Assembly: GCF_003056335.1 (NCBI RefSeq)
Contig: NZ_PYWA01000001.1
Location: 1 to 64,000 of the forward strand
DNA from: Paracoccus indicus
GTDB lineage: Bacteria; Pseudomonadota; Alphaproteobacteria; Rhodobacterales; Rhodobacteraceae
Length of the DNA: 64,000 nucleotides
Direction of reading: 5' to 3'
Shown here: positions 1 to 64,000 of the stretch, one piece after another
Layout of the letters: the number at the start of each line of letters is the position of its first letter
Position numbering within the stretch: position 1 is the stretch's first letter
The notes under the pieces: model-generated
What the model was told of the DNA's origin: nothing
The model's input: only the letters and a program-made list of their open reading frames with translations
Database searches by the model: none
Translations under genes and position numbers: made by a program

Positions 1-126
1 GTAGGCGCGGAAGTCGCCGAAGTACTTCGTGATCGCAGCCGTCAGCGTCGTCTTGCCGTGGTCAACGTGACCGATGGTCCCGATGTTGACGTGCGGTTTG
101 TTCCGTTCAAACTTTGCCTTTGCCAT
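1..126 (-). CDS. tuf: Elongation factor Tu, N-terminal part (cut by window edge)
   Basis: Only the first 42 codons are present and the gene runs off the left edge. The reverse-strand translation begins [20 protein letters not shown] and carries the G1 P-loop GHVDHGKTT, the GTP-binding signature of EF-Tu, which delivers aminoacyl-tRNA to the ribosome. A GGAGG-like site (revcomp of gcctcc at 129-134) lies just before the ATG at 124-126. Alphaproteobacteria often carry two tuf copies. The neighbour on the left is not visible, so I cannot say which copy this is. Confidence 0.97.
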
Positions 127-185
127 GAGGGCCTCCTGATCCGCGGGGCATGGCTGTTCGGCCCCGAATTTGACGTGCGCAGCGA

Positions 186-213
186 TGTATAAGGCGGCCG
201 GGGGAAAATCAAG
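186..213 (-). promoter_or_regulatory. Probable tuf promoter
   Basis: On the reverse strand a CTTGAT -35 (208-213) is followed after 16 bp by TATACA as -10 (186-191), about 60 bp before the tuf start. This is the only convincing sigma70-type pair in the 242-bp gap between tuf and the next gene. It is a pattern match only. Confidence 0.45.
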
Positions 214-368
214 GGCCGGAACAGCGATGCTTGACGCGATAAGGCATGCCGAACACAGCAGACACAAGACGTGATCGGACGCGCAAGGATTGTTCGGAAC
301 CGCAGGCCCCCCATATCATTGGTCACTGACGCCCGACCGGGCACCTGACAACATGAAGGGGGATTCGC

Positions 369-1187
369 ATGAGCCTGATGAGAAGTCTGACGAAGGTCGC
401 TGCCGGCGTGATGCTGGCCAAGGGCATTGGTGCCGTGATGAACAAGGGCCAACAGGGCGGCACGTCCGGCCAGTCGGGATCAACGCAGGGCGGGTTGCTG
501 GGCAGCCTGCTGGGCAACAATACCGGCGGGTCGTCAGCCGGTGGCAGCCTGTCGGAGACCTTGGGACGTGCGCTCGGCGGGCGCTCGGGGCAGGCAGGCG
601 GCGGACTTGGCGGTCTGCTGGACAGCCTTTCCGGCAAATCGGGTGCCTCGGGTGGCGGTCTTGGCGGAATGCTGGGCGGCCTGCTGGGGGGCGCTGCGGC
701 AGGCGGCGCGGCGGGTAGCTTGGCGCAGAAGGGCGCGCAGCCCTCGAACAACGCGACCTTCGGCGAGCTGTTCAACGACTCCATCGCCAATGGAGGCGAG
801 CCGACGACCGCCCCCACTGCCGAACAGAATGCCATTGCTGGCCTGATGCTGCGCGCGATGATCCAGGCGGCCAAATCGGACGGCAAGATCGACGACGCCG
901 AAAAACAGCGCCTTCTGGGCCATGTGGGCGACGATCTGGACGATGACGAACGTCAGTTCATCCGCGACCAGATGGCTGCGCCCGTCGATGCCAAGGGTCT
1001 GGCGGCCGATGTTCCCAAGGGCATGGAATCGCAGGTCTACCTGATGTCCCTTCTGGCCATCGATTTCGACAGCGAGGCCGAGGCCCGCTATCTGAACGAT
1101 CTGGCCGTCGCGATGGGTCTGGACCGCCCGACCGTCAACGGCATCCACGAGGAAGCGGGCGTCATGCCGCTTTACAACCAGGGCTGA
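369..1187 (+). CDS. DUF533 / TerB-like (YebE family) protein
   Basis: The protein has 272 residues. Residues 1-25 form a short hydrophobic/amphipathic start (MSLMRSLTKVAAGVMLAKG). Residues 28-130 are a Gly/Ser/Gln-rich low-complexity stretch with repeated GGLGG and LLGG units. From about 155 a folded helical domain follows with the TerB/DUF533 pattern: LMLRAMIQAAKSDGKIDDAE, then ERQFIRDQM and YLMSLLAIDFDSEAEARYLNDLA. The acidic DGxID-type stretch resembles the metal-binding loop of TerB-like folds. Its cellular role is unknown, and it is probably membrane associated. It is monocistronic, with a strong terminator right after the stop. Confidence 0.8.
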   Translation: MSLMRSLTKVAAGVMLAKGIGAVMNKGQQGGTSGQSGSTQGGLLGSLLGNNTGGSSAGGSLSETLGRALGGRSGQAGGGLGGLLDSLSGKSGASGGGLGGMLGGLLGGAAAGGAAGSLAQKGAQPSNNATFGELFNDSIANGGEPTTAPTAEQNAIAGLMLRAMIQAAKSDGKIDDAEKQRLLGHVGDDLDDDERQFIRDQMAAPVDAKGLAADVPKGMESQVYLMSLLAIDFDSEAEARYLNDLAVAMGLDRPTVNGIHEEAGVMPLYNQG

Positions 1188-1195
1188 TGCCCCCT

Positions 1196-1227
1196 GACCG
1201 CTGCCCCGACCACGGGCAGCGGTCTTT
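1196..1227 (+). terminator. Rho-independent terminator after the DUF533 gene
   Basis: An 11-bp perfect stem, gaccgctgccc (1196-1206) with gggcagcggtc (1214-1224), has a 7-nt loop and is followed by ttt. It starts 9 bp after the DUF533 stop. Confidence 0.75.
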
Positions 1228-1319
1228 CGCATTCGCGTGATGGCCCGCACGCCGGATTGATCCATGGCCGCCCCTCTGCCAAGCTGCCATCACGGATCAG
1301 TCATCGACAGGAGCCTTCC

Positions 1320-1769
1320 ATGCGCCAGCCAATCCTTGTTGCAGCCCTCTGCCTTGCCGGCAGTGCAGTCCTTGCGTCGCCTGCCGAAGATGCGCTGGAG
1401 GCGCGTCACGGTTACATGAAGATGATCTCGATCGAGATGTCGACGTTGGCCGGGATGGCCAAGGGCGAGGTCGATTACGACGAGGCCGCCGCCAGTGCCG
1501 CCGCGGCCAACCTGATGGCCCTTGCTCAATACGACGCCCCCAAGCTGTTCGTCGAGGGCACCTCCTCGGACGATATGGACGGTTCCGATGCCCTCCCCGC
1601 AATCTGGGAGGACAAGGAAGATTTCAACGCCAAATTCGCCGCCTTTGCCGATGCCACGGCAGGCATCGACCAGGCCGTGATGGGCGATCAGGGCAATGTC
1701 GGCCCGGTCCTGCAGAAGCTGGGCACCACATGCCGCGACTGTCACAAGCCTTACCGCATGGATGACTGA
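1320..1769 (+). CDS. Cytochrome c' / c556 family protein, periplasmic
   Basis: The protein has 149 residues. The start at 1320 follows an AGGAG site, and an upstream in-frame start would only prepend non-homologous sequence. It opens with a Sec signal peptide (MRQPILVAALCLAGSAVLASPA, cleavage near A20). The mature part is a predicted four-helix bundle with a conserved RHGYMKMI start, and the covalent haem site CRDCH sits near the C-terminus, as in class II cytochromes c. Its Met before the first helix suggests a six-coordinate c556-like haem, which is inference. The stop overlaps the start of the b561 gene by one base, so the two are very likely co-translated and may form an electron-transfer pair between the membrane and periplasm. 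Confidence 0.88.
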   Translation: MRQPILVAALCLAGSAVLASPAEDALEARHGYMKMISIEMSTLAGMAKGEVDYDEAAASAAAANLMALAQYDAPKLFVEGTSSDDMDGSDALPAIWEDKEDFNAKFAAFADATAGIDQAVMGDQGNVGPVLQKLGTTCRDCHKPYRMDD

Positions 1770-2353
1770 TGGCGCCCGCTGAGGCCAAGCGCGTCAAGGT
1801 CTGGGACCCGGCGCTGCGTATCTTCCATTGGTTGCTGGCGGGGCTTGTCATCGCGAACTGGCTTCTGGGCAAGTTCGGGCCCCCGGTCATGACGGTGCAC
1901 TTCTGGATTGGCTACACGATCCTGGGGCTGGTGATCTTCCGCATCCTGTGGGGGATCATCGGCCCCGGCCCTGCCCGCTTTGCCAGCTTCATCCGCGGGC
2001 CGCGGGCAACCCTGGCCTATATGCGCCACCTGCCCAAACGCCGCCCCAGTCTGTCGCCCGGCCATAACCCCATGGGCGCGCTATTGGTAGTGGCGATCCT
2101 GCTGGTGCTGCTGTGGCAGGTCGGGACAGGGCTGGTGATGGACCCCGACGACTTCATCAATGTCGGCCCGCTGGCCGATCAGGTCAGCCGAGACGTGAAC
2201 CGATCGGCCGTCGGCTGGCACGATCTGGGGTCGAACCTGATCTTCGCGCTGGTCGTCCTGCATGTGGCGGTCATCCTGTTCTACCGCATCTGGAAGCACG
2301 AGGATCTGATCCGGCCGATGATCACCGGCTGGAAGTGGGTTCGCAAAGGTTAA
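1769..2353 (+). CDS. Cytochrome b561 family membrane protein
   Basis: The protein has 194 residues with four transmembrane helices and the family pattern VKVWDPALRIFHWLLAGLV at residues 9-27. Haem-ligand histidines are H19 (FHW), H45 (TVHFWIGY), H150 (VGWHDLGSNL) and H163 (VLHVAVILFYR). This matches the Ni,Fe-hydrogenase-type b-cytochrome/b561 family, whose members pass electrons between quinol and periplasmic c-type haem proteins. It is fused by stop/start overlap to the cytochrome c' gene upstream, which is the likely partner. Its ultimate donor or acceptor cannot be read from the sequence. Confidence 0.88.
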   Translation: MAPAEAKRVKVWDPALRIFHWLLAGLVIANWLLGKFGPPVMTVHFWIGYTILGLVIFRILWGIIGPGPARFASFIRGPRATLAYMRHLPKRRPSLSPGHNPMGALLVVAILLVLLWQVGTGLVMDPDDFINVGPLADQVSRDVNRSAVGWHDLGSNLIFALVVLHVAVILFYRIWKHEDLIRPMITGWKWVRKG

Positions 2354-2421
2354 GGCCCCTTACAGGAACCACCTTGGACCGCCATCGTTGGCCTCGTGCA
2401 AATCAAGCGCACGAGGTCATC

Positions 2422-3330
2422 ATGTCCGACGATTCCACGAACCCTGTGTTCCGCAGCGGAGCCATCGACAACCCCAGCCTGCCAAAGCCCGATTTTCCCT
2501 CGCAGGAACAGCGCTTCCCCGGCCTTGCCCGCGAGATGTCCCCCCTGCCCGACCATGGTGAGACCAGCTATCGCGGCAGCGGGCGCCTGAAAGGCAAGCG
2601 CGCCCTGATCACCGGTGGCGACAGCGGCATCGGCGCGGCCGCGGCCATCGCCTTTGCCCGCGAAGGTGCCGATGTCGCCATCACCTATCTGCCCGACGAA
2701 CAGCCCGATGCCGACCGTGTCGTGGCCACCATCCGCGCCGAGGGCCGCACCGCCGTCGCCATACCCGGCGACCTGCGCGAGGAAGCCTTCTGCAAGGAGA
2801 TGGTCGAAAGCGCCGCCTCGCAGCTGGGCGGGCTGGACATTCTGGTCAACAACGCCGGTCGTCAGCAATTCTGCAACAACCTCGAGGACCTGACGACCGA
2901 GGATTTCGACGCCACGATGAAGACCAACATCTATGCGCCCTTCTGGGTGACCAAGGCAGCTCTGCCGCATATGGGCAAGGGCGGTTCGATCATCGTGACT
3001 TCGTCGGTGCAGGCGTTTTCACCCTCGGCGCATCTGTTCGACTATGCGCAATCCAAGGCGGCCAACGTGGCCTTCGCGCAATCGCTGGCCAAGCAGCTGG
3101 CCCCGCGCGGCATCCGCGTGAATGCCGTCTGCCCCGGTCCCTATTGGACCGCGCTGCAGATCAGCGGTGGCCAACCGACGGACAAGGCAATGGAACACGG
3201 CAAGAGCCAGCCCTTGGGGCGTCCCGGCCAACCGGTCGAGATCGCGCCGATCTATGTGCTGCTGGCCTCGGACGAGGGCAGCTACATTACCGGCGAATAC
3301 TTCGGATCGGTCGGCGGCGGCGGTCTTTGA
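2422..3330 (+). CDS. SDR family oxidoreductase (general-stress YdaD/YhdF type)
   Basis: The protein has 302 residues. I chose ATG 2422 because the N-terminal extension MSDDSTNPVFRSGAIDNPSLPKPDFPSQEQ is typical of this long SDR subgroup. The Rossmann signature TGGDSGIG begins near residue 62, NNAG lies near 143, and the catalytic Ser-Tyr-Lys are in SSVQAFSPS...YAQSKAA. The C-terminus YITGEYFGSVGGGG is characteristic. Members are NAD(P)H-dependent reductases of unknown substrate, often induced by stress. It stands alone, followed by a shared terminator with parC. Confidence 0.88.
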   Translation: MSDDSTNPVFRSGAIDNPSLPKPDFPSQEQRFPGLAREMSPLPDHGETSYRGSGRLKGKRALITGGDSGIGAAAAIAFAREGADVAITYLPDEQPDADRVVATIRAEGRTAVAIPGDLREEAFCKEMVESAASQLGGLDILVNNAGRQQFCNNLEDLTTEDFDATMKTNIYAPFWVTKAALPHMGKGGSIIVTSSVQAFSPSAHLFDYAQSKAANVAFAQSLAKQLAPRGIRVNAVCPGPYWTALQISGGQPTDKAMEHGKSQPLGRPGQPVEIAPIYVLLASDEGSYITGEYFGSVGGGGL

Positions 3331-3335
3331 CGAAA

Positions 3336-3361
3336 AAGGGCGGGGATCATCCCCGCCCTTT
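3336..3361. terminator. Bidirectional terminator between the SDR gene and parC
   Basis: The stem aagggcgggg / ccccgccctt encloses a short atcat loop. It is preceded by five A and followed by ttt, so it has a U-tract in either direction. It sits between two convergent stops only 36 bp apart. Confidence 0.85.
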
Positions 3362-3366
3362 CATCA

Positions 3367-5610
3367 TCATGCGAACCTGTTGTCGCGCGGGAAGCCGCGC
3401 GGCGCCATCCGGCCCGTGGATCCGCGCTTGCCCAGCCATTCGGTCAGGTCCGGCTCGGTCCGGGTCTTGCCGCCGGTCATCGGCCAGGACAGCCCCTCGG
3501 CCAGCGTCAGGCAGATCGCGTCGCTCAGCATGTCGTCGCGGATCAGCCCGCCACCCTTACCATAGCGTTGCAGCCGGACTCCCTTGCCGCGGGACATCTC
3601 GGGCAGTTCGGCCAAGGGGAAGACCAGCATCTTGCGGTTGTCACCGACAACGGCCACGTGATCGCCCCGCACGGGACGGCACAGCAGCGCATCGCCGTTC
3701 AACACCTGCTTGCCGGTCTTGGTCTGCGCCAGGATATCGCCGGCATTGACGACGAAGCCGTCGCCCGCCTTCGAGGCGACCAGATATTTCTCACCCTCGC
3801 GCCAGGGGAACATGGCGATGATCTCGGCCTCGTTGGGCAGATCGACCATCAGGCGCAGCGGTTCGCCCATGCCGCGTCCACCGGGCAGCGTGCTGGTCGC
3901 CAGCGTATAGAAGCGCCCGTTCGAGGCGAAGATCATCAGCTTGTCGGTCGTTTCGGCATGCACCGCCAGGCCCGGACCATCGCCATCCTTGAACTTCAGC
4001 TCAGCGTCCAGCGGCTGATGGCCCTTCATGCTGCGGATCCAGCCCATCTTGGACAGGATCACCGTCACCGGCTCACGCTCGATCATGGCTTCCAGATCGA
4101 TGACGACGGTTTCGCCTGCTTCCTTGATCAGCGTGCGACGCTGGCCTTCGGGGGTGGATTTGCCAAAGAGGTTGCGGACCTCCTTCAGTTCGTCGGAAAT
4201 CCGCGACCACTGGGCATCCTCGCTGCCCAGCATGGCCTCCAGCCCGGCGCGTTCTTCCAGCAAGGCATCGCGTTCGGCACGCAGTTCGATTTCTTCCAGC
4301 TTGCGCAGGGCGCGCAGGCGCATGTTCAGGATCGCCTCGACCTGAACCTCGGACAGGCCGAACTCGGCCATCATCACGGCTTTCGGCTCATCCTCGTGGC
4401 GGATGATCTCGATCACGCGATCAAGGTTCAGATAGGCGACCAGATAGCCTTCCAGCACCTCAAGCCGACTGGCGATCTTGTCCAGCCGGAACCTCGTGCG
4501 GCGCAGCAGCACCTCGCGGCGGTGGTCCAGAAAGGCGCGCAGGACTTCCTTGAGGCTGCAGACCTTGGGCACGCGCCCGTCGATCAGCACATTCATGTTC
4601 AGGTTGAAACGGATTTCCAGATCGCTGGACCGGAACAGGGCGCCCATCAGCTGTTCGGGATCCACGGTGCGGTTCTTGGGTTCCAAGACAATGCGGATGT
4701 CCTCGGCCGATTCGTCGCGGATATCGGCCAGGATCGGGATCTTGCGGGTCTGTATCAGTTCGGCCAGACGCTCGATCAGCTTGGACTTCTGGACCTGATA
4801 GGGGATCTCGGTGACGACGATCTGCCATTGGCCGCGGCCCAGATCCTCCTGCTCCCACTTGGCGCGGACGCGGAAGGCGCCGCGGCCGTTGCGATAGGTC
4901 TCGGCGATGGTCTCGCGGCTTTCGACGATGACGCCGCCGGTGGGGAAATCGGGGCCCTGGATAATGCCGGCCAGCGTGTCGTCGCGGGCCTCGGGCGTCT
5001 TGATCAGATGCAGGCAGGCGTCCACGACCTCGTGCAGGTTGTGGGGGGGCACATTGGTCGCCATGCCGACCGCGATGCCGGACGATCCATTGGCCAGCAG
5101 GTTCGGGAATGCCGCGGGCAGCACGACCGGTTCATTCAGCGTGCCGTCATAGTTCGGGCGGAAATCGACCGAATCCTCGGCCAGCCCAGCCAGCAGCGAT
5201 TCCGAGGCCTGCGCCAGACGCGCCTCGGTGTATCGGGCGGCGGCGGGGTTGTCGCCGTCGATGTTGCCGAAGTTGCCCTGACCGTCGACCAGCGGATAGC
5301 GCATGGCGAAATCCTGCGCCAGGCGCGCCATCGCGTCATAGATCGCCGCATCGCCATGCGGGTGATAGTTGCCCATCACGTCGCCGGTGATCTTGGCCGA
5401 TTTGCGGAAGGCGCCGTTGGGTGACAGGCGCAATTCGCGCATCGCGTAAAGGATGCGGCGATGCACCGGCTTCAGCCCGTCGCGGGCGTCGGGAAGGGCA
5501 CGATGCATGATCGTGGACAGCGCATAGGTCAGATACCGTTCACCGATCGCGCGGCTTAGCGGTTCTGTCTGGAAACCCTTGTCGGGTGCGGGAAGTTGAT
5601 CATCGGACAT
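3367..5610 (-). CDS. parC: DNA topoisomerase IV subunit A
   Basis: The protein has 747 residues, normal for alphaproteobacterial ParC. It decatenates daughter chromosomes together with ParE. The start [19 protein letters not shown] at 5610 gives the family's usual N-terminus, although an ATG two codons upstream is also possible. The GyrA/ParC breakage-reunion domain has [21 protein letters not shown], the quinolone region [19 protein letters not shown], and the catalytic Tyr in AARYTEARL. The C-terminal beta-pinwheel lacks a GyrA box, which supports ParC over GyrA. The position equal to E. coli ParC Ser80 is Ala. It is monocistronic and convergent with the SDR gene. Confidence 0.96.
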
Positions 5611-5727
5611 GGGCATTGGATAGGCCGCGCGGCGATGACGGTCCAGACGGAAATGAACGGGCCGCGGTTGGCGTCTGCCACGGCTTTCGGTTAACCTGCG
5701 GGACGACGCGAAGCGAAGGGCTGCGAT

Positions 5728-6240
5728 ATGATCCGACTTGGACTGCTGATGCTGGCGACGCTGCTGGGACTGTTCCTGGTGCTGCAGAGCCTCGGGTCGG
5801 AAAACCTTCGCGCCGAGCGCAGGCCCGAACCCGCCCCTGCCGCCAGTGCGGCGCAGGATGCGGGGGGCGCACCCCTGACCGACAGCCCGCCCGAGGACAG
5901 CCAGCCGACCGCCCCCGTGGTCCAAGCCGAGGCGCAGACCCCGGAGAAGACGATCGACTATCCCGGCCCCGAGCTTGAACCCTCGCCGGAATATGCCGGG
6001 CAGACCCCCGACGAACCGGTGGTCGAACTGGGCGAGGACGGCCAGATCATGTATGTCACGGCATCGCGCCTGAACATGCGGTCGGGACCGGGGACGCAGA
6101 ACAGCGTGCTGGACAGCCTGACGCGCGGCACCAGGGTCGAGGCGCTTGGTCCGCCCGAGGGCGATTGGGTGCAGATCCGCACCGCACAGGGGGTCGTCGG
6201 CTATACCTCGGGCGAATTCCTCTCGGCCGAGGCGCCATGA
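5728..6240 (+). CDS. SH3 domain-containing exported/anchored protein
   Basis: The protein has 170 residues. A single hydrophobic helix at residues 2-19 ([19 protein letters not shown]) acts as an uncleaved signal anchor. A Pro/Glu/Ala-rich linker to about 105 follows, then a bacterial SH3 (SH3_3/YgiM-like) domain with [29 protein letters not shown] and [21 protein letters not shown]. Such domains bind peptidoglycan or periplasmic partners. It is divergent from parC and its stop overlaps the next start (ATGA), so it is probably co-transcribed with the SDR gene. The specific partner is unknown. Confidence 0.85.
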
Positions 6241-7061
6241 GCGCCGGACGCGTCCTGATCACCGGCTGTTCCTCGGGGATCGGCCTTGATGCCGCCCGTC
6301 GCCTGCAGGCCGAGGGCTGGTCCGTGGTCGCCACCTGCCGCAAGCCTGACGACATCGCCGCCCGTCAGGCCGAGGGGATGGAGTGTCTGCATCTGGACCT
6401 GTCCGACGAAGACAGCGTCACCACCTGCGTGATGCAGGCCTTGGCGGGTGGTCCCGTCGATGCGCTGGTCAACAACGCCGCCTTCGCTCTGCCCGGCGCG
6501 GTCGAGGATATGCCTCGCGGTGCCATGCGTGCCATCATGGAAACCAACCTGCTTGGGACCCACGACCTGACCACGCGGCTGATCCCGCATTTCCGCCAGC
6601 GCGGCGCGGGGCGGATCGTGACAATTAGTTCTGTCTTGGGGCTGGTGGGCATTCCTTGGCGCGGGCCCTATGTCGCCAGTAAGTTCGCGCTGGAGGGGCT
6701 GACGGACGTGCTGCGGCTGGAAATGCACGGCACCCCCGTCAGGGTCGTCCTGATCGAGCCCGGCCCCATCACCAGCCGCATCCGCGAAAACGCCATCCCG
6801 CATTTCGAACGATGGGTGAACTGGCAGGACAGCCCGCGCGCCGACCAGTATCGCGCCAGCCTGCTGAAGCGGCTATACGAACCCTCGGGCAAGGATCGGT
6901 TCGAGCTGCCCCCCTCTGCCGTCAGCGACCGCATCCTGACGGCGCTGACCGCCCCGAACCCCAAGGCGCGCTACTATGTCACGGCTCCGACGCGGATTTC
7001 GGCGGTCGGGCGGCGGGTTCTGCCCGGACGTGCTCTGGACTGGTTTGCGCGCCGCAGCTAG
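6237..7061 (+). CDS. SDR family oxidoreductase
   Basis: The protein has 274 residues and starts at the ATG overlapping the previous stop. The N-terminal nucleotide-binding motif is TGCSSGIG (residues 8-15). NNAAF replaces the usual NNAG, and the active-site order is S ([11 protein letters not shown]), then [11 protein letters not shown] with the catalytic Tyr and Lys. The tail [30 protein letters not shown] is typical of the classical SDR branch that includes retinol/steroid-type and YbbO-like enzymes. The substrate cannot be assigned. Confidence 0.88.
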
Positions 7062-7085
7062 GGTCGGCGCGAAAGGTGGTGCGCC

Positions 7086-7283
7086 ATGGAAGACAAAAGC
7101 CTGATGATCGTATCCCTGCTGGCGATCGGTGTGGTCGTGGCCATCCTGATGACCGGCATCGGCGGCTTTGCCCGCGGCGGGGATTTCAACAAGAAACACG
7201 CGAACAAGGTGATGCGCTGGCGGATCTATGCGCAGGCAGCGGCCATCGTCATCATGCTGGCATTCGTCTGGTGGAGGGCCTGA
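7086..7283 (+). CDS. HIG1-domain twin transmembrane protein
   Basis: The protein has 65 residues with two membrane helices, LMIVSLLAIGVVVAILMTGI and IYAQAAAIVIMLAFVWW. Between them is a basic loop with NKVMRWRIYAQ, matching the HIG1 signature (Q/I)xxx(R/H)xRxxxQ except that the first position is Asn. Mitochondrial HIG1 proteins (Rcf1/Higd1) associate with cytochrome c oxidase and respiratory supercomplexes, and an analogous role here is inference. It is 3 bp upstream of the cobalamin adenosyltransferase gene and likely co-transcribed with it. Confidence 0.75.
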   Translation: MEDKSLMIVSLLAIGVVVAILMTGIGGFARGGDFNKKHANKVMRWRIYAQAAAIVIMLAFVWWRA

Positions 7284-7286
7284 TCG

Positions 7287-7859
7287 ATGGTCGTGCTGAA
7301 CAAGATCTATACCCGCACTGGCGACAAGGGCGACACCGCCCTGTCGGATGGCAGCCGCGTCGCCAAGCATGACCCGCGGGTCGAGGCCTATGGCACCGTG
7401 GATGAGCTGAACGCCACGCTCGGCCTCTGCCGTCAGCACGCGACGGGCGAATTGGCCGAACGTCTGGCCGTCATCCAGAACGACCTCTTCGATCTGGGGG
7501 CCGATCTGTCGCGTCCGAACATGGCCGCCGACGATCAGGCGGGATATCCGGTGCTGCGCATCGTCGATGCCCAGGTCGACAGGCTGGAGGCCGAGATCGA
7601 CGCGATGAACGCCGATCTGCAGCCGCTGCGCAGCTTCATCCTGCCCGGTGGCAGCGCGCTGGCGGCCCATCTGCACCTGTCGCGCACCGTCGCCCGCCGC
7701 GCCGAGCGCCGCGCCACCGAGATGCTGGCGGGGGGCGATGTGAACACCGCCGCCATCCGCTATCTGAACCGCCTGTCGGACTGGCTGTTCGTGGCGGGTC
7801 GCGTGGCCAACAACGGCGGTGCCGATGACATCCTCTGGGTGCCCGGAGCCAGCCGTTAG
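7287..7859 (+). CDS. Cob(I)yrinic acid a,c-diamide adenosyltransferase, PduO type
   Basis: The protein has 190 residues. It transfers the adenosyl group of ATP to cob(I)alamin, giving coenzyme B12. The N-terminal ATP-binding motif is IYTRTGDKGDTALSDGSRVAKHDPRVEAYGTVDELNA, and the C-terminal helix contains LSRTVARRAERRATEMLAGG and YLNRLSDWLFVAGRVAN, both diagnostic of PduO. It is complete and of normal length. It follows the HIG1 gene by 3 bp. Nothing else of B12 metabolism is nearby, so it probably serves a distant mutase. Confidence 0.95.
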   Translation: MVVLNKIYTRTGDKGDTALSDGSRVAKHDPRVEAYGTVDELNATLGLCRQHATGELAERLAVIQNDLFDLGADLSRPNMAADDQAGYPVLRIVDAQVDRLEAEIDAMNADLQPLRSFILPGGSALAAHLHLSRTVARRAERRATEMLAGGDVNTAAIRYLNRLSDWLFVAGRVANNGGADDILWVPGASR

Positions 7860-7994
7860 CGCCTGAAATCAATGAGGTTCCGGCGGCATACAGCCGTGAA
7901 CGCAACGTCTTGTGACGTTTTTGCCCTGTTACTGCCGGTTTCTCATGTCTAACACTTTGCCCAGACAGATGACGCAACAAAGGGAGAGAGGCCG

Positions 7995-8753
7995 ATGAAG
8001 GTGCTCGTGCCAGTCAAGCGCGTGATCGACTATAACGTGAAGGCCCGCGTGAAAGCGGACGGATCGGGGGTCGATCTGGCCAACGTGAAGATGTCGATGA
8101 ACCCATTCGACGAGATTGCCGTCGAAGAGGCCATCCGTCTGAAGGAAAAAGGCGTCGCAACCGAAGTCGTCGCCGTATCGGTGGGCGTCAAGCAATCCGC
8201 CGAGACGCTGCGCACCGCGCTGGCGATGGGCGCGGATCGCGCCATCCTGGTCGTGGCGGCCGATGACGTCCATCAGGACATCGAGCCGCTGGCCGTCGCC
8301 AAGATCCTGAAGGCCATCATCGACGAGGAACAGCCCAAGCTGGTCGTCGCTGGCAAGCAGGCCATCGACAACGACATGAATGCCACCGGCCAGATGCTGT
8401 CGGCCCTGCTGGGCTGGAGCCAGGCGACCTTCGCCAGCAAGCTGGAGATCGAAGGCGAGGCCGCGAAGGTCACCCGCGAAGTCGACGGCGGCCTGCAGAC
8501 CATCGAGGTCACGCTGCCTGCCATCGTCACCGCAGACCTGCGCCTGAACGAACCGCGCTATGCGTCGCTGCCCAACATCATGAAGGCGAAGAAGAAGCCC
8601 CTGGATGAAAAGACCGCCGCCGATTACGGCGTCGATGTCACGCCGCGCCTGACCGTCGTCAGCACACGCGAACCCGAAGGCCGCAAGGCCGGGATCAAGG
8701 TCGGCTCGGTCGATGAGCTGGTGTCGAAACTGAAAGAAGCGGGGGTCGTGTGA
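7995..8753 (+). CDS. etfB: Electron transfer flavoprotein beta subunit
   Basis: The protein has 252 residues. With EtfA it forms the soluble FAD/AMP heterodimer that takes electrons from acyl-CoA and other dehydrogenases and delivers them to ETF-ubiquinone oxidoreductase. [19 protein letters not shown] at the start, the recognition loop near residue 195 ([16 protein letters not shown]) and [10 protein letters not shown] are family hallmarks. An AGGGAGAG site precedes ATG 7995. Its TGA overlaps the etfA ATG by one base. The 135-bp upstream gap should hold the operon promoter, but I could not pick one unambiguous -35/-10 pair. Confidence 0.97.
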
Positions 8754-9679
8754 TGGCAGTTCTTCTTCTTGCCGAAGTCACCAATGGTGAACTGAGCCGT
8801 GACGCGACCGCCAAGGCCGTCGCCGCCGTCAAACCCCTGGGCGATGTGACGCTGCTGTGTGCAGGGGCATCCGCCCGTGCCGCCGCCGACGAGGCCGCCA
8901 AGATCGACGGCGTGGCCAAGGTGCTGGTCGCCGAGGATGCACGTTACGGCCATCGTCTGGCCGAACCGACCGCCGCGCTGATCGTCAGCCTGGCGGGCGA
9001 TTACAGCCACATCGTCGCGCCCGCGACGACCGATGCCAAGAACGTCATGCCGCGCGTTGCCGCGCTGCTGGACGTGATGGTGCTGTCGGATGTCTCGGCC
9101 GTCATCGACGCCGATACCTTCGAGCGTCCGGTCTATGCCGGCAACGCCATCCAGACGGTGAAATCCTCGGATGCGACCAAGGTCATGACCATCCGCACCG
9201 CCAGCTTCGATGCGGCTGGCGAAGGCGGATCGGCCGATGTTTCGGACGCGGCACTGGCCGATGATCCGGCGCTGTCGAAATGGGTCTCGGACGAGGTTGC
9301 CGAAAGCGACCGCCCCGAGCTGACCTCGGCAGGTCGTGTCGTCTCGGGCGGTCGTGCGCTTGGGTCCAAGGAACAATTCGCCATCATCGAGACGCTGGCC
9401 GACAAGCTGGGCGCCGCCGTCGGCGCATCGCGTGCCGCCGTCGATTCGGGCTATGCCCCGAACGACTGGCAGGTGGGTCAGACCGGCAAGGTTGTCGCCC
9501 CCGAGCTTTATGTCGCCATCGGCATCTCGGGCGCGATCCAGCACCTTGCGGGCATGAAGGACAGCAAGGTCATCGTCGCGATCAACAAGGACGAAGAGGC
9601 TCCGATCTTCCAGGTGGCCGATTACGGCCTGGTCGGCGACCTGTTCCAGATCGTGCCGGAACTGACCGAAAAGCTGTAA
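8753..9679 (+). CDS. etfA: Electron transfer flavoprotein alpha subunit
   Basis: The protein has 308 residues. Start ATG 8753 ([15 protein letters not shown]) is preferred over the GTG one codon earlier. The C-terminal FAD-binding domain shows [39 protein letters not shown] and [20 protein letters not shown] followed by [25 protein letters not shown], the standard EtfA FAD motif. It is co-translated with etfB. The 3-hydroxyacyl-CoA dehydrogenase downstream fits fatty-acid/short-acyl-CoA oxidation but sits behind a terminator. Confidence 0.97.
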
Positions 9680-9706
9680 GCCGCAAAGCTGCAGCCCGAC
9701 TGCGGG

Positions 9707-9737
9707 AAACCGCCCCCGGTGTGACCGGGGGCGGTTT
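9707..9737 (+). terminator. Terminator of the etfBA operon
   Basis: A long perfect stem, aaaccgcccccggt with accgggggcggttt, has a 3-nt gtg loop and ends in tttt. It lies 27 bp after the etfA stop. Confidence 0.9.
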
Positions 9738-9797
9738 TGCATTGCAGCACCTGCCGCCCCGCCCTATCGTCCGGCCCAAGAAGGATGGGGGTGCGGA

Positions 9798-10673
9798 ATG
9801 GCAATTCAGTCGGTTGGCGTGATCGGTGCGGGTCAGATGGGCAACGGCATCGCCCATGTCTTTGCCTTGGCCGGGTTCGACGTGCTGATGAACGACATCA
9901 GCCAGGACGCGCTGGACAAGGCCGTATCCCTGATCGACCGCAATCTGGAACGCCAGGTCAGCCGCGAGAAGATCACTGCCGAAGCCAAGGCCGCGGCCAT
10001 GGGGCGCATCAGCACCACGCTGAAGCTGTCGGATCTGGGCCGCACCGATCTGGTGATCGAGGCCGCGACCGAGCGCGAGACCGTCAAGCAGGCGATCTTC
10101 GAGGATCTGGTCCCGCATCTGAAGCCCGACACGATCCTGACCTCGAACACGTCGTCCATCTCGATCACCCGTCTGGCCAGCCGCACGGACCGCCCCGAGA
10201 AGTTCATGGGCTTCCACTTCATGAACCCCGTGCCCGTCATGCAGCTGGTCGAACTGATCCGCGGCATCGCCACCGACGAGCCGACCTACAAGGCGCTGCA
10301 CGAGGTGGTCGAGAAGCTGGGCAAGACATCGGCCACCGCCGAGGATTTCCCCGCCTTCATCGTGAACCGCATCCTGATGCCGATGATCAACGAGGCGGTC
10401 TATACGCTTTACGAAGGCGTGGGTTCGGTCAGTTCGATCGACAGCGCCATGAAGCTGGGCACCAACCATCCGATGGGCCCGTTGGAGCTTGCCGATTTCA
10501 TCGGGCTGGACACCTGCCTTGCCATCATGAACGTGCTTCACGACGGTCTGGCCGACACGAAATATCGCCCCTGCCCGCTTCTGACCAAATACGTCGAGGC
10601 GGGCTGGCTGGGTCGCAAGACCGGCCGCGGTTTTTACGACTATCGCGGGGATACGCCGGTTCCGACCCGCTGA
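9798..10673 (+). CDS. hbdA: 3-hydroxybutyryl-CoA dehydrogenase
   Basis: The protein has 291 residues. It interconverts acetoacetyl-CoA and 3-hydroxybutyryl-CoA using NAD(P)H. The N-terminal Rossmann motif is GVIGAGQMGNGIAHVFALAG (residues 6-25). Catalytic His and Glu are in FMGFHFMNPVPVMQLVELI. The C-terminal 3HCDH domain has GFIVNR-type FPAFIVNRILMPMINEAVYTLYEGVGSV and LGTNHPMGPLELADFIGLDTCLAIMNVLHD. The length is standard for a stand-alone bacterial dehydrogenase, not an FadB fusion. It may feed polyhydroxybutyrate or butyryl-CoA metabolism. It is monocistronic between etfA and choX. Confidence 0.93.
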   Translation: MAIQSVGVIGAGQMGNGIAHVFALAGFDVLMNDISQDALDKAVSLIDRNLERQVSREKITAEAKAAAMGRISTTLKLSDLGRTDLVIEAATERETVKQAIFEDLVPHLKPDTILTSNTSSISITRLASRTDRPEKFMGFHFMNPVPVMQLVELIRGIATDEPTYKALHEVVEKLGKTSATAEDFPAFIVNRILMPMINEAVYTLYEGVGSVSSIDSAMKLGTNHPMGPLELADFIGLDTCLAIMNVLHDGLADTKYRPCPLLTKYVEAGWLGRKTGRGFYDYRGDTPVPTR

Positions 10674-10745
10674 GGTCCCCGATCTTTTCCGGTCCTGCTG
10701 CGGGATGCAGTCTGTCCCGCGACAGGCAACCCAACAGGAGCGACC

Positions 10746-11681
10746 ATGAGCAGACCCATCACAGCCGCAGTCATCGCGCTGATCGCGATCTCCTCCTCGC
10801 CGGCACTCGCCGATGACGCCGGAACCTGCGGCACCGTCCGCCTGTCCGACCCGGGTTGGAGCGACATCTCGGCCACGAACGGCGTCGCCGCCGTCCTGCT
10901 GGAGGGCCTGGGCTATACGCCCGACATCGCGACGCTGTCCGTTCCCGTCGGCTACGAGGCGCTGAAAGGCGCGCAGACCGATGTGTTCCTTGGCAACTGG
11001 CTGCCCGCCCAGCAGGAATTCCGCGCCGATCTGGATGCCGATGGCAGCGTGACGGAACTGGTCCAGAACCTCGAAGGCGCCAAGTTCACGCTGGCCGTCA
11101 ATCCCGCCGCCGCCGAACTGGGGGTCAAGGATTTCGCCGATCTGGACGCCCATAAGGACGCCTTCGAGGGCAAGATCTATGGCATCGAACCGGGCGCCCC
11201 GGCCAACCTGAACATCCAGTCGATGATTGACGCCGACGAATTCGGTCTGGGCGATTGGGAGCTGGTCGAAAGCGGCGAACAGGCCATGCTGGCGCAGGTC
11301 CAGCGCAACAGCGACACGCCCACCGTCTTTTTGGCCTGGGCGCCCCACCCCATGAACGAGGCCATCGACATCACCTATCTGTCGGGCGGCGACGACCGCT
11401 TCGGTCCCGATTACGGTGGCGCGACGGTCCACACCCTGGCCCGCAAGGAGTGGGTCGAGTCCTGCCCGAATGCCGCCAAGCTGTTCACCCAGCTGACCTT
11501 CGACGTGAAGATGGAAAACGTCCTGATGGGCGCCATCCTGAACGACGGCGAATCCCCCACCGATGCGGCCCGCGACTGGCTGGAAGCCAATCCCGAACAG
11601 CTGTCCGTCTGGCTGGAGGATGTGACCACGCTGGATGGTCAGCCCGGCCTGCCCGCACTCAAATCCGAACTGGAGGGCTGA
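10746..11681 (+). CDS. choX: Choline ABC transporter substrate-binding protein
   Basis: The protein has 311 residues with a signal peptide ending about ALA|DDAGTCG. The OpuAC/ProX-type fold carries aromatic residues expected in a quaternary-amine cage: SDPGWSDISATNG, FLGNWLPAQQEF, KIYGIEPGAPANLNIQ and FLAWAPHPMN. These places resemble the Trp/Trp/Tyr/Trp box of ChoX from Sinorhizobium. An AGGAG site precedes ATG 10746. Its stop overlaps the betC start, so substrate capture and choline-sulfate hydrolysis are coupled. No choW/choV permease or ATPase is adjacent. Glycine betaine is an alternative ligand. Confidence 0.85.
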   Translation: MSRPITAAVIALIAISSSPALADDAGTCGTVRLSDPGWSDISATNGVAAVLLEGLGYTPDIATLSVPVGYEALKGAQTDVFLGNWLPAQQEFRADLDADGSVTELVQNLEGAKFTLAVNPAAAELGVKDFADLDAHKDAFEGKIYGIEPGAPANLNIQSMIDADEFGLGDWELVESGEQAMLAQVQRNSDTPTVFLAWAPHPMNEAIDITYLSGGDDRFGPDYGGATVHTLARKEWVESCPNAAKLFTQLTFDVKMENVLMGAILNDGESPTDAARDWLEANPEQLSVWLEDVTTLDGQPGLPALKSELEG

Positions 11682-13177
11682 TGACCGACAAGCCGAACAT
11701 CCTGATCCTGATGGCTGACCAACTGTCGGGGGTTCTTTTCCCCGACGGCCCCGCCGACTTCCTGCACACGCCGAACCTGAAGCGTCTGGCCGAGCGGTCC
11801 ACCCGCTTTGCCAACGCCTATACCGGCAGCCCGCTTTGCGCACCGGGGCGGGCCAGCTTCATGTCGGGGCAGCTGCCAAGCCGCACGCAGGTCTATGACA
11901 ATGCGGCGGAATTCGCATCCGACATCCCGACCTATGCCCACCATCTGCGCCGTGCGGGCTATCACACCAGCCTGTCGGGCAAGATGCATTTCGTCGGTCC
12001 CGACCAGCTGCATGGCTTCGAGGAACGCCTGACCACCGACATCTATCCCGCCGATTTCGGCTGGACGCCAGATTACCGCAAGCCCGGTGAACGGATCGAC
12101 TGGTGGTATCACAATCTGGGGTCCGTCACCGGCGCGGGCGTGGCCGAGATCAGCAACCAGCTGGAATACGACGATGAGGTCGCCCATCACGCACGCCGCA
12201 AGCTCTATGATCTGGCGCGTGGGCATGACGACCGCCCGTGGTGCCTGACGGTCAGCTTCACCCACCCGCACGACCCCTTCGTGGCGCGACGCAAGTATTG
12301 GGATCTGTACAACGACGCGCCGGAACTGGCCGCGCCCGTACCGATCCCCTATGAGCAGATGGACAACCACTCGCAGCGCCTGATGGACGCCAGCGACTGG
12401 CGTGCGCTGGAAATCACCGAGGATCACATCCGCCGCGCAAGGCAGGGATACTTTGCCAACATCAGCTATGTCGACGACAAGATCGGCGAGATCCTGGACG
12501 TGCTGGAGGCGACCCGCCAGGATCCGATCATCCTGTTCCTCTCGGACCACGGCGAGATGCTGGGCGAACGCGGCATGTGGTTCAAGATGAGCTTCTTTGA
12601 ACAATCCGCCCGCGTGCCGCTGATGATCTCGGCCCCCGACATGCCCGCGGGGCTGGTGGAACAGCCGGTCAGCACCATCGACGTGCTGCCGACGCTGTGC
12701 GATCTGGCAGGGCTGCCGATGGATGAGATCGCGCCTTGGACCGATGGCGTATCCCTTGCCAAGGGCGGCACGCGCGAACCCGTGCCGATGGAATATGCCG
12801 CCGAGGGAAGCATCACCCCGCTTGTCGCGCTGCGCGACGGACGCTGGAAATACATCGCCTGCATGGCCGATCCGGAAATACTGTTCGATCTGGAGGCCGA
12901 TCCCGACGAACGGGTGAACCTTGCGGGCGATCCCGAACATGCCGAGACGCTTGGCCATCTGCGCTCGCTGGCGCATCAGCGGTGGGATCTGGAGGCCTAT
13001 GACGGCCAGGTGCGCCAATCGCAGGCGCGTCGCTGGATCGTCTATGAGGCGTTGCGCAACGGGGCCTATTACCCTTGGGACCACCAGCCGCTTCAGCTGG
13101 CGTCCGAACGCTATATGCGCAACCACATGGATCTGAACGTGCTGGAGGAAAACCAGCGCTTCCCGCGCGGGGAATGA
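11681..13177 (+). CDS. betC: Choline-sulfatase
   Basis: The protein has 498 residues. It hydrolyses choline-O-sulfate to choline and sulfate. Start ATG 11681 gives NILILMADQLSG with metal-binding Asp at the N-terminus. The formylglycine-type sulfatase signature is CAPGRASFMSG (Cys to be oxidised). SGKMHFVGPDQLHGFEERLTTDIYPADFGWTPDY is highly typical of BetC, as is LSDHGEMLGERGMWFKMSFFE with the second metal site. The C-terminal YMRNHMDLNVLEENQRFPRG tail is also typical. Only choX is beside it: the usual betI, betB and betA are absent from this locus. Confidence 0.95.
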   Translation: MTDKPNILILMADQLSGVLFPDGPADFLHTPNLKRLAERSTRFANAYTGSPLCAPGRASFMSGQLPSRTQVYDNAAEFASDIPTYAHHLRRAGYHTSLSGKMHFVGPDQLHGFEERLTTDIYPADFGWTPDYRKPGERIDWWYHNLGSVTGAGVAEISNQLEYDDEVAHHARRKLYDLARGHDDRPWCLTVSFTHPHDPFVARRKYWDLYNDAPELAAPVPIPYEQMDNHSQRLMDASDWRALEITEDHIRRARQGYFANISYVDDKIGEILDVLEATRQDPIILFLSDHGEMLGERGMWFKMSFFEQSARVPLMISAPDMPAGLVEQPVSTIDVLPTLCDLAGLPMDEIAPWTDGVSLAKGGTREPVPMEYAAEGSITPLVALRDGRWKYIACMADPEILFDLEADPDERVNLAGDPEHAETLGHLRSLAHQRWDLEAYDGQVRQSQARRWIVYEALRNGAYYPWDHQPLQLASERYMRNHMDLNVLEENQRFPRGE

Positions 13178-13184
13178 TCAGGCG

Positions 13185-13209
13185 GCGGGGCCGGTCATCC
13201 CGGCCCCGC
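13185..13209. terminator. Terminator between betC and the DUF2852 gene
   Basis: A 10-bp stem, gcggggccgg with ccggccccgc, has a 5-nt loop and lies between two convergent stops 40 bp apart. It can serve both strands, although T-tracts are short. Confidence 0.7.
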
Positions 13210-13217
13210 TTATCGCG

Positions 13218-13628
13218 TCAGGCAGCGTCCTTGGGACCGCGGCTGTCCATGAACTGATCGAATTCGGCCTTGTCCTTGGCTTCGCGCAGCTTCTGCAGGA
13301 AGTCGACGAATTCGTTGTGCTCATCCTCAAGACGCTTCAGCGTCTGTTCGCGATAGGCGTCGAAGGCGTGATTGCCCGTGCTGGGGGCGGTATAGCGGGT
13401 CCGCGCGGTGGCGGTGCGTTTGCTGCATCCGAACATGCGATTGCTCCAGATCATATAGACAAGAAGTGCGAGGCCCACGGGCCAGGCGGCGATGAAGCCA
13501 AGGATCATGGCGGCGATCCAGGCGATGCGGCCCTTGCTGTCCAGCCAGTCGCGTCCCCGTGCAAGGAAGTCGCCGAAGCGGGCCTTTGCGGGTTCGGCCG
13601 GATAAAGGGCCTGGGTGGCGGTGTTCAT
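13218..13628 (-). CDS. DUF2852 membrane protein
   Basis: The protein has 136 residues. A membrane helix lies at about 36-63 (IAWIAAMILGFIAAWPVGLALLVYMIW) followed by a basic, soluble C-terminal half ending in a predicted helix with FDAYREQTLKRLEDEHNEFVDFLQKLREAKDKAEFDQFM. This layout matches DUF2852, a family common in Rhodobacteraceae with no known function. An AGGAGAG site precedes the ATG. The gene follows the TetR regulator on the same strand, and repeated TTAAC units in its upstream region suggest it is under specific control. Confidence 0.8.
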   Translation of the reverse strand: MNTATQALYPAEPAKARFGDFLARGRDWLDSKGRIAWIAAMILGFIAAWPVGLALLVYMIWSNRMFGCSKRTATARTRYTAPSTGNHAFDAYREQTLKRLEDEHNEFVDFLQKLREAKDKAEFDQFMDSRGPKDAA

Positions 13629-13641
13629 TTGTCATCTCTCC

Positions 13642-13672
13642 TAATGTTAATGTTAATCACATTTACATAGAT
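13642..13672 (-). promoter_or_regulatory. AT-rich repeat block before the DUF2852 gene (possible operator)
   Basis: On the reverse strand this reads TGTAAATGTGATTAACATTAAC and then ATTAGG, giving three tandem ATTAAC-like units directly before the AGGAGAG ribosome site. It is conspicuously AT-rich in a GC-rich region. Being 41 bp downstream of a TetR gene, it could be that regulator's operator. No dyad of convincing length was found, so this is only a candidate. Confidence 0.35.
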
Positions 13673-13713
13673 TGGGGTTGAGCATGGCTTCGTCAAGTAT
13701 CGGGCGACGAATT

Positions 13714-14328
13714 TTACTCGGGGATCAGGCCAAGCCCGCGCAGATAGATGATCGCGCCGCTTTCCAGCATCTCGGAGGGGGCGACGGGGCTGCGGCTGCC
13801 GGGCTTGCCGCGGGAAAACAGCTCGACCACGCCATGGCTGAGGGCCCAGATGTGGTTGGCGACCATCCGCGCCGGCGGACGCTTGTCGGCGGGCAGACGG
13901 GTGGCCAATGCCTCGGCTGCCGAGATCAGCACCCCCTGCGCACGATCCGATGCCGCCGCCAGATCCGGATTTCCCGCGACCGAGATGCCGGATTCGAACA
14001 TGGCCATGTAATATCCGGGGCGGTCGGCGGCGAAATCCAGATAGGCCTGCCCCGTGCGCAGGAACGCGGTCAGGGCGCGGGGCTTGCCGTCATCAAAGGC
14101 TGCGGTCAGCCGGTCGGCGAAATCGACGAAGCCCTGGCGGGCGACCTCTTCCAGCAGGTCGTCGCGGCCCTTGAAGTGGCGATAGGGGGCGGCGGGGGAC
14201 ACGCCGGCAAGACGCGCAGCCTCGGCCAGCGTGAAGGCCTGCGGACCTTTTTCCTGGATCAGGGCCGCAGTGGCATCGACCAGCGCCTGTCGCAGGTTTC
14301 CGTGGTGATAGGATTTGCGGTCGGCCAC
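13714..14328 (-). CDS. TetR/AcrR family transcriptional regulator
   Basis: The protein has 204 residues. The N-terminal helix-turn-helix spans about 12-58: LRQALVDATAALIQEKGPQAFTLAEAARLAGVSPAAPYRHFKGRDDLLEEVA. The C-terminal ligand domain contains FLRTGQAYLDFAADRPGYYMAMFESGI, typical of the TetR_C_13/WHG branch. The start is GTG and overlaps the HPr stop (TAGTG), so the regulator is translationally coupled to the PTS block. It may autoregulate or control the DUF2852 gene downstream. The ligand is unknown. Confidence 0.88.
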   Translation of the reverse strand: MADRKSYHHGNLRQALVDATAALIQEKGPQAFTLAEAARLAGVSPAAPYRHFKGRDDLLEEVARQGFVDFADRLTAAFDDGKPRALTAFLRTGQAYLDFAADRPGYYMAMFESGISVAGNPDLAAASDRAQGVLISAAEALATRLPADKRPPARMVANHIWALSHGVVELFSRGKPGSRSPVAPSEMLESGAIIYLRGLGLIPE

Positions 14329-14606
14329 TACATGCCTTCGCCGAAGCAGTCCTTGACCAATGCTTCCAGCGCGTCCGCCAGTTCGACCGCCTGCGGGCCG
14401 GTGGTGGTGACGCGGATGTCGCTGCCGCGCGAGGCTGCCAGCATCAGCAGCCCCATGATCGAATCGCCGGAAACCGAATGACCGTCCTTTTCCACCTGCG
14501 CCTGCGCATCGAAATTCTCGACCACGTCGACGAACTTGGCGCTGGCCCGCGCATGCAGGCCCTTGACGTTGATGATGGAGAGGTCGCGTTCAATCGGTCC
14601 GGTCAT
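14328..14606 (-). CDS. ptsH: HPr phosphocarrier protein of the regulatory PTS
   Basis: The protein has 92 residues. The phosphoryl-accepting His is in the motif IINVKGLHARASAKFVDV (His at residue 18). The HprK target Ser lies in HSVSGDSIMGLLMLAASRG. Both phosphorylation sites are therefore intact, consistent with the HPr kinase encoded upstream. ATG 14606 overlaps the EIIA stop (ATGA). No sugar-specific EIIB/EIIC is nearby, so it is a regulatory phosphorelay rather than a sugar transporter. Confidence 0.95.
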   Translation of the reverse strand: MTGPIERDLSIINVKGLHARASAKFVDVVENFDAQAQVEKDGHSVSGDSIMGLLMLAASRGSDIRVTTTGPQAVELADALEALVKDCFGEGM

Positions 14607-15025
14607 CGGGCGTGGGTTCCTGTAGCGATCCCCGCCTCGGGCGGGACGTTATAGGAATTGATGTACTTGCGCCCGGCCTCCTTGGCAAATGCCACGGCAT
14701 CGGCGACCCGAAGCTTGCGCGACTTTGCCAGTTTGACCAGCATCGGCAGATTGGCACCATAAAGGATGGTGCGATCCTCGACCGCGCAGGCGGGAAGGGC
14801 AAGGTTCGCGGGCGATCCTCCGAAAAGATCGGTGACAAGGACGACCCCGTCGCCCAAGTCGACGGCATTGGCCGCCGCCTTGATTTCCGCAGTCTTGGCC
14901 GCGCGGTCGTGATCGTCCTCGATCGCGACGGCAACGATGCCAACCTGCGGACCCACGACATGTTCGACCGCCGAGAGATATTCCCGTGCAAGGCCGCCAT
15001 GCGCTACGATGACAATTCCGATCAA
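14603..15025 (-). CDS. PTS EIIA component, mannose (EIIA-Man) family
   Basis: The protein has 140 residues. I chose the TTG at 15025, which yields LIGIVIVAHGGLAREYLSAV, the exact family N-terminus with the phospho-His in VAHGG. Longer upstream reading is unlike the family. A GGTGGGG stretch lies about 8 bp upstream. The substrate-free EIIA-Man fold is confirmed by VVLVTDLFGGSPANLAL. In alphaproteobacteria this EIIA accepts phosphate from HPr and acts in regulation. It is between rapZ (31-bp gap) and HPr (4-bp overlap). Confidence 0.9.
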   Translation of the reverse strand: MIGIVIVAHGGLAREYLSAVEHVVGPQVGIVAVAIEDDHDRAAKTAEIKAAANAVDLGDGVVLVTDLFGGSPANLALPACAVEDRTILYGANLPMLVKLAKSRKLRVADAVAFAKEAGRKYINSYNVPPEAGIATGTHAR

Positions 15026-15056
15026 CGCGCCCCACCAAGTCCAAAAGCCCGCGTCC

Positions 15057-16022
15057 TCATGACGCCTGCCTCTGCGTCGGTCGTGCCTCGCCACTGGGCG
15101 GAGCATCTCCGGCAGAATGCAGCGCCGCATTGCGACGCTCGAGTTCCCTATGTCTTATTGACACCGGCCAGCCAGCATCCGCAAGCGCCACGGCCATCTT
15201 TTCGACCAAAGTGACGGAACGGTGTTGTCCGCCGGTACAGCCGAACCCTACGGCAAGATGGGATTTACCCTCTTGCAGATGTGCGGGCAGCAGGAATTCA
15301 ACCAAACCGCGGGTTCGTTGAAAAAACTCGTCGAATCGGGCGTCGGCTGTCACATGGTCCTGAACGCGCACGTCGCGACCGTCCAAGGCGCGCAAGGCAG
15401 GCTCCCAATGCGGGTTGGCAAGGAAGCGGCAATCGAACATCACGTCGACGCCCCGCGGCACCCCGCGCTTGTAGCTGAAGGAATGCAGCGACACGCTGAG
15501 GCTCTTGCCGGGGCGCAGATCGAACCAGCGGGTCAGCTCGGCCTTCAGATCGTGGGGTGACAGCTCGGACGTATCCAGCAGCACGTCGGCCCTTGCACGG
15601 ATCGGGGCCAGAATGTCGATTTCGGCCAAGACGCCTGCCATGGGTTCGCTGTCGGGCGTCAAGGGATGGCGGCGGCGGGTTTCGTTGAAACGTCGGACCA
15701 GCACGTCGGCCGCGCAATCGAGGAAAAGCACCTCGGGCGAATAGCCGGGCATGCGTGTCAGCCGGTCGATCAGCTCGATCACGTTCGAGGATGAGAAGTC
15801 GCGGTTGCGCACGTCCAGACCAAGCGCCAGCGGCACGGGCCGCGCAGGACCGTCCAGCAGGCGCGGGATCAGGGACAGGGGCAGGTTGTCGATGGCCTCG
15901 AAGCCCAGATCCTCGAGCACATTGATGGCGGTGGACCTGCCCGCGCCGGACGGGCCGGTGACCAGCACCAGTCGTTGCACGCCCTGAGGCGCATCATCGG
16001 GGGTCGGATCGTCTTGGGCCAT
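15057..16022 (-). CDS. rapZ: RapZ/YvcJ-family P-loop nucleotide-binding protein
   Basis: The protein has 321 residues. The Walker A motif is [11 protein letters not shown] (residues 21-31), with Arg where Lys is usual before Ser/Thr. [11 protein letters not shown] and [13 protein letters not shown] follow, then [22 protein letters not shown] and the C-terminal [10 protein letters not shown] motif, all diagnostic of RapZ. In enterobacteria it guides RNase E to GlmZ RNA and binds GlcN6P. Its role in alphaproteobacteria is less certain, but its place in the PTS block is conserved. It starts 31 bp after the hprK stop. Confidence 0.93.
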
Positions 16023-16052
16023 CCGTCTTCCTTCGCATGTCGGGTCGGGCGG

Positions 16053-16466
16053 CTATGCCAGGCGTCGGCCCAGCATCAACTGCCGCAGCGCAGCGTAAAG
16101 ATGCGGGCGATACGGTCCCGATACAAGCAAAACCCGGATGCCCAGCCATTCGCGATGTCGCACCTGTGGCAGACGATCCTTTTCCTCCAACCCCAGATCG
16201 ACCGCTGCATGTACCGGAACCGGAGCGGAGGGCACTGCCGAAAGGATGCCCACGCCCCGCGCCTCGATCTTGCCCAACAGCGGTCGCGGCGCCTGGGCAA
16301 TCAACTGCCCGGCAGACAGTCGCAGGTCGGTCCTGTCATCGGCTACCAGCTGTGCCCCCACGGCCATCAACTGCAGGGCCAGCGTCGATTTCCCACTGCC
16401 CGAGGGACCGATGATGACCAGTCCCCGGCCTTCGAATGCGACACAAGTGGCGTGAATCTGATGCAT
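16053..16466 (-). CDS. hprK: HPr kinase/phosphorylase, short alphaproteobacterial form
   Basis: The protein has 137 residues from ATG 16466 (MHQIHATCVAFEGRGLVIIG). It has only the catalytic C-terminal domain: Walker A GPSGSGKST at about 20-28, AQLVADDRTDLRL, and IEARGVGIL, the HprK signature loop. The N-terminal domain of Gram-positive HprK is absent, as is usual in alphaproteobacteria. It would phosphorylate the Ser of HPr. In many relatives a ChvG/ChvI two-component system sits between this gene and pckA, but here hprK is directly divergent from pckA. Confidence 0.92.
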   Translation of the reverse strand: MHQIHATCVAFEGRGLVIIGPSGSGKSTLALQLMAVGAQLVADDRTDLRLSAGQLIAQAPRPLLGKIEARGVGILSAVPSAPVPVHAAVDLGLEEKDRLPQVRHREWLGIRVLLVSGPYRPHLYAALRQLMLGRRLA

Positions 16467-16557
16467 GCGAATCACCTTAGGGAAAAAATGGCTTCCGTTC
16501 CGGTGATGATCCACCTCACAGGGGCCGAAAACCATGCTGATGGCGATAACATTCACA

Positions 16558-16582
16558 GTTTGCGCTAACCGTTTGCGCTGAC
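16558..16582 (+). promoter_or_regulatory. Two tandem LacI-type operator-like sites upstream of pckA
   Basis: GTTTGCGCTAAC (16558-16569) and GTTTGCGCTGAC (16571-16582) are spaced 13 bp apart. Each is a near-palindrome around a central CG (GTTTGC|GCTAAC), the usual layout of LacI-family operators. They lie about 85-110 bp before the pckA start in the hprK-pckA intergenic region. CceR/AkgR of Rhodobacter sphaeroides, a LacI-family regulator of central carbon metabolism, binds a GCG-centred palindrome. That this is its site is inference. Confidence 0.5.
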
Positions 16583-16666
16583 TTGTTTCGCGCGAAAACC
16601 GCCATGCTATAGCCGATTCCATTGCATAGCACTTGACGGCGAACATTCATGGATCAGGAGCCCCAG

Positions 16667-18262
16667 ATGACAACGCGCGTGAACCCGAACTGCCGGTTGG
16701 AAGATCAAGGCATCACCGGGCTGGGCCAGGTCCATTACAACCTTCTGGAACCCGCCCTGATGACCGAGGCTGTCGCCCGCGGCGAAGGCAAACTGGGGCT
16801 TGGCGGCACCTTCCTGGTCTCGACAGGCGCGCACACGGGGCGGTCCCCCAAGGATAAATTCGTCGTCCGTACCCCTTCCGTCGAAGACACGATCTGGTGG
16901 GAAAACAACGCCCCCATGCAGTCCGACGCCTTTGATCGCCTGCATGCCGACATGTTGGAGCATATGAAGGGCGGCGATTACTTCGTCCAAGACCTGTTCG
17001 GTGGCGCCGACCCCGCGCATCGCCTGGATGTCCGCGTCATCACCGAGCTGGCATGGCACGGGCTGTTCATCCGCCACCTGCTGCGCCGCCCCGAGGCGGA
17101 CGAGCTTGCGACCTTCGCGCCCGAATTCACCATTATCAACTGCCCGGGCTTCAAGGCCGATCCGGCACGCCACGGCTGCCGTTCGGAAACGGTCATCGCG
17201 CTGAACTTCGACAAGAAGCTGATCCTGATCGCCAATACCGCCTATGCCGGCGAGAACAAGAAATCGGTCTTCACGCTGCTGAACTACATCCTGCCGGGCA
17301 AGGGCATCATGCCCATGCATTGCAGCGCCAACCACGCCCCCGGCGACCCCGAGGACAGCGCCATCTTCTTCGGCCTGTCGGGCACCGGCAAGACGACGCT
17401 TTCGGCCGATCCGTCGCGCGTGCTGATCGGTGACGACGAACATGGCTGGTCGGACGATGGCATCTTCAATTTCGAAGGTGGCTGCTACGCCAAGACCATC
17501 AACCTGTCGCCCAAGGCCGAGCCCGAGATCTTTGCCACCACCTCGCGCTTCGGCACCGTGATCGAGAACATGGTCAGCGATCCCGACAGCCTTGAACTGG
17601 ATTTCGAGGACAACTCGATCACCGACAACATGCGCTGTGCCTATCCGCTGGACGCGATCTCGAACGCATCGCCGACCAGCTTGGGTGGCAATCCGAAAAA
17701 CGTCATCATGCTGACCTGCGACGCCTATGGCGTGCTGCCGCCCATCGCGCGGCTGACACCCGCGCAGGCGATGTATCACTTCCTGTCGGGCTTCACCGCC
17801 AAGACGCCGGGAACCGAGGTTGGCGTGGTCGAGCCGATCCCGACCTTCTCGACCTGCTTCGGCGCGCCTTTCATGCCCCGCCGCCCCGAGGTCTATGGCA
17901 AGCTGCTGCAGGAAAAGATCGCCCAGCACGGCGCGTCCTGCTGGCTGGTGAACACCGGCTGGACCGGCGGCGCCTTCGGTACCGGGTCGCGCATGCCCAT
18001 CGCAGCGACGCGCAACCTGCTGTCGGCGGCCTTGGACGGCAGCCTGAACGACGCGGAATTCCGCAAGGATCCAAACTTCGGCTTCGAGGTTCCCGTCAGC
18101 GTCCCCGGCGTTAGCGACGTTCTGCTGGACCCGCGCCGCACCTGGGACGATCCCCTGGCCTATGACGCGCAGGCCAACAAGCTGGTGCAGATGTTCTGCG
18201 ACAACTTTGCGCAATACCTGGACGGCATCGACGAAGAAATCCGCGCTGCTGCCATCGGCTGA
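16667..18262 (+). CDS. pckA: Phosphoenolpyruvate carboxykinase (ATP)
   Basis: The protein has 531 residues. It converts oxaloacetate plus ATP to PEP in gluconeogenesis. ATG 16667 is preferred ([20 protein letters not shown]) because an AGGAG lies 7 bp upstream. ATG 16649 would add six residues and place that site inside the gene. Motifs include the substrate loop [15 protein letters not shown]-loop [16 protein letters not shown], metal/ATP site [24 protein letters not shown], and [19 protein letters not shown]. It stands divergent from the hprK-rapZ-EIIA-HPr block and has tandem operator-like sites upstream. Confidence 0.97.
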
Positions 18263-18272
18263 GCGTGAAAGA

Positions 18273-18299
18273 CCCGGATCACCGTCACGGTGACCCGGG
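18273..18299 (+). terminator. Hairpin just after pckA
   Basis: The stem cccggatcaccg / cggtgacccggg has one mismatch and a 3-nt loop, and starts 11 bp after the pckA stop. No T-run follows, so it may be an mRNA 3'-stabilising stem rather than the real terminator. Confidence 0.45.
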
Positions 18300-18324
18300 C
18301 CCGAAAATAAGCGGCATTCAAATG

Positions 18325-18365
18325 AAATGCCCCGACGCGGCATGATCAGGCGCGTCGGGGCATTT
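18325..18365. terminator. Bidirectional terminator between pckA and argF
   Basis: A perfect 15-bp stem, aaatgccccgacgcg (18325-18339) with cgcgtcggggcattt (18351-18365), lies between the convergent pckA and argF stops. A and T ends allow use from both sides. Confidence 0.85.
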
Positions 18366-18382
18366 GTCCATCATGACGCGTG

Positions 18383-19309
18383 CTACCGTTGCAGGCAATG
18401 GCGCATGATCGCTTTTTGGGCATGCAGCCTGTTTTCCGCTTCGTCGAAGATCACGGAATGGCGGCCGTCCATCACCTCGCTGGTGGCCTCGTCGTCGCGA
18501 TGGGCGGGCAGGCAATGCATGAACAGCGCATCCTCGCGCGCCTTGGCCATCAGGTCGGCGTTCACCTGATATCCGCGCAGCTGGTTGTGGCGGCGTTCCT
18601 TGGCCGATTGCGGGTCGTGCATGCTGACCCAGGTGTCGGTCACGACCAGATCGGCGCCGACGACGGCCTTGTTGGGATCACGCTCGATCGTGATCGGATG
18701 CCCCTTCGAGGCCGCGTAATCCAGCCATTCGCGTTCCGGGTCCAGCGGCGGCGGCCCGGTGAAGGTCAGATCGAAGCCGAACTGCCCGGCGGCATGGGCG
18801 AAGCTGGCGAAGACATTGTTGCCGTCACCCGACCAGACCACCTTCTTGCCCGCGATGGGGCCGCGATGTTCCTCGAAGGTCATGATGTCGGCCATGATCT
18901 GGCAGGGGTGGGTGCGGTTCGTCAGTCCGTTGATGACCGGCACGGTGGCATGTTCGGCCATCTCCAGCAGGGTCGCCTCTTCGAAGGTGCGGATCATGAT
19001 CAGATCGACATAGCGCGACAGCACGCGGGCCGTGTCCGCGATGGTCTCGCCGTGGCCCAGCTGCATTTCCGATCCCGACAGGATCATCGTCTGCCCGCCC
19101 ATCTGGCGCACGCCCACATCGAAGCTGACGCGCGTCCGGGTCGAGGGCTTTTCGAAGATCAAGGCCACCATGTGTCCGGCCAGCGGCTGGTCCTGGTCGG
19201 GCGTTCCTTTCGGAAGACCGCTGCGGGCCTGCTTCATCGCCTTGGCGTTGTCGATGATGGTCCGCAGATCATCGCGGTCGGTCGTGTGGATATCCAGGAA
19301 ATGGGTCAT
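18383..19309 (-). CDS. argF: Ornithine carbamoyltransferase
   Basis: The protein has 308 residues. It condenses ornithine and carbamoyl phosphate to citrulline in arginine synthesis. ATG 19309 ([20 protein letters not shown]) gives the family N-terminus. Carbamoyl-phosphate motif is [13 protein letters not shown] (STRT). The HPCQ loop is in [17 protein letters not shown]. Ornithine-binding and catalytic loop are in DTWVSM and [11 protein letters not shown]. The catabolic enzyme is less likely because argD is immediately upstream (132 bp) on the same strand. It is presumably in an argD-argF operon under the leader at 20.7 kb. Confidence 0.96.
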
Positions 19310-19441
19310 CTGTCTGTCTTTCGGCGATTTTCGCAAGCAAGCCCGCTTGAGGCCCCGGGGTCAAGAGGTGCCTGCCCCCGGGGAAAGGTTTCACGACACG
19401 GATGCCCTCATCGGAGGCGGCGATGCGACGGGCCGCCCATC

Positions 19442-20614
19442 TCAGGCCGCCAGGGCGCTGGCGGCGCGGTCCAGACGGGCCACGGCCTCGGCGATATCCT
19501 CATCCGTGATGTTCAGTGGCGGCAGCAGGCGCAGCGTGTTGTCGGCGGCGGGCACGGTCAGGATCTGCTGGTCATAGCCCGCCTTGACCAGATCGACCGG
19601 CGCGATCTTGCATTTCAGACCCAGCATCAGCCCCTGCCCGCGCACGGCCTCGAAGACATCCGGATGGGCGGCGATCAGCCCCTCCAGCTTTTGGCGGAAC
19701 AGACCGCCCTTGCGGTTCACCTCCGACAGGAACTGCGGGTCGGCGACGATCTGCATCACCCGGTTGCCCACCGCGCAGGCCAGGGGGTTGCCGCCATAGG
19801 TCGATCCGTGGCTGCCCGCCGCCATGCCCGAGGCGGCCTCTTCGGTGGCCAGCACGGCCCCCAGGGGGAAACCGCCGCCGATGCCCTTGGCAACCATCAT
19901 CACGTCAGGGGTGATGCCTGCATATTCATGCGCGAACAGACGCCCGGTCCGGCCAACGCCGCATTGCACCTCGTCCAGAACCAGCAGGGCGCCGATTTCG
20001 TCGCACAGCTCACGGATGGTACGCAGGTCTTCATCGGGGATGGGGCGGATGCCGCCCTCGCCCTGCACGGGTTCCAGCATGACGGCTGCAGTGCGGTCGG
20101 TGATGGCGGCCTTCAAAGCCTCCAGATCGCCCCAGGGCAGCGTGCGGAAGCCGGGCATCAGCGGGCCGAAGCCCTTGACCATCTTTTCCGCCCCCGATGC
20201 CGCGATGGCCCCGGTCGAGCGTCCGTGGAAGGCGCCTTCGAAGGTGATGATCTCAATCCGCTCGGGGTCGCCTGCGTGGTCCCAGTATTTGCGGACCATC
20301 TTGATGGCCAGCTCGGCGGCCTCGGTGCCGGAATTGGTGAAGAAGACGGTATCGGCGAAGGTGTTTTCCACCAGCGCAGTCGCCAGCTGTTCCTGCTGGG
20401 GTATCTGGTACAGGTTCGAGACATGCCAGATCCGGCCCGCCTGTTCGGTCAGCGCCGCCACCAGGTCGGGGTTGGCATGGCCCAGCACGTTCACGGCAAT
20501 CCCCGCGCCCAGATCCAGGTATCGCGTCCCGTCGGCGGTGAAGGCCCAAGCTCCCTCGCCGCGTTCAAAGGACAGGGGTGCGCGATTATAGGTCGGCAGG
20601 ACATGCGAAATCAT
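19442..20614 (-). CDS. argD: Acetylornithine aminotransferase
   Basis: The protein has 390 residues. It transaminates N-acetylglutamate semialdehyde with glutamate in arginine synthesis, using PLP. Class III aminotransferase landmarks are GTRYLDLGAGIAVNVLGHANPDLV, FTNSGTEAAELAIKMVRKY, FEGAFHGRSTGAIAASG, VQGEGGI, LLVLDEVQCGVGRTGRLFAHE, and the PLP Lys in DVMMVAKGIGGGFPLGA. ATG 20614 is preceded by CGGAG. It heads an argD-argF operon, and a short Arg-rich reading frame with its own promoter lies 75 bp upstream. Confidence 0.95.
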   Translation of the reverse strand: MISHVLPTYNRAPLSFERGEGAWAFTADGTRYLDLGAGIAVNVLGHANPDLVAALTEQAGRIWHVSNLYQIPQQEQLATALVENTFADTVFFTNSGTEAAELAIKMVRKYWDHAGDPERIEIITFEGAFHGRSTGAIAASGAEKMVKGFGPLMPGFRTLPWGDLEALKAAITDRTAAVMLEPVQGEGGIRPIPDEDLRTIRELCDEIGALLVLDEVQCGVGRTGRLFAHEYAGITPDVMMVAKGIGGGFPLGAVLATEEAASGMAAGSHGSTYGGNPLACAVGNRVMQIVADPQFLSEVNRKGGLFRQKLEGLIAAHPDVFEAVRGQGLMLGLKCKIAPVDLVKAGYDQQILTVPAADNTLRLLPPLNITDEDIAEAVARLDRAASALAA

Positions 20615-20662
20615 GGAAATGCTCCGGCAGCGGGATCAGGGGAGGCGTTCAGGCAAACGGGG

Positions 20663-20729
20663 GCGGGACACGGCCCGCGGGGGCTGCGTCAGCGTCGGTT
20701 GATGCGGGCACGTCGTTTGCTCATGCCCG
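20663..20729 (-). promoter_or_regulatory. Candidate transcription attenuator of argD-argF
   Basis: Three mutually exclusive pairings can be drawn on the reverse strand. CGGGCA (20724-20729) pairs with TGCCCG (20705-20710). GCCCGC (20704-20709) pairs with GCGGGC (20673-20678). GCGGG (20674-20678) pairs with CCCGC (20663-20667), followed by a C-rich run and GTTTG. Neighbouring stems share a strand, as in classical leader-peptide attenuators. The last stem is short and the U-run poor, so termination strength is doubtful and needs folding analysis. Confidence 0.4.
20689..20724 (-). CDS. Arginine-rich leader peptide upstream of argD (11 residues)
   Basis: The reading frame is MSKRRARINRR followed by TGA: five Arg in eleven residues, two of them just before the stop (CGA CGC TGA). 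It ends 74 bp before argD. No Shine-Dalgarno site precedes it, but a promoter places the transcript start at its ATG, as in leaderless trpL of Sinorhizobium. The composition suggests a sensor of charged tRNA-Arg controlling argD-argF. It is too short to be judged by homology, so the call rests on composition, position and promoter spacing. Confidence 0.5.
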   Translation of the reverse strand: MSKRRARINRR

Positions 20730-20731
20730 GA

Positions 20732-20760
20732 AAGATGCGCAGGATGGCCCCGCGACGCAA
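20732..20760 (-). promoter_or_regulatory. Promoter for the arg leader and argD-argF
   Basis: On the reverse strand TTGCGT (-35, 20755-20760) and CATCTT (-10, 20732-20737) are separated by exactly 17 bp. The leader ATG starts 7 bp after the -10, so the transcript would begin at or next to that A. Confidence 0.5.
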
Positions 20761-20778
20761 GCGCTATTTGCGCGCCCG

Positions 20779-21597
20779 TCACGGTTTCATGCGATAGCCG
20801 GTCTTGAGCCAGCGCCACGCGATATACAGGACGACCGCAGCCACTGCCGTGCAGATCAGGGCGCCGCGCAGGGGCGGTGCGTCGCTGACCCCCGTGACGC
20901 CATAGCGTGCGCCGTCAATCAGGTAGAAGATCGGGTTCCAATGCGACAGCGTGTTGAAGGGCTGCGGCAGGGTCTGCACCGAATAGAACGTCCCCGACAG
21001 GAAACTGAGCGGCGTGATGATGAAATTCGTGATTGCCGCCATCTGATCGAATTTCTGCGCCATGATCCCGGCCAGGATGCCAAGCCCGCCCAGCAGCACC
21101 GCCGCCAGCAGCACGAAGCACAGCGCCCACAGCGGATGGCTGATGCCGCGCTGCGTCACCAGCATCATGCCGGTGCCGATCACGGTTGCGACAAGTCCCG
21201 CCCGCACGACCGACCCCGACAGGTATCCCGCCAACAGTTCCCCCGCCGACAGGGGCGGCATCAGCGTGTCGACGATATTGCCTTGGACCTTGGCGGCGGT
21301 GATGCTGCTGGAGGTATTGGCAAAGCTGTTCTGGATGACCGTCATCATCAGGATGCCCGGTCCCAGGAAGACGAGGTAGGGCAGGCCCATGATCTGACCG
21401 CGTCCCTGCCCCAGGGCCAGCGCGAAGACCACCACGAACAGCCCCGCCGTCATCAGCGGCGCAAAGATGGTCTGCTGCCAGACGGCCATGAAGCGCATCA
21501 CCTCGCGCGTGGCCAGGGTTCGCAGGCCAAGCCAGTTCACGCGGCCAAAACGGCGGACACCCATCGCGGGGCGGTCGGGGATCATTTGCGGGGTCAT
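20779..21597 (-). CDS. ABC-2 type transporter permease, orphan
   Basis: The protein has 272 residues. ATG 21597 is preferred among two adjacent ATGs, since AAGGA lies 7 bp upstream. It has about six membrane helices, for example WQQTIFAPLMTAGLFVVVFALALG, ALCFVLLAAVLLGGLGILAGIMA and ALICTAVAAVVLYIAWRWL, and the ABC2_membrane signature MPPLSAGELLAGYLSGSVVRAGLV. FLSGTFYSVQTLPQPFNTLSHWNPIFYLIDGARYG is typical of the YadH/NodJ-like branch. No ATP-binding subunit is adjacent, so the partner gene must be elsewhere. The substrate is unknown. Confidence 0.88.
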   Translation of the reverse strand: MTPQMIPDRPAMGVRRFGRVNWLGLRTLATREVMRFMAVWQQTIFAPLMTAGLFVVVFALALGQGRGQIMGLPYLVFLGPGILMMTVIQNSFANTSSSITAAKVQGNIVDTLMPPLSAGELLAGYLSGSVVRAGLVATVIGTGMMLVTQRGISHPLWALCFVLLAAVLLGGLGILAGIMAQKFDQMAAITNFIITPLSFLSGTFYSVQTLPQPFNTLSHWNPIFYLIDGARYGVTGVSDAPPLRGALICTAVAAVVLYIAWRWLKTGYRMKP

Positions 21598-21714
21598 CAT
21601 GCGGTCCTTGAATTTCTGCGCACCGACAGCTAAATCTCGGCATCCCGTTTCTGACGGGACCAATCGCAGGTTACAAGATGGGGCGGCAGGTCAGACCCGC
21701 CCGGAAAGGCAGCC

Positions 21715-22344
21715 ATGTCCTGGACGGATGAACGTGTCGAGACGCTGAAGCGCATGTGGTCCGAGGGCCAGTCGGCCAGTGCCATCGCAAAGGAACTGGG
21801 GGGCGTCACCCGGAACGCCGTGATCGGCAAGGTGCACCGCCTTGGCCTGTCCAACCGCAACGAGGAGGCAGAGGCCACCCCTGCCCCCGCAGCGGCAGCC
21901 CCCGCACCCGAACCCGCGGCGCCCAAGAAACCCGCAGCCCCCAAGGCCGCGGCCCCCGCGCCCCAGCCCGCGGCCCCGGCACCCAAACCTGCCGCCCAGC
22001 CAGAGCCTGAGCCCGAGGAAGACGAGGAAGCCGCGCCGCAGCCGGTCTTCACCCCGGTGCCGCGCCGCCCGATCGTGCCCGCAGGCCAGCCCCTGCCGCC
22101 GCAGCCCTCGGCGAATGAGATCAGCCCCGAAGCGCTGGCCTCGGTTCGCGAAGTTGAAAAGCGCGCCCGCAAGCTGTCGCTGATGGAATTGACCGAGCGG
22201 ACCTGCAAATGGCCCATCGGCGATCCGGCGACCGACAAGTTCTGGTTCTGCGGCCTGCCCAGCCAAGCGGGCAAACCCTATTGCGAGGCCCATGTCGGCG
22301 TCGCCTTCCAACCCATGAGCTCGCGTCGCGACCGTCGTCGCTGA
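21715..22344 (+). CDS. gcrA: GcrA cell cycle regulator
   Basis: The protein has 209 residues. The N-terminal helix-turn-helix MSWTDERVETLKRMWSEGQSASAIAKELGGVTRNAVIGKVHRLGL (1-45) is the GcrA DNA-binding domain, which in Caulobacter recognises N6-methylated GANTC with sigma70. A 75-residue Ala/Pro/Glu-rich linker follows. The C-terminal RNA polymerase-binding domain has LSLMELTERTCKWPIGDPATDKFWFCGLPSQAGKPYCEAHVGVAFQP with conserved Cys. The linker is long, as in other Rhodobacteraceae. It is monocistronic with a terminator 18 bp downstream. Confidence 0.96.
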   Translation: MSWTDERVETLKRMWSEGQSASAIAKELGGVTRNAVIGKVHRLGLSNRNEEAEATPAPAAAAPAPEPAAPKKPAAPKAAAPAPQPAAPAPKPAAQPEPEPEEDEEAAPQPVFTPVPRRPIVPAGQPLPPQPSANEISPEALASVREVEKRARKLSLMELTERTCKWPIGDPATDKFWFCGLPSQAGKPYCEAHVGVAFQPMSSRRDRRR

Positions 22345-22362
22345 GGCATGTCGGAAATGATG

Positions 22363-22386
22363 AAAGCCGCCCCTCGGGGCGGCTTT
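22363..22386 (+). terminator. Terminator after gcrA
   Basis: The stem aaagccgcccc / ggggcggcttt has a 2-nt tight loop and is followed by ttc. The gene on the other strand ends 2 bp beyond, so it can serve both. Confidence 0.85.
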
Positions 22387-22387
22387 T

Positions 22388-23077
22388 TCACGCGCGGTGC
22401 CGGTTGTTGCCGATCAGGATGACCGCCTGCAGGATCAGGATCGCGGCGATCAGCTCCAGCGCCTCTTCGCTGCGGCCGGCGACCTTGTTGGTCCAATCGG
22501 CCAGCTCGATCCCCCAAGGGGCCAGCTTGCGACCCAGCCCGTCCAGCGACTTGGCGACCGCGTGCAGCGCAAGGATCAGCGCGATGGTCCACGCAAGCAT
22601 CTGTCCGGCCCGCAGCCCGCGCAGCCACGGCACCAGATCGCGGCGCAGCAGCCGGATACCCGCGGTGATCAGCACCGCCAGCACCAGCAAGCCGACGACC
22701 TTCTGCACCAGCGGCGCTTCCCCCGAATAGAGGCGCAGCGACAGCACGCCGCTGTCGGTGAAAGCCTTGTCCCAGTCCAGCTCGCGCAGTCCGGCGGCCG
22801 CGACCAACACCACCTGATGCCAGCGCGAGGAACCGGGCAGCACCGCCAGAAGCAATGCCGAAAGGATCAGGTAGGCCGCCGAGAGACGCTCGATCGGGCC
22901 GCTTTCGGCAAAGACCTCCTTGGGGGTGTGGGACAGGACCAGTCCGGCCATCAGGACCACCAGCGTGATCATGCAGGTGGCGGCCAGGGTCAGACGCGGG
23001 TCGGGGAATCGAAAGGGGGTGCTATGCGCCAAGGGAACTCTGTGACAGTTGTGTGAAAGCTTGCGCTTGTGCCGCAT
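22388..23077 (-). CDS. Hypothetical integral membrane protein
   Basis: About 229 residues if it starts at ATG 23077 (MRHKRKLSHNCHRV). A start further in, at the TTG of LAHSTPFRF, is also possible. At least five hydrophobic helices are visible: LAATCMITLVVLMAGLVLSH, LSAAYLILSALLLAVLPG, VVGLLVLAVLITAGIRLL, MLAWTIALILALHAVA and LELIAAILILQAVILIG. The motif SGEAPLVQKVVG lies between helices. I do not recognise the family. It is a single gene divergent from metG, and no motif gives a function. Confidence 0.65.
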   Translation of the reverse strand: MRHKRKLSHNCHRVPLAHSTPFRFPDPRLTLAATCMITLVVLMAGLVLSHTPKEVFAESGPIERLSAAYLILSALLLAVLPGSSRWHQVVLVAAAGLRELDWDKAFTDSGVLSLRLYSGEAPLVQKVVGLLVLAVLITAGIRLLRRDLVPWLRGLRAGQMLAWTIALILALHAVAKSLDGLGRKLAPWGIELADWTNKVAGRSEEALELIAAILILQAVILIGNNRHRA

Positions 23078-23219
23078 CGGGCCGGATTCTGCAATCGGCA
23101 CCGCCTGCTGACGTCAGGTAAGACACCCTTGGCCGCGCATCTGCCCCGCAGATCAGCGCGGATCTTTCATTTGCGCCCCACAAGGGCTAGAGATGCGCCG
23201 ACTGAAAAGGACGCATTCC

Positions 23220-24938
23220 ATGGCCCGCCATCTGATCACCTCTGCCCTGCCCTACATCAACGGCATCAAGCACCTGGGGAACCTTGTCGGGTCCCAGCTG
23301 CCCGCCGATCTGTTCGCCCGCTATCAACGCGCGCGTGGCCACGAGGTGATGTTCATCTGCGCCACCGACGAACACGGCACCCCCGCCGAACTGGCCGCCG
23401 CCAAGACCGGCGAGGCCGTGGCCGATTACTGCGCACGGATGCATGCCGAGCAGGCGGAACTGGCGCGCGGCTTCGGGCTGTCCTTCGACCACTACGGACG
23501 CTCCTCCAGCGACCGCAACCGCGCCCTGACCCAGCATTTCGCAGGCCAGCTGGCCGATCGCGGCTATATCCGCGAAGTGTCCGAAAAGCAGGTCTATTCC
23601 ATCACCGACGGCCGCTATCTGCCCGATCGCTATATCGAGGGCACCTGCCCCAATTGCGGGTACGACAAGGCGCGCGGCGATCAATGCGAAAACTGCACCA
23701 AGCAGCTGGACCCCACCGACCTGATCGACCCGCGCAGCGCCATCAGCGGCAGCACGGATCTGGAGGTGCGCGAGACCAAGCACCTCTATCTGCGTCAGTC
23801 GGAACTGAAATCCGACATCGCCGCCTGGATCGACAGCAAGACCGACTGGCCGATCCTGACGACCTCGATCGCCAAGAAATGGCTGAACGACGGCGACGGC
23901 CTGCAGGATCGCGGCATCACCCGTGATCTGGACTGGGGCGTCCCGGTCAAGCATGGCGACAAGGACTGGCCGGGGATGGAGGGCAAGGTCTTCTATGTCT
24001 GGTTCGATGCGCCCATCGAATATATCGCCGGAACCGCCGAATGGGCCGATGCGAACGGTCGCAGCGATGCCGACTGGCGCAGCTGGTGGCGCACGGACGA
24101 AGGCGCCGACGACGTGACCTACACCCAGTTCATGGGCAAGGATAACGTCCCCTTCCACACGCTGTCCTTCCCCGCGACCCTGATCGGATCGGGCGAGCCG
24201 TGGAAGATGGTCGATTACATCAAGTCCTTCAACTATCTGACCTATGACGGCGGGCAGTTCTCGACCAGCCAGGGACGCGGCGTCTTCATGGACCACGCGC
24301 TGTCGATCCTGCCTGCGGACTACTGGCGCTGGTGGCTGTTGTCCCATGCCCCCGAGTCGGGCGACAGCGAGTTCACCTGGGAGAACTTCCAGCAGTCGGT
24401 GAACAAGGATCTGGCCGACGTGCTGGGCAATTTCGTCAGCCGCATCACCAAGTTCTGCCGCAGCAAGTTCGGCGAGACCGTCCCCGAGGGTCCGGCCTAC
24501 GGCCCCGAGGAAGATCAGCTGATCGCCGATCTGACCACCCGCATCCGCAACTATGAGCGGATGATGAACGACATGGAGATCCGCAAGGCCTCGGCCGAAT
24601 TGCGCGGGATCTGGGTGCGGGGCAACGAATACCTGCAGGCTGCGGCCCCTTGGGCGGCCTTCAAGACCGACCCCGAAAAGGCCGCGATGCAGGTTCGCAT
24701 GGGTCTGAACCTGATCCGCCTTTACGGCGTGCTGTCCGAACCCTTCATCCCCTTCGCCGCGAAATCCACGCTGCAGGCGATGAACGCCGAGGACGCCGGC
24801 TGGCCCGACGATGTCGCCGCCGCGCTGCAGGTCCTGCCCGCGGGTCATGCCTTCACCGTCCCCGAGGTGCTTTTCGCCAAGATCTCGGACGAAAACCGTG
24901 CCGAATGGGAAGAACGGTTCAAGGGCGTCCGCAGCTGA
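23220..24938 (+). CDS. metG: Methionyl-tRNA synthetase
   Basis: The protein has 572 residues. ATG 23220 follows AAAAGGA at good spacing. Class I motifs are [31 protein letters not shown] (KHLG as the HIGH equivalent) and [13 protein letters not shown] as the KMSKS loop. The zinc knuckle is [17 protein letters not shown]. The anticodon domain follows from about residue 400 ([13 protein letters not shown]). It lacks the C-terminal EMAP/tRNA-binding extension, giving the short alphaproteobacterial class of about 570 residues. The KMSKS loop is degenerate (STSQ), which I take to be a feature of this MetRS class. It is monocistronic. Confidence 0.96.
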
Positions 24939-25136
24939 GGTCGCATCCTTCCCGACCTTGGCCGGGCTGACCCAGGTAACGCGGTTTGTCTCTCTGGCCG
25001 CCGACCCCAGGCATTCTTGCTGTCGGAATGCCCCCGCAGGTGATGCGGGGGCGAAGTTCCCGGCCGCATTCACGCCGCGCGGTGGACATTCGCCGTCCCG
25101 GCGGGTCTTATCCGGGTATCAAGAACGGAGATCCGG

Positions 25137-26060
25137 ATGACCCATTGCATCCTCATCGGCGCGCCCGTGGACGAAGGGCAGCGCCGCCCCGGCTGCCTGA
25201 TGGGCCCTGCCGCCTATCGGACCGCAGGGCTGGCGGGCACCCTGGCCGCCCTTGGCCACAGCGTCGAGGACCGCGGCGATGTCGTCCCCGACGCCCCCGG
25301 CGACCAGACCTGCGACAACCCCGCCGTCCATCATCTGCCCGAAACCATCGCCTGGACGCAGGCGCTGTCTACCGCCACGCAGGCGGCGCTGCCGGACGGC
25401 ATGCCGATCATCATGGGGGGCGATCATTCGCTGGCGCTTGGAACCGTCGCGGGGGTGGCTTCTCATGCGGCCAACATCGGACGTCCACAGTTCGTGATCT
25501 GGCTGGACGCGCATAGCGACTTCCACACGGTCGCCTCGACCACCTCGGGGAACCTGCACGGCACCCCGATGGCCTATGCCAACGGCCAGGCGGGCTTCGA
25601 TCCCTTCCCGGCCTTCCCCAACCCGATACCCGGCGAGAATATCTGCATGTTCGGCATCCGCAGCGTCGATCCGGCGGAATATGCCGCGATGCAGGAAACC
25701 GACATCACCGTGAACGACATGCGCGTGCTGGACGAACAGGGCATCGTCGCGCCCTTGCGGGATTTCCTCGACCGTGTTCGCGCGGCGAACGGGCTGCTGC
25801 ATGTCAGCCTTGATGTGGATTTCCTTGACCCCTCGATCGCGCCTGCCGTCGGCACCACGGTCCCGGGGGGTGCCACCTTCCGCGAGGCGCATCTGGTGAT
25901 GGAACTGCTGCACGAATCGGAACTGGTCACATCGCTGGATCTGGTCGAGCTGAATCCGTTCCTTGATGAACGCGGGCGAACGGCCAAATTGATGGTCGAT
26001 CTGGTCGGCAGCCTGATGGGCCGCAAGGTCTTCGACCGTCCGACCCGCAGTTACGGATGA
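25137..26060 (+). CDS. rocF: Arginase
   Basis: The protein has 307 residues. It hydrolyses arginine to ornithine and urea with a dinuclear manganese centre. The ureohydrolase metal motifs are IIMGGDHSLALGTV (GGDHS), IWLDAHSDFHT (DAHSDFH) and LHVSLDVDFLDPSIAPAVGT (SLDVDFLDP). Arginase rather than agmatinase is indicated by IGAPVDEGQRRPGCLMGPAAYR and the NLHGTPMA loop. A GGAG lies 7 bp before ATG 25137. It is monocistronic; proline or urea genes are not adjacent. Arginine synthesis genes lie 5 kb away with no evident link. Confidence 0.94.
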   Translation: MTHCILIGAPVDEGQRRPGCLMGPAAYRTAGLAGTLAALGHSVEDRGDVVPDAPGDQTCDNPAVHHLPETIAWTQALSTATQAALPDGMPIIMGGDHSLALGTVAGVASHAANIGRPQFVIWLDAHSDFHTVASTTSGNLHGTPMAYANGQAGFDPFPAFPNPIPGENICMFGIRSVDPAEYAAMQETDITVNDMRVLDEQGIVAPLRDFLDRVRAANGLLHVSLDVDFLDPSIAPAVGTTVPGGATFREAHLVMELLHESELVTSLDLVELNPFLDERGRTAKLMVDLVGSLMGRKVFDRPTRSYG

Positions 26061-26070
26061 CCGTCACGGA

Positions 26071-26098
26071 AAAGGGGCAGGCAACCGCCCGCCCCTTT
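26071..26098. terminator. Terminator between arginase and katE
   Basis: The outer stem aaaggggc / gccccttt with an inner ggc/gcc encloses an aacc loop and ends in ttt. A second small GC hairpin (cgggggc / gcccccg, near 26111-26129) follows. The flanking genes are convergent. Confidence 0.7.
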
Positions 26099-26139
26099 CC
26101 GGATGACACATCGGGGGCATCGCGCCCCCGGCTGTCAGC

Positions 26140-28164
26140 TTACCAAAGCTTTCCCTCGCGGGCATAGAACCGCATGGCTGCCGCCTTGACGAAGGCATCG
26201 GCATCAAGACCCGTCACACCGTCATCGGGTTCGACACCGGCCGCCTTCAGCAGCGGCGCCGCCGCATCGTCGCAACCGATCGCCTTGAGGTGCGCGAAGG
26301 CATCCGAGACGAAATCGATGGCCGGCTTGTACTTGGCGAACTTCGCCCCGTCGTCCTGCCCCAGAACCAGCGCTACCGCGTCCAGCAGAACCGAGGGCGT
26401 CCCGGCCAGCTGCGCTTCGGCCTTGCCGCGTTCCTTGGCGATCATGGTGACCATGCCGCCCTGTGCCTCGACCGCAGTCTTGATGGCATCGGCCTTGGCC
26501 ATGTCGCCGCCATCGCCGATCAGGATGCCGACATTGCGGCCCTTCAACGTGTGCTTGGCGCTTTTCACGATCGACAGCGCGTCTGAGACCGGCATGTCCA
26601 CCACCTCGCGGTGCGGCTTGGCGGGTTCGGGCAGATCCTCGGCCAGACCTTCGGCAACCATCTGGGCCAGATCCTCGTCGATGACGCGCAGATGGCTCAG
26701 GACGCGCTGGATCACGTGACCCAGACCAACCTTCGACAGCTCGAAGGTGATCGCGTCGGCGATGTGGCGCTGTTCCGGTTCGGTTTGGCTGCGATAGAAC
26801 AGCCGGGCCTGGCTGTAGTGATCGCCGAACAGTTCGGGGCGCACGCGCAGCTTCTGGTCGGGTTCATTGCCCAGATCGGTCATCTTCTCGACCGTCTTGA
26901 AGCCCTGATCCGTAGCGCGGGGACCGGGATCCTCGCCCGCCTGATGCAGGCTGTTAGGTTCATAGTTCGCGCGACCCTTGGGGACGGCCATCTGCATCAT
27001 GCCGTCGCGCTGGAAGTTGTGCATCGGGCATTTCGGCGCGTTGATCGGGATCTGGTGGAAGTTCACCGTCCCGAGACGCGACTTTTGCGTGTCCAGATAG
27101 CTGAACAGACGTCCCTGCAGCAGCGGATCGTCGGTGAAGTCGATGCCGGGCACGATATTGGCGGGGCAGAAGGCCACCTGCTCGGTCTCGGCGAAGAAGT
27201 TGTCGGGGTTGCGGTCCAAGACCATGCGGCCGACGATACGGACGGGGATGTCCTCTTCGGGGATCAGCTTGGTCGCGTCCAGCACGTCATAGGGCTGCTT
27301 GGCGGCCCATTCGGCGTCGAAGGTCTGGATGCCCAGCTCCCACTCGGGATAGTCGCCGGCCTCGATGGCCTCCCACAGATCCTGACGGTGGTAATCCTGG
27401 TTCGCTCCGGCGGTCTTGACGGCCTCGTTCCAGACCTGGCTCTGCAGGCCCAGCTTGGGCTTCCAGTGGAACTTGACGAAGGTGGATTTTCCCTCGGCAT
27501 TGACCAGCCGGAAGGTGTGGATGCCGAAGCCCTCGATCATGCGCAGGCTGCGCGGGATGCCGCGGTCCGACATGGCCCACATGACCATATGCATGGATTC
27601 CGGCATCAGCGACACGAAGTCCCAGAAGGTGTCATGGGCACTGGCGGCCTGCGGGTAGCCCTTGTCGGCCTCCATCTTGACCGAGTGGATCAGGTCGGGA
27701 AACTTGATGGCGTCCTGAATGAAGAAGACGGGGATGTCGTTGCCGACCAGATCCCAGTTGCCTTCCTCGGTATAGAATTTGACGGCGAAACCCCGCACGT
27801 CACGGGGCGTATCGACGCTGCCCGCGCCGCCTGCCACCGTGGAAAAGCGCGTGAAGACCGGGATCTTGGTCTTCTTCGACAGCAGGCTGGCAGTGGTCAG
27901 TTCCGGAATGGGATCGGTGCATTCGAAATAGCCATGCGCACCCGAACCGCGGGCGTGGACGATCCGCTCCGGGATGCGCTCATGGTCGAAATGGAAAATC
28001 TTTTCGCGCAGAACGAAGTCTTCCAGCAGGGTCGGACCCTTGGCCCCGGCCTTCAGGCTGTTCTGGTTGTCGGAAATGGGAATGCCCTGGTTGGTGGTCA
28101 GCGTTTCGCCGCCTCGCTGGTGCAATTCGCCTGCTTTGCCGTGCTGATCGGTGATGTCGGACAT
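26140..28164 (-). CDS. katE: Large-subunit catalase (HPII, KatE type)
   Basis: The protein has 674 residues. It dismutates hydrogen peroxide. ATG 28164 ([20 protein letters not shown]) follows a strong AAGGAGG. Haem catalase motifs are [20 protein letters not shown] with the catalytic His (ERIVHARG), the [11 protein letters not shown] Asn motif, and the haem-Tyr region [18 protein letters not shown]. From about residue 520 the extra flavodoxin-like/DJ-1-type C-terminal domain begins ([28 protein letters not shown]), which marks the large clade II catalases. It is complete and monocistronic, and divergent from the tRNA-Leu gene. Confidence 0.95.
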
Positions 28165-28259
28165 GCTGGCCTCCTTGGTGCTGCTTGCGCATCTGGGTGG
28201 ACAACTGGCGGGCAAGGACACCAGTTCCCGTCGATGATGCATGATAATGATCAAGTCCC

Positions 28260-28288
28260 TTGCCGAAGGAGGCGAGCTTTGCCATACG
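28260..28288 (+). promoter_or_regulatory. Promoter of the tRNA-Leu gene
   Basis: TTGCCG (-35, 28260-28265) and CATACG (-10, 28283-28288) are 17 bp apart, and the mature tRNA start lies 13 bp after the -10. This fits a short tRNA 5' leader. Confidence 0.5.
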
Positions 28289-28301
28289 CAGGAATGGTCA
28301 C

Positions 28302-28612
28302 GCGGACGTGGCGAAATCGGTAGACGCACCAGACTTTAAGGATTTGGAGTGCCCGTCGGGAAACCGGCGGAGTAGAACCGCTCAAATTCGGGGAAAGCTG
28401 AGGGGGGACCCCCCCTGCCAATCCCGAGCCAAGCCCGAGCGATCGGGAAGGTGTAGAGACTAGACGGGCGGCACCTGGGACCCCAGGCGGGGTGACGGTG
28501 AAGGGATAGTCCAGACCACGAACGCCCCGACGGGGCGGCGGCGAAAGTCGAAGTGGTACGAAAATCTGTTTTCCGTAAGGAAGTGCGGGTTCAAGTCCCG
28601 CCGTCCGCACCA
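28302..28612 (+). tRNA. tRNA-Leu(UAA), split by a group I intron
   Basis: The 5' exon (28302-28336) has acceptor GCGGACG, a D arm GCG...CGC with GGTAGA in the loop, and anticodon-stem strand CCAGA followed by CTT. The 3' exon (28561-28612) supplies AAAA, giving loop CTTAAAA with anticodon TAA, then TCTGT, a long variable arm (TTCC/GGAA), T arm GCGGG-TTCAAGT-CCCGC, acceptor CGTCCGC and encoded ACCA. The acceptor pairs 7 of 7. One anticodon-stem pair (C27-U43) is mismatched. The intron lies between T34 and A35, the same site as in cyanobacterial and plastid tRNA-Leu(UAA). Confidence 0.93.
28337..28560 (+). ncRNA. Group I self-splicing intron (IC3-like) in tRNA-Leu(UAA)
   Basis: The intron is 224 nt, with no open frame of its own. 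Core elements appear in order: P (AAATTCGGGGAAAGC, 28384-28398), Q (CAATCCCGAGCC, 28419-28430), R (GGTGTAGAGACTAGACGG, 28450-28467) and S (AAGGGATAGTCC, 28501-28512). R AGACTA pairs with S TAGTCC to make P7, the guanosine site. The intron ends in G (28560). P1 forms between exon CCAGACTT and guide GGATTTGG, with a U.G pair at the 5' splice site. From memory, the core closely resembles the Azoarcus tRNA-Ile intron. A small compact ribozyme that splices without proteins is the expected behaviour. Confidence 0.93.
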
Positions 28613-28623
28613 CCACTCTGCCG

Positions 28624-29784
28624 CTATCGACGCCCCGATGACATGGCGGTGGCCTGCGGCAGGCCGCGCAGGCGCAGCATGGCCCATGTGCCGATCGCGG
28701 GGCCGGGCAGCAGCGCCAGGAAAGCCCAACGCCAGCCGTCCAGCAGCACCGCCACATGCGGCATCAGCCAGATCGCCACGACCGTCAGGGCAAAGCCCAC
28801 CGCCAGTTGCATCGTCAGCGCAGTGCCGACAAGCCGCGGGTCGGACAGTTCGGTGACGGCGGCCGAGAACTGGGCGCTGTCTCCGATGATGCTGATGCCC
28901 CAGATAACGGCCACTGCCACCAGCAGCCACGTCGGGCCGCCCCACGCCAGGCCGATCAGCACCGTGCAGGCGCCCGAGACCGTCATCATGCCCGCCGTCG
29001 TCAGGCACCGCCCGATGCGGTCCGACAGCCAGCCGCCAAGCGCGCAGCCGAACACCCCGGCAGCGATCACCAGGAAGGTCAGGACCGAAGCGCTGCCCGC
29101 AGGCAACCGTCCCGCCTGCATGGCCGCGATGGCGAAGGACAGGAACCAGGCCCACATGGCGTAAAGCTCCCACATGTGGCCGAAGTATCCCAGGTTGGCC
29201 AGGCGGACGGGGCGGTCGCGCAGCACTGCCAGCGTCTGGCGCGGATCGAAGCTGGCGCGGGCGAAGCCGTGCGGCCCCTCGCGGACCGTCAGGCCGAAGA
29301 TGGCGGCCGAGGTCAGGGCAGCGATGCTGGCCCCGGCGACGACGATCCGCCAGTCCAGCCCTTGCCCCAAAGCGCGCAGCAGGTGCGGCATGGCGGACCC
29401 AAGCGCCAGGGCGCCCACCAGCAGACCCATTGCCAATCCGCGCCCCTTGACGAACCACGTCGCCATCAGCTTCAGCGCCGGTGGATAGACACCCGCCAAG
29501 GCAAAGCCCGTGGCCAGCCGCGCCAGCAACAGCCCGCCAAAGCCCGGTTCAAGAAGCACCGCACCATTGGCCAGCGCCGTCAGCAGGGCGGCGATGGTGA
29601 TCAGCCGCGTCATCGGCATGATGTCGGGAAGGTTCACCGCCGAGGCCACCAGCGCCCCCAGCACGAAGCCGATCTGCACAGCATTGGTCAGCCAGGCGGC
29701 TTGGGTCGGCGACAGCCCCCAGTGCAGTGCAAGGTCGGGGCCGATGGCCGTGGTGGAAAACCAGCACGCCATGGCACCGATCAC
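28624..29784 (-). CDS. MFS transporter (cyanate/nitrate-type MFS_1)
   Basis: 386 residues from GTG 29784, but this start removes half of helix 1. The frame stays open upstream and reads LTPAAPDRWRALALICAG before it, beginning at a CTG at 29836-29838 that overlaps the NYN gene's stop (CTGA), so the true product is probably 404 residues. Twelve hydrophobic segments are visible. GGWLSDRIGR is the MFS loop motif, and GVYPPALKLMATWFVKGRGLAMGLLVGALALGSAMPHLL is typical of the CynX/NarK-like MFS_1 group. The substrate is unknown. Its stop is 11 bp from the tRNA-Leu 3' end. Confidence 0.85.
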   Translation of the reverse strand: MIGAMACWFSTTAIGPDLALHWGLSPTQAAWLTNAVQIGFVLGALVASAVNLPDIMPMTRLITIAALLTALANGAVLLEPGFGGLLLARLATGFALAGVYPPALKLMATWFVKGRGLAMGLLVGALALGSAMPHLLRALGQGLDWRIVVAGASIAALTSAAIFGLTVREGPHGFARASFDPRQTLAVLRDRPVRLANLGYFGHMWELYAMWAWFLSFAIAAMQAGRLPAGSASVLTFLVIAAGVFGCALGGWLSDRIGRCLTTAGMMTVSGACTVLIGLAWGGPTWLLVAVAVIWGISIIGDSAQFSAAVTELSDPRLVGTALTMQLAVGFALTVVAIWLMPHVAVLLDGWRWAFLALLPGPAIGTWAMLRLRGLPQATAMSSGRR

Positions 29785-29834
29785 GCCGGCGCAGATCAGC
29801 GCCAGCGCACGCCAGCGATCTGGGGCGGCGGGGG

Positions 29835-30386
29835 TCAGGTCTCGACCTGTTGGGGTTCGCGCGGCGGGCGACCGATGATGTCGCGCAGGGCCTCCAGCTC
29901 GATGAAGTTGTCGGCTTGGCGGCGCAGGTCGTCGGCGATCATCGGTGGCTGGCTGCGGATCGTGGATACGACGGAAACCCGCACGCCCTTGCGCTGCAGC
30001 GCCTCGATCAACGGGCGGAAATCGCCATCGCCCGAGAAGATGACGACGTGATCCAGATGCGGCGCCAGTTCCATCGCGTTGACGGTCAGCTCGATGTCCA
30101 TGTTGCCCTTGATCTTGCGACGACCTTGGGCATCGGTGTATTCGCGCGCAGGTTTGGTCACGACGCAGAAGCCGTTGTAATGCAGCCAGTCGACCAGGGG
30201 ACGGATGGGCGAATATTCGTCACCCTCGACCAGGGCGGTATAGTAATAGGCGCGGGTCAGCTTGCCGCGCCGGTCGAATTCCTGCCGCAGCAGCTTGTAG
30301 TCGATATCGAAACCAAGCGCTTTCGCGGCCGCATAGAGGTTCGCGCCATCTATGAATATTGCCAATCTGTCATCTTTGTAAAACAT
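29835..30386 (-). CDS. NYN domain protein (LabA/DUF88 family)
   Basis: The protein has 183 residues. The PIN-like NYN fold is shown by LAIFIDGANLYAAAKALGFDIDY (first acidic residue and Asn), KGNMDIELTVNAMELA, and VIFSGDGDFRPLIEALQRKGVRVSVVS, the conserved SGDxDF acidic site of a presumed ribonuclease. Known relatives include LabA and MARF1-type nucleases. Bacterial members mostly lack a defined target. It is divergent from folK and overlaps the start of the MFS gene. Confidence 0.9.
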   Translation of the reverse strand: MFYKDDRLAIFIDGANLYAAAKALGFDIDYKLLRQEFDRRGKLTRAYYYTALVEGDEYSPIRPLVDWLHYNGFCVVTKPAREYTDAQGRRKIKGNMDIELTVNAMELAPHLDHVVIFSGDGDFRPLIEALQRKGVRVSVVSTIRSQPPMIADDLRRQADNFIELEALRDIIGRPPREPQQVET

Positions 30387-30497
30387 CGTGTTGCCTTTGG
30401 TGGACTTGCTAGGTCAAGGCGCCTATCGAAGGTTCGGGGTGAGGGGCCCGATCGTATTCAATCCACGCCATGTTACCTGTAGGACGAAGGGGAAACG

Positions 30498-31097
30498 GTG
30501 GTTAACCTGTCTTTTGGTATTGTTGCGCTTGGCGCAAATCTTCCCGGCACGTCGCAGGACCTGTGGGACAGCCTGCGCAACGCATTGACTATTTTGCACG
30601 AACATCGTGATATTTCAATATCTTCCGTCAGCCGTTTCTGGCGGACCCCGGCATACCCGGCAGGCAGCGGACCCGATTTTGCCAATGCGGTGGCTGTCGT
30701 TGCATCACCCTTGGCCCCGGCAGACCTGCTGACGGCGCTGCATGAAATCGAGGCGGATTTCGGGCGCGACCGCAGCACCGGCCGCTGGTCGGCGCGGGTT
30801 CTGGACCTGGACCTGATCGCCCTGGATGCGGTGATCGCCCCCGATGCGGCGACGCTGAGCGACTGGATCGACCTGCCCGCGGACCAGCAGCGCCTCCGCG
30901 CACCCGACCGGCTGATCCTGCCCCACCCGCGCCTTCAGGACCGCGGCTTCGTCCTTGGACCGCTGGCCGAGATCGCGCCGGCCTGGCGCCACCCCCTGAC
31001 CGGGCGCGACGTGGCCGTAATGCTGGCCGATCTGCCACCCGGCGCAATGGACGGAATGACGCCGCTGAACGCCCGCGACATGACAGCCCCGGCTTGA
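30498..31097 (+). CDS. folK: 2-amino-4-hydroxy-6-hydroxymethyldihydropteridine pyrophosphokinase
   Basis: The protein has 199 residues. It transfers pyrophosphate from ATP to hydroxymethyl-dihydropterin in folate synthesis. HPPK motifs are VALGANLPGT, SRFWRTPAYPAGSGPDFANAVAVV, LHEIEADFGRDRSTGRWSARVLDLDLIAL with the metal-binding DLDLI, and LILPHPRLQDRGFVLGPLAEIAP. The start is GTG 30498. An internal extension (VIAPDAATLSDWIDLPADQQRLRAPDR) makes it longer than the E. coli enzyme, as in other alphaproteobacteria. rpoZ follows with its own promoter. Confidence 0.94.
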   Translation: MVNLSFGIVALGANLPGTSQDLWDSLRNALTILHEHRDISISSVSRFWRTPAYPAGSGPDFANAVAVVASPLAPADLLTALHEIEADFGRDRSTGRWSARVLDLDLIALDAVIAPDAATLSDWIDLPADQQRLRAPDRLILPHPRLQDRGFVLGPLAEIAPAWRHPLTGRDVAVMLADLPPGAMDGMTPLNARDMTAPA

Positions 31098-31122
31098 CAA
31101 ACGGCCCGCTTCTGCCCATCAG
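31094..31122 (+). promoter_or_regulatory. Promoter of rpoZ
   Basis: A consensus TTGACA -35 (31094-31099) overlaps the folK stop. CATCAG follows 17 bp later as a weak -10 (31117-31122), 46 bp before rpoZ. Confidence 0.55.
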
Positions 31123-31168
31123 TCCTTTTTCGCCCCGAATATCCGATTCGCAACTGCACAGGTGATTC

Positions 31169-31525
31169 ATGGCCCGCGTAACGGTTGAAGACTGCGTCGA
31201 CAAAGTTCCCAACCGCTTTGATCTGGTGATGCTCGCCTCGCATCGCGCCCGCGAAATCACGGCCGGCTCTGCCCCGACCGTCGATCGCGACAACGACAAG
31301 AACCCGGTCGTCGCTCTGCGCGAGATCGCGGATGAGACCCAGCCCGTCGATGATCTGCGCGAGCGGATGATCGAATCCACCCAGACCCAGATCGAGGTCG
31401 ACGAGCCGGAAGAAGACGCCATGGCGCTTCTGCTGGGCGCCGAGGTGGACAAGCCCAAGCCCGCCGACGAGGAATCCGAGGAGCGGATGCTGCGGATGAT
31501 GCTGGAAGCCAACCAGCGCGGCTGA
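31169..31525 (+). CDS. rpoZ: RNA polymerase omega subunit
   Basis: The protein has 118 residues. [30 protein letters not shown] is the conserved omega N-terminus that wraps the beta' C-terminus, and in many bacteria forms part of the ppGpp site 1. The acidic C-terminal tail (about residues 60-118) is the alphaproteobacterial extension. The rel gene follows by 47 bp, so the ppGpp synthetase and its polymerase target subunit are in one transcription unit. Confidence 0.96.
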
Positions 31526-31572
31526 TAGCAAACGAACGAAAGCACAGGGCAGACGAGGTCTTCGACACTATC

Positions 31573-33687
31573 ATGATTGACGTCGAGGATCTGCTTGCCC
31601 TGGTGCGAAACTACAACCCGCGCAGCAATGCCGCGCTGATCCGCGACGCCTATGAATACGGCATGCGGATGCATGAGGGCCAGTTCCGCCATTCGGGCGA
31701 GCCCTATTTTACCCATCCCATCGCCGTCGCCGCCATCCTGACCGAAATGCGGCTGGACGATGCCACCATCATCACCGCCCTTCTGCACGACACGATCGAG
31801 GATACCCGCTCGACCAAGGAAGAGGTCGCGGGCATGTTCAGCCCCGAGATCGCGGAACTGGTCGATGGCGTCACCAAGCTGACCAACCTGGAACTCTCCA
31901 GTACCCAGTCCAAGCAGGCCGAGAACTTCCGCAAGCTGTTCATGGCCATGTCGCGCGACATGCGGGTGATCCTGGTCAAGCTGGCCGACCGGCTGCACAA
32001 TATGCGCACCATCCGCTCCATGCGCCCCGACAAGCAGGTCAAGAAGGCGCGCGAGACGATGGACATCTATGCCCCCCTCGCGGGCCGGATGGGCATGCAG
32101 TGGATGCGCGAGGAGCTTGAGGACCTGGCCTTCAAGGTCATCAACCCCGAGGCCCGCAGCTCGATCATCCGCCGCTTCGTCAGCCTGCAGAAGGACAGCG
32201 GCGACATCATCGGCCAGATCACCGCCGACATCCGCGCCGAGCTGGAGCGCGAGGGGATCGAGGCGACCGTCTTCGGCCGCGCCAAGAAGCCCTTCAGCGT
32301 CTGGCGCAAGATGCAGGAAAAGCAGCTGGCGTTCTCGCGCCTGTCGGACATCTACGGTTTCCGCATCATCACCCGCAACGAGATGGACTGCTATCGCGTG
32401 CTGGGCATCATCCACCACCGCTGGCGCGCCGTGCCGGGGCGGTTCAAGGATTACATCAGCCAGCCGAAATCGAACGGCTACCGGTCCATCCACACGACGG
32501 TCTCGGGGCGCGACGGCAAGCGGGTCGAGATCCAGATCCGCACCCGCCAGATGCACGAGGTCGCCGAGGCGGGCGTCGCCGCGCATTGGGCCTATCGCGA
32601 CGGCGTGCGGACCCGGAACCCCTTTGCCGTCGATCCGGCCGAATGGATCGCCAGCCTGAACGACCGCTTCGACACCGAGGACCACAACGAGTTCCTGGAA
32701 CACGTCAAGCTGGAGATGTATCAGGACCAGGTCTTCTGCTTCACCCCCAAGGGCGACGTGATGCAGCTGCCGCGGGGCGCCACCCCTATCGATTTCGCCT
32801 ATGCGATCCACACGCGGCTTGGAAATTCCTGCGTCGGTGCCAAGATCGACGGCATCCGCGTGCCCTTGTGGACCCGCCTGCGCAACGGGCAGTCGGTCGA
32901 GATCATCGCCGCATCCGGCCAGCGCCCGCAGATGACCTGGCTGGACATCGTGGTGACGGGCCGGGCCAAGGCCGCGATCCGGCGGTCGCTGCGCGAGGAA
33001 GACCGCGATCGCTTCATCCGCTTGGGGCGCGAGCTGGTGCGCGTCAGCTTCGAACATGTCGGCCGCAAGGTGACCGACAAGGCGCTGCGCACCGCCGCCA
33101 AACAGATGGGCCTGCCATCCGCCGAGGAACTGCTGGCCCGCATCGGCAGCGCCGAGAACTCCGCCAAGGAGGTTCTGGGCGTCCTCTATCCCGAACTGGC
33201 CGACCACGAGGATGAAATCGACAGCAAGCGACCCTTCGCGGGCCTCGAGGCCGACGCGAACTTCAAGCGCGCGCCCTGCTGCAACCCGCTGCCCGGCGAA
33301 CGCATCGTCGGCATCACCTATCGCGGGGCGGGTGTCGTCATCCATGCCATCGACTGTCCCGTCCTGGCCGAATTCGAGGACAGCCCCGACCGTTGGGTGG
33401 ACCTGCAATGGCGCGAAGGCCGCCATCCCGCCGCCTATTCCAGCATGCTGCATCTGACCATTCGCCACGATGCGGGCGTGCTGGGACGCATCTGCACCTT
33501 GATCGGGGCGCAGGGGGCGAATATCTCGAACCTGGAATTCATCACGCGCAAGTCGGATTTCTATCGCATCGAGGTCGATCTGGAGCTGCGGGACCACGAG
33601 CATCTGCACAACCTGCTGACCGCGCTGGAGGCGGAAAGCGATGTCGCCCATGTCGAACGGATCCGCGATCCTGCGCTGAAACCCTAG
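31573..33687 (+). CDS. rel: Bifunctional (p)ppGpp synthetase/hydrolase
   Basis: The protein has 704 residues. It makes and degrades the alarmone (p)ppGpp. Domain order is HD hydrolase (HSGEPYFTHPIAVA, LLHDTIEDTRSTKEE; metal-binding HD intact), synthetase (GRAKKPFSVWRKMQEK, GRFKDYISQPKSNGYRSIHTTV with the RFKD motif of bifunctional enzymes), TGS (FTPKGDVMQLPRGATPIDFAYAIHT), helical/zinc-finger region (RAPCCNPLPGERIVGI) and C-terminal ACT (LTIRHDAGVLGRICTLIGAQGANISNLEF). Both activities look intact. As usual in alphaproteobacteria it is probably the only long RSH enzyme. Confidence 0.96.
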   Translation: MIDVEDLLALVRNYNPRSNAALIRDAYEYGMRMHEGQFRHSGEPYFTHPIAVAAILTEMRLDDATIITALLHDTIEDTRSTKEEVAGMFSPEIAELVDGVTKLTNLELSSTQSKQAENFRKLFMAMSRDMRVILVKLADRLHNMRTIRSMRPDKQVKKARETMDIYAPLAGRMGMQWMREELEDLAFKVINPEARSSIIRRFVSLQKDSGDIIGQITADIRAELEREGIEATVFGRAKKPFSVWRKMQEKQLAFSRLSDIYGFRIITRNEMDCYRVLGIIHHRWRAVPGRFKDYISQPKSNGYRSIHTTVSGRDGKRVEIQIRTRQMHEVAEAGVAAHWAYRDGVRTRNPFAVDPAEWIASLNDRFDTEDHNEFLEHVKLEMYQDQVFCFTPKGDVMQLPRGATPIDFAYAIHTRLGNSCVGAKIDGIRVPLWTRLRNGQSVEIIAASGQRPQMTWLDIVVTGRAKAAIRRSLREEDRDRFIRLGRELVRVSFEHVGRKVTDKALRTAAKQMGLPSAEELLARIGSAENSAKEVLGVLYPELADHEDEIDSKRPFAGLEADANFKRAPCCNPLPGERIVGITYRGAGVVIHAIDCPVLAEFEDSPDRWVDLQWREGRHPAAYSSMLHLTIRHDAGVLGRICTLIGAQGANISNLEFITRKSDFYRIEVDLELRDHEHLHNLLTALEAESDVAHVERIRDPALKP

Positions 33688-33718
33688 GGCCGGCGGGCCA
33701 TCACAGATCGGGTGTCAC

Positions 33719-34399
33719 TTGTTCAAACGACGCAAACCGCGCAGCTACGGGCAGATCGCCACCGAGATGATCTATCCGCGCGGCGGATGGCGTCGGGCCA
33801 CGCGCTATGTGATGTACCGCCTGCGCCGGCTGCCCGACCATCCCCATCGCATCGCGCGGGGCGTGGCTGCGGGCGTCTTCGTGTCCTTCACGCCGCTCTT
33901 CGGGTTCCACTTCCTCTCGGCTGCGGCGACGGCATGGATCATCGGCGGCAACATCCTTGCAGCCCTGCTCGCGACCTTCATCGGCAATCCGGTGACCCTG
34001 CCCTTCATCGCCTTCGCCTCGACCGCCGTAGGGCGTCACATCTTGGGGCTGAAGGGCGATCTGTCGCCGCATTTCATCTTTCGCGAATTTTCGCGCGCCA
34101 CGGGCGAGATCTGGCACAACATCCGGTCCATCTTCGGACCCGAGGTCGCGCATTGGAACATGCTGCACGATTTCTTCTTCCAGATCTTCTGGCCCTATGT
34201 GGTGGGCGGGACGATCCTGGGGCTGATCGTCTCGGTTGGGGTGCATTACGTGACCGTGCCGGTCTTTCGCGCCTATCAGCGGCGGCGCGAAAAGAAGATG
34301 GCCGACCGGATCGAGCGTGCCTCGCAGCGGGCGGCGGCGTTGGCGCTGCAGCGCGCGGCGGCGCTGCGGGACAAGGACGAAACTCCGCCCCGCCCCTAG
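33719..34399 (+). CDS. DUF2062 membrane protein
   Basis: The protein has 226 residues and starts with TTG at 33719 (MFKRRKPRSYGQIATEMIYPRGGWRRATRYVMYRLRR). DUF2062 features are PHRIARGVAAGVFVSFTPLFGFHFLSAAATAWIIGGNILAALLATFIGNPVTLPFI, giving two membrane helices, and a third helix PYVVGGTILGLIVSVGVHYVTVPVF. The C-terminus is a charged helix rich in Ala/Arg. The function is unknown; its place after rel is common in Rhodobacteraceae. Its TAG stop overlaps the stop of the convergent reductase gene. Confidence 0.87.
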   Translation: MFKRRKPRSYGQIATEMIYPRGGWRRATRYVMYRLRRLPDHPHRIARGVAAGVFVSFTPLFGFHFLSAAATAWIIGGNILAALLATFIGNPVTLPFIAFASTAVGRHILGLKGDLSPHFIFREFSRATGEIWHNIRSIFGPEVAHWNMLHDFFFQIFWPYVVGGTILGLIVSVGVHYVTVPVFRAYQRRREKKMADRIERASQRAAALALQRAAALRDKDETPPRP

Positions 34400-35304
34400 T
34401 ATCCCTTGGCGCGATCGACCAGGTTGGCGACCGGCTGCCCCGACATGGCACGGCGCAGGTTCTGGACGGCAACCCGTGCAGCCGTTTCGGGGCGCGTGTC
34501 TGCGGCGACATGCGGGGTGACGGTCACGCCCGGATGCGACCAGAAGGGATGGTCGCGGGGCAGCGGCTCGGTCCGGAAGACATCCAGCACCGCATGGGCG
34601 GGGCGACCGTGCTGCAACCCCTGCAGCAGCGCGTCATCGTCGATCAGTGTGCCGCGACCTGCATTGATGATCCACGCCCCCTTGGGCAGCAGGGCCAGCC
34701 TGCGGGCGTCCAGCAGGTTGCGCGTATCCGGCGTGTCGGGCAGCAGGCAGATCAGGATCTGCGATGCGGCCAGCACCCGATCCAGATCGGCCAGCGGATG
34801 CATGGCAATCCCCGGCACCGCCTTTCCCGATCGGCTGACGCCCGTGACCGCGAAGCCCACGCCCCTCAGCATGGCCGCGACAGCCTGCCCCAATTCCCCC
34901 ACGCCAAGAATGGTGACCGCCCGTTCCGTCGCCAAAGGCGGGATCTGCCCGTTCCGCCATGTGCCGTCCTGCGCATAGCCGTCCATGCCCAGATGCGCCC
35001 GCATCGCCCAGCCCGTGCAATACTCGGCCATGCCCTGCGCCAGCCCCGGATCGACCATCCGCGCCAGCGGCTGCGTCAGGCTGTCATTGGTGACGATCCG
35101 TTCGACCCCGGCCCAGAGGCTCTGGATCAGGCGCACGTTCGCATAGGGGGTGAAATCGGTGATGTCACCGCCCGGCGCATAGATGATGGCGTCGAAGCTG
35201 GCCGGGTCGCCGTCGCGCTGCAGGTCCATCTCCGGGTCGGCGGCGCGCAGGGCGGGCGCCCATTCGTCCCAGGCTGCGGGGGATGCGGAAAAGCGGACCT
35301 TCAT
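34396..35304 (-). CDS. ghrA: Glyoxylate/hydroxypyruvate reductase A-like D-2-hydroxyacid dehydrogenase
   Basis: The protein has 302 residues from ATG 35304 (MKVRFSASPAAWDEWAPALRAADPEMD), with GAGGTGA upstream. The NAD(P) motif is VTILGVGELGQAVAAMLRGVGFAVTGVSRSG. The catalytic Arg is in IINAGRGTLIDDDAL, Glu in LDVFRTEPLPRDHPFWSHP and His in VTVTPHVAADTRPETA. It matches the GhrA branch, which reduces glyoxylate and hydroxypyruvate. It overlaps tail to tail with the DUF2062 gene (shared ctag) and lies 4 bp beyond rodA. Confidence 0.9.
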   Translation of the reverse strand: MKVRFSASPAAWDEWAPALRAADPEMDLQRDGDPASFDAIIYAPGGDITDFTPYANVRLIQSLWAGVERIVTNDSLTQPLARMVDPGLAQGMAEYCTGWAMRAHLGMDGYAQDGTWRNGQIPPLATERAVTILGVGELGQAVAAMLRGVGFAVTGVSRSGKAVPGIAMHPLADLDRVLAASQILICLLPDTPDTRNLLDARRLALLPKGAWIINAGRGTLIDDDALLQGLQHGRPAHAVLDVFRTEPLPRDHPFWSHPGVTVTPHVAADTRPETAARVAVQNLRRAMSGQPVANLVDRAKGY

Positions 35305-35308
35305 GGCG

Positions 35309-36448
35309 TCACCTCGGTCTGTGGACATGCGCGGATTGCACCAGGCCGAAACCCAGCATCAGGATCATCAGCGAGGTGCCGCCATAGCTGACCAGCGGCA
35401 GGGGCGATCCCTTGGCGGGAAGCAGCCCCATGACGGTCGCCATGTTGATGGCGAAATACAGGAAGAACGTGCCGCTGATCCCGATGGTGATCAGGCTGGC
35501 AAAACGGTCCCGGTTCGACAGCGCCGAATAGAGACAGAACCCCACGATGAGCATATAGAGCGTCAGCAGGGAAAAGGCCCCGATGAAACCGAACTCTTCT
35601 GAAAGAACCGTGAAGATGAAATCGGTATGCTTCTCGGGCAGGAAATTCAGCCGCGACTGCGTGCCCTGCATGAAGCCGCGCCCCGACCAGCCCCCTGACC
35701 CAAGCGCGATCTGGCTTTGGATGATGTTGTAGCCCGCGCCCAAGGGGTCGGCGGTGGGGTCCAGGAAGGTGTCGATGCGGCGGAACTGGTATTCCTTCAG
35801 CAATTGCCAATCGGTGCCGCGCGATTGCATCACGGCATAGACCATGCCCACGCCCGCCCCGATCACGACCGCGAAATACCACAGCGACACCCCGGCAGCG
35901 AACATCACGATGCCGCCCCCGGTGATCAGCATGATCGAGGTGCCAAGGTCCGGCTGCATCAGCACCAGCGCCGTCGGTGCCAGGATCAGCACCACCGGGA
36001 TCAGCACCCACAGCGGGCGCGACACCTTCTTCAGATCTAGCCAGTCGTAATAGGCCGCCAGCAGCAGCACTTGCGAAATCTTCATCAGCTCGGACGGCTG
36101 GACGCGGATCGGCCCAATGTCGATCCAGCGCTGCGCCCCCATGCCGATGGCCCCGAACAGGTCCACCGCCACCAGCAGCAGGAAGCAGACCACATAGGCC
36201 GAGACGGATATCCCGCGCCAGAACCACATCGGCACGAAGGCCAGGCCCAGCATGATGACCATGCCGACCGCAAAGCGGTACATCTGCGGCTGCGCCCATG
36301 TCTCGATCTGACCGCCCGCCACGGAATAGAGCATCAGGAACCCAATGCAGCAGACGGCGGTGATCAGCAGGACCAGCGGCCAGTTGATGAAGAAGACCTT
36401 GCGCAGCCCGGTGGGGACCTGTGCGACCTTGTAGTCCAGATATGACAT
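35309..36448 (-). CDS. rodA: Rod-shape SEDS peptidoglycan glycosyltransferase RodA
   Basis: The protein has 379 residues from MSYLDYKVAQVPTGLRKVFFINW. It has ten membrane helices of the SEDS family. Diagnostic are MQPDLGTSIMLITGG (with the catalytic Asp region), GSGGWSGRGFMQGTQSRLNFLPEKHTDFIFTVLSEEFGFIGA, and the C-terminal LPLVSYGGTSLMILMLGFGLVQS. It polymerises lipid II together with PBP2, whose gene ends 7 bp upstream. It is the last gene of the mreB-mreC-mreD-mrdA-rodA operon. Confidence 0.96.
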   Translation of the reverse strand: MSYLDYKVAQVPTGLRKVFFINWPLVLLITAVCCIGFLMLYSVAGGQIETWAQPQMYRFAVGMVIMLGLAFVPMWFWRGISVSAYVVCFLLLVAVDLFGAIGMGAQRWIDIGPIRVQPSELMKISQVLLLAAYYDWLDLKKVSRPLWVLIPVVLILAPTALVLMQPDLGTSIMLITGGGIVMFAAGVSLWYFAVVIGAGVGMVYAVMQSRGTDWQLLKEYQFRRIDTFLDPTADPLGAGYNIIQSQIALGSGGWSGRGFMQGTQSRLNFLPEKHTDFIFTVLSEEFGFIGAFSLLTLYMLIVGFCLYSALSNRDRFASLITIGISGTFFLYFAINMATVMGLLPAKGSPLPLVSYGGTSLMILMLGFGLVQSAHVHRPR

Positions 36449-36455
36449 GGGCCCC

Positions 36456-38402
36456 TCAGGCGCGGCTGCGGCCGGGGCGCGGGGCCTCCGGCGTGTAAAG
36501 CTGCATGGCGTTGTGACGTTCTTCCATGGCGGCGCGCTGGTTCGAGGGCACGGCATCCAGCGGCGGCAGGCCGCCGTTCAGCGCGAACAGCAGGATGTCG
36601 CGGGCGATGGGCGCCGCGACGGTCGATCCGCCGCCGCCATGTTCCACCACGACCGACACGGCATAGCGCGGCGCCTCATAGGGCGCATAGCAGACGAACA
36701 ACGCATGGTCCCGGCGTTCCCAAGGCAGTTGATCGTTCGAGATCACGCCCCGCGCCCGTTCGGCGGCGGTGATGTTGCGAACCTGGCTGGTGCCGGTCTT
36801 GCCGACCATGCGCCATTCCTCGCGCTCGATCCGGGCCTTGCGGGCCGTGCCGCGGGCGCTGTTCATCACCGCGTCCATGCCCGCGCGCGCCACCTTCAGC
36901 GAGGCCTCGCTGATGTCCAATGGCGGGAAATCCTCGGGCAGTTTCCTGACCCCGTCGATGGATCGGATCAGCTGCGGCTCGATCGCGCGGCCCGAAGCGA
37001 CACGCGCGGTCATCACCGCCAGCTGCAGGGGCGAGGCCAGCACGTATCCCTGCCCGATCGAGGCGTTCAGGCTGTCGCCGATCTGCCAGGCCTGATCATA
37101 GCGCGCCTGCTTCCACGCACGGTCGGGTGCGATGCCTTCGGACACCGCCGACATCGGCAGGTCGTGCTTGACCCCGATGCCCAGCTTGCGCGCCATGATG
37201 GCGATGCGGTCGATGCCCACCCGCTGCGCCAGTTCATAGTAATAGACGTCACAGCTTTCCTCGAGGCTCTTGACGGCATCGACCGAACCATGGCCGCCCC
37301 TGCTCCAGCAGTGGAAGCGGCGACCGCCAAGTTCGGTATAGCCCGGACAGAAGAAACGGCTGCCGGAATTGATGACCCCGGCCTCGAGCCCTGCCAGCAG
37401 CGTCACCAGCTTGAAGGTGGAACCGGGGGGATAGACGCCTTGCACGGTCTTGTCGGCCAGCGGGCGGTGGTCGTGATCCATCAGCCCGCGATAATCCTTG
37501 GTGGAAATGCCGCGCACGAACTTGTTGGGATCGAAGCTGGGCGAGGAACAGATCGCGACCAGCTCGCCCGTGTGGCAATCCATGACGACGGCCGCGGCGC
37601 TTTCCTCGCCCAAGCGCTGCGCGCAATAGTTCTGCAATTGGGCATCGACGGTCAGCTGCACGGTCGCGCCCTGTTCGCCTTCCTGGCGCGACAGCTGGCG
37701 CATTTCTCGGCCGGTGCTGTTCACTTCGACCCGGCGGGCGCCGGCCTTGCCGCGCAGGACTTCCTCAAGCCGGCCCTCGACGCCGATCTTGCCCAGCTGG
37801 AAGTCGGGCAGGCGCAACACGGGGTCAGGATCCTCGATCCGCGACAGGTCGTAATCCGACACTGGCCCGACATAGCCCATGACATGCGCCAGATCGCCCG
37901 CCCGCGGATAGGCCCGCGACAGCGCCGATTCCGGCGTCACGCCGGGCAGCGAGGGCGCATTGACGGCGATGGTGCTGAACTGTTCCCAGGACAGGCGGTC
38001 GGCCAAGACTATGGGGGTGATGGCGCTGCGCTTGGAAAACTCGTCGCGCAGTTCGGACATCCGGGCGTCGCTGATGGGGATCAACTGTGCCAGCCGCTGC
38101 AGGACGGGTTCGACGTCGCCGCCCGCTTCCTCGCGGGTCAGGGTCACGCGGTAATTCTGTTCGTTCCCTGCCACGATCAGGCCGGTCCGGTCCAGAATCA
38201 GCCCGCGCGAGGGCGGCAGCAGCCGGATCTTGATCGAGTTGCCGTCCGCCAGCATGCGGTATTCATCGGCATGGTCCAGCTGCATCGACCGCATCTTCAG
38301 CGCCAGCGTGGTGACCGTGCCGATCTGGATGCCCGCCAGCAGCAGGCCCCGGCGCGTGATGCCACGGTTGCTGTCGACGATGTCACGTTGCGATTTCTTC
38401 AT
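36456..38402 (-). CDS. mrdA: Penicillin-binding protein 2 (elongasome transpeptidase)
   Basis: The protein has 648 residues from ATG 38402 (MKKSQRDIVDSNRGITRRGLLLAGIQIG), preceded by AGGAAGGG. One membrane anchor lies at 16-36. The pedestal domain has LPPSRGLILDRTGLIVAGN. The transpeptidase motifs are SxxK in YPPGSTFKLVTLLAG, SxN in ESCDVYYYEL, and KTG in RMVGKTGTSQV. It cross-links peptidoglycan on the periplasmic face, pairing with RodA. The C-terminus has a basic tail (APRPGRSRA). Confidence 0.96.
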   Translation of the reverse strand: MKKSQRDIVDSNRGITRRGLLLAGIQIGTVTTLALKMRSMQLDHADEYRMLADGNSIKIRLLPPSRGLILDRTGLIVAGNEQNYRVTLTREEAGGDVEPVLQRLAQLIPISDARMSELRDEFSKRSAITPIVLADRLSWEQFSTIAVNAPSLPGVTPESALSRAYPRAGDLAHVMGYVGPVSDYDLSRIEDPDPVLRLPDFQLGKIGVEGRLEEVLRGKAGARRVEVNSTGREMRQLSRQEGEQGATVQLTVDAQLQNYCAQRLGEESAAAVVMDCHTGELVAICSSPSFDPNKFVRGISTKDYRGLMDHDHRPLADKTVQGVYPPGSTFKLVTLLAGLEAGVINSGSRFFCPGYTELGGRRFHCWSRGGHGSVDAVKSLEESCDVYYYELAQRVGIDRIAIMARKLGIGVKHDLPMSAVSEGIAPDRAWKQARYDQAWQIGDSLNASIGQGYVLASPLQLAVMTARVASGRAIEPQLIRSIDGVRKLPEDFPPLDISEASLKVARAGMDAVMNSARGTARKARIEREEWRMVGKTGTSQVRNITAAERARGVISNDQLPWERRDHALFVCYAPYEAPRYAVSVVVEHGGGGSTVAAPIARDILLFALNGGLPPLDAVPSNQRAAMEERHNAMQLYTPEAPRPGRSRA

Positions 38403-38415
38403 CGCGGAACCCTTC

Positions 38416-38937
38416 CTACGCGCCCTCGGGGCGACCCGTGCGGCGCAGGCCCAGCAACCACCGCGCCGCAAAGATCACCAGGGGATAGACCAGCACCGTC
38501 GCCAGAAACTGCAGGATCACTTGTCCAAGCGCCGGGACGGGCAGCATGAACAGGATCTGGACGAGACGGTTTCCCAGCATCATCAGACCGATCAGCATGG
38601 TCACCCGCAGCCATTCAACCATGAATGGCTGGTCGCGCCAACGGTGCTCTCGAACTCGTGCGGCCTCGCTGCCCATCAGGACGAAGGCGGTCCAGAGGCC
38701 AAGCGGGCGCATCAGCAGGACATCCTCGATCAGCACGGCGACGACGATGACGGGTGCGGACAGCTGGTCGGGACGGCGCAGTACCCAAGCCAGGATCAGC
38801 GCCAGCATCATGTCGGGACCGGGCCAGCCCATGATGCCACCCTTCAACGGCAGCAGGCGGATGAACAGCAGCACCGCGGCTGCCAGCAGGAACACCGCCG
38901 TGCCGGTCACGAAGCTGCGGCTTGGCAGTTGGATCAT
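38416..38937 (-). CDS. mreD: Rod shape-determining protein MreD
   Basis: The protein has 173 residues with about five to six membrane helices, for example FVTGTAVFLLAAAVLLFIRLLPL, MMLALILAWVLRR and VILQFLATVLVYPLVIFAARWLL. MreD is poorly conserved. The call rests on size, topology and position between mreC (4-bp overlap) and mrdA (13 bp). It is part of the inner-membrane elongasome that ties MreB filaments to PBP2/RodA. Confidence 0.9.
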   Translation of the reverse strand: MIQLPSRSFVTGTAVFLLAAAVLLFIRLLPLKGGIMGWPGPDMMLALILAWVLRRPDQLSAPVIVVAVLIEDVLLMRPLGLWTAFVLMGSEAARVREHRWRDQPFMVEWLRVTMLIGLMMLGNRLVQILFMLPVPALGQVILQFLATVLVYPLVIFAARWLLGLRRTGRPEGA

Positions 38938-39872
38938 GGCGAGGTGCCCGGATCCAGCGCATCGGTGGCGGATGCGGCCTCGACGGGGCTGTCGGGCAGC
39001 ATGGGGCCGATGAAGCCCTCGGGGCCGCGGCGGATGACGGCGGTGGTATCGACGACGGCCTCGGCGGAGTGGGATCGCAGGACGCGCAGGAATTCCAGCC
39101 GGCCATAGTCGGCGGCCATGCGCACGCGCATCCGGCCATCCGTGCCCTGCGCCACCTGCCCCACCAGCAGACCCGGCGGGAAGACCCCGCCATCGCCCGA
39201 GGTGACGATCCGGTCGCCCGGCCGCACGTTGTCGCCCGATTCGATGAATTCCAGCACCGGCAGCGGCGTGTTGTCTCCCGTGGCCAGCGCCCGTTCGCCC
39301 GTAGGCTGGACCACCACCGGGATGCGCGAAGACGGATCGGTCAGCAGCACGACGCGGCTGGTCCGCTGCCCCACGCCCGCGATGCGCCCCACCAGCCCAA
39401 GGCCGTCCATCGTGGCCCAGCCCTCGATGATGCCGTCGCGCGCGCCGACGTTCAGCAGCACCGACTGGCGAAAGGCCGATCCGCTGTCCATCGTCACCAC
39501 GCCGGTGACGCTGGTCAACGCCGGATCAAGGCGCACGTTGTTCTGGGCCAACAGCTTGCTGTTTTCCTGTTCCAGCTGGACGGCGGCTTCCTTCCAGGCG
39601 GACATGCGCTGCAATTCGCGGCGCAATTCCTGGTTCTGTTCGTAGAGCCGGGCATAGCTCTGGAAGCCCGCGACCATTTCCGAGACGCGGGTCACCGGCA
39701 CCAGCGCCCATTCGAAGCGCGGCACGATCCGGTCGATCATCGCGGTGCGCATCTGTTCGGCGCGCGGGCTGTCGATGCGCCAGAACAGGAACAGCGCCAG
39801 CAGGGCAAGCGCCATCACCGCGATCAGGACGCGCCGAACGGGGGTCGCGAAATCTGGTCCCTTGCGGGCCAT
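38934..39872 (-). CDS. mreC: Rod shape-determining protein MreC
   Basis: The protein has 312 residues. A single anchor helix lies at 14-31 (VLIAVMALALLALFLFW), a coiled coil at about 62-100 (LYEQNQELRRELQRMSAWKEAAVQLEQENSKLL), then the double beta-barrel domain with SGSAFRQSVLLNVGARDGIIEGWATMDGLGLVGRI, VVLLTDPSSRIPVVV and VTSGDGGVFPPGLLVGQV. It is periplasmic and activates PBP2. The C-terminal extension is Pro/Glu-rich. It starts 6 bp after mreB. Confidence 0.95.
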   Translation of the reverse strand: MARKGPDFATPVRRVLIAVMALALLALFLFWRIDSPRAEQMRTAMIDRIVPRFEWALVPVTRVSEMVAGFQSYARLYEQNQELRRELQRMSAWKEAAVQLEQENSKLLAQNNVRLDPALTSVTGVVTMDSGSAFRQSVLLNVGARDGIIEGWATMDGLGLVGRIAGVGQRTSRVVLLTDPSSRIPVVVQPTGERALATGDNTPLPVLEFIESGDNVRPGDRIVTSGDGGVFPPGLLVGQVAQGTDGRMRVRMAADYGRLEFLRVLRSHSAEAVVDTTAVIRRGPEGFIGPMLPDSPVEAASATDALDPGTSP

Positions 39873-39878
39873 ATGCGA

Positions 39879-42690
<2,812 letters not shown>

Positions 42691-42710
42691 CTGTCTGGGT
42701 CTTTCTTACG

Positions 42711-42793
42711 GCCCGTCATCGGGCGTCATGCGTGTCTTGGGATGAACCCGGACCATGAACCTGACTGAGCGGCGGCCCGGACGACCCGCTCAG
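42711..42793 (-). promoter_or_regulatory. Candidate leuA attenuator stems
   Basis: On the reverse strand CTGAGCGG (42786-42793, overlapping the leader stop) pairs perfectly with CCGCTCAG (42765-42772). Further on GCCCG-ATGA-CGGGC (42711-42724) forms a compact stem 20 bp before leuA, near its AAGAAAG ribosome site. The first looks like an anti-terminator or pause stem. The second could mask translation initiation rather than end transcription, as no U-run follows. Confidence 0.45.
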
Positions 42794-42888
42794 CGCAGCG
42801 TAAGACGCAACAGACCACGGGGATGCACGGCCGAAAGCGCCCCTTGGGGCGGCAGGATGGCGGCGGCAATGTCGTGCTTCCGGGTCAT
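42790..42888 (-). CDS. Leucine-rich leader peptide of leuA (32 residues)
   Basis: The frame runs from ATG 42888 (MTRKHDIAAAILPPQG...) and ends HPRGLLRLTLR then TGA. Four of the last seven codons are Leu (CTG TTG CGT CTT ACG CTG CGC). It lies 99 bp before leuA, has no Shine-Dalgarno site, and its ATG sits 7 bp after a CATATT -10, so it is probably translated from a leaderless transcript. Leu leader peptides before leuA are known as attenuators in proteobacteria. It would sense charged tRNA-Leu. Confidence 0.65.
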   Translation of the reverse strand: MTRKHDIAAAILPPQGALSAVHPRGLLRLTLR

Positions 42889-42895
42889 GGGGGCG

Positions 42896-42924
42896 AATAT
42901 GCAGGGACGACCCGCGATTGGAAA
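42896..42924 (-). promoter_or_regulatory. Promoter of the leuA leader
   Basis: Reverse-strand TTTCCA (-35, 42919-42924) and CATATT (-10, 42896-42901) are 17 bp apart. The leader ATG begins 7 bp after the -10. Apart from this, the leader and its stems, nothing else is evident in the 415-bp gap 42691-43105. Confidence 0.5.
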
Positions 42925-43105
42925 GTCAAAAATGCGCCCCGTCGTCGCCGCGCGGCTGGAACGGGCTGCGCGAACGACAGGCAGATGTCCGGCATCGGTG
43001 CGCGGCGCGATATGTATCGCTACATTTCCTCTGGCCCTTGGCAAAAGCTGTGCCTATCCTTTCAGCACCGACATAACAAAACGAAAACCAACAGATGAGG
43101 GTAAG

Positions 43106-43540
43106 ATGTCACGCAAACTGGTCGTCGGTTTCGACGGCAGCGATGCCTCGCTGCGGGCGCTTGATTTCGCCATCACACGGGCGCAGGCGCAGGGGGACAG
43201 CCTGCTGATCGCCCATGTCCTGGAATGGTCGCCCTACAGCTTCCTGACCCCGAGCGAGCTGGAGGAACGCCACCGCCGCCGCAAGGAGGAACTGCTGCGC
43301 GCCGAAACCGCCGTGATGCGCCCCGTGATGAAGCGCATGGAGGACGCCGGCATCCCTTTCGAGACGACCATGCGCTATGGCCATATCGCCGAAACGCTGT
43401 GCCGCGTCGCCAAGGACGCCGATGGCGCCATGATCTTCATCGGCCGGATGGGCAATTCGGGCTTTGCCACCCGCATCTTCGGATCGGTCGCGGCCACGCT
43501 GGCGCAGGTGGCGCCGGTGCCGGTCGTCATCGTTCCCTGA
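43106..43540 (+). CDS. Universal stress protein UspA family
   Basis: The protein has 144 residues from ATG 43106, with GAGGGTAAG upstream. MSRKLVVGFDGSDASLRALDFAI is the UspA N-terminus. A nucleotide loop of the form GxxGxxx is present as IGRMGNSGFATRIFGSVAATLAQVAPVPVVIVP, close to the ATP-binding G2xG9xGS pattern. It probably binds ATP and aids stress survival. It lies 34 bp upstream of the AGCS symporter and may be co-transcribed with it. Confidence 0.9.
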   Translation: MSRKLVVGFDGSDASLRALDFAITRAQAQGDSLLIAHVLEWSPYSFLTPSELEERHRRRKEELLRAETAVMRPVMKRMEDAGIPFETTMRYGHIAETLCRVAKDADGAMIFIGRMGNSGFATRIFGSVAATLAQVAPVPVVIVP

Positions 43541-43574
43541 AGCCAGCGCGTCATCAATCAAGGACATCCATATC

Positions 43575-45119
43575 ATGGAACATTCCACAAGGGCGCTGAT
43601 GACGGCGGGCATGGCGGCAGGTCTGACCGCAGGCCCCGCCGCCGCGCAGGGGATCGACGAGACCATCAACACGGTGTTCGCCAATTCGACGGGCTGGTTC
43701 GTCAGCCTGATCTTTTCCAACTTTCCGGGCACCAGCTTTCCCTGGATCGTCGGCTGGCTGGTGATCGCGGCGATCATCTTCACCATCTACTTCGGCCTGG
43801 TGCAGCTGCGCTTCTTCGGCCATGCCATCGCGCTGGTGCGGGGCGATTATTCCGACCCCAATGACGCGGGCGAGGTCAGCCACTTCCAGGCGCTGACGAC
43901 TGCCCTTTCAGGCACCGTGGGCCTTGGCAACATCGCGGGCGTCGCGGTGGCCGTGGGCATCGGCGGTCCGGGGGCGACCTTCTGGATGATCCTGGCGGGC
44001 CTGCTTGGCATGGCCACCAAGTTCACCGAATGCACCCTGGGCGTGAAATACCGCAACGAGTATGCCGACGGCACCGTCTCGGGCGGTCCGATGTACTACA
44101 TGACCAAGGGCTTTGCCGAGCGCGGCAAGCCGGGCGGCAAGATCCTGGCCGTTCTGTTCGCGATCTTCTGCATTCTCGGGTCCTTCGGTGGCGGGAACAT
44201 GTTCCAGTCGAACCAGGCCCATGCCCAGATCATCAACGTGGTGGGCGACTATCCGGGCTGGATCACGGGCGTCGTCATGGCGGTCATCGTCTTCCTGGTC
44301 ATCGTCGGCGGTCTGAAGTCCATCGCCAGCGTGACCGAGAAGATCGTGCCCTTCATGGCCGCGCTCTATGTCGGCACGGCGCTGATCATCATCGCCATGA
44401 ACTACGACATGATCGGTTCGGCCTTCGGCCAGATCTTCGCGGGCGCCTTCACCAATGACGGTGTCGTGGGCGGGGCCATCGGTGCGCTGATCCAAGGCTT
44501 CCGCCGGGCCGCCTTCTCGAACGAGGCGGGCGTCGGTTCGGCCGCCATCGCCCACAGCGCGGTGCGCACCAAGGAACCCGTGACCGAGGGCGTCGTGTCC
44601 CTGCTGGAGCCATTCATCGACACGGTCGTCATCTGCACCATGACGGCGCTGGTGATCATCATCACCGGCCAGCTGGTCACCGATCCCGAAACCGGGCTGT
44701 TCGTCATGAACGAGGCCGGCACCGCGATCCGCACCGTCGGCGACAACAGCGGCGTGGCCCTGACCTCGGCGGCGTTCAGCAGCTCGTTCGGGTGGTTCCG
44801 CTACATCCTGGTCGTGGCGGTCGTGCTCTTCGCCTTCTCGACCATGATCTCCTGGAGCTACTACGGGTTGAAGGCCTGGACCTTCCTCTTCGGCGAGGGA
44901 CAGACCAAGGAGCTGGTCTTCAAGATCATCTTCTGCATCTTCGTCATCATCGGCGCCTCGGCCGGCCTGGGCCCGGTCATCGACTTCTCGGATGCGGCGA
45001 TCTTCGCCATGGCCGTCGTCAACATCATCGCGCTCTACATGCTGATGCCCATCGTCAAGGCCGAGATGTCGCGCTATGCGGCGCGGCTGAAGTCGGGCGA
45101 CATCCGCAAGTACGACTGA
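43575..45119 (+). CDS. Sodium:alanine symporter (AGCS family)
   Basis: The protein has 514 residues. An N-terminal signal-like segment (MTAGMAAGLTAGPAAAQG) is unusual for the family but common in Rhodobacteraceae copies. Signature regions are FQALTTALSGTVGLGNIAGVAVAVGIGGPGATFWM, KFTECTLGVKYR, GGPMYYMTKG, and FRRAAFSNEAGVGSAAIAHSAVRTKEPVTEGVVSLLEPFIDT. About eleven membrane helices are visible. It imports alanine or glycine with Na+. A strong terminator follows. Confidence 0.94.
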   Translation: MEHSTRALMTAGMAAGLTAGPAAAQGIDETINTVFANSTGWFVSLIFSNFPGTSFPWIVGWLVIAAIIFTIYFGLVQLRFFGHAIALVRGDYSDPNDAGEVSHFQALTTALSGTVGLGNIAGVAVAVGIGGPGATFWMILAGLLGMATKFTECTLGVKYRNEYADGTVSGGPMYYMTKGFAERGKPGGKILAVLFAIFCILGSFGGGNMFQSNQAHAQIINVVGDYPGWITGVVMAVIVFLVIVGGLKSIASVTEKIVPFMAALYVGTALIIIAMNYDMIGSAFGQIFAGAFTNDGVVGGAIGALIQGFRRAAFSNEAGVGSAAIAHSAVRTKEPVTEGVVSLLEPFIDTVVICTMTALVIIITGQLVTDPETGLFVMNEAGTAIRTVGDNSGVALTSAAFSSSFGWFRYILVVAVVLFAFSTMISWSYYGLKAWTFLFGEGQTKELVFKIIFCIFVIIGASAGLGPVIDFSDAAIFAMAVVNIIALYMLMPIVKAEMSRYAARLKSGDIRKYD

Positions 45120-45143
45120 CCGTCCATCGGACGCACAACCTTG

Positions 45144-45168
45144 GGGCGGGCGCGGTTTGCGCCCGCCC
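45144..45168 (+). terminator. Terminator after the alanine symporter
   Basis: A perfect 10-bp stem, gggcgggcgc with gcgcccgccc, has a 5-nt loop and is followed by tttt. It starts 25 bp after the stop. Confidence 0.9.
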
Positions 45169-45253
45169 TTTTCGTTGCGATCGCCAGTGGCCCCTTCCGC
45201 GAATATGTGGCAAGGACGCGACCTGGTTGCACGCGAGAGAGAGGATCGGGACG

Positions 45254-46531
45254 TTGACCAAACCCAGTTTCGTTTATCAGGGGATGCGCCTGCCGTTCGC
45301 CCTTTTGGTCACGTGCTTTGCAGCATGGGGCATCGCCGCGAACATGACCGACCCCCTGGTGCAGGTCTTTTCGCGCGTCTTCTCGATGTCGACGCTGCAG
45401 GCGTCCTTCGTGCAGTTCGCCTATTACGGGGCGTATTTCCTGCTGGCCCTGCCCGCAGCCTTCATCAACCGCCGGTTCTCGTATCGTACGGGCATCCTGA
45501 CGGGACTGGGCTGCGCGATCCTGGGCGCCTTCATGTTCTATCCGGCCGCCCATGCGATGACCTTCGGCTTCTTCCTGCTGGCGCTGTTCCTGCTGGCGGG
45601 TGGCCTGTCGATCCTTGAAACCTCGGCCAACCCTTTCGTCATGGCCATGGGCCCCGAGGCCAATGCCACGCGCCGCCTGAACTTCGCGCAGGCCTTCAAC
45701 CCGGTCGGCACCAACATCGGCGTCTTCCTGGCTGCGACGCTGATCCTGCCGCAACTGAACACCGCTTCGGCCGAGGATCGCGCCTCGATGGCCCCCGAGG
45801 CCCTGCGCGCCGTCCAGCAGGCCGAACTGCAGGCCGTCATGGTCCCCTATGTCGGCTTCGCCTTCGTGCTGCTGGCCATCTGGATCGCCATCGCGCTGAA
45901 ACGCATGCCCACCCGCTATGAGCAGGTCGTCGAGAACGAGACGCCGGTGCATTTCGGCGCCACCCTGCGCCGCCTGCTGTCGAACCGCCATTACGTCTTC
46001 GGCGTCGCGGCCCAGTTCTTCAACGTCGCCGCGCAGACATGCGCATGGACCTTCACCATCCAATACGTGATGGAGACCCTGCAGAACACCGAGGCTCAGG
46101 CCGGATGGTACCTGCAAGCCAGCCTGATCGTCTTCCTGATCTCGCGCTTCGTGATGGTCGGGCTGATGGGCGTGGTGCGTCCGGCGCTGCTACTGATGGT
46201 GATGGCGCTTGCGGGCACGGCGCTGTGCTTCTTTGCCGCCAGCGGACCGGGCATCCTGGGTGTCTGGGCCGTGGTCGCGCTGTCGGCCTGCCTGTCGCTG
46301 ATGTTCCCCACCATCTACGGCCTTGCCCTGCACGGGCTTGGCACCGACACCAAGTTCGGCTCTGCGGGTCTGGTCATGGCCATCCTCGGCGGTGCCGTGA
46401 TGCCGCTGGTGCATGGCGGGGTGATGGACGCCTATGGTGCGGCAGTGTCCTATGTGGTGCCGGGCCTGTGCTTCCTGGTGGTCGCCGGCTATGGCCTGTT
46501 CGATCTGAAATCGACCGACCGCATGGGGTGA
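45254..46531 (+). CDS. Sugar MFS transporter, FucP (L-fucose:H+ symporter) family
   Basis: The protein has 425 residues with TTG start 45254, preceded by GAGAGAGGA at good spacing. An upstream in-frame start would reach into the terminator region. FucP-family landmarks are ALLVTCFAAWGIAANMTDPLVQVF, FVQFAYYGAYFLLALPAAFINRRFSYRTGI, LSILETSANPFVMAMGPEANATRRLNFAQAFNPVGTNIGVFLA (the ETSANP motif), and FPTIYGLALHGLGTDTKFGSAGLVMAILGGAVMPLVHG. Twelve membrane helices are visible. The sugar could be fucose, glucose or galactose. No catabolic genes are adjacent to decide. Confidence 0.9.
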   Translation: MTKPSFVYQGMRLPFALLVTCFAAWGIAANMTDPLVQVFSRVFSMSTLQASFVQFAYYGAYFLLALPAAFINRRFSYRTGILTGLGCAILGAFMFYPAAHAMTFGFFLLALFLLAGGLSILETSANPFVMAMGPEANATRRLNFAQAFNPVGTNIGVFLAATLILPQLNTASAEDRASMAPEALRAVQQAELQAVMVPYVGFAFVLLAIWIAIALKRMPTRYEQVVENETPVHFGATLRRLLSNRHYVFGVAAQFFNVAAQTCAWTFTIQYVMETLQNTEAQAGWYLQASLIVFLISRFVMVGLMGVVRPALLLMVMALAGTALCFFAASGPGILGVWAVVALSACLSLMFPTIYGLALHGLGTDTKFGSAGLVMAILGGAVMPLVHGGVMDAYGAAVSYVVPGLCFLVVAGYGLFDLKSTDRMG

Positions 46532-46646
46532 TCCCCCTGCGTGCCGCCATGCGGTGGGTGCAAGGCGGACCTGTCCGTTATCCGGCTTGTCCCCACCGCC
46601 GATAGCGCCAACATTAGGGGTGAACCTGAAAGGAAAGGAACGCCCC

Positions 46647-46841
46647 ATGCTTGGACAGTTCGGAATCTACAACTCGGCACAGGGCCAGCGCCTGATCGCG
46701 CAGAAAAGCCCGCAAGGCCGCCGCTTCATGCTGCTGCCGCACGAGATCGGCGCCCTGAACGCCGCCTTCTCCACGCTGCGCCGCCTGCGCAAGCGCTTGG
46801 CAGAACGCAACCGCAACCGCATGCAACCCGCGCAGGCCTGA
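46647..46841 (+). CDS. Small basic protein of unknown function (64 residues)
   Basis: ATG 46647 follows GAAAGGAAAGG. The sequence MLGQFGIYNSAQGQRLIAQKSPQGRR... has a hydrophobic middle (FMLLPHEIGALNAAF) and ends in a strongly basic helix RRLRKRLAERNRNR. The basic helix recalls DUF1127-type RNA-binding peptides, but the rest does not match and I do not recognise it. It is convergent with pcs, 5 bp apart, and codon use is like its neighbours. Confidence 0.6.
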   Translation: MLGQFGIYNSAQGQRLIAQKSPQGRRFMLLPHEIGALNAAFSTLRRLRKRLAERNRNRMQPAQA

Positions 46842-46846
46842 GACCC

Positions 46847-47557
46847 TCAGGCCTGACGCTTGTCCTGCCGTTTCTGCGGGACCAGCTGTTGGACGGCACC
46901 CGCCAGCAACAGCCAGACGGACGTCAGCACCAGACCCCAGATCGCCCAGCTTGACGGATGGAAATCGACCCATGCCGCACGCCCCGCGAACAGCACCCAC
47001 AGAATGGCAATGGTCAGCGACACGGGGCGCCAACGCTCGGTCCTGACAGGGTGGATGAACTTGATGTTCGTGAACATTGCGATGCTCAGCGCGGTCACGA
47101 TGGCCAGGATCACGGTCCAATGCGGCTGCGTGGCAAACAGCACCAACACGACCATGTTCCAGCAGCCCGGAAAGCCCGCGAAGGAATTGTCCTTGGTCTT
47201 CATCCGCGTATCCGCGAAATAGACGACGCTGCCGAAGACGATGACGATGATGGCGAACCAGCCCGTCCAGCCCGACAGCAGCCCCGACTGGAACAGCGCG
47301 AAGGCCGGGATGAAGACATAGGTCAGATAATCGATGATCAGATCCATCAGCACCCCGTCATAGGCGGGGAAGTTCGTCTTGACGTCATAGCGACGCGCAA
47401 GCGGGCCATCGATGCCGTCGACCACGAAGGCTACGACAAGCCACAGGAACATCAGCGCCCATTCGCCATTGGCGGCCGCCAGCATGGACAGCATGGACAG
47501 GACCGCGCCCGTGGCGGTCAAAAGATGGACGAACAGGGCTTTGTGTTGGATCTGCAT
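46847..47557 (-). CDS. pcs: Phosphatidylcholine synthase
   Basis: The protein has 236 residues. It condenses CDP-diacylglycerol with choline to phosphatidylcholine in one step. The CDP-alcohol phosphotransferase motif DGx2ARx8Gx3Dx3D is seen as DGIDGPLARRYDVKTNFPAYDGVLMDLIIDY. Eight membrane helices are expected, and FAGFPGCWNMVVLVLFA and NIKFIHPVRTERWRPVSL are Pcs-specific. With choX/betC at 11-13 kb the window holds both choline supply and use, though the genes are distant. It is monocistronic. Confidence 0.95.
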   Translation of the reverse strand: MQIQHKALFVHLLTATGAVLSMLSMLAAANGEWALMFLWLVVAFVVDGIDGPLARRYDVKTNFPAYDGVLMDLIIDYLTYVFIPAFALFQSGLLSGWTGWFAIIVIVFGSVVYFADTRMKTKDNSFAGFPGCWNMVVLVLFATQPHWTVILAIVTALSIAMFTNIKFIHPVRTERWRPVSLTIAILWVLFAGRAAWVDFHPSSWAIWGLVLTSVWLLLAGAVQQLVPQKRQDKRQA

Positions 47558-47608
47558 GCGCAGGTTGTCGCAGGTTGCGCGGCGCGGTGCAACTGGACAG
47601 CAGGCGGC

Positions 47609-48352
47609 CTAGCGCAGGATCGGCGGTCCCTTGGGCTTGGGCGGGGCCACGACCGGTTCGGGTGGGGTCAGATCGAAAATCAGCGCGCCCCTGGGTGCGA
47701 CGGCCTCGGCAAAGCTGATGTCCACGCCGCCCGGTTGCGGGGGCAGAAAGGCCAGTGCCTCGGACAGGGCCTTGGCGATGGCGGCCTGGCGGTCCGCCGG
47801 CGCCCCCGAGATCAGCAGCAGGTGCGAGGTCACCTGCCCGTCCTGCCCCGCGACACCCACCAGCGCCGCCCCCGCGATCAACCCGCGCATGTCCGCCAGC
47901 CGGTCGCCAAGCGGGCCGGACAGCGCTTCGACCGTTGCGGCATCGGGTGTGACAAGACGCAGGCGGGCCTCATCCTCTTGCGGGGCGCTTTCCAGCGCGC
48001 CGGTCAGCCAGTCCAGCGTCGCCGCATCCAGCATCATCTGCGAGGGATGGCCCGGGTTGACCAGCAGCCCCGCCCCGTCGGCCTTCAGCAGGGCCGCCAG
48101 CACCCGCCCCGGCATCGCGGCATAGGCCACCGCCTGCCCGAAGAAATCCGCCAGCCGATCCTCGCCGTCGCAGGCGATGGCCATGCGCGCGCCCTCCAAC
48201 TCGAACAGCTTCAGCTCGACCTGGTCGCGCAAAGGCTCGCGCATCAGGGCAACCGAAACCTCGGTATCGGCCAGCCGCGAGAGCATGCGGGCCCGCTGCG
48301 GGGCATCGGCATCGTGGAAGGGAACGGTCGCAAGATCATCCAGAGCGGTCAT
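47609..48352 (-). CDS. SseB family protein
   Basis: The protein has 247 residues. The N-terminal SseB-like domain shows LDDLATVPFHDADAPQRARMLSRLADTEVSVALM, GQAVAYAAMPGRVLAALLKADGAGLLVNPGHPSQMML. The second half is a similar alpha/beta region, then a Pro-rich tail (PPEPVVAPPKPKGPP). No catalytic motif is visible. SseB relatives occur as enhancers of serine sensitivity or secretion-linked proteins, and the role here is unknown. It is divergent from the serine hydrolase gene. Confidence 0.78.
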   Translation of the reverse strand: MTALDDLATVPFHDADAPQRARMLSRLADTEVSVALMREPLRDQVELKLFELEGARMAIACDGEDRLADFFGQAVAYAAMPGRVLAALLKADGAGLLVNPGHPSQMMLDAATLDWLTGALESAPQEDEARLRLVTPDAATVEALSGPLGDRLADMRGLIAGAALVGVAGQDGQVTSHLLLISGAPADRQAAIAKALSEALAFLPPQPGGVDISFAEAVAPRGALIFDLTPPEPVVAPPKPKGPPILR

Positions 48353-48433
48353 CGCAAAGGCCCTCGGCTTGGGGTTTTCCCTGCCCTAATCGCGGGGCGG
48401 GGGCGGAACAAGTCCCGCAAGGATATTGCATGA

Positions 48434-48463
48434 TTGCGTCGCGTGCAAAAATCCGACCATATT
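48434..48463 (+). promoter_or_regulatory. Promoter of the serine hydrolase gene
   Basis: TTGCGT (48434-48439) and CATATT (48458-48463) are 18 bp apart. ATG 48470 follows the -10 by 6 bp with no ribosome site, suggesting a leaderless mRNA. Confidence 0.45.
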
Positions 48464-48469
48464 CCTTGG

Positions 48470-49480
48470 ATGAATCGACGCACCCTTATCCTGACCGCCG
48501 CACTGGCGCCCGCCTTGGCCGCACCGAATCTGGCCCGCGCCGGGCTTGGCCCCATTCTGGATCAGGCCGAAGAACTGCAGGCCCTGCGCAATGTCGCCAT
48601 CTGGTGCGACGACGACGACGGCGGCCATGAGGTCGCGGCCCAAGGCTATCACGGCTTCACCCCCGATGAGGCCACGAACATCAAGTCGGCCTCGAAATCC
48701 ATCATCTCGGCAATGGCCGGCATCGCCATCGGCAAAGGCCTGCTGGAGGGGCCGGACCAGAAGATCGCGCCCTTGCTGCGATCCGACCTGCCCGCCGACC
48801 CCGATCCGCGCCTGGCCGAGGTGACCATCGGCCAGCTGCTGTCCATGCAGGCGGGGCTGGAACGCCAGTCGGGGCCGAACTATGGGCGGTGGGTCGGCAG
48901 CAGCAATTGGGTCCGTGCCGCACTGGCCGCACCCTTCACGCAGGATCCGGGCGGGCGCATGCAATATTCGACCGCCTCGACGCATCTGGTGGCGGCGATC
49001 CTGACCCGCGTGACGGGCCGCCCATTGCTGGAGGTGGCACGCGACTGGCTGGGACAGATACCGGGGTTCCGCATCACCGGGTGGGACCGCGATCCGCAAG
49101 GCATCTACATGGGCGGAAACCAGATGGCGATGACCACGCGGTCGCTGCTGGCCTTCGGCGCGTGCTGCGCGCGGCAGGGCAAGGCGGCGGGGCGGCAGGT
49201 CATTCCGGCATCTTGGCTGCACGACAGCTGGCAGCGCCGGACGACCTCGGTCTTTACCGGGCAAGGCTATGGATACGGCTGGTTCCTGACCCGCATCGGC
49301 AGCAGGCCCGCGCGTTGTGCCTGGGGATACGGCGGCCAGATGCTCTACGTCATGCCCGCGACGCTGACGCGTCCCGCCGTGGCGATCGCCATGACGTCGG
49401 ACCCTGATCAGCCCTCGGCGGACAACGGATATCGAATCAGCCTGAACCGATTGGCAGACAGCATGGTGCGCGCCATCTGA
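48470..49480 (+). CDS. Exported serine hydrolase, beta-lactamase class C-like fold
   Basis: 336 residues from ATG 48470. An ATG 36 bp upstream would overlap the promoter. The N-terminus MNRRTLILTAALAPALAAPNLARA is a signal peptide, possibly Tat-like (NRRTL). The catalytic SxxK is in IKSASKSIISAMAGIA. The Tyr motif is MQYSTASTHLVAAIL (YST rather than YxN). GYGYGWFL and WGYGGQMLYVMP near the C-terminus give the HxG-like position as YGG. It is probably a periplasmic esterase or D-Ala-peptide hydrolase rather than a true beta-lactamase. Confidence 0.85.
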   Translation: MNRRTLILTAALAPALAAPNLARAGLGPILDQAEELQALRNVAIWCDDDDGGHEVAAQGYHGFTPDEATNIKSASKSIISAMAGIAIGKGLLEGPDQKIAPLLRSDLPADPDPRLAEVTIGQLLSMQAGLERQSGPNYGRWVGSSNWVRAALAAPFTQDPGGRMQYSTASTHLVAAILTRVTGRPLLEVARDWLGQIPGFRITGWDRDPQGIYMGGNQMAMTTRSLLAFGACCARQGKAAGRQVIPASWLHDSWQRRTTSVFTGQGYGYGWFLTRIGSRPARCAWGYGGQMLYVMPATLTRPAVAIAMTSDPDQPSADNGYRISLNRLADSMVRAI

Positions 49481-49503
49481 ACGGCGCGCCACCCGCCCGA
49501 TCG

Positions 49504-49953
49504 TCAGTCGACGAAATCCGCCGCCTGGAAGTTGCCCAGGTTGCCCAGCAGCTGGCCGATCAGCGACACCTCGGTGATGCTGCCCTCGGTCACGCGGCGC
49601 GACAGGGTGACGACACGGCCGCGTTCCAGCCCGAAGCGTTCGACATTGCTGACGACGCCGCCCTCGGTGAAGGAAACGGCGACGACCTGACGCTCGACCT
49701 CGCGGGCGGGGGCGGCGCCGTAACGGCGCCAGCGCGATCCGACGTAATACCAGCCCGAACCCGTCAGAAGACCCTGCGCCGAGGGGCGACCGATCAACCC
49801 GGGCAGTTCGTCCATCGTGGTCTGCCCCACGACGACCTGCGCCAGATCCAGTTCGGGGGGCACATATCCGTGGTTGCGATAGACCGGAGCGCAGGCGGCA
49901 AGCCCGAGGACGGCAAGAAACGCCAGTGTCATCAGGCTTCTGATGGCGGTCAT
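49504..49953 (-). CDS. bamE: Outer membrane assembly lipoprotein BamE (SmpA/OmlA)
   Basis: The protein has 149 residues from ATG 49953, preceded by AAGGAGGGA. The lipobox is LGLAAC (Cys about residue 21). BamE fold marks are VVVGQTTMDELPGLIGRPSAQGLLTGSGWYYVGSRW, followed by VSFTEGGVVSNVERFGLERGRVV. It belongs to the BAM complex that inserts beta-barrels. It is divergent from yceD, a conserved arrangement in Rhodobacteraceae. Confidence 0.93.
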   Translation of the reverse strand: MTAIRSLMTLAFLAVLGLAACAPVYRNHGYVPPELDLAQVVVGQTTMDELPGLIGRPSAQGLLTGSGWYYVGSRWRRYGAAPAREVERQVVAVSFTEGGVVSNVERFGLERGRVVTLSRRVTEGSITEVSLIGQLLGNLGNFQAADFVD

Positions 49954-50099
49954 GGGCAGGTTCCCTCCTTGGGGCGGTTGACGCGGCCCGCCCTGCCTAG
50001 CAAACTCGGGCACCCTGCTCAAGAATATCAATCGGCGGGGCAAGCCGGTGCATCGCGCAGCCTGTCCTCCACATCCGCACAAGAACCCCCGAGGCCCCC

Positions 50100-50639
50100 A
50101 TGACAGCCCCCGAATCGCATCCGCAACGCCTGCGCGTCGCGCATCTGAACCCGAACACGGCGACCACCTTCCATCTGCGCCCCGGCGACCAGCCGCGCGC
50201 CGACATCGCCAACGAACTTGGACTGGACGGGCTGTCGCGGCTGGACTTCCAAGGAAAGGTCACCGCCGAGGGCCGCGATGGCTGGTTGCTGACCGGCAAG
50301 CTGCAGGCCCGCGTGACCCAGCCCTGCGTGGTCACGCTGAAGCCGGTGCGCAGCGACATCTCGGATGATGTCCGCATCCGCTTTACCCCGCATATGCCCG
50401 ACGTCGAGGCCGAAGAGGTCGAGATGCTGGACGAGACGCTGGAACCGCTTGGCAACTTCATCGATCTGACCGCCATCATGGTCGAGGCCCTGAGCCTTGC
50501 CCTGCCCGAATATCCCCGGGCCGAGGGTGCACGCCTGGACCAGGTGGCCCCCGATGTGGCGGCAGAACCGACCCCCGACACCCGCCGCCCCTTCGCGGGG
50601 CTGGACCGGCTGCTGAAGAAGGACGGCGGCGAATCCTGA
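50100..50639 (+). CDS. yceD: YceD/DUF177 family protein
   Basis: The protein has 179 residues. The DUF177 pattern includes FHLRPGDQPRADIANELGLDGLSRLDFQGKVTAEGRDGWLLTGKLQARVTQPCVVTLKPVRSDI and the acidic EVEMLDETLEPLGNFIDLTAIMVEALSLALPEYPRA. In E. coli and plants this family supports 23S rRNA accumulation and is tied to rpmF. It leads the yceD-rpmF-plsX-fabH cluster. A 254-bp gap to rpmF follows, with its own likely promoter, but I could not define one clearly. Confidence 0.92.
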   Translation: MTAPESHPQRLRVAHLNPNTATTFHLRPGDQPRADIANELGLDGLSRLDFQGKVTAEGRDGWLLTGKLQARVTQPCVVTLKPVRSDISDDVRIRFTPHMPDVEAEEVEMLDETLEPLGNFIDLTAIMVEALSLALPEYPRAEGARLDQVAPDVAAEPTPDTRRPFAGLDRLLKKDGGES

Positions 50640-50893
50640 CACCGCCCGGGCTCGGCGGCGTGATGCGGGCGTGGCACGGGGGCCACAGCGCCCCCGGAAA
50701 ATGCCGCCGATCCCCTGCCCGACCGCCGATATCACGTTATTTGCCGCGTGACCCTGCGCAATTCGCCCCATGGCACCCCCACGAGGGCTTGCGGGCGCGG
50801 CCGTGATGCCGTATCTGCGCGGTTCATTTACGAATTCAAATCCACGGTGTTCCTGCGTTTCGGCGCCGCACCCTGACAACTCGAGGTGGTGAC

Positions 50894-51100
50894 ATGGCTG
50901 TCCCTCAGAATCGCGTAACCCGCTCGAAGCGTAACATGCGCCGCGCGCATGATGCCCTGGTTGCGGGCAACCCGAACGAATGCACGAACTGCGGCGAACT
51001 GAAGCGTCCACATCACGTTTGCCCGTCCTGCGGCCATTATGCCGACCGCGAAGTCGTCGCGCAGGCCAGCGAGATCGATCTGGACGACGACGCAGCCTGA
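50894..51100 (+). CDS. rpmF: 50S ribosomal protein L32
   Basis: The protein has 68 residues. [22 protein letters not shown] is the conserved L32 start. [20 protein letters not shown] carries the four-cysteine zinc ribbon (C+ form). GAGGTGGTGAC precedes ATG 50894. plsX follows by 21 bp. Confidence 0.98.
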
Positions 51101-51121
51101 TAGGGCCTGCGCCGGATCCAT

Positions 51122-52231
51122 ATGATCGACGAAGCAGCGACCGCAGATACAACGCGCCCCTTGGATGACAAGGGTGGCTTGGTGATATCGGTTGACGCCA
51201 TGGGCGGCGACCGCGGCCCATCGGTCGTGGTTGCCGGCATGGCCGAAAGCGCCGACAAGAATCCCGAAATTCGCTTCATCGTCCATGGCGATGAAGCTGA
51301 ATTGCGTGGCTTGATTGCGCGGCGCAAGTCGCTGGAGGGTCGCTGCGATATCCGCCACACGGAATCGGTCGTCACGATGGACGACAAGCCCAGCCAGATC
51401 GTCCGCAAGGGCGCTGGCACCTCGATGTGGTCGACCATCGAATCGGTCAAGCAGGGCGAGGCGCAGGTCGCCGTGTCCTGCGGCAACACCGGTGCGCTGA
51501 TGGCGCTGTCGATGCTGCGGCTGCGCAAGCTGCCGGGCGTCAACCGTCCGGCCATTGCCTGCCTCTGGCCGTCGCTGAACCCGCAGGGCTTCAACATCAT
51601 GCTGGACGTGGGCGCCGACATCCGCGCCGATGCGCATGACCTGCTGCAATACGCGCTGATGGGCACATCCTATGCCCGCAACGGCCTGGGGCTGACCAAC
51701 CCGCGGGTCGGCCTGCTGAACGTCGGCACCGAGGAACACAAGGGCCGGCCCGAGCTGAAGCAGGCGCATGAACTGATCGAACAGGCGGCCCAAGACGGCA
51801 ACTTCGACTATGTCGGCTTCGTCGAGGGCGGCGATCTGCCCTCGGCACGCGTGGATGTGATCGTCACCGACGGTTTCACCGGCAATGTCGCATTGAAGAC
51901 CGGCGAGGGCACTGCCAAGCTGGTCGGTGCGTTTCTCAAGGATGCCTTCTCGAATTCCGTCATGTCGAAATTCGCGGCCGTGCTGGCGATGACCTCGCTG
52001 AAGCGCCTGCAGAAACGCATCGATCCGCGCCGCGTGAACGGCGGGATCTTCCTTGGCCTGAATGGCACCGTCGTGAAATCGCACGGCTCTGCCGATGCGA
52101 CGGGCGTTTCCGCCGCGATCAAGCTGGCCTTCACTCTGGCCAAGTCGGGCTTTCAGGACCGTCTGGCCGCCCGCGTCGCCCAGAGCGCAGCAGCCTCGGC
52201 CGGCGCGGCCGAGACAGGAGCATCGTCTTGA
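51122..52231 (+). CDS. plsX: Acyl-ACP:phosphate acyltransferase PlsX
   Basis: The protein has 369 residues. It converts acyl-ACP to acyl-phosphate for phospholipid synthesis. VISVDAMGGDRGPSVVVAGMA is the PlsX signature. SCGNTGALMALSMLRLRKLPGVNRPAI, DVGADIRADAHDLLQYALMG and VGLLNVGTEEHKG follow. The first 20 residues are poorly conserved and a later GTG (near 51181) is a possible alternative start. Its stop overlaps the TTG start of fabH. Confidence 0.95.
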   Translation: MIDEAATADTTRPLDDKGGLVISVDAMGGDRGPSVVVAGMAESADKNPEIRFIVHGDEAELRGLIARRKSLEGRCDIRHTESVVTMDDKPSQIVRKGAGTSMWSTIESVKQGEAQVAVSCGNTGALMALSMLRLRKLPGVNRPAIACLWPSLNPQGFNIMLDVGADIRADAHDLLQYALMGTSYARNGLGLTNPRVGLLNVGTEEHKGRPELKQAHELIEQAAQDGNFDYVGFVEGGDLPSARVDVIVTDGFTGNVALKTGEGTAKLVGAFLKDAFSNSVMSKFAAVLAMTSLKRLQKRIDPRRVNGGIFLGLNGTVVKSHGSADATGVSAAIKLAFTLAKSGFQDRLAARVAQSAAASAGAAETGASS

Positions 52232-53202
52232 TTCGACGTTCGGTCATCCGGGGCAGCGGACATTATCTGCCCGAACGCATCGTGGAGAACAGCTGGTTCG
52301 AGGAACGGCTGGACACCAGCGACGAATGGATCCGGTCCCGCACCGGGATCGAGCGTCGCCATTTCGCCGCCGAAGGCCAGACCACCAGCGATCTGGGCAT
52401 CCGTGCCGCCCGTGCGGCGCTGGATGACGCCGGGCTGGTCGCGGATGACATCGACGGCATCGTGGTCGCGACCTCGACGCCGGACCTGACCTTCCCCTCG
52501 GTCGGGACGATGGTTCAGGCGGGCCTGGGCATCAAGCGCGGCTTCGCCTATGACGTTCAGGCGGTCTGCGCGGGGTTCGTCTTCGCTCTGGCCAATGCCG
52601 ATGCGATGATCCGCGCCGGCATGGCCGAACGCATCCTGGTCATCGGCGCCGAGACGTTTTCCCGCATCATGGACTGGACCGACCGCAGCACCTGCGTGCT
52701 GTTCGGCGATGGCGCTGGCGCCGTCGTGCTGGAGGCGCAGGACGCCGCCGGCACCAGCAACGACCGCGGCATCCTTGCGGCGGATTTGAACAGCGACGGC
52801 ACCCATCGCGATCTGCTTTACGTCGATGGCGGCGTATCCTCAACCGGCACGGCGGGACAGCTGCGGATGCAGGGCAACCTGGTTTTCCGCCACGCGGTGG
52901 AAAAGCTTTCCAAGACGGCGGCGACATCCTTGGGCAAGGCTGGGCTGACCGACAAGGATGTCGATTGGCTGGTCCCGCATCAGGCGAACCTGCGCATCAT
53001 CACCTCGACCGCACAGAAGATGGGCCTGCCGATGGAGAAGGTCGTGCTGACCGTGGCCGATCACGGCAATACCTCGGCGGCCTCCATCCCTCTGGCGCTG
53101 TCGGTGGCCAATCAGCAGGGGCGCTTCAAGCAGGGCGATCTGCTGGTGACCGAGGCGATCGGCGGTGGCCTCAGCTGGGGCTCGGTGATCCTGCGCTGGT
53201 AG
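52228..53202 (+). CDS. fabH: Beta-ketoacyl-ACP synthase III
   Basis: The protein has 324 residues, TTG start overlapping the plsX stop (TTGA). It starts fatty-acid synthesis from acetyl-CoA and malonyl-ACP. The catalytic Cys is in AYDVQAVCAGFVFALANA, His in WLVPHQANLRIITSTAQKMG and Asn in VADHGNTSAASIPLALS. A terminator follows 21 bp later, closing the rpmF-plsX-fabH unit. In most relatives ihfA comes next; here it is displaced by about 3.5 kb. Confidence 0.96.
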   Translation: MIRRSVIRGSGHYLPERIVENSWFEERLDTSDEWIRSRTGIERRHFAAEGQTTSDLGIRAARAALDDAGLVADDIDGIVVATSTPDLTFPSVGTMVQAGLGIKRGFAYDVQAVCAGFVFALANADAMIRAGMAERILVIGAETFSRIMDWTDRSTCVLFGDGAGAVVLEAQDAAGTSNDRGILAADLNSDGTHRDLLYVDGGVSSTGTAGQLRMQGNLVFRHAVEKLSKTAATSLGKAGLTDKDVDWLVPHQANLRIITSTAQKMGLPMEKVVLTVADHGNTSAASIPLALSVANQQGRFKQGDLLVTEAIGGGLSWGSVILRW

Positions 53203-53223
53203 ACGACACGACCGGACGACACG

Positions 53224-53245
53224 AACGGCCCCTCGCGGGGCCGTT
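53224..53245. terminator. Terminator between fabH and the DksA-like gene
   Basis: The stem aacggcccc / ggggccgtt has a 4-nt tcgc loop and is followed by ttttc. The next gene on the reverse strand ends 2 bp beyond. Confidence 0.88.
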
Positions 53246-53247
53246 TT

Positions 53248-53526
53248 TCATTTCAGCAAAGCGTCTTTGCTGGCACGCCTGTTCATGCCGCCCGCAACGC
53301 GGCGCGATTTGTCATGGCCGCCCTGACAATACACGCATAGCTTGACCCCCGGCAGCGCCTTGCGCCGCGCATCGGGGATGGGTTCGTCGCATTCGGCGCA
53401 GAATTCCGCGCTGTCGCCCTGGGCCGCCCGTCGCGCCGCGTTCTGTCGCGCGCGAGCGATCGCCTCGGCGGTGCTGATCTCGATCTGTTCGTTGACGGCG
53501 CCGTCGTGGGCCCAACCTCCAGCCAT
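53248..53526 (-). CDS. DksA/TraR family C4 zinc-finger protein, short form
   Basis: The protein has 92 residues from ATG 53526 (MAGGWAHDGAVNEQIEISTAEAIARARQNAAR), with GGAGG upstream. The zinc finger is CAECDEPIPDARRKALPGVKLCVYCQ. Short TraR/DksA-like proteins lack the long coiled coil and bind the RNA polymerase secondary channel with or without ppGpp; which applies is unknown. The acidic tip DxxDxA of DksA is not evident. It is read opposite to the TRAP operon beside it. Confidence 0.85.
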   Translation of the reverse strand: MAGGWAHDGAVNEQIEISTAEAIARARQNAARRAAQGDSAEFCAECDEPIPDARRKALPGVKLCVYCQGGHDKSRRVAGGMNRRASKDALLK

Positions 53527-53594
53527 GATTGCCTCCTGTCCTGTTGAACCACAGATGGGGACTGCCCCTGCCGGTTGCAATTGCCGCGATGCAG

Positions 53595-53623
53595 TTGACA
53601 CCTGCGTGAGCATTGGAAACACT
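53595..53623 (+). promoter_or_regulatory. Possible promoter of the TRAP operon
   Basis: A consensus TTGACA (53595-53600) is followed after 17 bp by AACACT as a weak -10. It lies 53 bp before the chosen dctQ start. Confidence 0.4.
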
Positions 53624-53676
53624 GACCCGTGCAGGTGCAGAAAAACGCACCCGCGACTCTGGGGAGGGTCCATAAT

Positions 53677-54189
53677 TTGCCGATTATCCGTCTGATCGAC
53701 GGTATCAATGAGATCGTTGGACGGATCGTCTCTGTCGTCGCGCTCATTTTTGCCGCCATGATCATCTATGACGTCTTCATGCGCTATGTGCTGGGACAGC
53801 CGACGCGTTGGGCCTTCGACGTGACCAAGCAGCTTTACGGATTTTATTTCGTGATGCTGGGCGGTTACGCGCTTCGCCACCAGGCCCATGTCCGCGTCGA
53901 TCTGGTCACCTCGCATCTGACCGGCCTGACCCGCCGCCTGGTCGAAATCGCGGGCTACCTGATCTTCTTCTTTCCCTTCGCATGGGTCTTTGCCACCCGC
54001 AGCTGGGATTTCGCGATCACCTCGTGGCGTCAGGGCGAGCTGACCTATGGCGCGGTGCAGCTGCCCGTCTATCCGCTGAAGATGGCCATGTTCGTGGCCG
54101 CCGTCCTGCTGCTGATCCAAGGCGTCGCCGAGGTTCTGAAACTGGTCCTGAACCGGGCCGAACATCTGGAGCCGCATGATGTCGGGTGA
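53677..54189 (+). CDS. TRAP transporter small permease (DctQ)
   Basis: The protein has 170 residues from TTG 53677, chosen because GGGGAGGG lies 8 bp upstream. A GTG 48 bp earlier lacks a site. Four membrane helices are visible. DctQ hallmarks are MIIYDVFMRYVLGQPTRWAFDVTKQLYGFYFVMLGGYALRHQAHVRVDLV and the C-terminal LPVYPLKMAMFVAAVLLLIQGVAEVLKLV. With DctM it forms the membrane part of a Na+-driven TRAP importer. It overlaps dctM by 14 bp. Confidence 0.9.
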   Translation: MPIIRLIDGINEIVGRIVSVVALIFAAMIIYDVFMRYVLGQPTRWAFDVTKQLYGFYFVMLGGYALRHQAHVRVDLVTSHLTGLTRRLVEIAGYLIFFFPFAWVFATRSWDFAITSWRQGELTYGAVQLPVYPLKMAMFVAAVLLLIQGVAEVLKLVLNRAEHLEPHDVG

Positions 54190-55501
54190 AACGATAGGTC
54201 TGATCATGTCGGGCCTGCTGCTCTTGGGCCTGTTCATGGGGCATCCGCTGGCGATGGTGCTGGGTGGCACCGCCGTTCTGGGCGCGCTGATCGCGGGCAA
54301 GCCGATGGTGCTGGGCATCGTCATCAACCGCATCTTCGGCGACGTGCTGGACAATTACGTGCTGATCGCCATTCCGCTGTTCGTCCTGATGGCGCGCTTC
54401 CTGTCCGACAGCGGCGTCACAGACCGCATGTTCGAGGCGTTGCGCCACCTGATGTCCCGCGTCACCGGCGGGCTGGGGCTTGCGGTGGTCTTCATCTCGA
54501 TCCTCCTGGCGGCGACGACGGGGATCATCGGCGCGTCCATCACCGTGATGGGCATGATGGCCCTTCGCCCGATGCTGCAATACGGATACGACAAGCGGCT
54601 TGCCACGGGGCTGATCGGCGCGTCGGGCTGCCTGGGCATCCTGATCCCGCCCTCGATCATGCTGATCCTGATGGCCTCCTATGCGCCGGGCCTGTCGGTG
54701 GGGCAGCTGTTCGCGGGCGCCATGGTGCCCGGCATGCTGCTGGGGCTGATGTACGCGATCTATGTCGCCGTCATCGCCTGGATCAAACCCGAATGGGCCC
54801 CTAAGGTCACCGAGGAGGAGAAGATCAGCCGCGGCGCCATGTGGCGCATGCTGATCGTCGAGGCCGTGCCGCCGCTGATCCTGATCCTGGGCATCCTGGG
54901 ATCGCTGCTGGCTGGCATCGCCACCGCGACCGAGGCCAGCGCCATCGGCGCCGTCCTGGCGCTGCTGATCGTCATCATGCGCGGACGATTCGAATGGAAG
55001 ACCTTCTATTCCGCCCTGACCGAGACCGGTCGCACCAGCGCCATGATCCTGTTCATCGTCGTGGGTGCAACGGCCTTCACAGGTGTCTTCAACATCACCG
55101 GCGGCCTTCGCGCCAGCCAGGACCTGATCCGCGGGCTGGCCGACGATCCCTATACGCTGATCGCAGTGATGCTGTTGGTCGTCTTCATCCTGGGGATGTT
55201 TCTGGACTGGACGGGCATCGTGCTGCTGTCCTTCCCGATCTTCCTGCCGCTGGTGGGCGAGATGGGAATCGATCCCCTGTGGTTCGTCGTCCTGATGGCG
55301 GTCGTGCTTCAGACCAGCTTCCTGTCACCGCCCTTCGGATACGCGCTATTTTACATGCGCGCCATCGCCCCGCCCGAGATCAAGACCGCCGACATCATCA
55401 TGGGCGTCCTGCCCTTCATCGGGCTGGTCCTCTTGATGTGCGTGATGATGATCCTGTTCCCGGCGCTGGTCACCTGGTTGCCTGCCGTCCTGTACGGCTG
55501 A
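54176..55501 (+). CDS. TRAP transporter large permease (DctM)
   Basis: 441 residues from ATG 54176, or 440 from the adjacent ATG. About twelve membrane helices are visible. Family motifs are LLLGLFMGHPLAMVLGG, LIAIPLFVLMARFLSDSGVTDRMFEALRHLMSRVTGGLGLAVVF, LIGASGCLGILIPPSIMLILMASYAPGLSVGQLFAGAMVPG, and FLDWTGIVLLSFPIFLPLVGEMGIDPLWFVVLMAVVLQTSFLSPPFGYALFYMR. This longer, C-terminal SPPFG form belongs to the TAXI-independent DctM group that often handles 2-oxo/hydroxy monocarboxylates. Confidence 0.94.
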   Translation: MMSGETIGLIMSGLLLLGLFMGHPLAMVLGGTAVLGALIAGKPMVLGIVINRIFGDVLDNYVLIAIPLFVLMARFLSDSGVTDRMFEALRHLMSRVTGGLGLAVVFISILLAATTGIIGASITVMGMMALRPMLQYGYDKRLATGLIGASGCLGILIPPSIMLILMASYAPGLSVGQLFAGAMVPGMLLGLMYAIYVAVIAWIKPEWAPKVTEEEKISRGAMWRMLIVEAVPPLILILGILGSLLAGIATATEASAIGAVLALLIVIMRGRFEWKTFYSALTETGRTSAMILFIVVGATAFTGVFNITGGLRASQDLIRGLADDPYTLIAVMLLVVFILGMFLDWTGIVLLSFPIFLPLVGEMGIDPLWFVVLMAVVLQTSFLSPPFGYALFYMRAIAPPEIKTADIIMGVLPFIGLVLLMCVMMILFPALVTWLPAVLYG

Positions 55502-55526
55502 GAATTTTCACCCTGAGGAGGATAAC

Positions 55527-56612
55527 ATGAAACACCTGCTGACCACGGCCGCCCTTGCGCTGACCGTCGCCACCCCGGCCCTGTCCGAAAACTGGACGAT
55601 GACCACGACCTGGCCTTCCAGCCTCGAATTGATCGAGCTGGACAAGCATTGGGTCGAACTGGCCAACAAGCTGGTCGACGACGACAAGCTGACCATCGAA
55701 TTCTTCGACGGCGGCAGCCTGGTTCCGGCGGGTGAGGTCTTCGGCGCCGTCGAATCGAACACCATCCAGGCGGGCGGCGATTGGCCGGGCTATTGGGCGG
55801 GCCGCGACAGCGCCTTTTCGCCCCTTGCCACCACGGCAAGCCTGTTTAACGCCGTCGATTACGTGAACTGGATCCAGGAATGGGGCGGCAAGGACCTCTA
55901 TAACGAGGTCTATGGCAAGTTCGGCATGGTCTATCTGCCCTATGGCGTGACCAACAACGAATCGGGCTTCCGCACCGTCAGCCAGCCGATCCGCACGCTG
56001 GACGACCTGCAGGGCCTGCGCCTGCGCCTGTCGGGGCTGGAACAGGGCAAGCTGCTGGAGAAGCTGGGCGGCAACCAGGTCAGCATGGCCGGCGGAGAGA
56101 TCTATCAGTCGCTGGAACGCGGCGTGATCGACGGGGCCGAATTCTCGACCCCGAACGTCGATTTCTCGGGCGGCTTCCAGCAGGTGACGAAATACTGGTC
56201 GACGCCGGGCTGGCACCAGTCGTCCTCGATCTTCGGCGTGATGATCAACAAGGGCGCATGGGACGCGCTGGACGACGAAACGCGCGAGCGTCTGGAAATC
56301 GCGGCCGACGCCACGCTTCTGTGGTCGCTGGCCTTCACCGAAAAGCGCGCGACCGAAGCCTATGCCCAGTTCCAGGAGGCCGGGACCGAGATCACGCGCT
56401 TGGACGACGCCGCGCTGGAGCAGGTCCAGAAGATGGCCAATGAGACCATCACCGAGGTCGCCTGCGAAAACCCGCTCTCGGCCAAGGTCTATGCCAGCCA
56501 GCTGTCCTACCTGCAGGACTATGGCAGCTGGCGCGAAGCCTCGGCGCCCTTCAACCTGGGCCGCACCCCGAACGGCCCCGACCTGGCCGAGATCCAGGCC
56601 TGCGCCGAGTGA
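55527..56612 (+). CDS. TRAP transporter substrate-binding protein (DctP)
   Basis: The protein has 361 residues with signal peptide [20 protein letters not shown]. The mature start [22 protein letters not shown] and motifs [94 protein letters not shown] resemble TakP-like binders of 2-oxo acids. That substrate is inference. GAGGAG precedes ATG 55527. The gene order Q-M-P differs from the common P-Q-M. Confidence 0.92.
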
Positions 56613-56643
56613 TCTGACGCCCGTTCAAACATGGCCAAGTATC

Positions 56644-56667
56644 GGGCGGGGAACAGTTTCCCCGCCC
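56644..56667 (+). terminator. Terminator of the TRAP operon
   Basis: A perfect 10-bp stem, gggcggggaa with ttccccgccc, has a 4-nt cagt loop and a T-rich ttctcgtt tail. It starts 32 bp after dctP. Confidence 0.88.
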
Positions 56668-56727
56668 TTCTCGTTGACAGGGGACGCAAACAGACCCATC
56701 CTTCCCCCCAATCCAAGAGGACTGACC

Positions 56728-57030
56728 ATGGGCTACAAGACTCTGACCCGCATGGACCTGGCCGAGGCGGTATTCCGCGAAGTCGGATTGTCACGGCACG
56801 AATCGGCGCAATTGGTCGAAAGCGTGCTGGACCACATCTCGGACGCGCTGGTGCGCGGCGAGCAGGTCAAGATCTCGTCTTTCGGGACCTTCTCGGTCCG
56901 CGACAAGAACGAACGCATCGGTCGCAACCCCAAGACCGGGGAAGAGGTGCCGATCACGCCGCGCAGGGTCTTGTCCTTCCGGCCGTCGCATCTGATGAAG
57001 GACCGCGTGGCCGAGGGCAACAAGCGATAG
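56728..57030 (+). CDS. ihfA: Integration host factor alpha subunit
   Basis: The protein has 100 residues from ATG 56728. [41 protein letters not shown] and the DNA-contacting arm [32 protein letters not shown] are those of IHF alpha, which with IHF beta bends DNA at specific sites. An AAGAGG site is present. The merR gene follows by 15 bp, a conserved pair. Confidence 0.97.
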
Positions 57031-57045
57031 GATCTGACCGACAAG

Positions 57046-57486
57046 ATGGCGAAAAGCGCAGAGGCATTCCGATCGATCGGCGAGGTCGCCAAGCTGGTCG
57101 GCGTGGCGCCCCATGTCCTGCGCTATTGGGAAACGCAGTTCACCCTGCTGCGCCCGATGAAACGGGGTGACGGGCGACGCTATTATCGCCCTGCCGACAT
57201 CGCGCTGGCGGCCGGCATCTGCGAATTGCTGCGCGACCAAGGCCTGACGATTCGCGGGGCCCGCAAGCGGATCAGCGACGACAAGGGACAGGCGGTCCGG
57301 TCGCTTGGAACATCCCGCCTGCTGCGTCTGCGCGAACCCATGTCGCCCCCTGTCACCGTCGACTGGCTGACCCGCCTGACCGATCTGGGCCGCAGATTGC
57401 GCCATATTGCCCCCCGCGACGCCCGCTGGCAGGCCGCCCGCCCCGCCGCCATGCGCCTTGCGCGGGTCATGACACGGAATTCGTGA
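57046..57486 (+). CDS. MerR family transcriptional regulator
   Basis: The protein has 146 residues. The HTH is [72 protein letters not shown]. The C-terminal part is Arg/Pro-rich and lacks Cys that would bind metal. This short MerR after ihfA is conserved in Rhodobacteraceae, and its regulon is not known to me. tRNA-Pro follows 80 bp later. Confidence 0.9.
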
Positions 57487-57565
57487 CAGGTCGTTGCGAT
57501 TTCGCGAAGATTTCCGCCTTGGGGGCCTTGTGCATCCCTGCCGGATCGCACTATACGAAGCGCGT

Positions 57566-57643
57566 CGGGCCGTGGCGCAGCCTGGTTAGCGCGTCCGTCT
57601 GGGGGACGGAAGGCCGCGAGTTCGAATCTCGCCGGCCCGACCA
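57566..57643 (+). tRNA. tRNA-Pro(GGG)
   Basis: The acceptor CGGGCCG (57566-57572) pairs with CGGCCCG (57633-57639), followed by discriminator A and encoded CCA. The anticodon stem TCCGT/ACGGA encloses loop CTGGGGG with anticodon GGG. T loop is TTCGAAT. It is 78 nt and uninterrupted. Confidence 0.96.
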
Positions 57644-57648
57644 TTCCG

Positions 57649-57681
57649 AAAACGCCCATTCTCATCCGAGAGTGGGCGTTT
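57649..57681 (+). terminator. Terminator after tRNA-Pro
   Basis: The stem aaacgcccattctc / gagagtgggcgttt has one small internal mismatch and ends in ttt, directly after the tRNA. Confidence 0.85.
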
Positions 57682-57716
57682 CCCTTATCTAGCCCTGCGA
57701 TCAGGAGAAGCCTTGG

Positions 57717-58787
57717 ATGAACGGTGTCCTTCCCGACAGTGAGATCCAGCAGCTGATCGCATCCGGCGTCATCAGCGCCGATGCCCCGATCATTCCCGAA
57801 CAGATTCAGCCCGCCTCGCTTGACCTACGGCTTGGGCAGACGGCCTATCGCCTGCGTGCCAGCTTCCTAGCCGGGCGCGGCAAGCGTATTGCGGACCGGC
57901 TGGACGATCTGCAGATGCACCAGATGGACCTGACCGGCGGCGCCGTGTTGGAACGCGGCTGCGTCTATCTTGTGCCGCTGCAGGAACGCATCGCCCTGCC
58001 GCATGGGCTGACGGCGGTGGCGAATGCAAAATCCTCGACCGGGCGGCTGGATCTGCTGACGCGGCTGGTGACCGACGACGGCACCGAATTCGACCGCCTG
58101 CCCGAGGGCTATGACGGCCCCCTCTATGCCGAGATCTGCCCGCGCAGCTTCTCGGTCCTCGTGCGTCCCGGCATGAGGCTGAATCAGCTGCGCCTGCGCC
58201 GTGGACAGGCGGTGCTGAACGACGACCAGCTGCGCGACCTGCATGACGATCAGCCCTTGGTGGGCGACGGTCAGCCGCTGATCGATCAGGGCTTGGGTTT
58301 CTCGGTCGATCTGCGCCCCGCGACGGGCGATCTGGTCGGCTATCGTGCACGCCCCCACAGCGGCGTCATCGACCTGGACCGCATCGGCGAATACCCGGCA
58401 TCCGAGTTCTGGGACGAACTTCACAGCACCGAAGGCCGCCTGATCCTGGACCCCGGCGCCTTCTATATCCTGGTCAGCCGCGAATCGGTGGCAATTCCCG
58501 CCGATTACGCCGCCGAGATGGCCCCCTATCTGGCGATGGTCGGCGAATTCCGGGTGCACTACGCAGGCTTCTTCGATCCGGGCTTCGGTATCGGCGACAC
58601 GGGCACCGGCGCGCGCGGCGTGCTGGAGGTCCGCTGCCACGAGGCCCCCTTCGTGCTGGAACACGGGCAAGTCGTCGGGCGCCTTGTCTATGAACGCATG
58701 GCAACCCGCCCCGAACGCCTTTACGGCGAGGGGATCAAGTCGAACTATCAGGGTCAGGGCCTTAAGCTGGCCAAGCAGTTCCGTTAA
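57717..58787 (+). CDS. dcd: dCTP deaminase, long (double-domain) form
   Basis: The protein has 356 residues, about twice the E. coli enzyme. It deaminates dCTP to dUTP. The N-terminal half has IIPEQIQPASLDLRLGQTAYRLRASFLAG and the catalytic-type ANAKSSTGRLDLLTRLV (SSTGR/R-L-D). The second half repeats the fold, with FYILVSRESVAIPADYAAEMAPYLAMVGEFRVHYAGFFDPGFG and RGVLEVRCHEAPFVLEHGQVVGRLVYERM. The duplicated form is normal for Rhodobacteraceae. Its TAA overlaps the stop of the convergent methyltransferase gene. Confidence 0.92.
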   Translation: MNGVLPDSEIQQLIASGVISADAPIIPEQIQPASLDLRLGQTAYRLRASFLAGRGKRIADRLDDLQMHQMDLTGGAVLERGCVYLVPLQERIALPHGLTAVANAKSSTGRLDLLTRLVTDDGTEFDRLPEGYDGPLYAEICPRSFSVLVRPGMRLNQLRLRRGQAVLNDDQLRDLHDDQPLVGDGQPLIDQGLGFSVDLRPATGDLVGYRARPHSGVIDLDRIGEYPASEFWDELHSTEGRLILDPGAFYILVSRESVAIPADYAAEMAPYLAMVGEFRVHYAGFFDPGFGIGDTGTGARGVLEVRCHEAPFVLEHGQVVGRLVYERMATRPERLYGEGIKSNYQGQGLKLAKQFR

Positions 58788-59890
58788 AGCGGGCCGGTCT
58801 GCCACAGGCGGACCTTCAACCCGCCATGTGCCACGATGGGCCCTGCGGGCTTGAAGGGCAGACCCGTCGCCTTGGCCAAGCCAGCCTCGCTCGTGACGAT
58901 GCCAATGCGCCAGCCTTGGAAGCGGCTGCGGAAAACCTCGCCCATGGTGGCGTGCAGACCGAACAGCGGCCCCTTGTTGCCGATCCGCGCGCCATAGGGC
59001 GGGTTCAGGATGACGATGCCCGGTTCGCAATCGGGGCGCTGCAGATCGGCTATCTGGCAAGCCTCGAAGGTGATCAGGTCATCGACGCCGGCGCGTTCGG
59101 CATTGGCGCGGCTCATCCGGATGGCGCCGGGGTCGCGGTCGAACCCCAGGAAACTGGCTTTGAAGGGGCGGCGGGCGACTTGCGCCTTCATCCGGTCCCA
59201 TGCATCGGGGTCGTGGTTGGCCAACCCTTCGAAGGCGAAGCTGCGGCTGCGACCAGGGGCCAGGCCTGCGGCAATCTCGGCGGCCTCCAGCAGGAAGGTG
59301 CCCGACCCGCACATAGGGTCCAGCACCGATTGCGTGCCGTCAAAGCCCATCTCGGACAGGAACATCGCGGCCATGGTCTCGCGCATGGGAGCCTTGGCGA
59401 CGGCGACCTTGTGGCCGCGCTTGTGCAGCGATTCGCCTGTCGTATCGATGCTGAAGGTGACCAGATCATCCTCGATCCTGGTCTTGATCGTCATCGGCGC
59501 GTCGGCGGCGATGGGGGCGCCCAGTTCTTCGGTGATGGCGCGTTCGATCCGCTGCGTCGCCGCACCCGCGTGATAGATCTTCGAGGCCTTGCAGACGGCC
59601 TCGACCTTCACGGGCTGATCGGGGCGCAGGATCTCGGCCCAGGGGAACTTGCGGGCGCGCTTGTCCAGCTGCGCCAGATGCATGGCGCGGAACCCGCCGA
59701 TGCGCGCCAACACGCGGGTCGCACCGCGCAACATCAGGTTGGCGCGGCGGATATCGCTCCAACCGCCCTGGATGGTCACGCCGCCCGGCTGGATCACCGG
59801 CTGCCAGCCCAAGGCGGCGGCTTCGGCTGCCAAGGGGGCTTCAAGTCCCGGTGTCGCCACCAGGAAGATATCGAAATGATTGTCGCTCAT
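58784..59890 (-). CDS. THUMP-domain class I SAM-dependent RNA methyltransferase
   Basis: The protein has 368 residues. FDIFLVATPGLEAPLAAEAAALGW and the following THUMP-like region (residues 40-155) resemble the N-terminal half of RlmL/YcbY. SAM motif I is VLDPMCGSGTFLLEAAEIAAGLAPG. The catalytic motif is IVILNPPYGARIGN (NPPY, N2-guanine methylation type). It lacks the second RlmK domain, so it corresponds to the RlmL-half enzymes that probably make m2G in 23S rRNA. The exact target is inference. Confidence 0.9.
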   Translation of the reverse strand: MSDNHFDIFLVATPGLEAPLAAEAAALGWQPVIQPGGVTIQGGWSDIRRANLMLRGATRVLARIGGFRAMHLAQLDKRARKFPWAEILRPDQPVKVEAVCKASKIYHAGAATQRIERAITEELGAPIAADAPMTIKTRIEDDLVTFSIDTTGESLHKRGHKVAVAKAPMRETMAAMFLSEMGFDGTQSVLDPMCGSGTFLLEAAEIAAGLAPGRSRSFAFEGLANHDPDAWDRMKAQVARRPFKASFLGFDRDPGAIRMSRANAERAGVDDLITFEACQIADLQRPDCEPGIVILNPPYGARIGNKGPLFGLHATMGEVFRSRFQGWRIGIVTSEAGLAKATGLPFKPAGPIVAHGGLKVRLWQTGPL

Positions 59891-59929
59891 GCCCGCAGCC
59901 CTAGCGCGGGTCGCGGGGAAAGCAAAGCC

Positions 59930-60130
59930 TCAGCGGCGCGTCATGCGGCCGAGGGTCTTCATCCGCTTGGCGATATCCTTGGTCTGCTGGTTCGGGCGCT
60001 GTCGCTTGCCGCCCGCATTCTGGGCATTACCCTTGCGGGAAAGGGTATCGACACCCTTGTTGATGCCCCAGTTCATCGCCCTGCGTGCGATCAGCTTGGT
60101 AAACATGTTGATCAGCATGTTCATGTTCAT
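59930..60130 (-). CDS. Small basic hypothetical protein (66 residues)
   Basis: MNMNMLINMFTKLIARRAMNWGINKGVDTLSRKG is an amphipathic, possibly membrane-touching half. The rest is basic (GGKRQRPNQQTKDIAKRMKTLGRMTRR). Two later in-frame Met codons could be the start. It is 12 bp downstream of scpB on the same strand and could be the last gene of scpA-scpB. I do not recognise a family. The composition suggests nucleic-acid or membrane binding, not more. Confidence 0.6.
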   Translation of the reverse strand: MNMNMLINMFTKLIARRAMNWGINKGVDTLSRKGNAQNAGGKRQRPNQQTKDIAKRMKTLGRMTRR

Positions 60131-60142
60131 TGGCGCGCCCCT

Positions 60143-60787
60143 TCATTCATCCTCGAACAGATCCTCGGGGGGATCCACCGGATCAATATCGTCATCCCCA
60201 CCGTCCCGGGCAAGGGGCATGGAGAGCCCTTCGGCGGGCGGACGCGAATCCAGCAGGCCGGCGGCCCGCAATTCCGACAGGCCGGGCAGATCGCGCGAGG
60301 ATTCCAGTCCGAAGTGGTCCAAAAAGCCGTCGGTGACGACGAAGGTGGCGGGACGGCCCGGCGACATGCGGCGGCGGCCCATGCGGACCCATTCCATCTC
60401 GATCAGCTGGTCCAGCGTGCCGCGGCTGACGGCGACGCCGCGGATCTCCTCGATCTCGGCGCGGGTGACGGGCTGGTGATAGGCGATGATGGCCAGCGTC
60501 TCGATGGCGGCGCGCGACAGGCGGCGGGTATCGACGGTCTCGGTCTGCAACAGGAAGGACAGATCGGGCGCGGTGCGGAAGGCATATCCGTCGCCCAAGC
60601 GTTCGACCACGACCCCCCGCCCCTGATAGGTCCGGCGCAGGGCGGCCACTGCCTCGGCCGGATCGCAGCCTTGCGGCATGCGGGCGATCAGGTCGCGCAT
60701 GGTGACGGGGGCGGTCGCCGCGAAGAGGATCGCCTCGACCATACGTTCCTGCTGATCCATGGGGGGCGGCGGGAAATCAGGGCTCAT
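60143..60787 (-). CDS. scpB: Segregation and condensation protein B
   Basis: The protein has 214 residues from ATG 60787. The paired winged helices show MVEAILFAATAPVTMRDLIARMP, YAFRTAPDLSFLL, RLSRAAIETLAIIAYHQPVTRAEIEEIRGVAVSRGTLDQLIEMEWVRMGRRRMSPGRPATFVVTDGFLDHFGL, the core ScpB signature. It works with ScpA and SMC in chromosome compaction. Its start lies inside the end of scpA (11-bp overlap). The C-terminus is acidic. Confidence 0.95.
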   Translation of the reverse strand: MSPDFPPPPMDQQERMVEAILFAATAPVTMRDLIARMPQGCDPAEAVAALRRTYQGRGVVVERLGDGYAFRTAPDLSFLLQTETVDTRRLSRAAIETLAIIAYHQPVTRAEIEEIRGVAVSRGTLDQLIEMEWVRMGRRRMSPGRPATFVVTDGFLDHFGLESSRDLPGLSELRAAGLLDSRPPAEGLSMPLARDGGDDDIDPVDPPEDLFEDE

Positions 60788-61592
60788 GGGGTCTCTGGCG
60801 ATAGCTGATGGGGGCGAAGGTCTCGGCCTGCCGTATCTCCAGCCGGCCCTGGCGCGCAAGCTCCAACGAGGCCGCGAAGGTGGCCGCCGTCGCGCTGCGC
60901 CTGCGCGGGGTGTCGGCCTCCCACCCCTGGGGCAGAAAGACCGACAGATCGGTCCATTCCCCCGCAAAGCCGATCATCTTGCGCAACCGGTCCAGCGCCT
61001 GCTCCATCGTGAAGATGTCCTTGCGGTCGAAGGCATAGGGGCGGAATTCGTCGCGTGTCTTCAGCCGCGCATAGGCGCGCATCAGGTCGATCAGGCTGGC
61101 GGTATAATGCGTACGCCTTGTGCGGGCGACCTTGTCGGGCGCACCCCGGGCAAAGCGGCTGATGCCAAGGCGATCGCGACCCATCAGCTGCTCCGCCACC
61201 TGACGCATGGCGGACAGGCGTTCCAGCTGGAAGGCCAGATGATCGGCCATCTCCTCGGCCGAGGGGCCGTCATCCTGCGGGTCGGGGGGCAGCAGCAGCC
61301 GCGATTTCAGAAAGGCCAGCCAGGCGGCCATGACAAGGTAATCCGCCGCCAGTTCGATCCGCAGTCTGCGGGCCTTTTCGACGAAGGCCAGATATTGCTC
61401 GGCCAGTTCAAGGACCGAGATGGTCATCAGGTCGACCTTCTGCGACCGCGCCATGGTCAGCAGCAGGTCCAGCGGGCCTTCATAGCCGTCCACATCGACA
61501 ATCAAGGCCTCATCCGCGCGACGTTGGGCCACGGCGTCCGGCCCGTCGGGAACAGGGGTCAGATAGGGCACATCTGCGGGTTGCTTGGGCAC
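60777..61592 (-). CDS. scpA: Segregation and condensation protein A
   Basis: 271 residues with GTG start at 61592, chosen because GGAGG lies 4 bp before it. VDVDGYEGPLDLLLTMARSQKVDLMTISVLELAEQYLAFVEKARRLRIELAADYLVMAAWLAFLKSRLLLP is the ScpA kleisin N-terminus. DIFTMEQALDRLRKMI and the C-terminal winged helix ATAATFAASLELARQGRLEIRQAETFAPI complete it. It bridges SMC heads. It follows nagZ by 47 bp and is translationally coupled to scpB. Confidence 0.95.
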   Translation of the reverse strand: MPKQPADVPYLTPVPDGPDAVAQRRADEALIVDVDGYEGPLDLLLTMARSQKVDLMTISVLELAEQYLAFVEKARRLRIELAADYLVMAAWLAFLKSRLLLPPDPQDDGPSAEEMADHLAFQLERLSAMRQVAEQLMGRDRLGISRFARGAPDKVARTRRTHYTASLIDLMRAYARLKTRDEFRPYAFDRKDIFTMEQALDRLRKMIGFAGEWTDLSVFLPQGWEADTPRRRSATAATFAASLELARQGRLEIRQAETFAPISYRQRPHEP

Positions 61593-61639
61593 GAAGCCTC
61601 CTGTTTGCGGGTGCAGGGTCCGGCCTGCACCCCGGCCTG

Positions 61640-62629
61640 TCAAGCAGGCGTGCCGGTCAGCGCGCGCCATTCGGCCATCAGGGCCTCGATGTCGGCGTCC
61701 TGCGGGGCGTGGCGGCGGGCCAATGCGGCCTCGGCACGGCGCAGGGCATCGGGCGTCATCGCGCCCGCGGCCTGCACCACAGGCTCCATATCCGCGATCG
61801 AACCATTGCAATGCAGCACGATATCACAGCCCGCCGCGATGGATTGCGCGGCACGTTCGGCCTGTGTCCCCGACAGCGCGTTCATGGTGATGTCGTCGGT
61901 CATCAGCAAGCCGTCGAAGCCGATATGGTCGCGGATCAGGCCGATCATCCGGCGCGATGCCGTGGCGGGCGCATCATCCAGATCGGTAAAGCGGATATGC
62001 GCGGTCATGCCCATCGGCAGGTCGGCCAGATCGCGGAAGGGCGCGAAATCGAGGCTGTCCAGATCCGCCTCGGCCGCCGTGACGGTCGGCAGGTCGTGAT
62101 GGCTGTCGGCGATGGCGCGACCGTGGCCGGGCATATGCTTGACCACCGGCAGAACGCCCGCGGCCAGCATTCCGTCCGCCGCTGCCCGTCCCAGTTCCGC
62201 CACGCGCGCCGGATCGGTGCCAAAGCAGCGGTTGCGCAGGAAGGGATGCGTGTCGGCCTGCGCCACATCCAGCGTCGGCGCGCAGTTGCTGTCGATGCCC
62301 ACCGCGCGCAATTCCTGCCCGATCAGGTGATAGCGCAGCCATATGGCCCGCACCCCTGCCCTGGCCTGATCCAGCGGCGCGGGCCAATCCATCCAATGCG
62401 GGCCACGCAGACGCTGCACGCGACCGCCTTCCTGATCGACGGTGATGACGGCATCGCGGCCTACCGCATCGCGCAGATCGCCGGTCAGGCGGCGCAGCTG
62501 GTCGGGGTTATCGACATTGCGCCCGAAGAGGATAAATCCCCAAGGGTCGGCATCGCGGAAAAAACCGGCCTCGTCGGGCGTCAGAGACGTCCCGGCGATG
62601 CCGCCCAGAATCGTGGCATTATGGGTCAT
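61640..62629 (-). CDS. nagZ: Beta-N-acetylhexosaminidase NagZ
   Basis: The protein has 329 residues, family GH3. It removes GlcNAc from anhydromuropeptides in cell-wall recycling in the cytoplasm. Motifs are FLFGRNVDNPDQL-like FILFGRNVDNPDQ, ITVDQEGGRVQRLRGP, GIDSNCAPTLDVA, the KH loop VVKHMPGHGRAIADSHHDLP with the catalytic His, and the nucleophile Asp in LLMTDDITMNALSG. It is 10 bp after the SPOR gene on the same strand. Confidence 0.95.
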   Translation of the reverse strand: MTHNATILGGIAGTSLTPDEAGFFRDADPWGFILFGRNVDNPDQLRRLTGDLRDAVGRDAVITVDQEGGRVQRLRGPHWMDWPAPLDQARAGVRAIWLRYHLIGQELRAVGIDSNCAPTLDVAQADTHPFLRNRCFGTDPARVAELGRAAADGMLAAGVLPVVKHMPGHGRAIADSHHDLPTVTAAEADLDSLDFAPFRDLADLPMGMTAHIRFTDLDDAPATASRRMIGLIRDHIGFDGLLMTDDITMNALSGTQAERAAQSIAAGCDIVLHCNGSIADMEPVVQAAGAMTPDALRRAEAALARRHAPQDADIEALMAEWRALTGTPA

Positions 62630-62639
62630 GCGGTCGCGA

Positions 62640-63770
62640 TCACCCGCCCAGGGCCAGGCAGTCGGTCCCCGAGGATTTCAGCGCCGAACAGAACTGCCGC
62701 GCCTCGCTGAGCGAACCGAAGCCCGCGACGCGCAAGCGCCAGAAGCTGCGCCCGTTGCTGTCGTGCTGCTGGATCACGGGCGACTTGCCCGAGAACAGCG
62801 AGGAATTCTTGCCCGACAGGCGCGCCCATTGGTTTTCGGCAATCGCGCTGCTGTCGAAGGCACCGACCTGAACGACCGGACCGCTGGCCGAGCTGGCGAT
62901 GGCGGTTGCCGGCTTGTCAGCGGGCGTTTCGGCAGGTGCGGGCTTGGCCTCGGCCTGCTGGGCGACGGCTGCGGCGGGGGCTGCCGATGCGACGCGGGTC
63001 ACACGGGGACGCGGGGCGGGACGGGTCGAGGCGACCAGCACGCCGGGGTTCGCCTCGGCCTGTGCCTGAGCCAGCGCCTCGGCGATGGCATCGGCTTGGG
63101 TCGGGACGCCGTTTTCATCGGTCACGACACCGGTGACGGCGCCTTCGCTGGCGGGGGCGTCGATGATGGCGGCCTCGGCCACGGCCTGGTCGGCCAAGGC
63201 ACGCTCGGCCTCGGCTGCGGCCTTGGCGGCGGCTTCGCTGTCTGAAAGCGGAACGATGGGATCGCCCGCGAAGGTCAGCGGCGTTTCCGAGGTGTTCGAG
63301 GGTTCGCGCGCCGTGGCGCCCAATTCGCCCATGGCGACATCGTCATCGGCCAGATCGGTCCCGCCGGGCGCGATGGCGACCTCTTGCGCGGGGGTCGCGG
63401 TATTTCCGCCGGCAACCGTGTTCACGGCCAGACCGGTGTGGTTGGTCAGCTGTCCGCCCGGCTCGTCCGGGGTGGTGCGGGCCTCGCCCTGAACGGCGCG
63501 AATGACCGGCACGCCCGAGACGTCGCGCGACACCAGCTGCCAGCCCCAAGCCAGCAGGCCGACCATCAGCCCGACCGAGGCGACGGCACCGACGTAATGG
63601 GTCAGCCGCGCCAGCCGGACCTGCAGCCCGTCGCCCGCCACGGATGCGCCGTGCCGGGGATCGGCCTGGGTCTGGGCATCGTCCCATCCCTGCTGGTCAT
63701 ACTGGAATTCGCGCTTCACCTTGTGACGCGAGAACACATAGCCGCCTTCGCGGAAATCCATCACTGCCAT
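62640..63770 (-). CDS. SPOR domain-containing cell-envelope protein
   Basis: 376 residues from ATG 63770, or 373 from MDFREGG. An N-terminal cytoplasmic part leads to one membrane helix at about 58-76 (VGAVASVGLMVGLLAWGWQLV). A long Ala/Glu/Pro-rich linker runs to about 300. The C-terminal SPOR domain is VVQVGAFDSSAIAENQWARLSGKNSSLFSGKSPVIQQHDSNGRSFWRLRVAGFGSLSEARQFCSALKSSGTDCLAL. SPOR binds glycan strands denuded of peptides at the septum. It sits between argS and nagZ, a conserved order in the family. Confidence 0.92.
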   Translation of the reverse strand: MAVMDFREGGYVFSRHKVKREFQYDQQGWDDAQTQADPRHGASVAGDGLQVRLARLTHYVGAVASVGLMVGLLAWGWQLVSRDVSGVPVIRAVQGEARTTPDEPGGQLTNHTGLAVNTVAGGNTATPAQEVAIAPGGTDLADDDVAMGELGATAREPSNTSETPLTFAGDPIVPLSDSEAAAKAAAEAERALADQAVAEAAIIDAPASEGAVTGVVTDENGVPTQADAIAEALAQAQAEANPGVLVASTRPAPRPRVTRVASAAPAAAVAQQAEAKPAPAETPADKPATAIASSASGPVVQVGAFDSSAIAENQWARLSGKNSSLFSGKSPVIQQHDSNGRSFWRLRVAGFGSLSEARQFCSALKSSGTDCLALGG

Positions 63771-63846
63771 GTCTGTCTGCCTGCCTGCCGGTTGTTCCGG
63801 ATTAACGTTGTGACTGCTCTAGCACGTCCCGCAGCGGCACCGTTCG

Positions 63847-64000
63847 TCAGCGCATTTCTTCTGCAGGAGCAACGCCAAGAATACCCAGACCGCATGAAAT
63901 AACAACGCCAACCGCCCGAACCAGTGCAATTTTTCCTTGGCTGGTTGCAGCATCGCCATCCTGCACGAAGCGCAAGGAATGGTCATCATTCCCACGATTC
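63847..64000 (-). CDS. argS: Arginyl-tRNA synthetase, C-terminal end (cut by window edge)
   Basis: The last 50 codons are present. The reverse-strand frame ends with SQGKIALVRAVGVVISCGLG and ILGVAPAEEMR before TGA. This is the C-terminus of the class I ArgRS anticodon-binding domain as seen in Rhodobacteraceae. No catalytic motif is inside the window. The SPOR gene starts 76 bp downstream. Confidence 0.92.
   Translation of the reverse strand, partial: NRGNDDHSLRFVQDGDAATSQGKIALVRAVGVVISCGLGILGVAPAEEMR

Follow-up and report, generated by a model that had tools for sequence, protein, structure and literature searches.

How a group I intron comes to split a tRNA gene of an alphaproteobacterium, and by what means such a gene spreads, are the questions raised by a locus of Paracoccus indicus lying in the 64,000-nucleotide stretch that we analyzed (the window; contig NZ_PYWA01000001.1). 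The first-pass annotation had proposed a group I intron inside tRNA-Leu(UAA), with a core like that of Azoarcus placed at the insertion site known from cyanobacteria. The intron stands, and the main surprise is the mobility of the intron-bearing tRNA gene rather than the contrast between Azoarcus and cyanobacteria.

The interrupted gene and its intron

The tRNA-Leu(UAA) gene at 28302-28612 is split between U34 and A35 by a group I intron of 224 nt. Its surroundings, exons and intron helices are as follows.

25137..26060, + strand: rocF arginase (TIGR01229)
26140..28161, - strand: HPII-like catalase gene, separating rocF from the tRNA (NF008422, 894.8 bits, below the cut-off of 1102)
28302..28336, + strand: tRNA-Leu(UAA) exon 1, last base U34 (ARAGORN on joined exons; 25 Paracoccus genomes, its own included, have similar exons)
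28337..28560, + strand: group I intron, 224 nt, final base G (RF00028, 40.6 bits; covariation)
28561..28612, + strand: tRNA-Leu(UAA) exon 2 from A35, CCA encoded (evidence as for exon 1)
28333..28350, + strand: P1, exon 28333-28336 with guide 28347-28350, U.G at the splice site (pairs invariant in 30/30 introns)
28353..28370, + strand: P2, GAAA loop (5/7 pairs altered on both sides)
28378..28471, + strand: P3, 28378-28383 with 28466-28471 (drawn fold, covariation test)
28388..28427, + strand: P4, 28388-28393 with 28422-28427 (drawn fold, covariation test)
28397-28398 with 28417-28418, + strand: P5, inside P4 (drawn fold, covariation test)
28429..28451, + strand: P6 and P6a (drawn fold, covariation test)
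28458..28511, + strand: P7, GACTA/TAGTC, 28458-28462 with 28507-28511 (covariation test)
28472..28500, + strand: P8, 28472-28475 with 28497-28500 (3/4 pairs altered on both sides)
28515..28557, + strand: P9 (28515-28519 with 28553-28557), P9a, and P9b with GAAA loop (covariation test)

Removal of 28337-28560 joins the exons into an 87-nt tRNA-Leu with anticodon TAA as read by ARAGORN; among 24 exon joins tried, two give Leu(TAA), this one and an 85-mer. Run without introns, ARAGORN finds no tRNA at 28302-28612, so that the gene is indeed invisible to a tRNA finder that skips introns, as had been anticipated. Elsewhere in the window the same program makes a starred tmRNA call with an odd tag peptide (55887-56285, minus strand). 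The general model RF00028 matches 28327-28522 with 40.6 bits (E-value 4.1e-9 for the 64-kb stretch, 8.4e-9 for the complete genome of 3.5 Mb), under the Rfam gathering score of 50 bits. The match above threshold that had been predicted was thus not obtained, and it is the covariation test that decides for a group I intron; the low score reflects the cut-off of the library, not the class of the intron.

This test took 55 pairs, from P1 to P9b, in 30 introns, namely that of the window and 29 relatives within the genus, aligned with their exon edges. Pairing is kept in 97.5% of the cells against 89.0% after shuffling, 18 pairs are altered on both sides (12.1 in shuffled alignments), and covariation reaches 0.215 as compared with 0.072 for shuffled alignments and at most 0.047 for slid versions of the structure, a comparison in which the unslid version is favored by having been drawn on the window sequence. 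None of 500 shuffles attained the observed values. Since the drawn helices are kept with covariation beyond all shuffles, we conclude that this is a group I intron, in agreement with the original proposal of such an intron in an alphaproteobacterial tRNA-Leu(UAA). The paired core, P3-P8 and P4-P6, is present in the 30 introns, and so are the three hallmarks claimed at the outset: the U.G pair in P1 that marks the 5' splice site (30/30), a terminal G that is invariant, and the P7 pairing, with five pairs of which the last is A-U in 26 introns and G-C in the other four. The least kept helix is P9a, with 84.7% of its cells paired. The intron is presumably of subgroup IC3. The precursor would fold as drawn, as covariation supports; GTP would attack the bond that follows U34, where P1 has its U.G pair, and the exons would then join into a normal tRNA predicted to decode UUA and UUG.

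The host seems to have no other means to read UUA with a dedicated gene. Its genome contains 42 standard tRNA matches, and the eight long (class II) tRNAs, all of them read, are Leu CAA, TAG, CAG and GAG together with four Ser; no second tRNA-Leu(UAA) gene was found in this 36-contig assembly, as had been expected of a functional locus. If the assembly is complete, the window gene is the sole UAA gene and the strain depends on splicing. That the locus is instead silent, UUA being decoded by another tRNA, would agree with the low Rfam score. We consider this extremely unlikely in view of the core, splice sites and exons kept in 25 genomes with compensatory changes, and of the lack of any further UAA gene in the genome searched.

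Probable replacement of the tRNA gene and the elements involved

The distribution of the gene within Paracoccus is patchy. Among 125 genomes of the genus, 25 (that of the window included) have a match over the entire gene, in one case short of the final base; in six others the match covers 221-261 nt and lies in other tRNA-Leu(UAA) genes. The other host genes in those six (L055-L058, L059, L216, L218) have the acceptors CCTCACG, without CCA, or CCCTGCA, with CCA, and the two regions opened around them contain ordinary neighbors, sufBD and cytochrome oxidase among them. At least 64 of the 125 genomes have a tRNA-Leu(UAA) anticodon arm without interruption, with no overlap with the 31 intron genomes; about 30 genomes were assigned to neither set. 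The nine intronless loci that we read encode, compared with the intron-bearing gene, a different tRNA over the full length. Both kinds of gene can nevertheless occupy the same place. In some Paracoccus rocF lies directly upstream of tRNA-Leu(UAA), be it intronless or intron-bearing. Among eight intronless genomes with flanks compared, four have this rocF flank in common with nine intron loci, one has the catalase flank in common with sixteen intron loci, including that of the window, and the remaining three have the gene elsewhere.

Three of the 125 genomes (G013, G114 and G090) retain both genes side by side: the 5' half of the intronless gene up to the anticodon loop, a spacer of 147-158 nt and then the complete intron-bearing gene, the half lying 150-160 nt upstream of it. 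Such a broken half was found in these three genomes of the genus. Homology to the intronless genomes breaks off at the anticodon loop; in G013 it restarts about 0.8 kb past the tRNA. No integrase was found near the unit in the three, and the downstream proteins scanned were ordinary, with a single TrbI at 18-19 kb (L348, in G114).

In all, this arrangement exists in eight alphaproteobacterial genomes, that of the window not among them: a resident tRNA-Leu(UAA) is broken at the anticodon loop, and behind it come a conserved spacer and a second tRNA-Leu(UAA) that is complete and carries the intron. The cases outside Paracoccus, retrieved with a spacer profile, are Bradyrhizobiaceae AGun1, Enterovirga aerilata, Novosphingobium, Mesorhizobium and Phyllobacterium phragmitis, each with a 5' half of its own; Rhodobacteraceae F11138 has the spacer and lacks the tRNA half. 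As a control, we looked for a broken half within 320 nt upstream of intron-bearing Leu(UAA) units; of 111 distinct units with enough upstream sequence, Phyllobacterium not being among them, seven have it and 104 do not. The spacer itself, of about 155 nt (L051 1337-1500 and homologues), is conserved among distant alphaproteobacteria and opens with a short hairpin followed by T's.

Both ends of an element are visible in two genomes, AGun1 and Enterovirga, and the left end alone in six. In AGun1 (L360-L361) the matching 3' half lies about 34.6 kb away beside a tyrosine integrase, and in Enterovirga (L370-L371) it lies 58,348 bp away, also beside an integrase. Joining the flanks restores a tRNA-Leu(UAA) recognized by ARAGORN, of 87 nt in AGun1 and 86 nt in Enterovirga. 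The word repeated at both ends in these two genomes is CTTAAAA, the entire 7-nt anticodon loop, and within the same seven letters falls the intron of the replacement tRNA (CTT|AAAA). The two integrases are 64% identical and each lies less than 200 bp from the right end. The AGun1 cargo comprises a T4SS coupling protein, a CagE/TrbE/VirB protein, a secretion ATPase, ArdC and an ArsA-type ATPase; with its integrase, att repeats and conjugation genes, this is an integrative conjugative element. For the Enterovirga element we found the integrase and the att repeats. Enterovirga shares 95.3% identity over 2124 nt with Paracoccus G114, which indicates recent transfer. No right ends were found in the stretches from the three Paracoccus, Mesorhizobium and Novosphingobium; a strict regular expression recovered none at all, missing even that of L361, and a looser test returned those of AGun1 and Enterovirga plus one unrelated tRNA.

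AGun1 and Enterovirga also contain (L516, L517) a broken tRNA-Leu(CAA) half followed by a related spacer and a complete, intronless tRNA-Leu(CAA). The loops of the broken halves read CTCAAAA in AGun1 and CTAAAAA in Enterovirga, and that of the complete copy TTCAAAA.

Relatives of the integrase on viral contigs were considered as possible users of the same site. That they all share it could be ruled out, given that CTTAAAA occurs within 420 nt upstream in 2 of 19 (L376, L377). These two are the nearest viral relatives (68%), and 183 nt separate their start from a CTTAAAA. This word begins a tRNA-Leu 3' half with a different acceptor stem; judging from these letters, the same site is apparently used in other bacteria.

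No spacer accompanies the window gene, since the spacer profile misses the three loci that contain this gene with its flanks (L029, L030, L106), and no broken tRNA half was found beside it. The window copy would have arrived by an element that was later lost. Because its intron lies outside the 11-row clade of element-borne and related introns described below, only the exon sequence that they have in common and the replacement at the locus tie the window to the elements, and the window copy may be either a domesticated relative or an older resident.

Distribution of the intron type and the plasmid copies

For surveys we built a model, R1, from the 30 cores, RF00028 being too weak a tool in the genus: it finds 26 of the 125 genomes as against 31 by DNA search, and its gathering score is passed in only one. 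R1 matched 27 of 295 genomes sampled in the family, 42 of 337 in the class and 41 of 398 in the phylum, stricter filters having been applied to these samples. The 28 family matches lie in Leu(UAA) (20, own included), Arg(CCU) (3), Thr(GGU) (2), Arg(UCU) (2) and Thr(UGU) (1), and the 48 class matches in Leu(UAA) (about 15, own included), Arg(CCU) (8), Lys(UUU) (7), Thr(GGU) (6), Leu(CAA) (4), Lys(CUU) (2) and Thr(CGU) (2), with four unassigned. Leu(UAA) is therefore the commonest host of R1-type introns in family and class. A pattern scan of named records gave at least 117 stretches, and the 80 listed comprise 47 Leu(UAA), 29 Arg(CCU), 2 Leu(CAA), 1 Thr(GGU) and 1 unread, shares that do not amount to a census as the pattern was derived from these introns. 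Among the matches listed, Leu(UAA) introns are borne by Caulobacter, Phenylobacterium, Rhodovulum, Sphingomonas and Azospirillum records. Since our splice-finder script misread some class I tRNAs, we assigned the labels for Arg, Thr, Lys and Ile by eye from the exons; ARAGORN with introns, run on 30 loci (L030-L059), called 26 of them Phe, Ser or stop and four Leu(TAA). We found no report of group I introns in alphaproteobacterial tRNA-Leu(UAA) in the open-licence literature.

A tree of 100 cores (149 columns, with 35 of its 97 branches left open and a bootstrap that had not settled) groups the introns by host tRNA, with 13 changes against 28.6 after shuffling. One set of 36 rows (support 98/90) consists of 28 Leu(UAA) rows, seven of the eight Arg(CCU) rows and one Ile row. 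This nesting of Arg(CCU) among Leu(UAA) rows, together with the intron's presence in resident-type tRNAs, makes jumps between genes probable. Another clade, of 11 rows (99/80), has the spacer in nine of them; the window intron falls outside it and adjoins L031. The window core is 76-93% identical to nine rows of alphaproteobacterial type, from Leu(UAA) and Arg(CCU) and with a plasmid copy included (78 and 81% for two fetched Arg(CCU) rows), 69-77% to three Leu rows from outside the class, and 58, 71 and 74% to three tRNA-Ile(CAU) rows, the lowest value being that of L211 (match of 73.8 bits), presumably the Azoarcus type. An Azoarcus core at a foreign site, initially put forward as the key point, has to be rejected: the Leu(UAA) and Arg(CCU) rows are nearer than the tRNA-Ile(CAU) rows, and the supposedly cyanobacterial site is common in the class. 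The suggestion that such introns moved between lineages fared better, with the unforeseen twist that the route is element-borne replacement of the tRNA.

Related introns turned up in several other places. One Paracoccus has a second intron of the same kind in tRNA-Thr(UGU) (L217, G060:C30). Core-pattern matches in records titled Acidobacteriaceae and Actinomyces oricola (L299, L328) reflect contamination or far transfer. The Gordonia phage Daredevil (L347) contains an unannotated related core near its integrase gene, and a pattern scan of viral contigs (L396-L515) gave at least 120 stretches, 70 of them read as tRNA-Leu(UAA) introns and 24 unread, by script only. A 2014 review places the phage introns known at that date only in protein genes (PMC3984707).

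In 1266 of 72,556 plasmid records a match to the window gene spans 80% or more of it, with an identity of about 80% (1272 records have any match); the hosts of the 1266 include Escherichia (486), Klebsiella (357), Salmonella (114) and Acinetobacter (78). The stretch formed by the tRNA and a tmrB-like gene is kept to at least 80% in 1226 plasmid records, and the pCTX-M3 copy (L344 6001-6299) has an intact core (R1, 158 bits). In three of four opened regions (pCTX-M3, Acinetobacter and E. coli plasmids) the DNA beyond the tRNA contains a gene for an AAA ATPase as well as aac(3)-IId or a sequence that matches it, the fourth region stopping at the start of its record. The intron-bearing unit is also present in 624 of 5426 complete E. 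coli genomes, with no feature annotated under it in the 15 E. coli rows shown, nor any RNA gene listed in the single opened E. coli region. Upstream of the plasmid unit lies the spacer. Both pCTX-M3 and the first E. coli plasmid have its start at GGACTTAAAA, inside an ORF; the Acinetobacter plasmid has its left end truncated. Blastn gave no match between the Paracoccus spacer and plasmids; the diverged plasmid spacer was recognized by alignment and included in the spacer profile, which thus matches it by construction.

The plasmid intron belongs to the 11-row clade, and the copy fits an element of the same family, at a secondary site, that entered once. Repeated insertions were considered and rejected: the ORF piece at the junction occurs in 1207 plasmid records, in 1201 of them at 99% identity or more, which looks like a single inherited junction. 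The plasmid DNA adjoining tmrB and aac(3)-IId is thereby marked as probably originating from an alphaproteobacterial element, and adjacency suggests that the resistance gene itself may have come with it. The words tRNA and intron are absent, by word search, from the main text of two published accounts of the aacC2-tmrB module.

Origin of the gene and comparison with known systems

We hold it highly probable that the window gene is split by a group I intron and belongs to a family that replaces resident intronless tRNAs and is partly element-borne. Some members ride integrase-bounded elements that insert into the anticodon loop CTTAAAA of the host tRNA-Leu(UAA); insertion breaks the host tRNA, and a complete intron-bearing tRNA-Leu(UAA) arrives just inside the left end. 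The competing idea of vertical inheritance, with an intron ancestral in alphaproteobacterial tRNA-Leu(UAA) and often lost, two tRNA types of Paracoccus that diverged later, and a window gene that is an old resident, accounts for the same site across many families of the class (47 of the 80 listed named loci being Leu(UAA)), for the clustering by host tRNA beyond chance (13 changes against 28.6) and for a window copy without remains of an element. It is hard to reconcile with the patchiness inside one genus, with same-locus intronless and intron-bearing genes that differ over their full length, with both kinds adjacent in three Paracoccus and with the 95.3% identity over 2124 nt between G114 and Enterovirga, and we regard it as rather unlikely. 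Still less likely seems homing or reverse splicing of the intron into a resident gene with co-conversion of the neighboring exon letters. Such a process would explain six genomes of the family with the intron in a tRNA that starts like the resident type, GCGGGCGTGGCGGAA (L110, L112, L116, L120, L122, L125), as well as the Arg(CCU) rows inside the Leu(UAA) set (7/8, 98/90). Yet the introns of the genus, 208-248 nt long, leave no room for an endonuclease gene beside the core, and the Paracoccus tRNA differs throughout, variable arm and acceptor too, which exceeds a short co-conversion.

If replacement by elements is the right explanation, the position of the intron may have a reason. Although more speculative, and to our mind somewhat less probable than its opposite, the intron could confer att-site immunity, shielding the replacement tRNA of the element. 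The integrase would recombine at CTTAAAA, and the intron would split the replacement's copy into CTT and AAAA in the DNA; as it leaves only from RNA, the tRNA would work and yet escape as an integrase target. The element would thus destroy an essential host tRNA and supply a working one, making the host dependent, and chromosomal intron-bearing genes such as that of the window would be domesticated survivors. The sister arrangement in tRNA-Leu(CAA) agrees with immunity, because the core is altered there by one base, not by an intron.

Group I introns in bacterial tRNA genes hence gain a vehicle and perhaps a use. To the old question of how introns without an endonuclease gene spread, these loci add a case in which the whole intron-bearing tRNA gene moves with an integrating element. 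They also illustrate that an essential tRNA gene can stay hidden, as the default tRNA search misses that of the window and the inspected E. coli records have no feature there.

Alphaproteobacterial tRNA-Arg introns were reportedly described by Paquin et al. in 1999. Those in tRNA-Arg(CCU), known from Agrobacterium and, as BbgpI, from Bartonella, resemble the window intron in host class, in their anticodon-loop site and in being hidden from the tRNA finder. BbgpI self-splices, and the passages on these introns in its report mention no link to integrating elements, unlike the present family (PMC7717549). They further differ in interrupting another tRNA and in being inserted, in the rows read, after the third anticodon base.

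The introns of cyanobacterial and plastid tRNA-Leu(UAA) lie between U34 and A35, as in the window. Rudi et al. (2002) are said to have described, judging from their title, recombination affecting the tRNA-Leu locus as a whole, which sets a precedent for the replacement of a gene. The host tRNA is likewise the same, tRNA-Leu(UAA) introns being recorded for cyanobacteria and plastids (PMC4033280). The Azoarcus tRNA-Ile(CAU) intron is likewise small and is detected with the same model as that of the window, but its host tRNA and position differ, the window intron residing in Leu(UAA) and cutting after U34. Finally, the AGun1 and Enterovirga elements resemble integrative and conjugative elements that use tRNA genes in having a tyrosine integrase at one end and a direct repeat of a tRNA piece, plus T4SS genes in AGun1. 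Unlike these, they cut the tRNA in its anticodon loop, leave it broken and bring a whole second tRNA gene whose intron lies across its copy of the att core.
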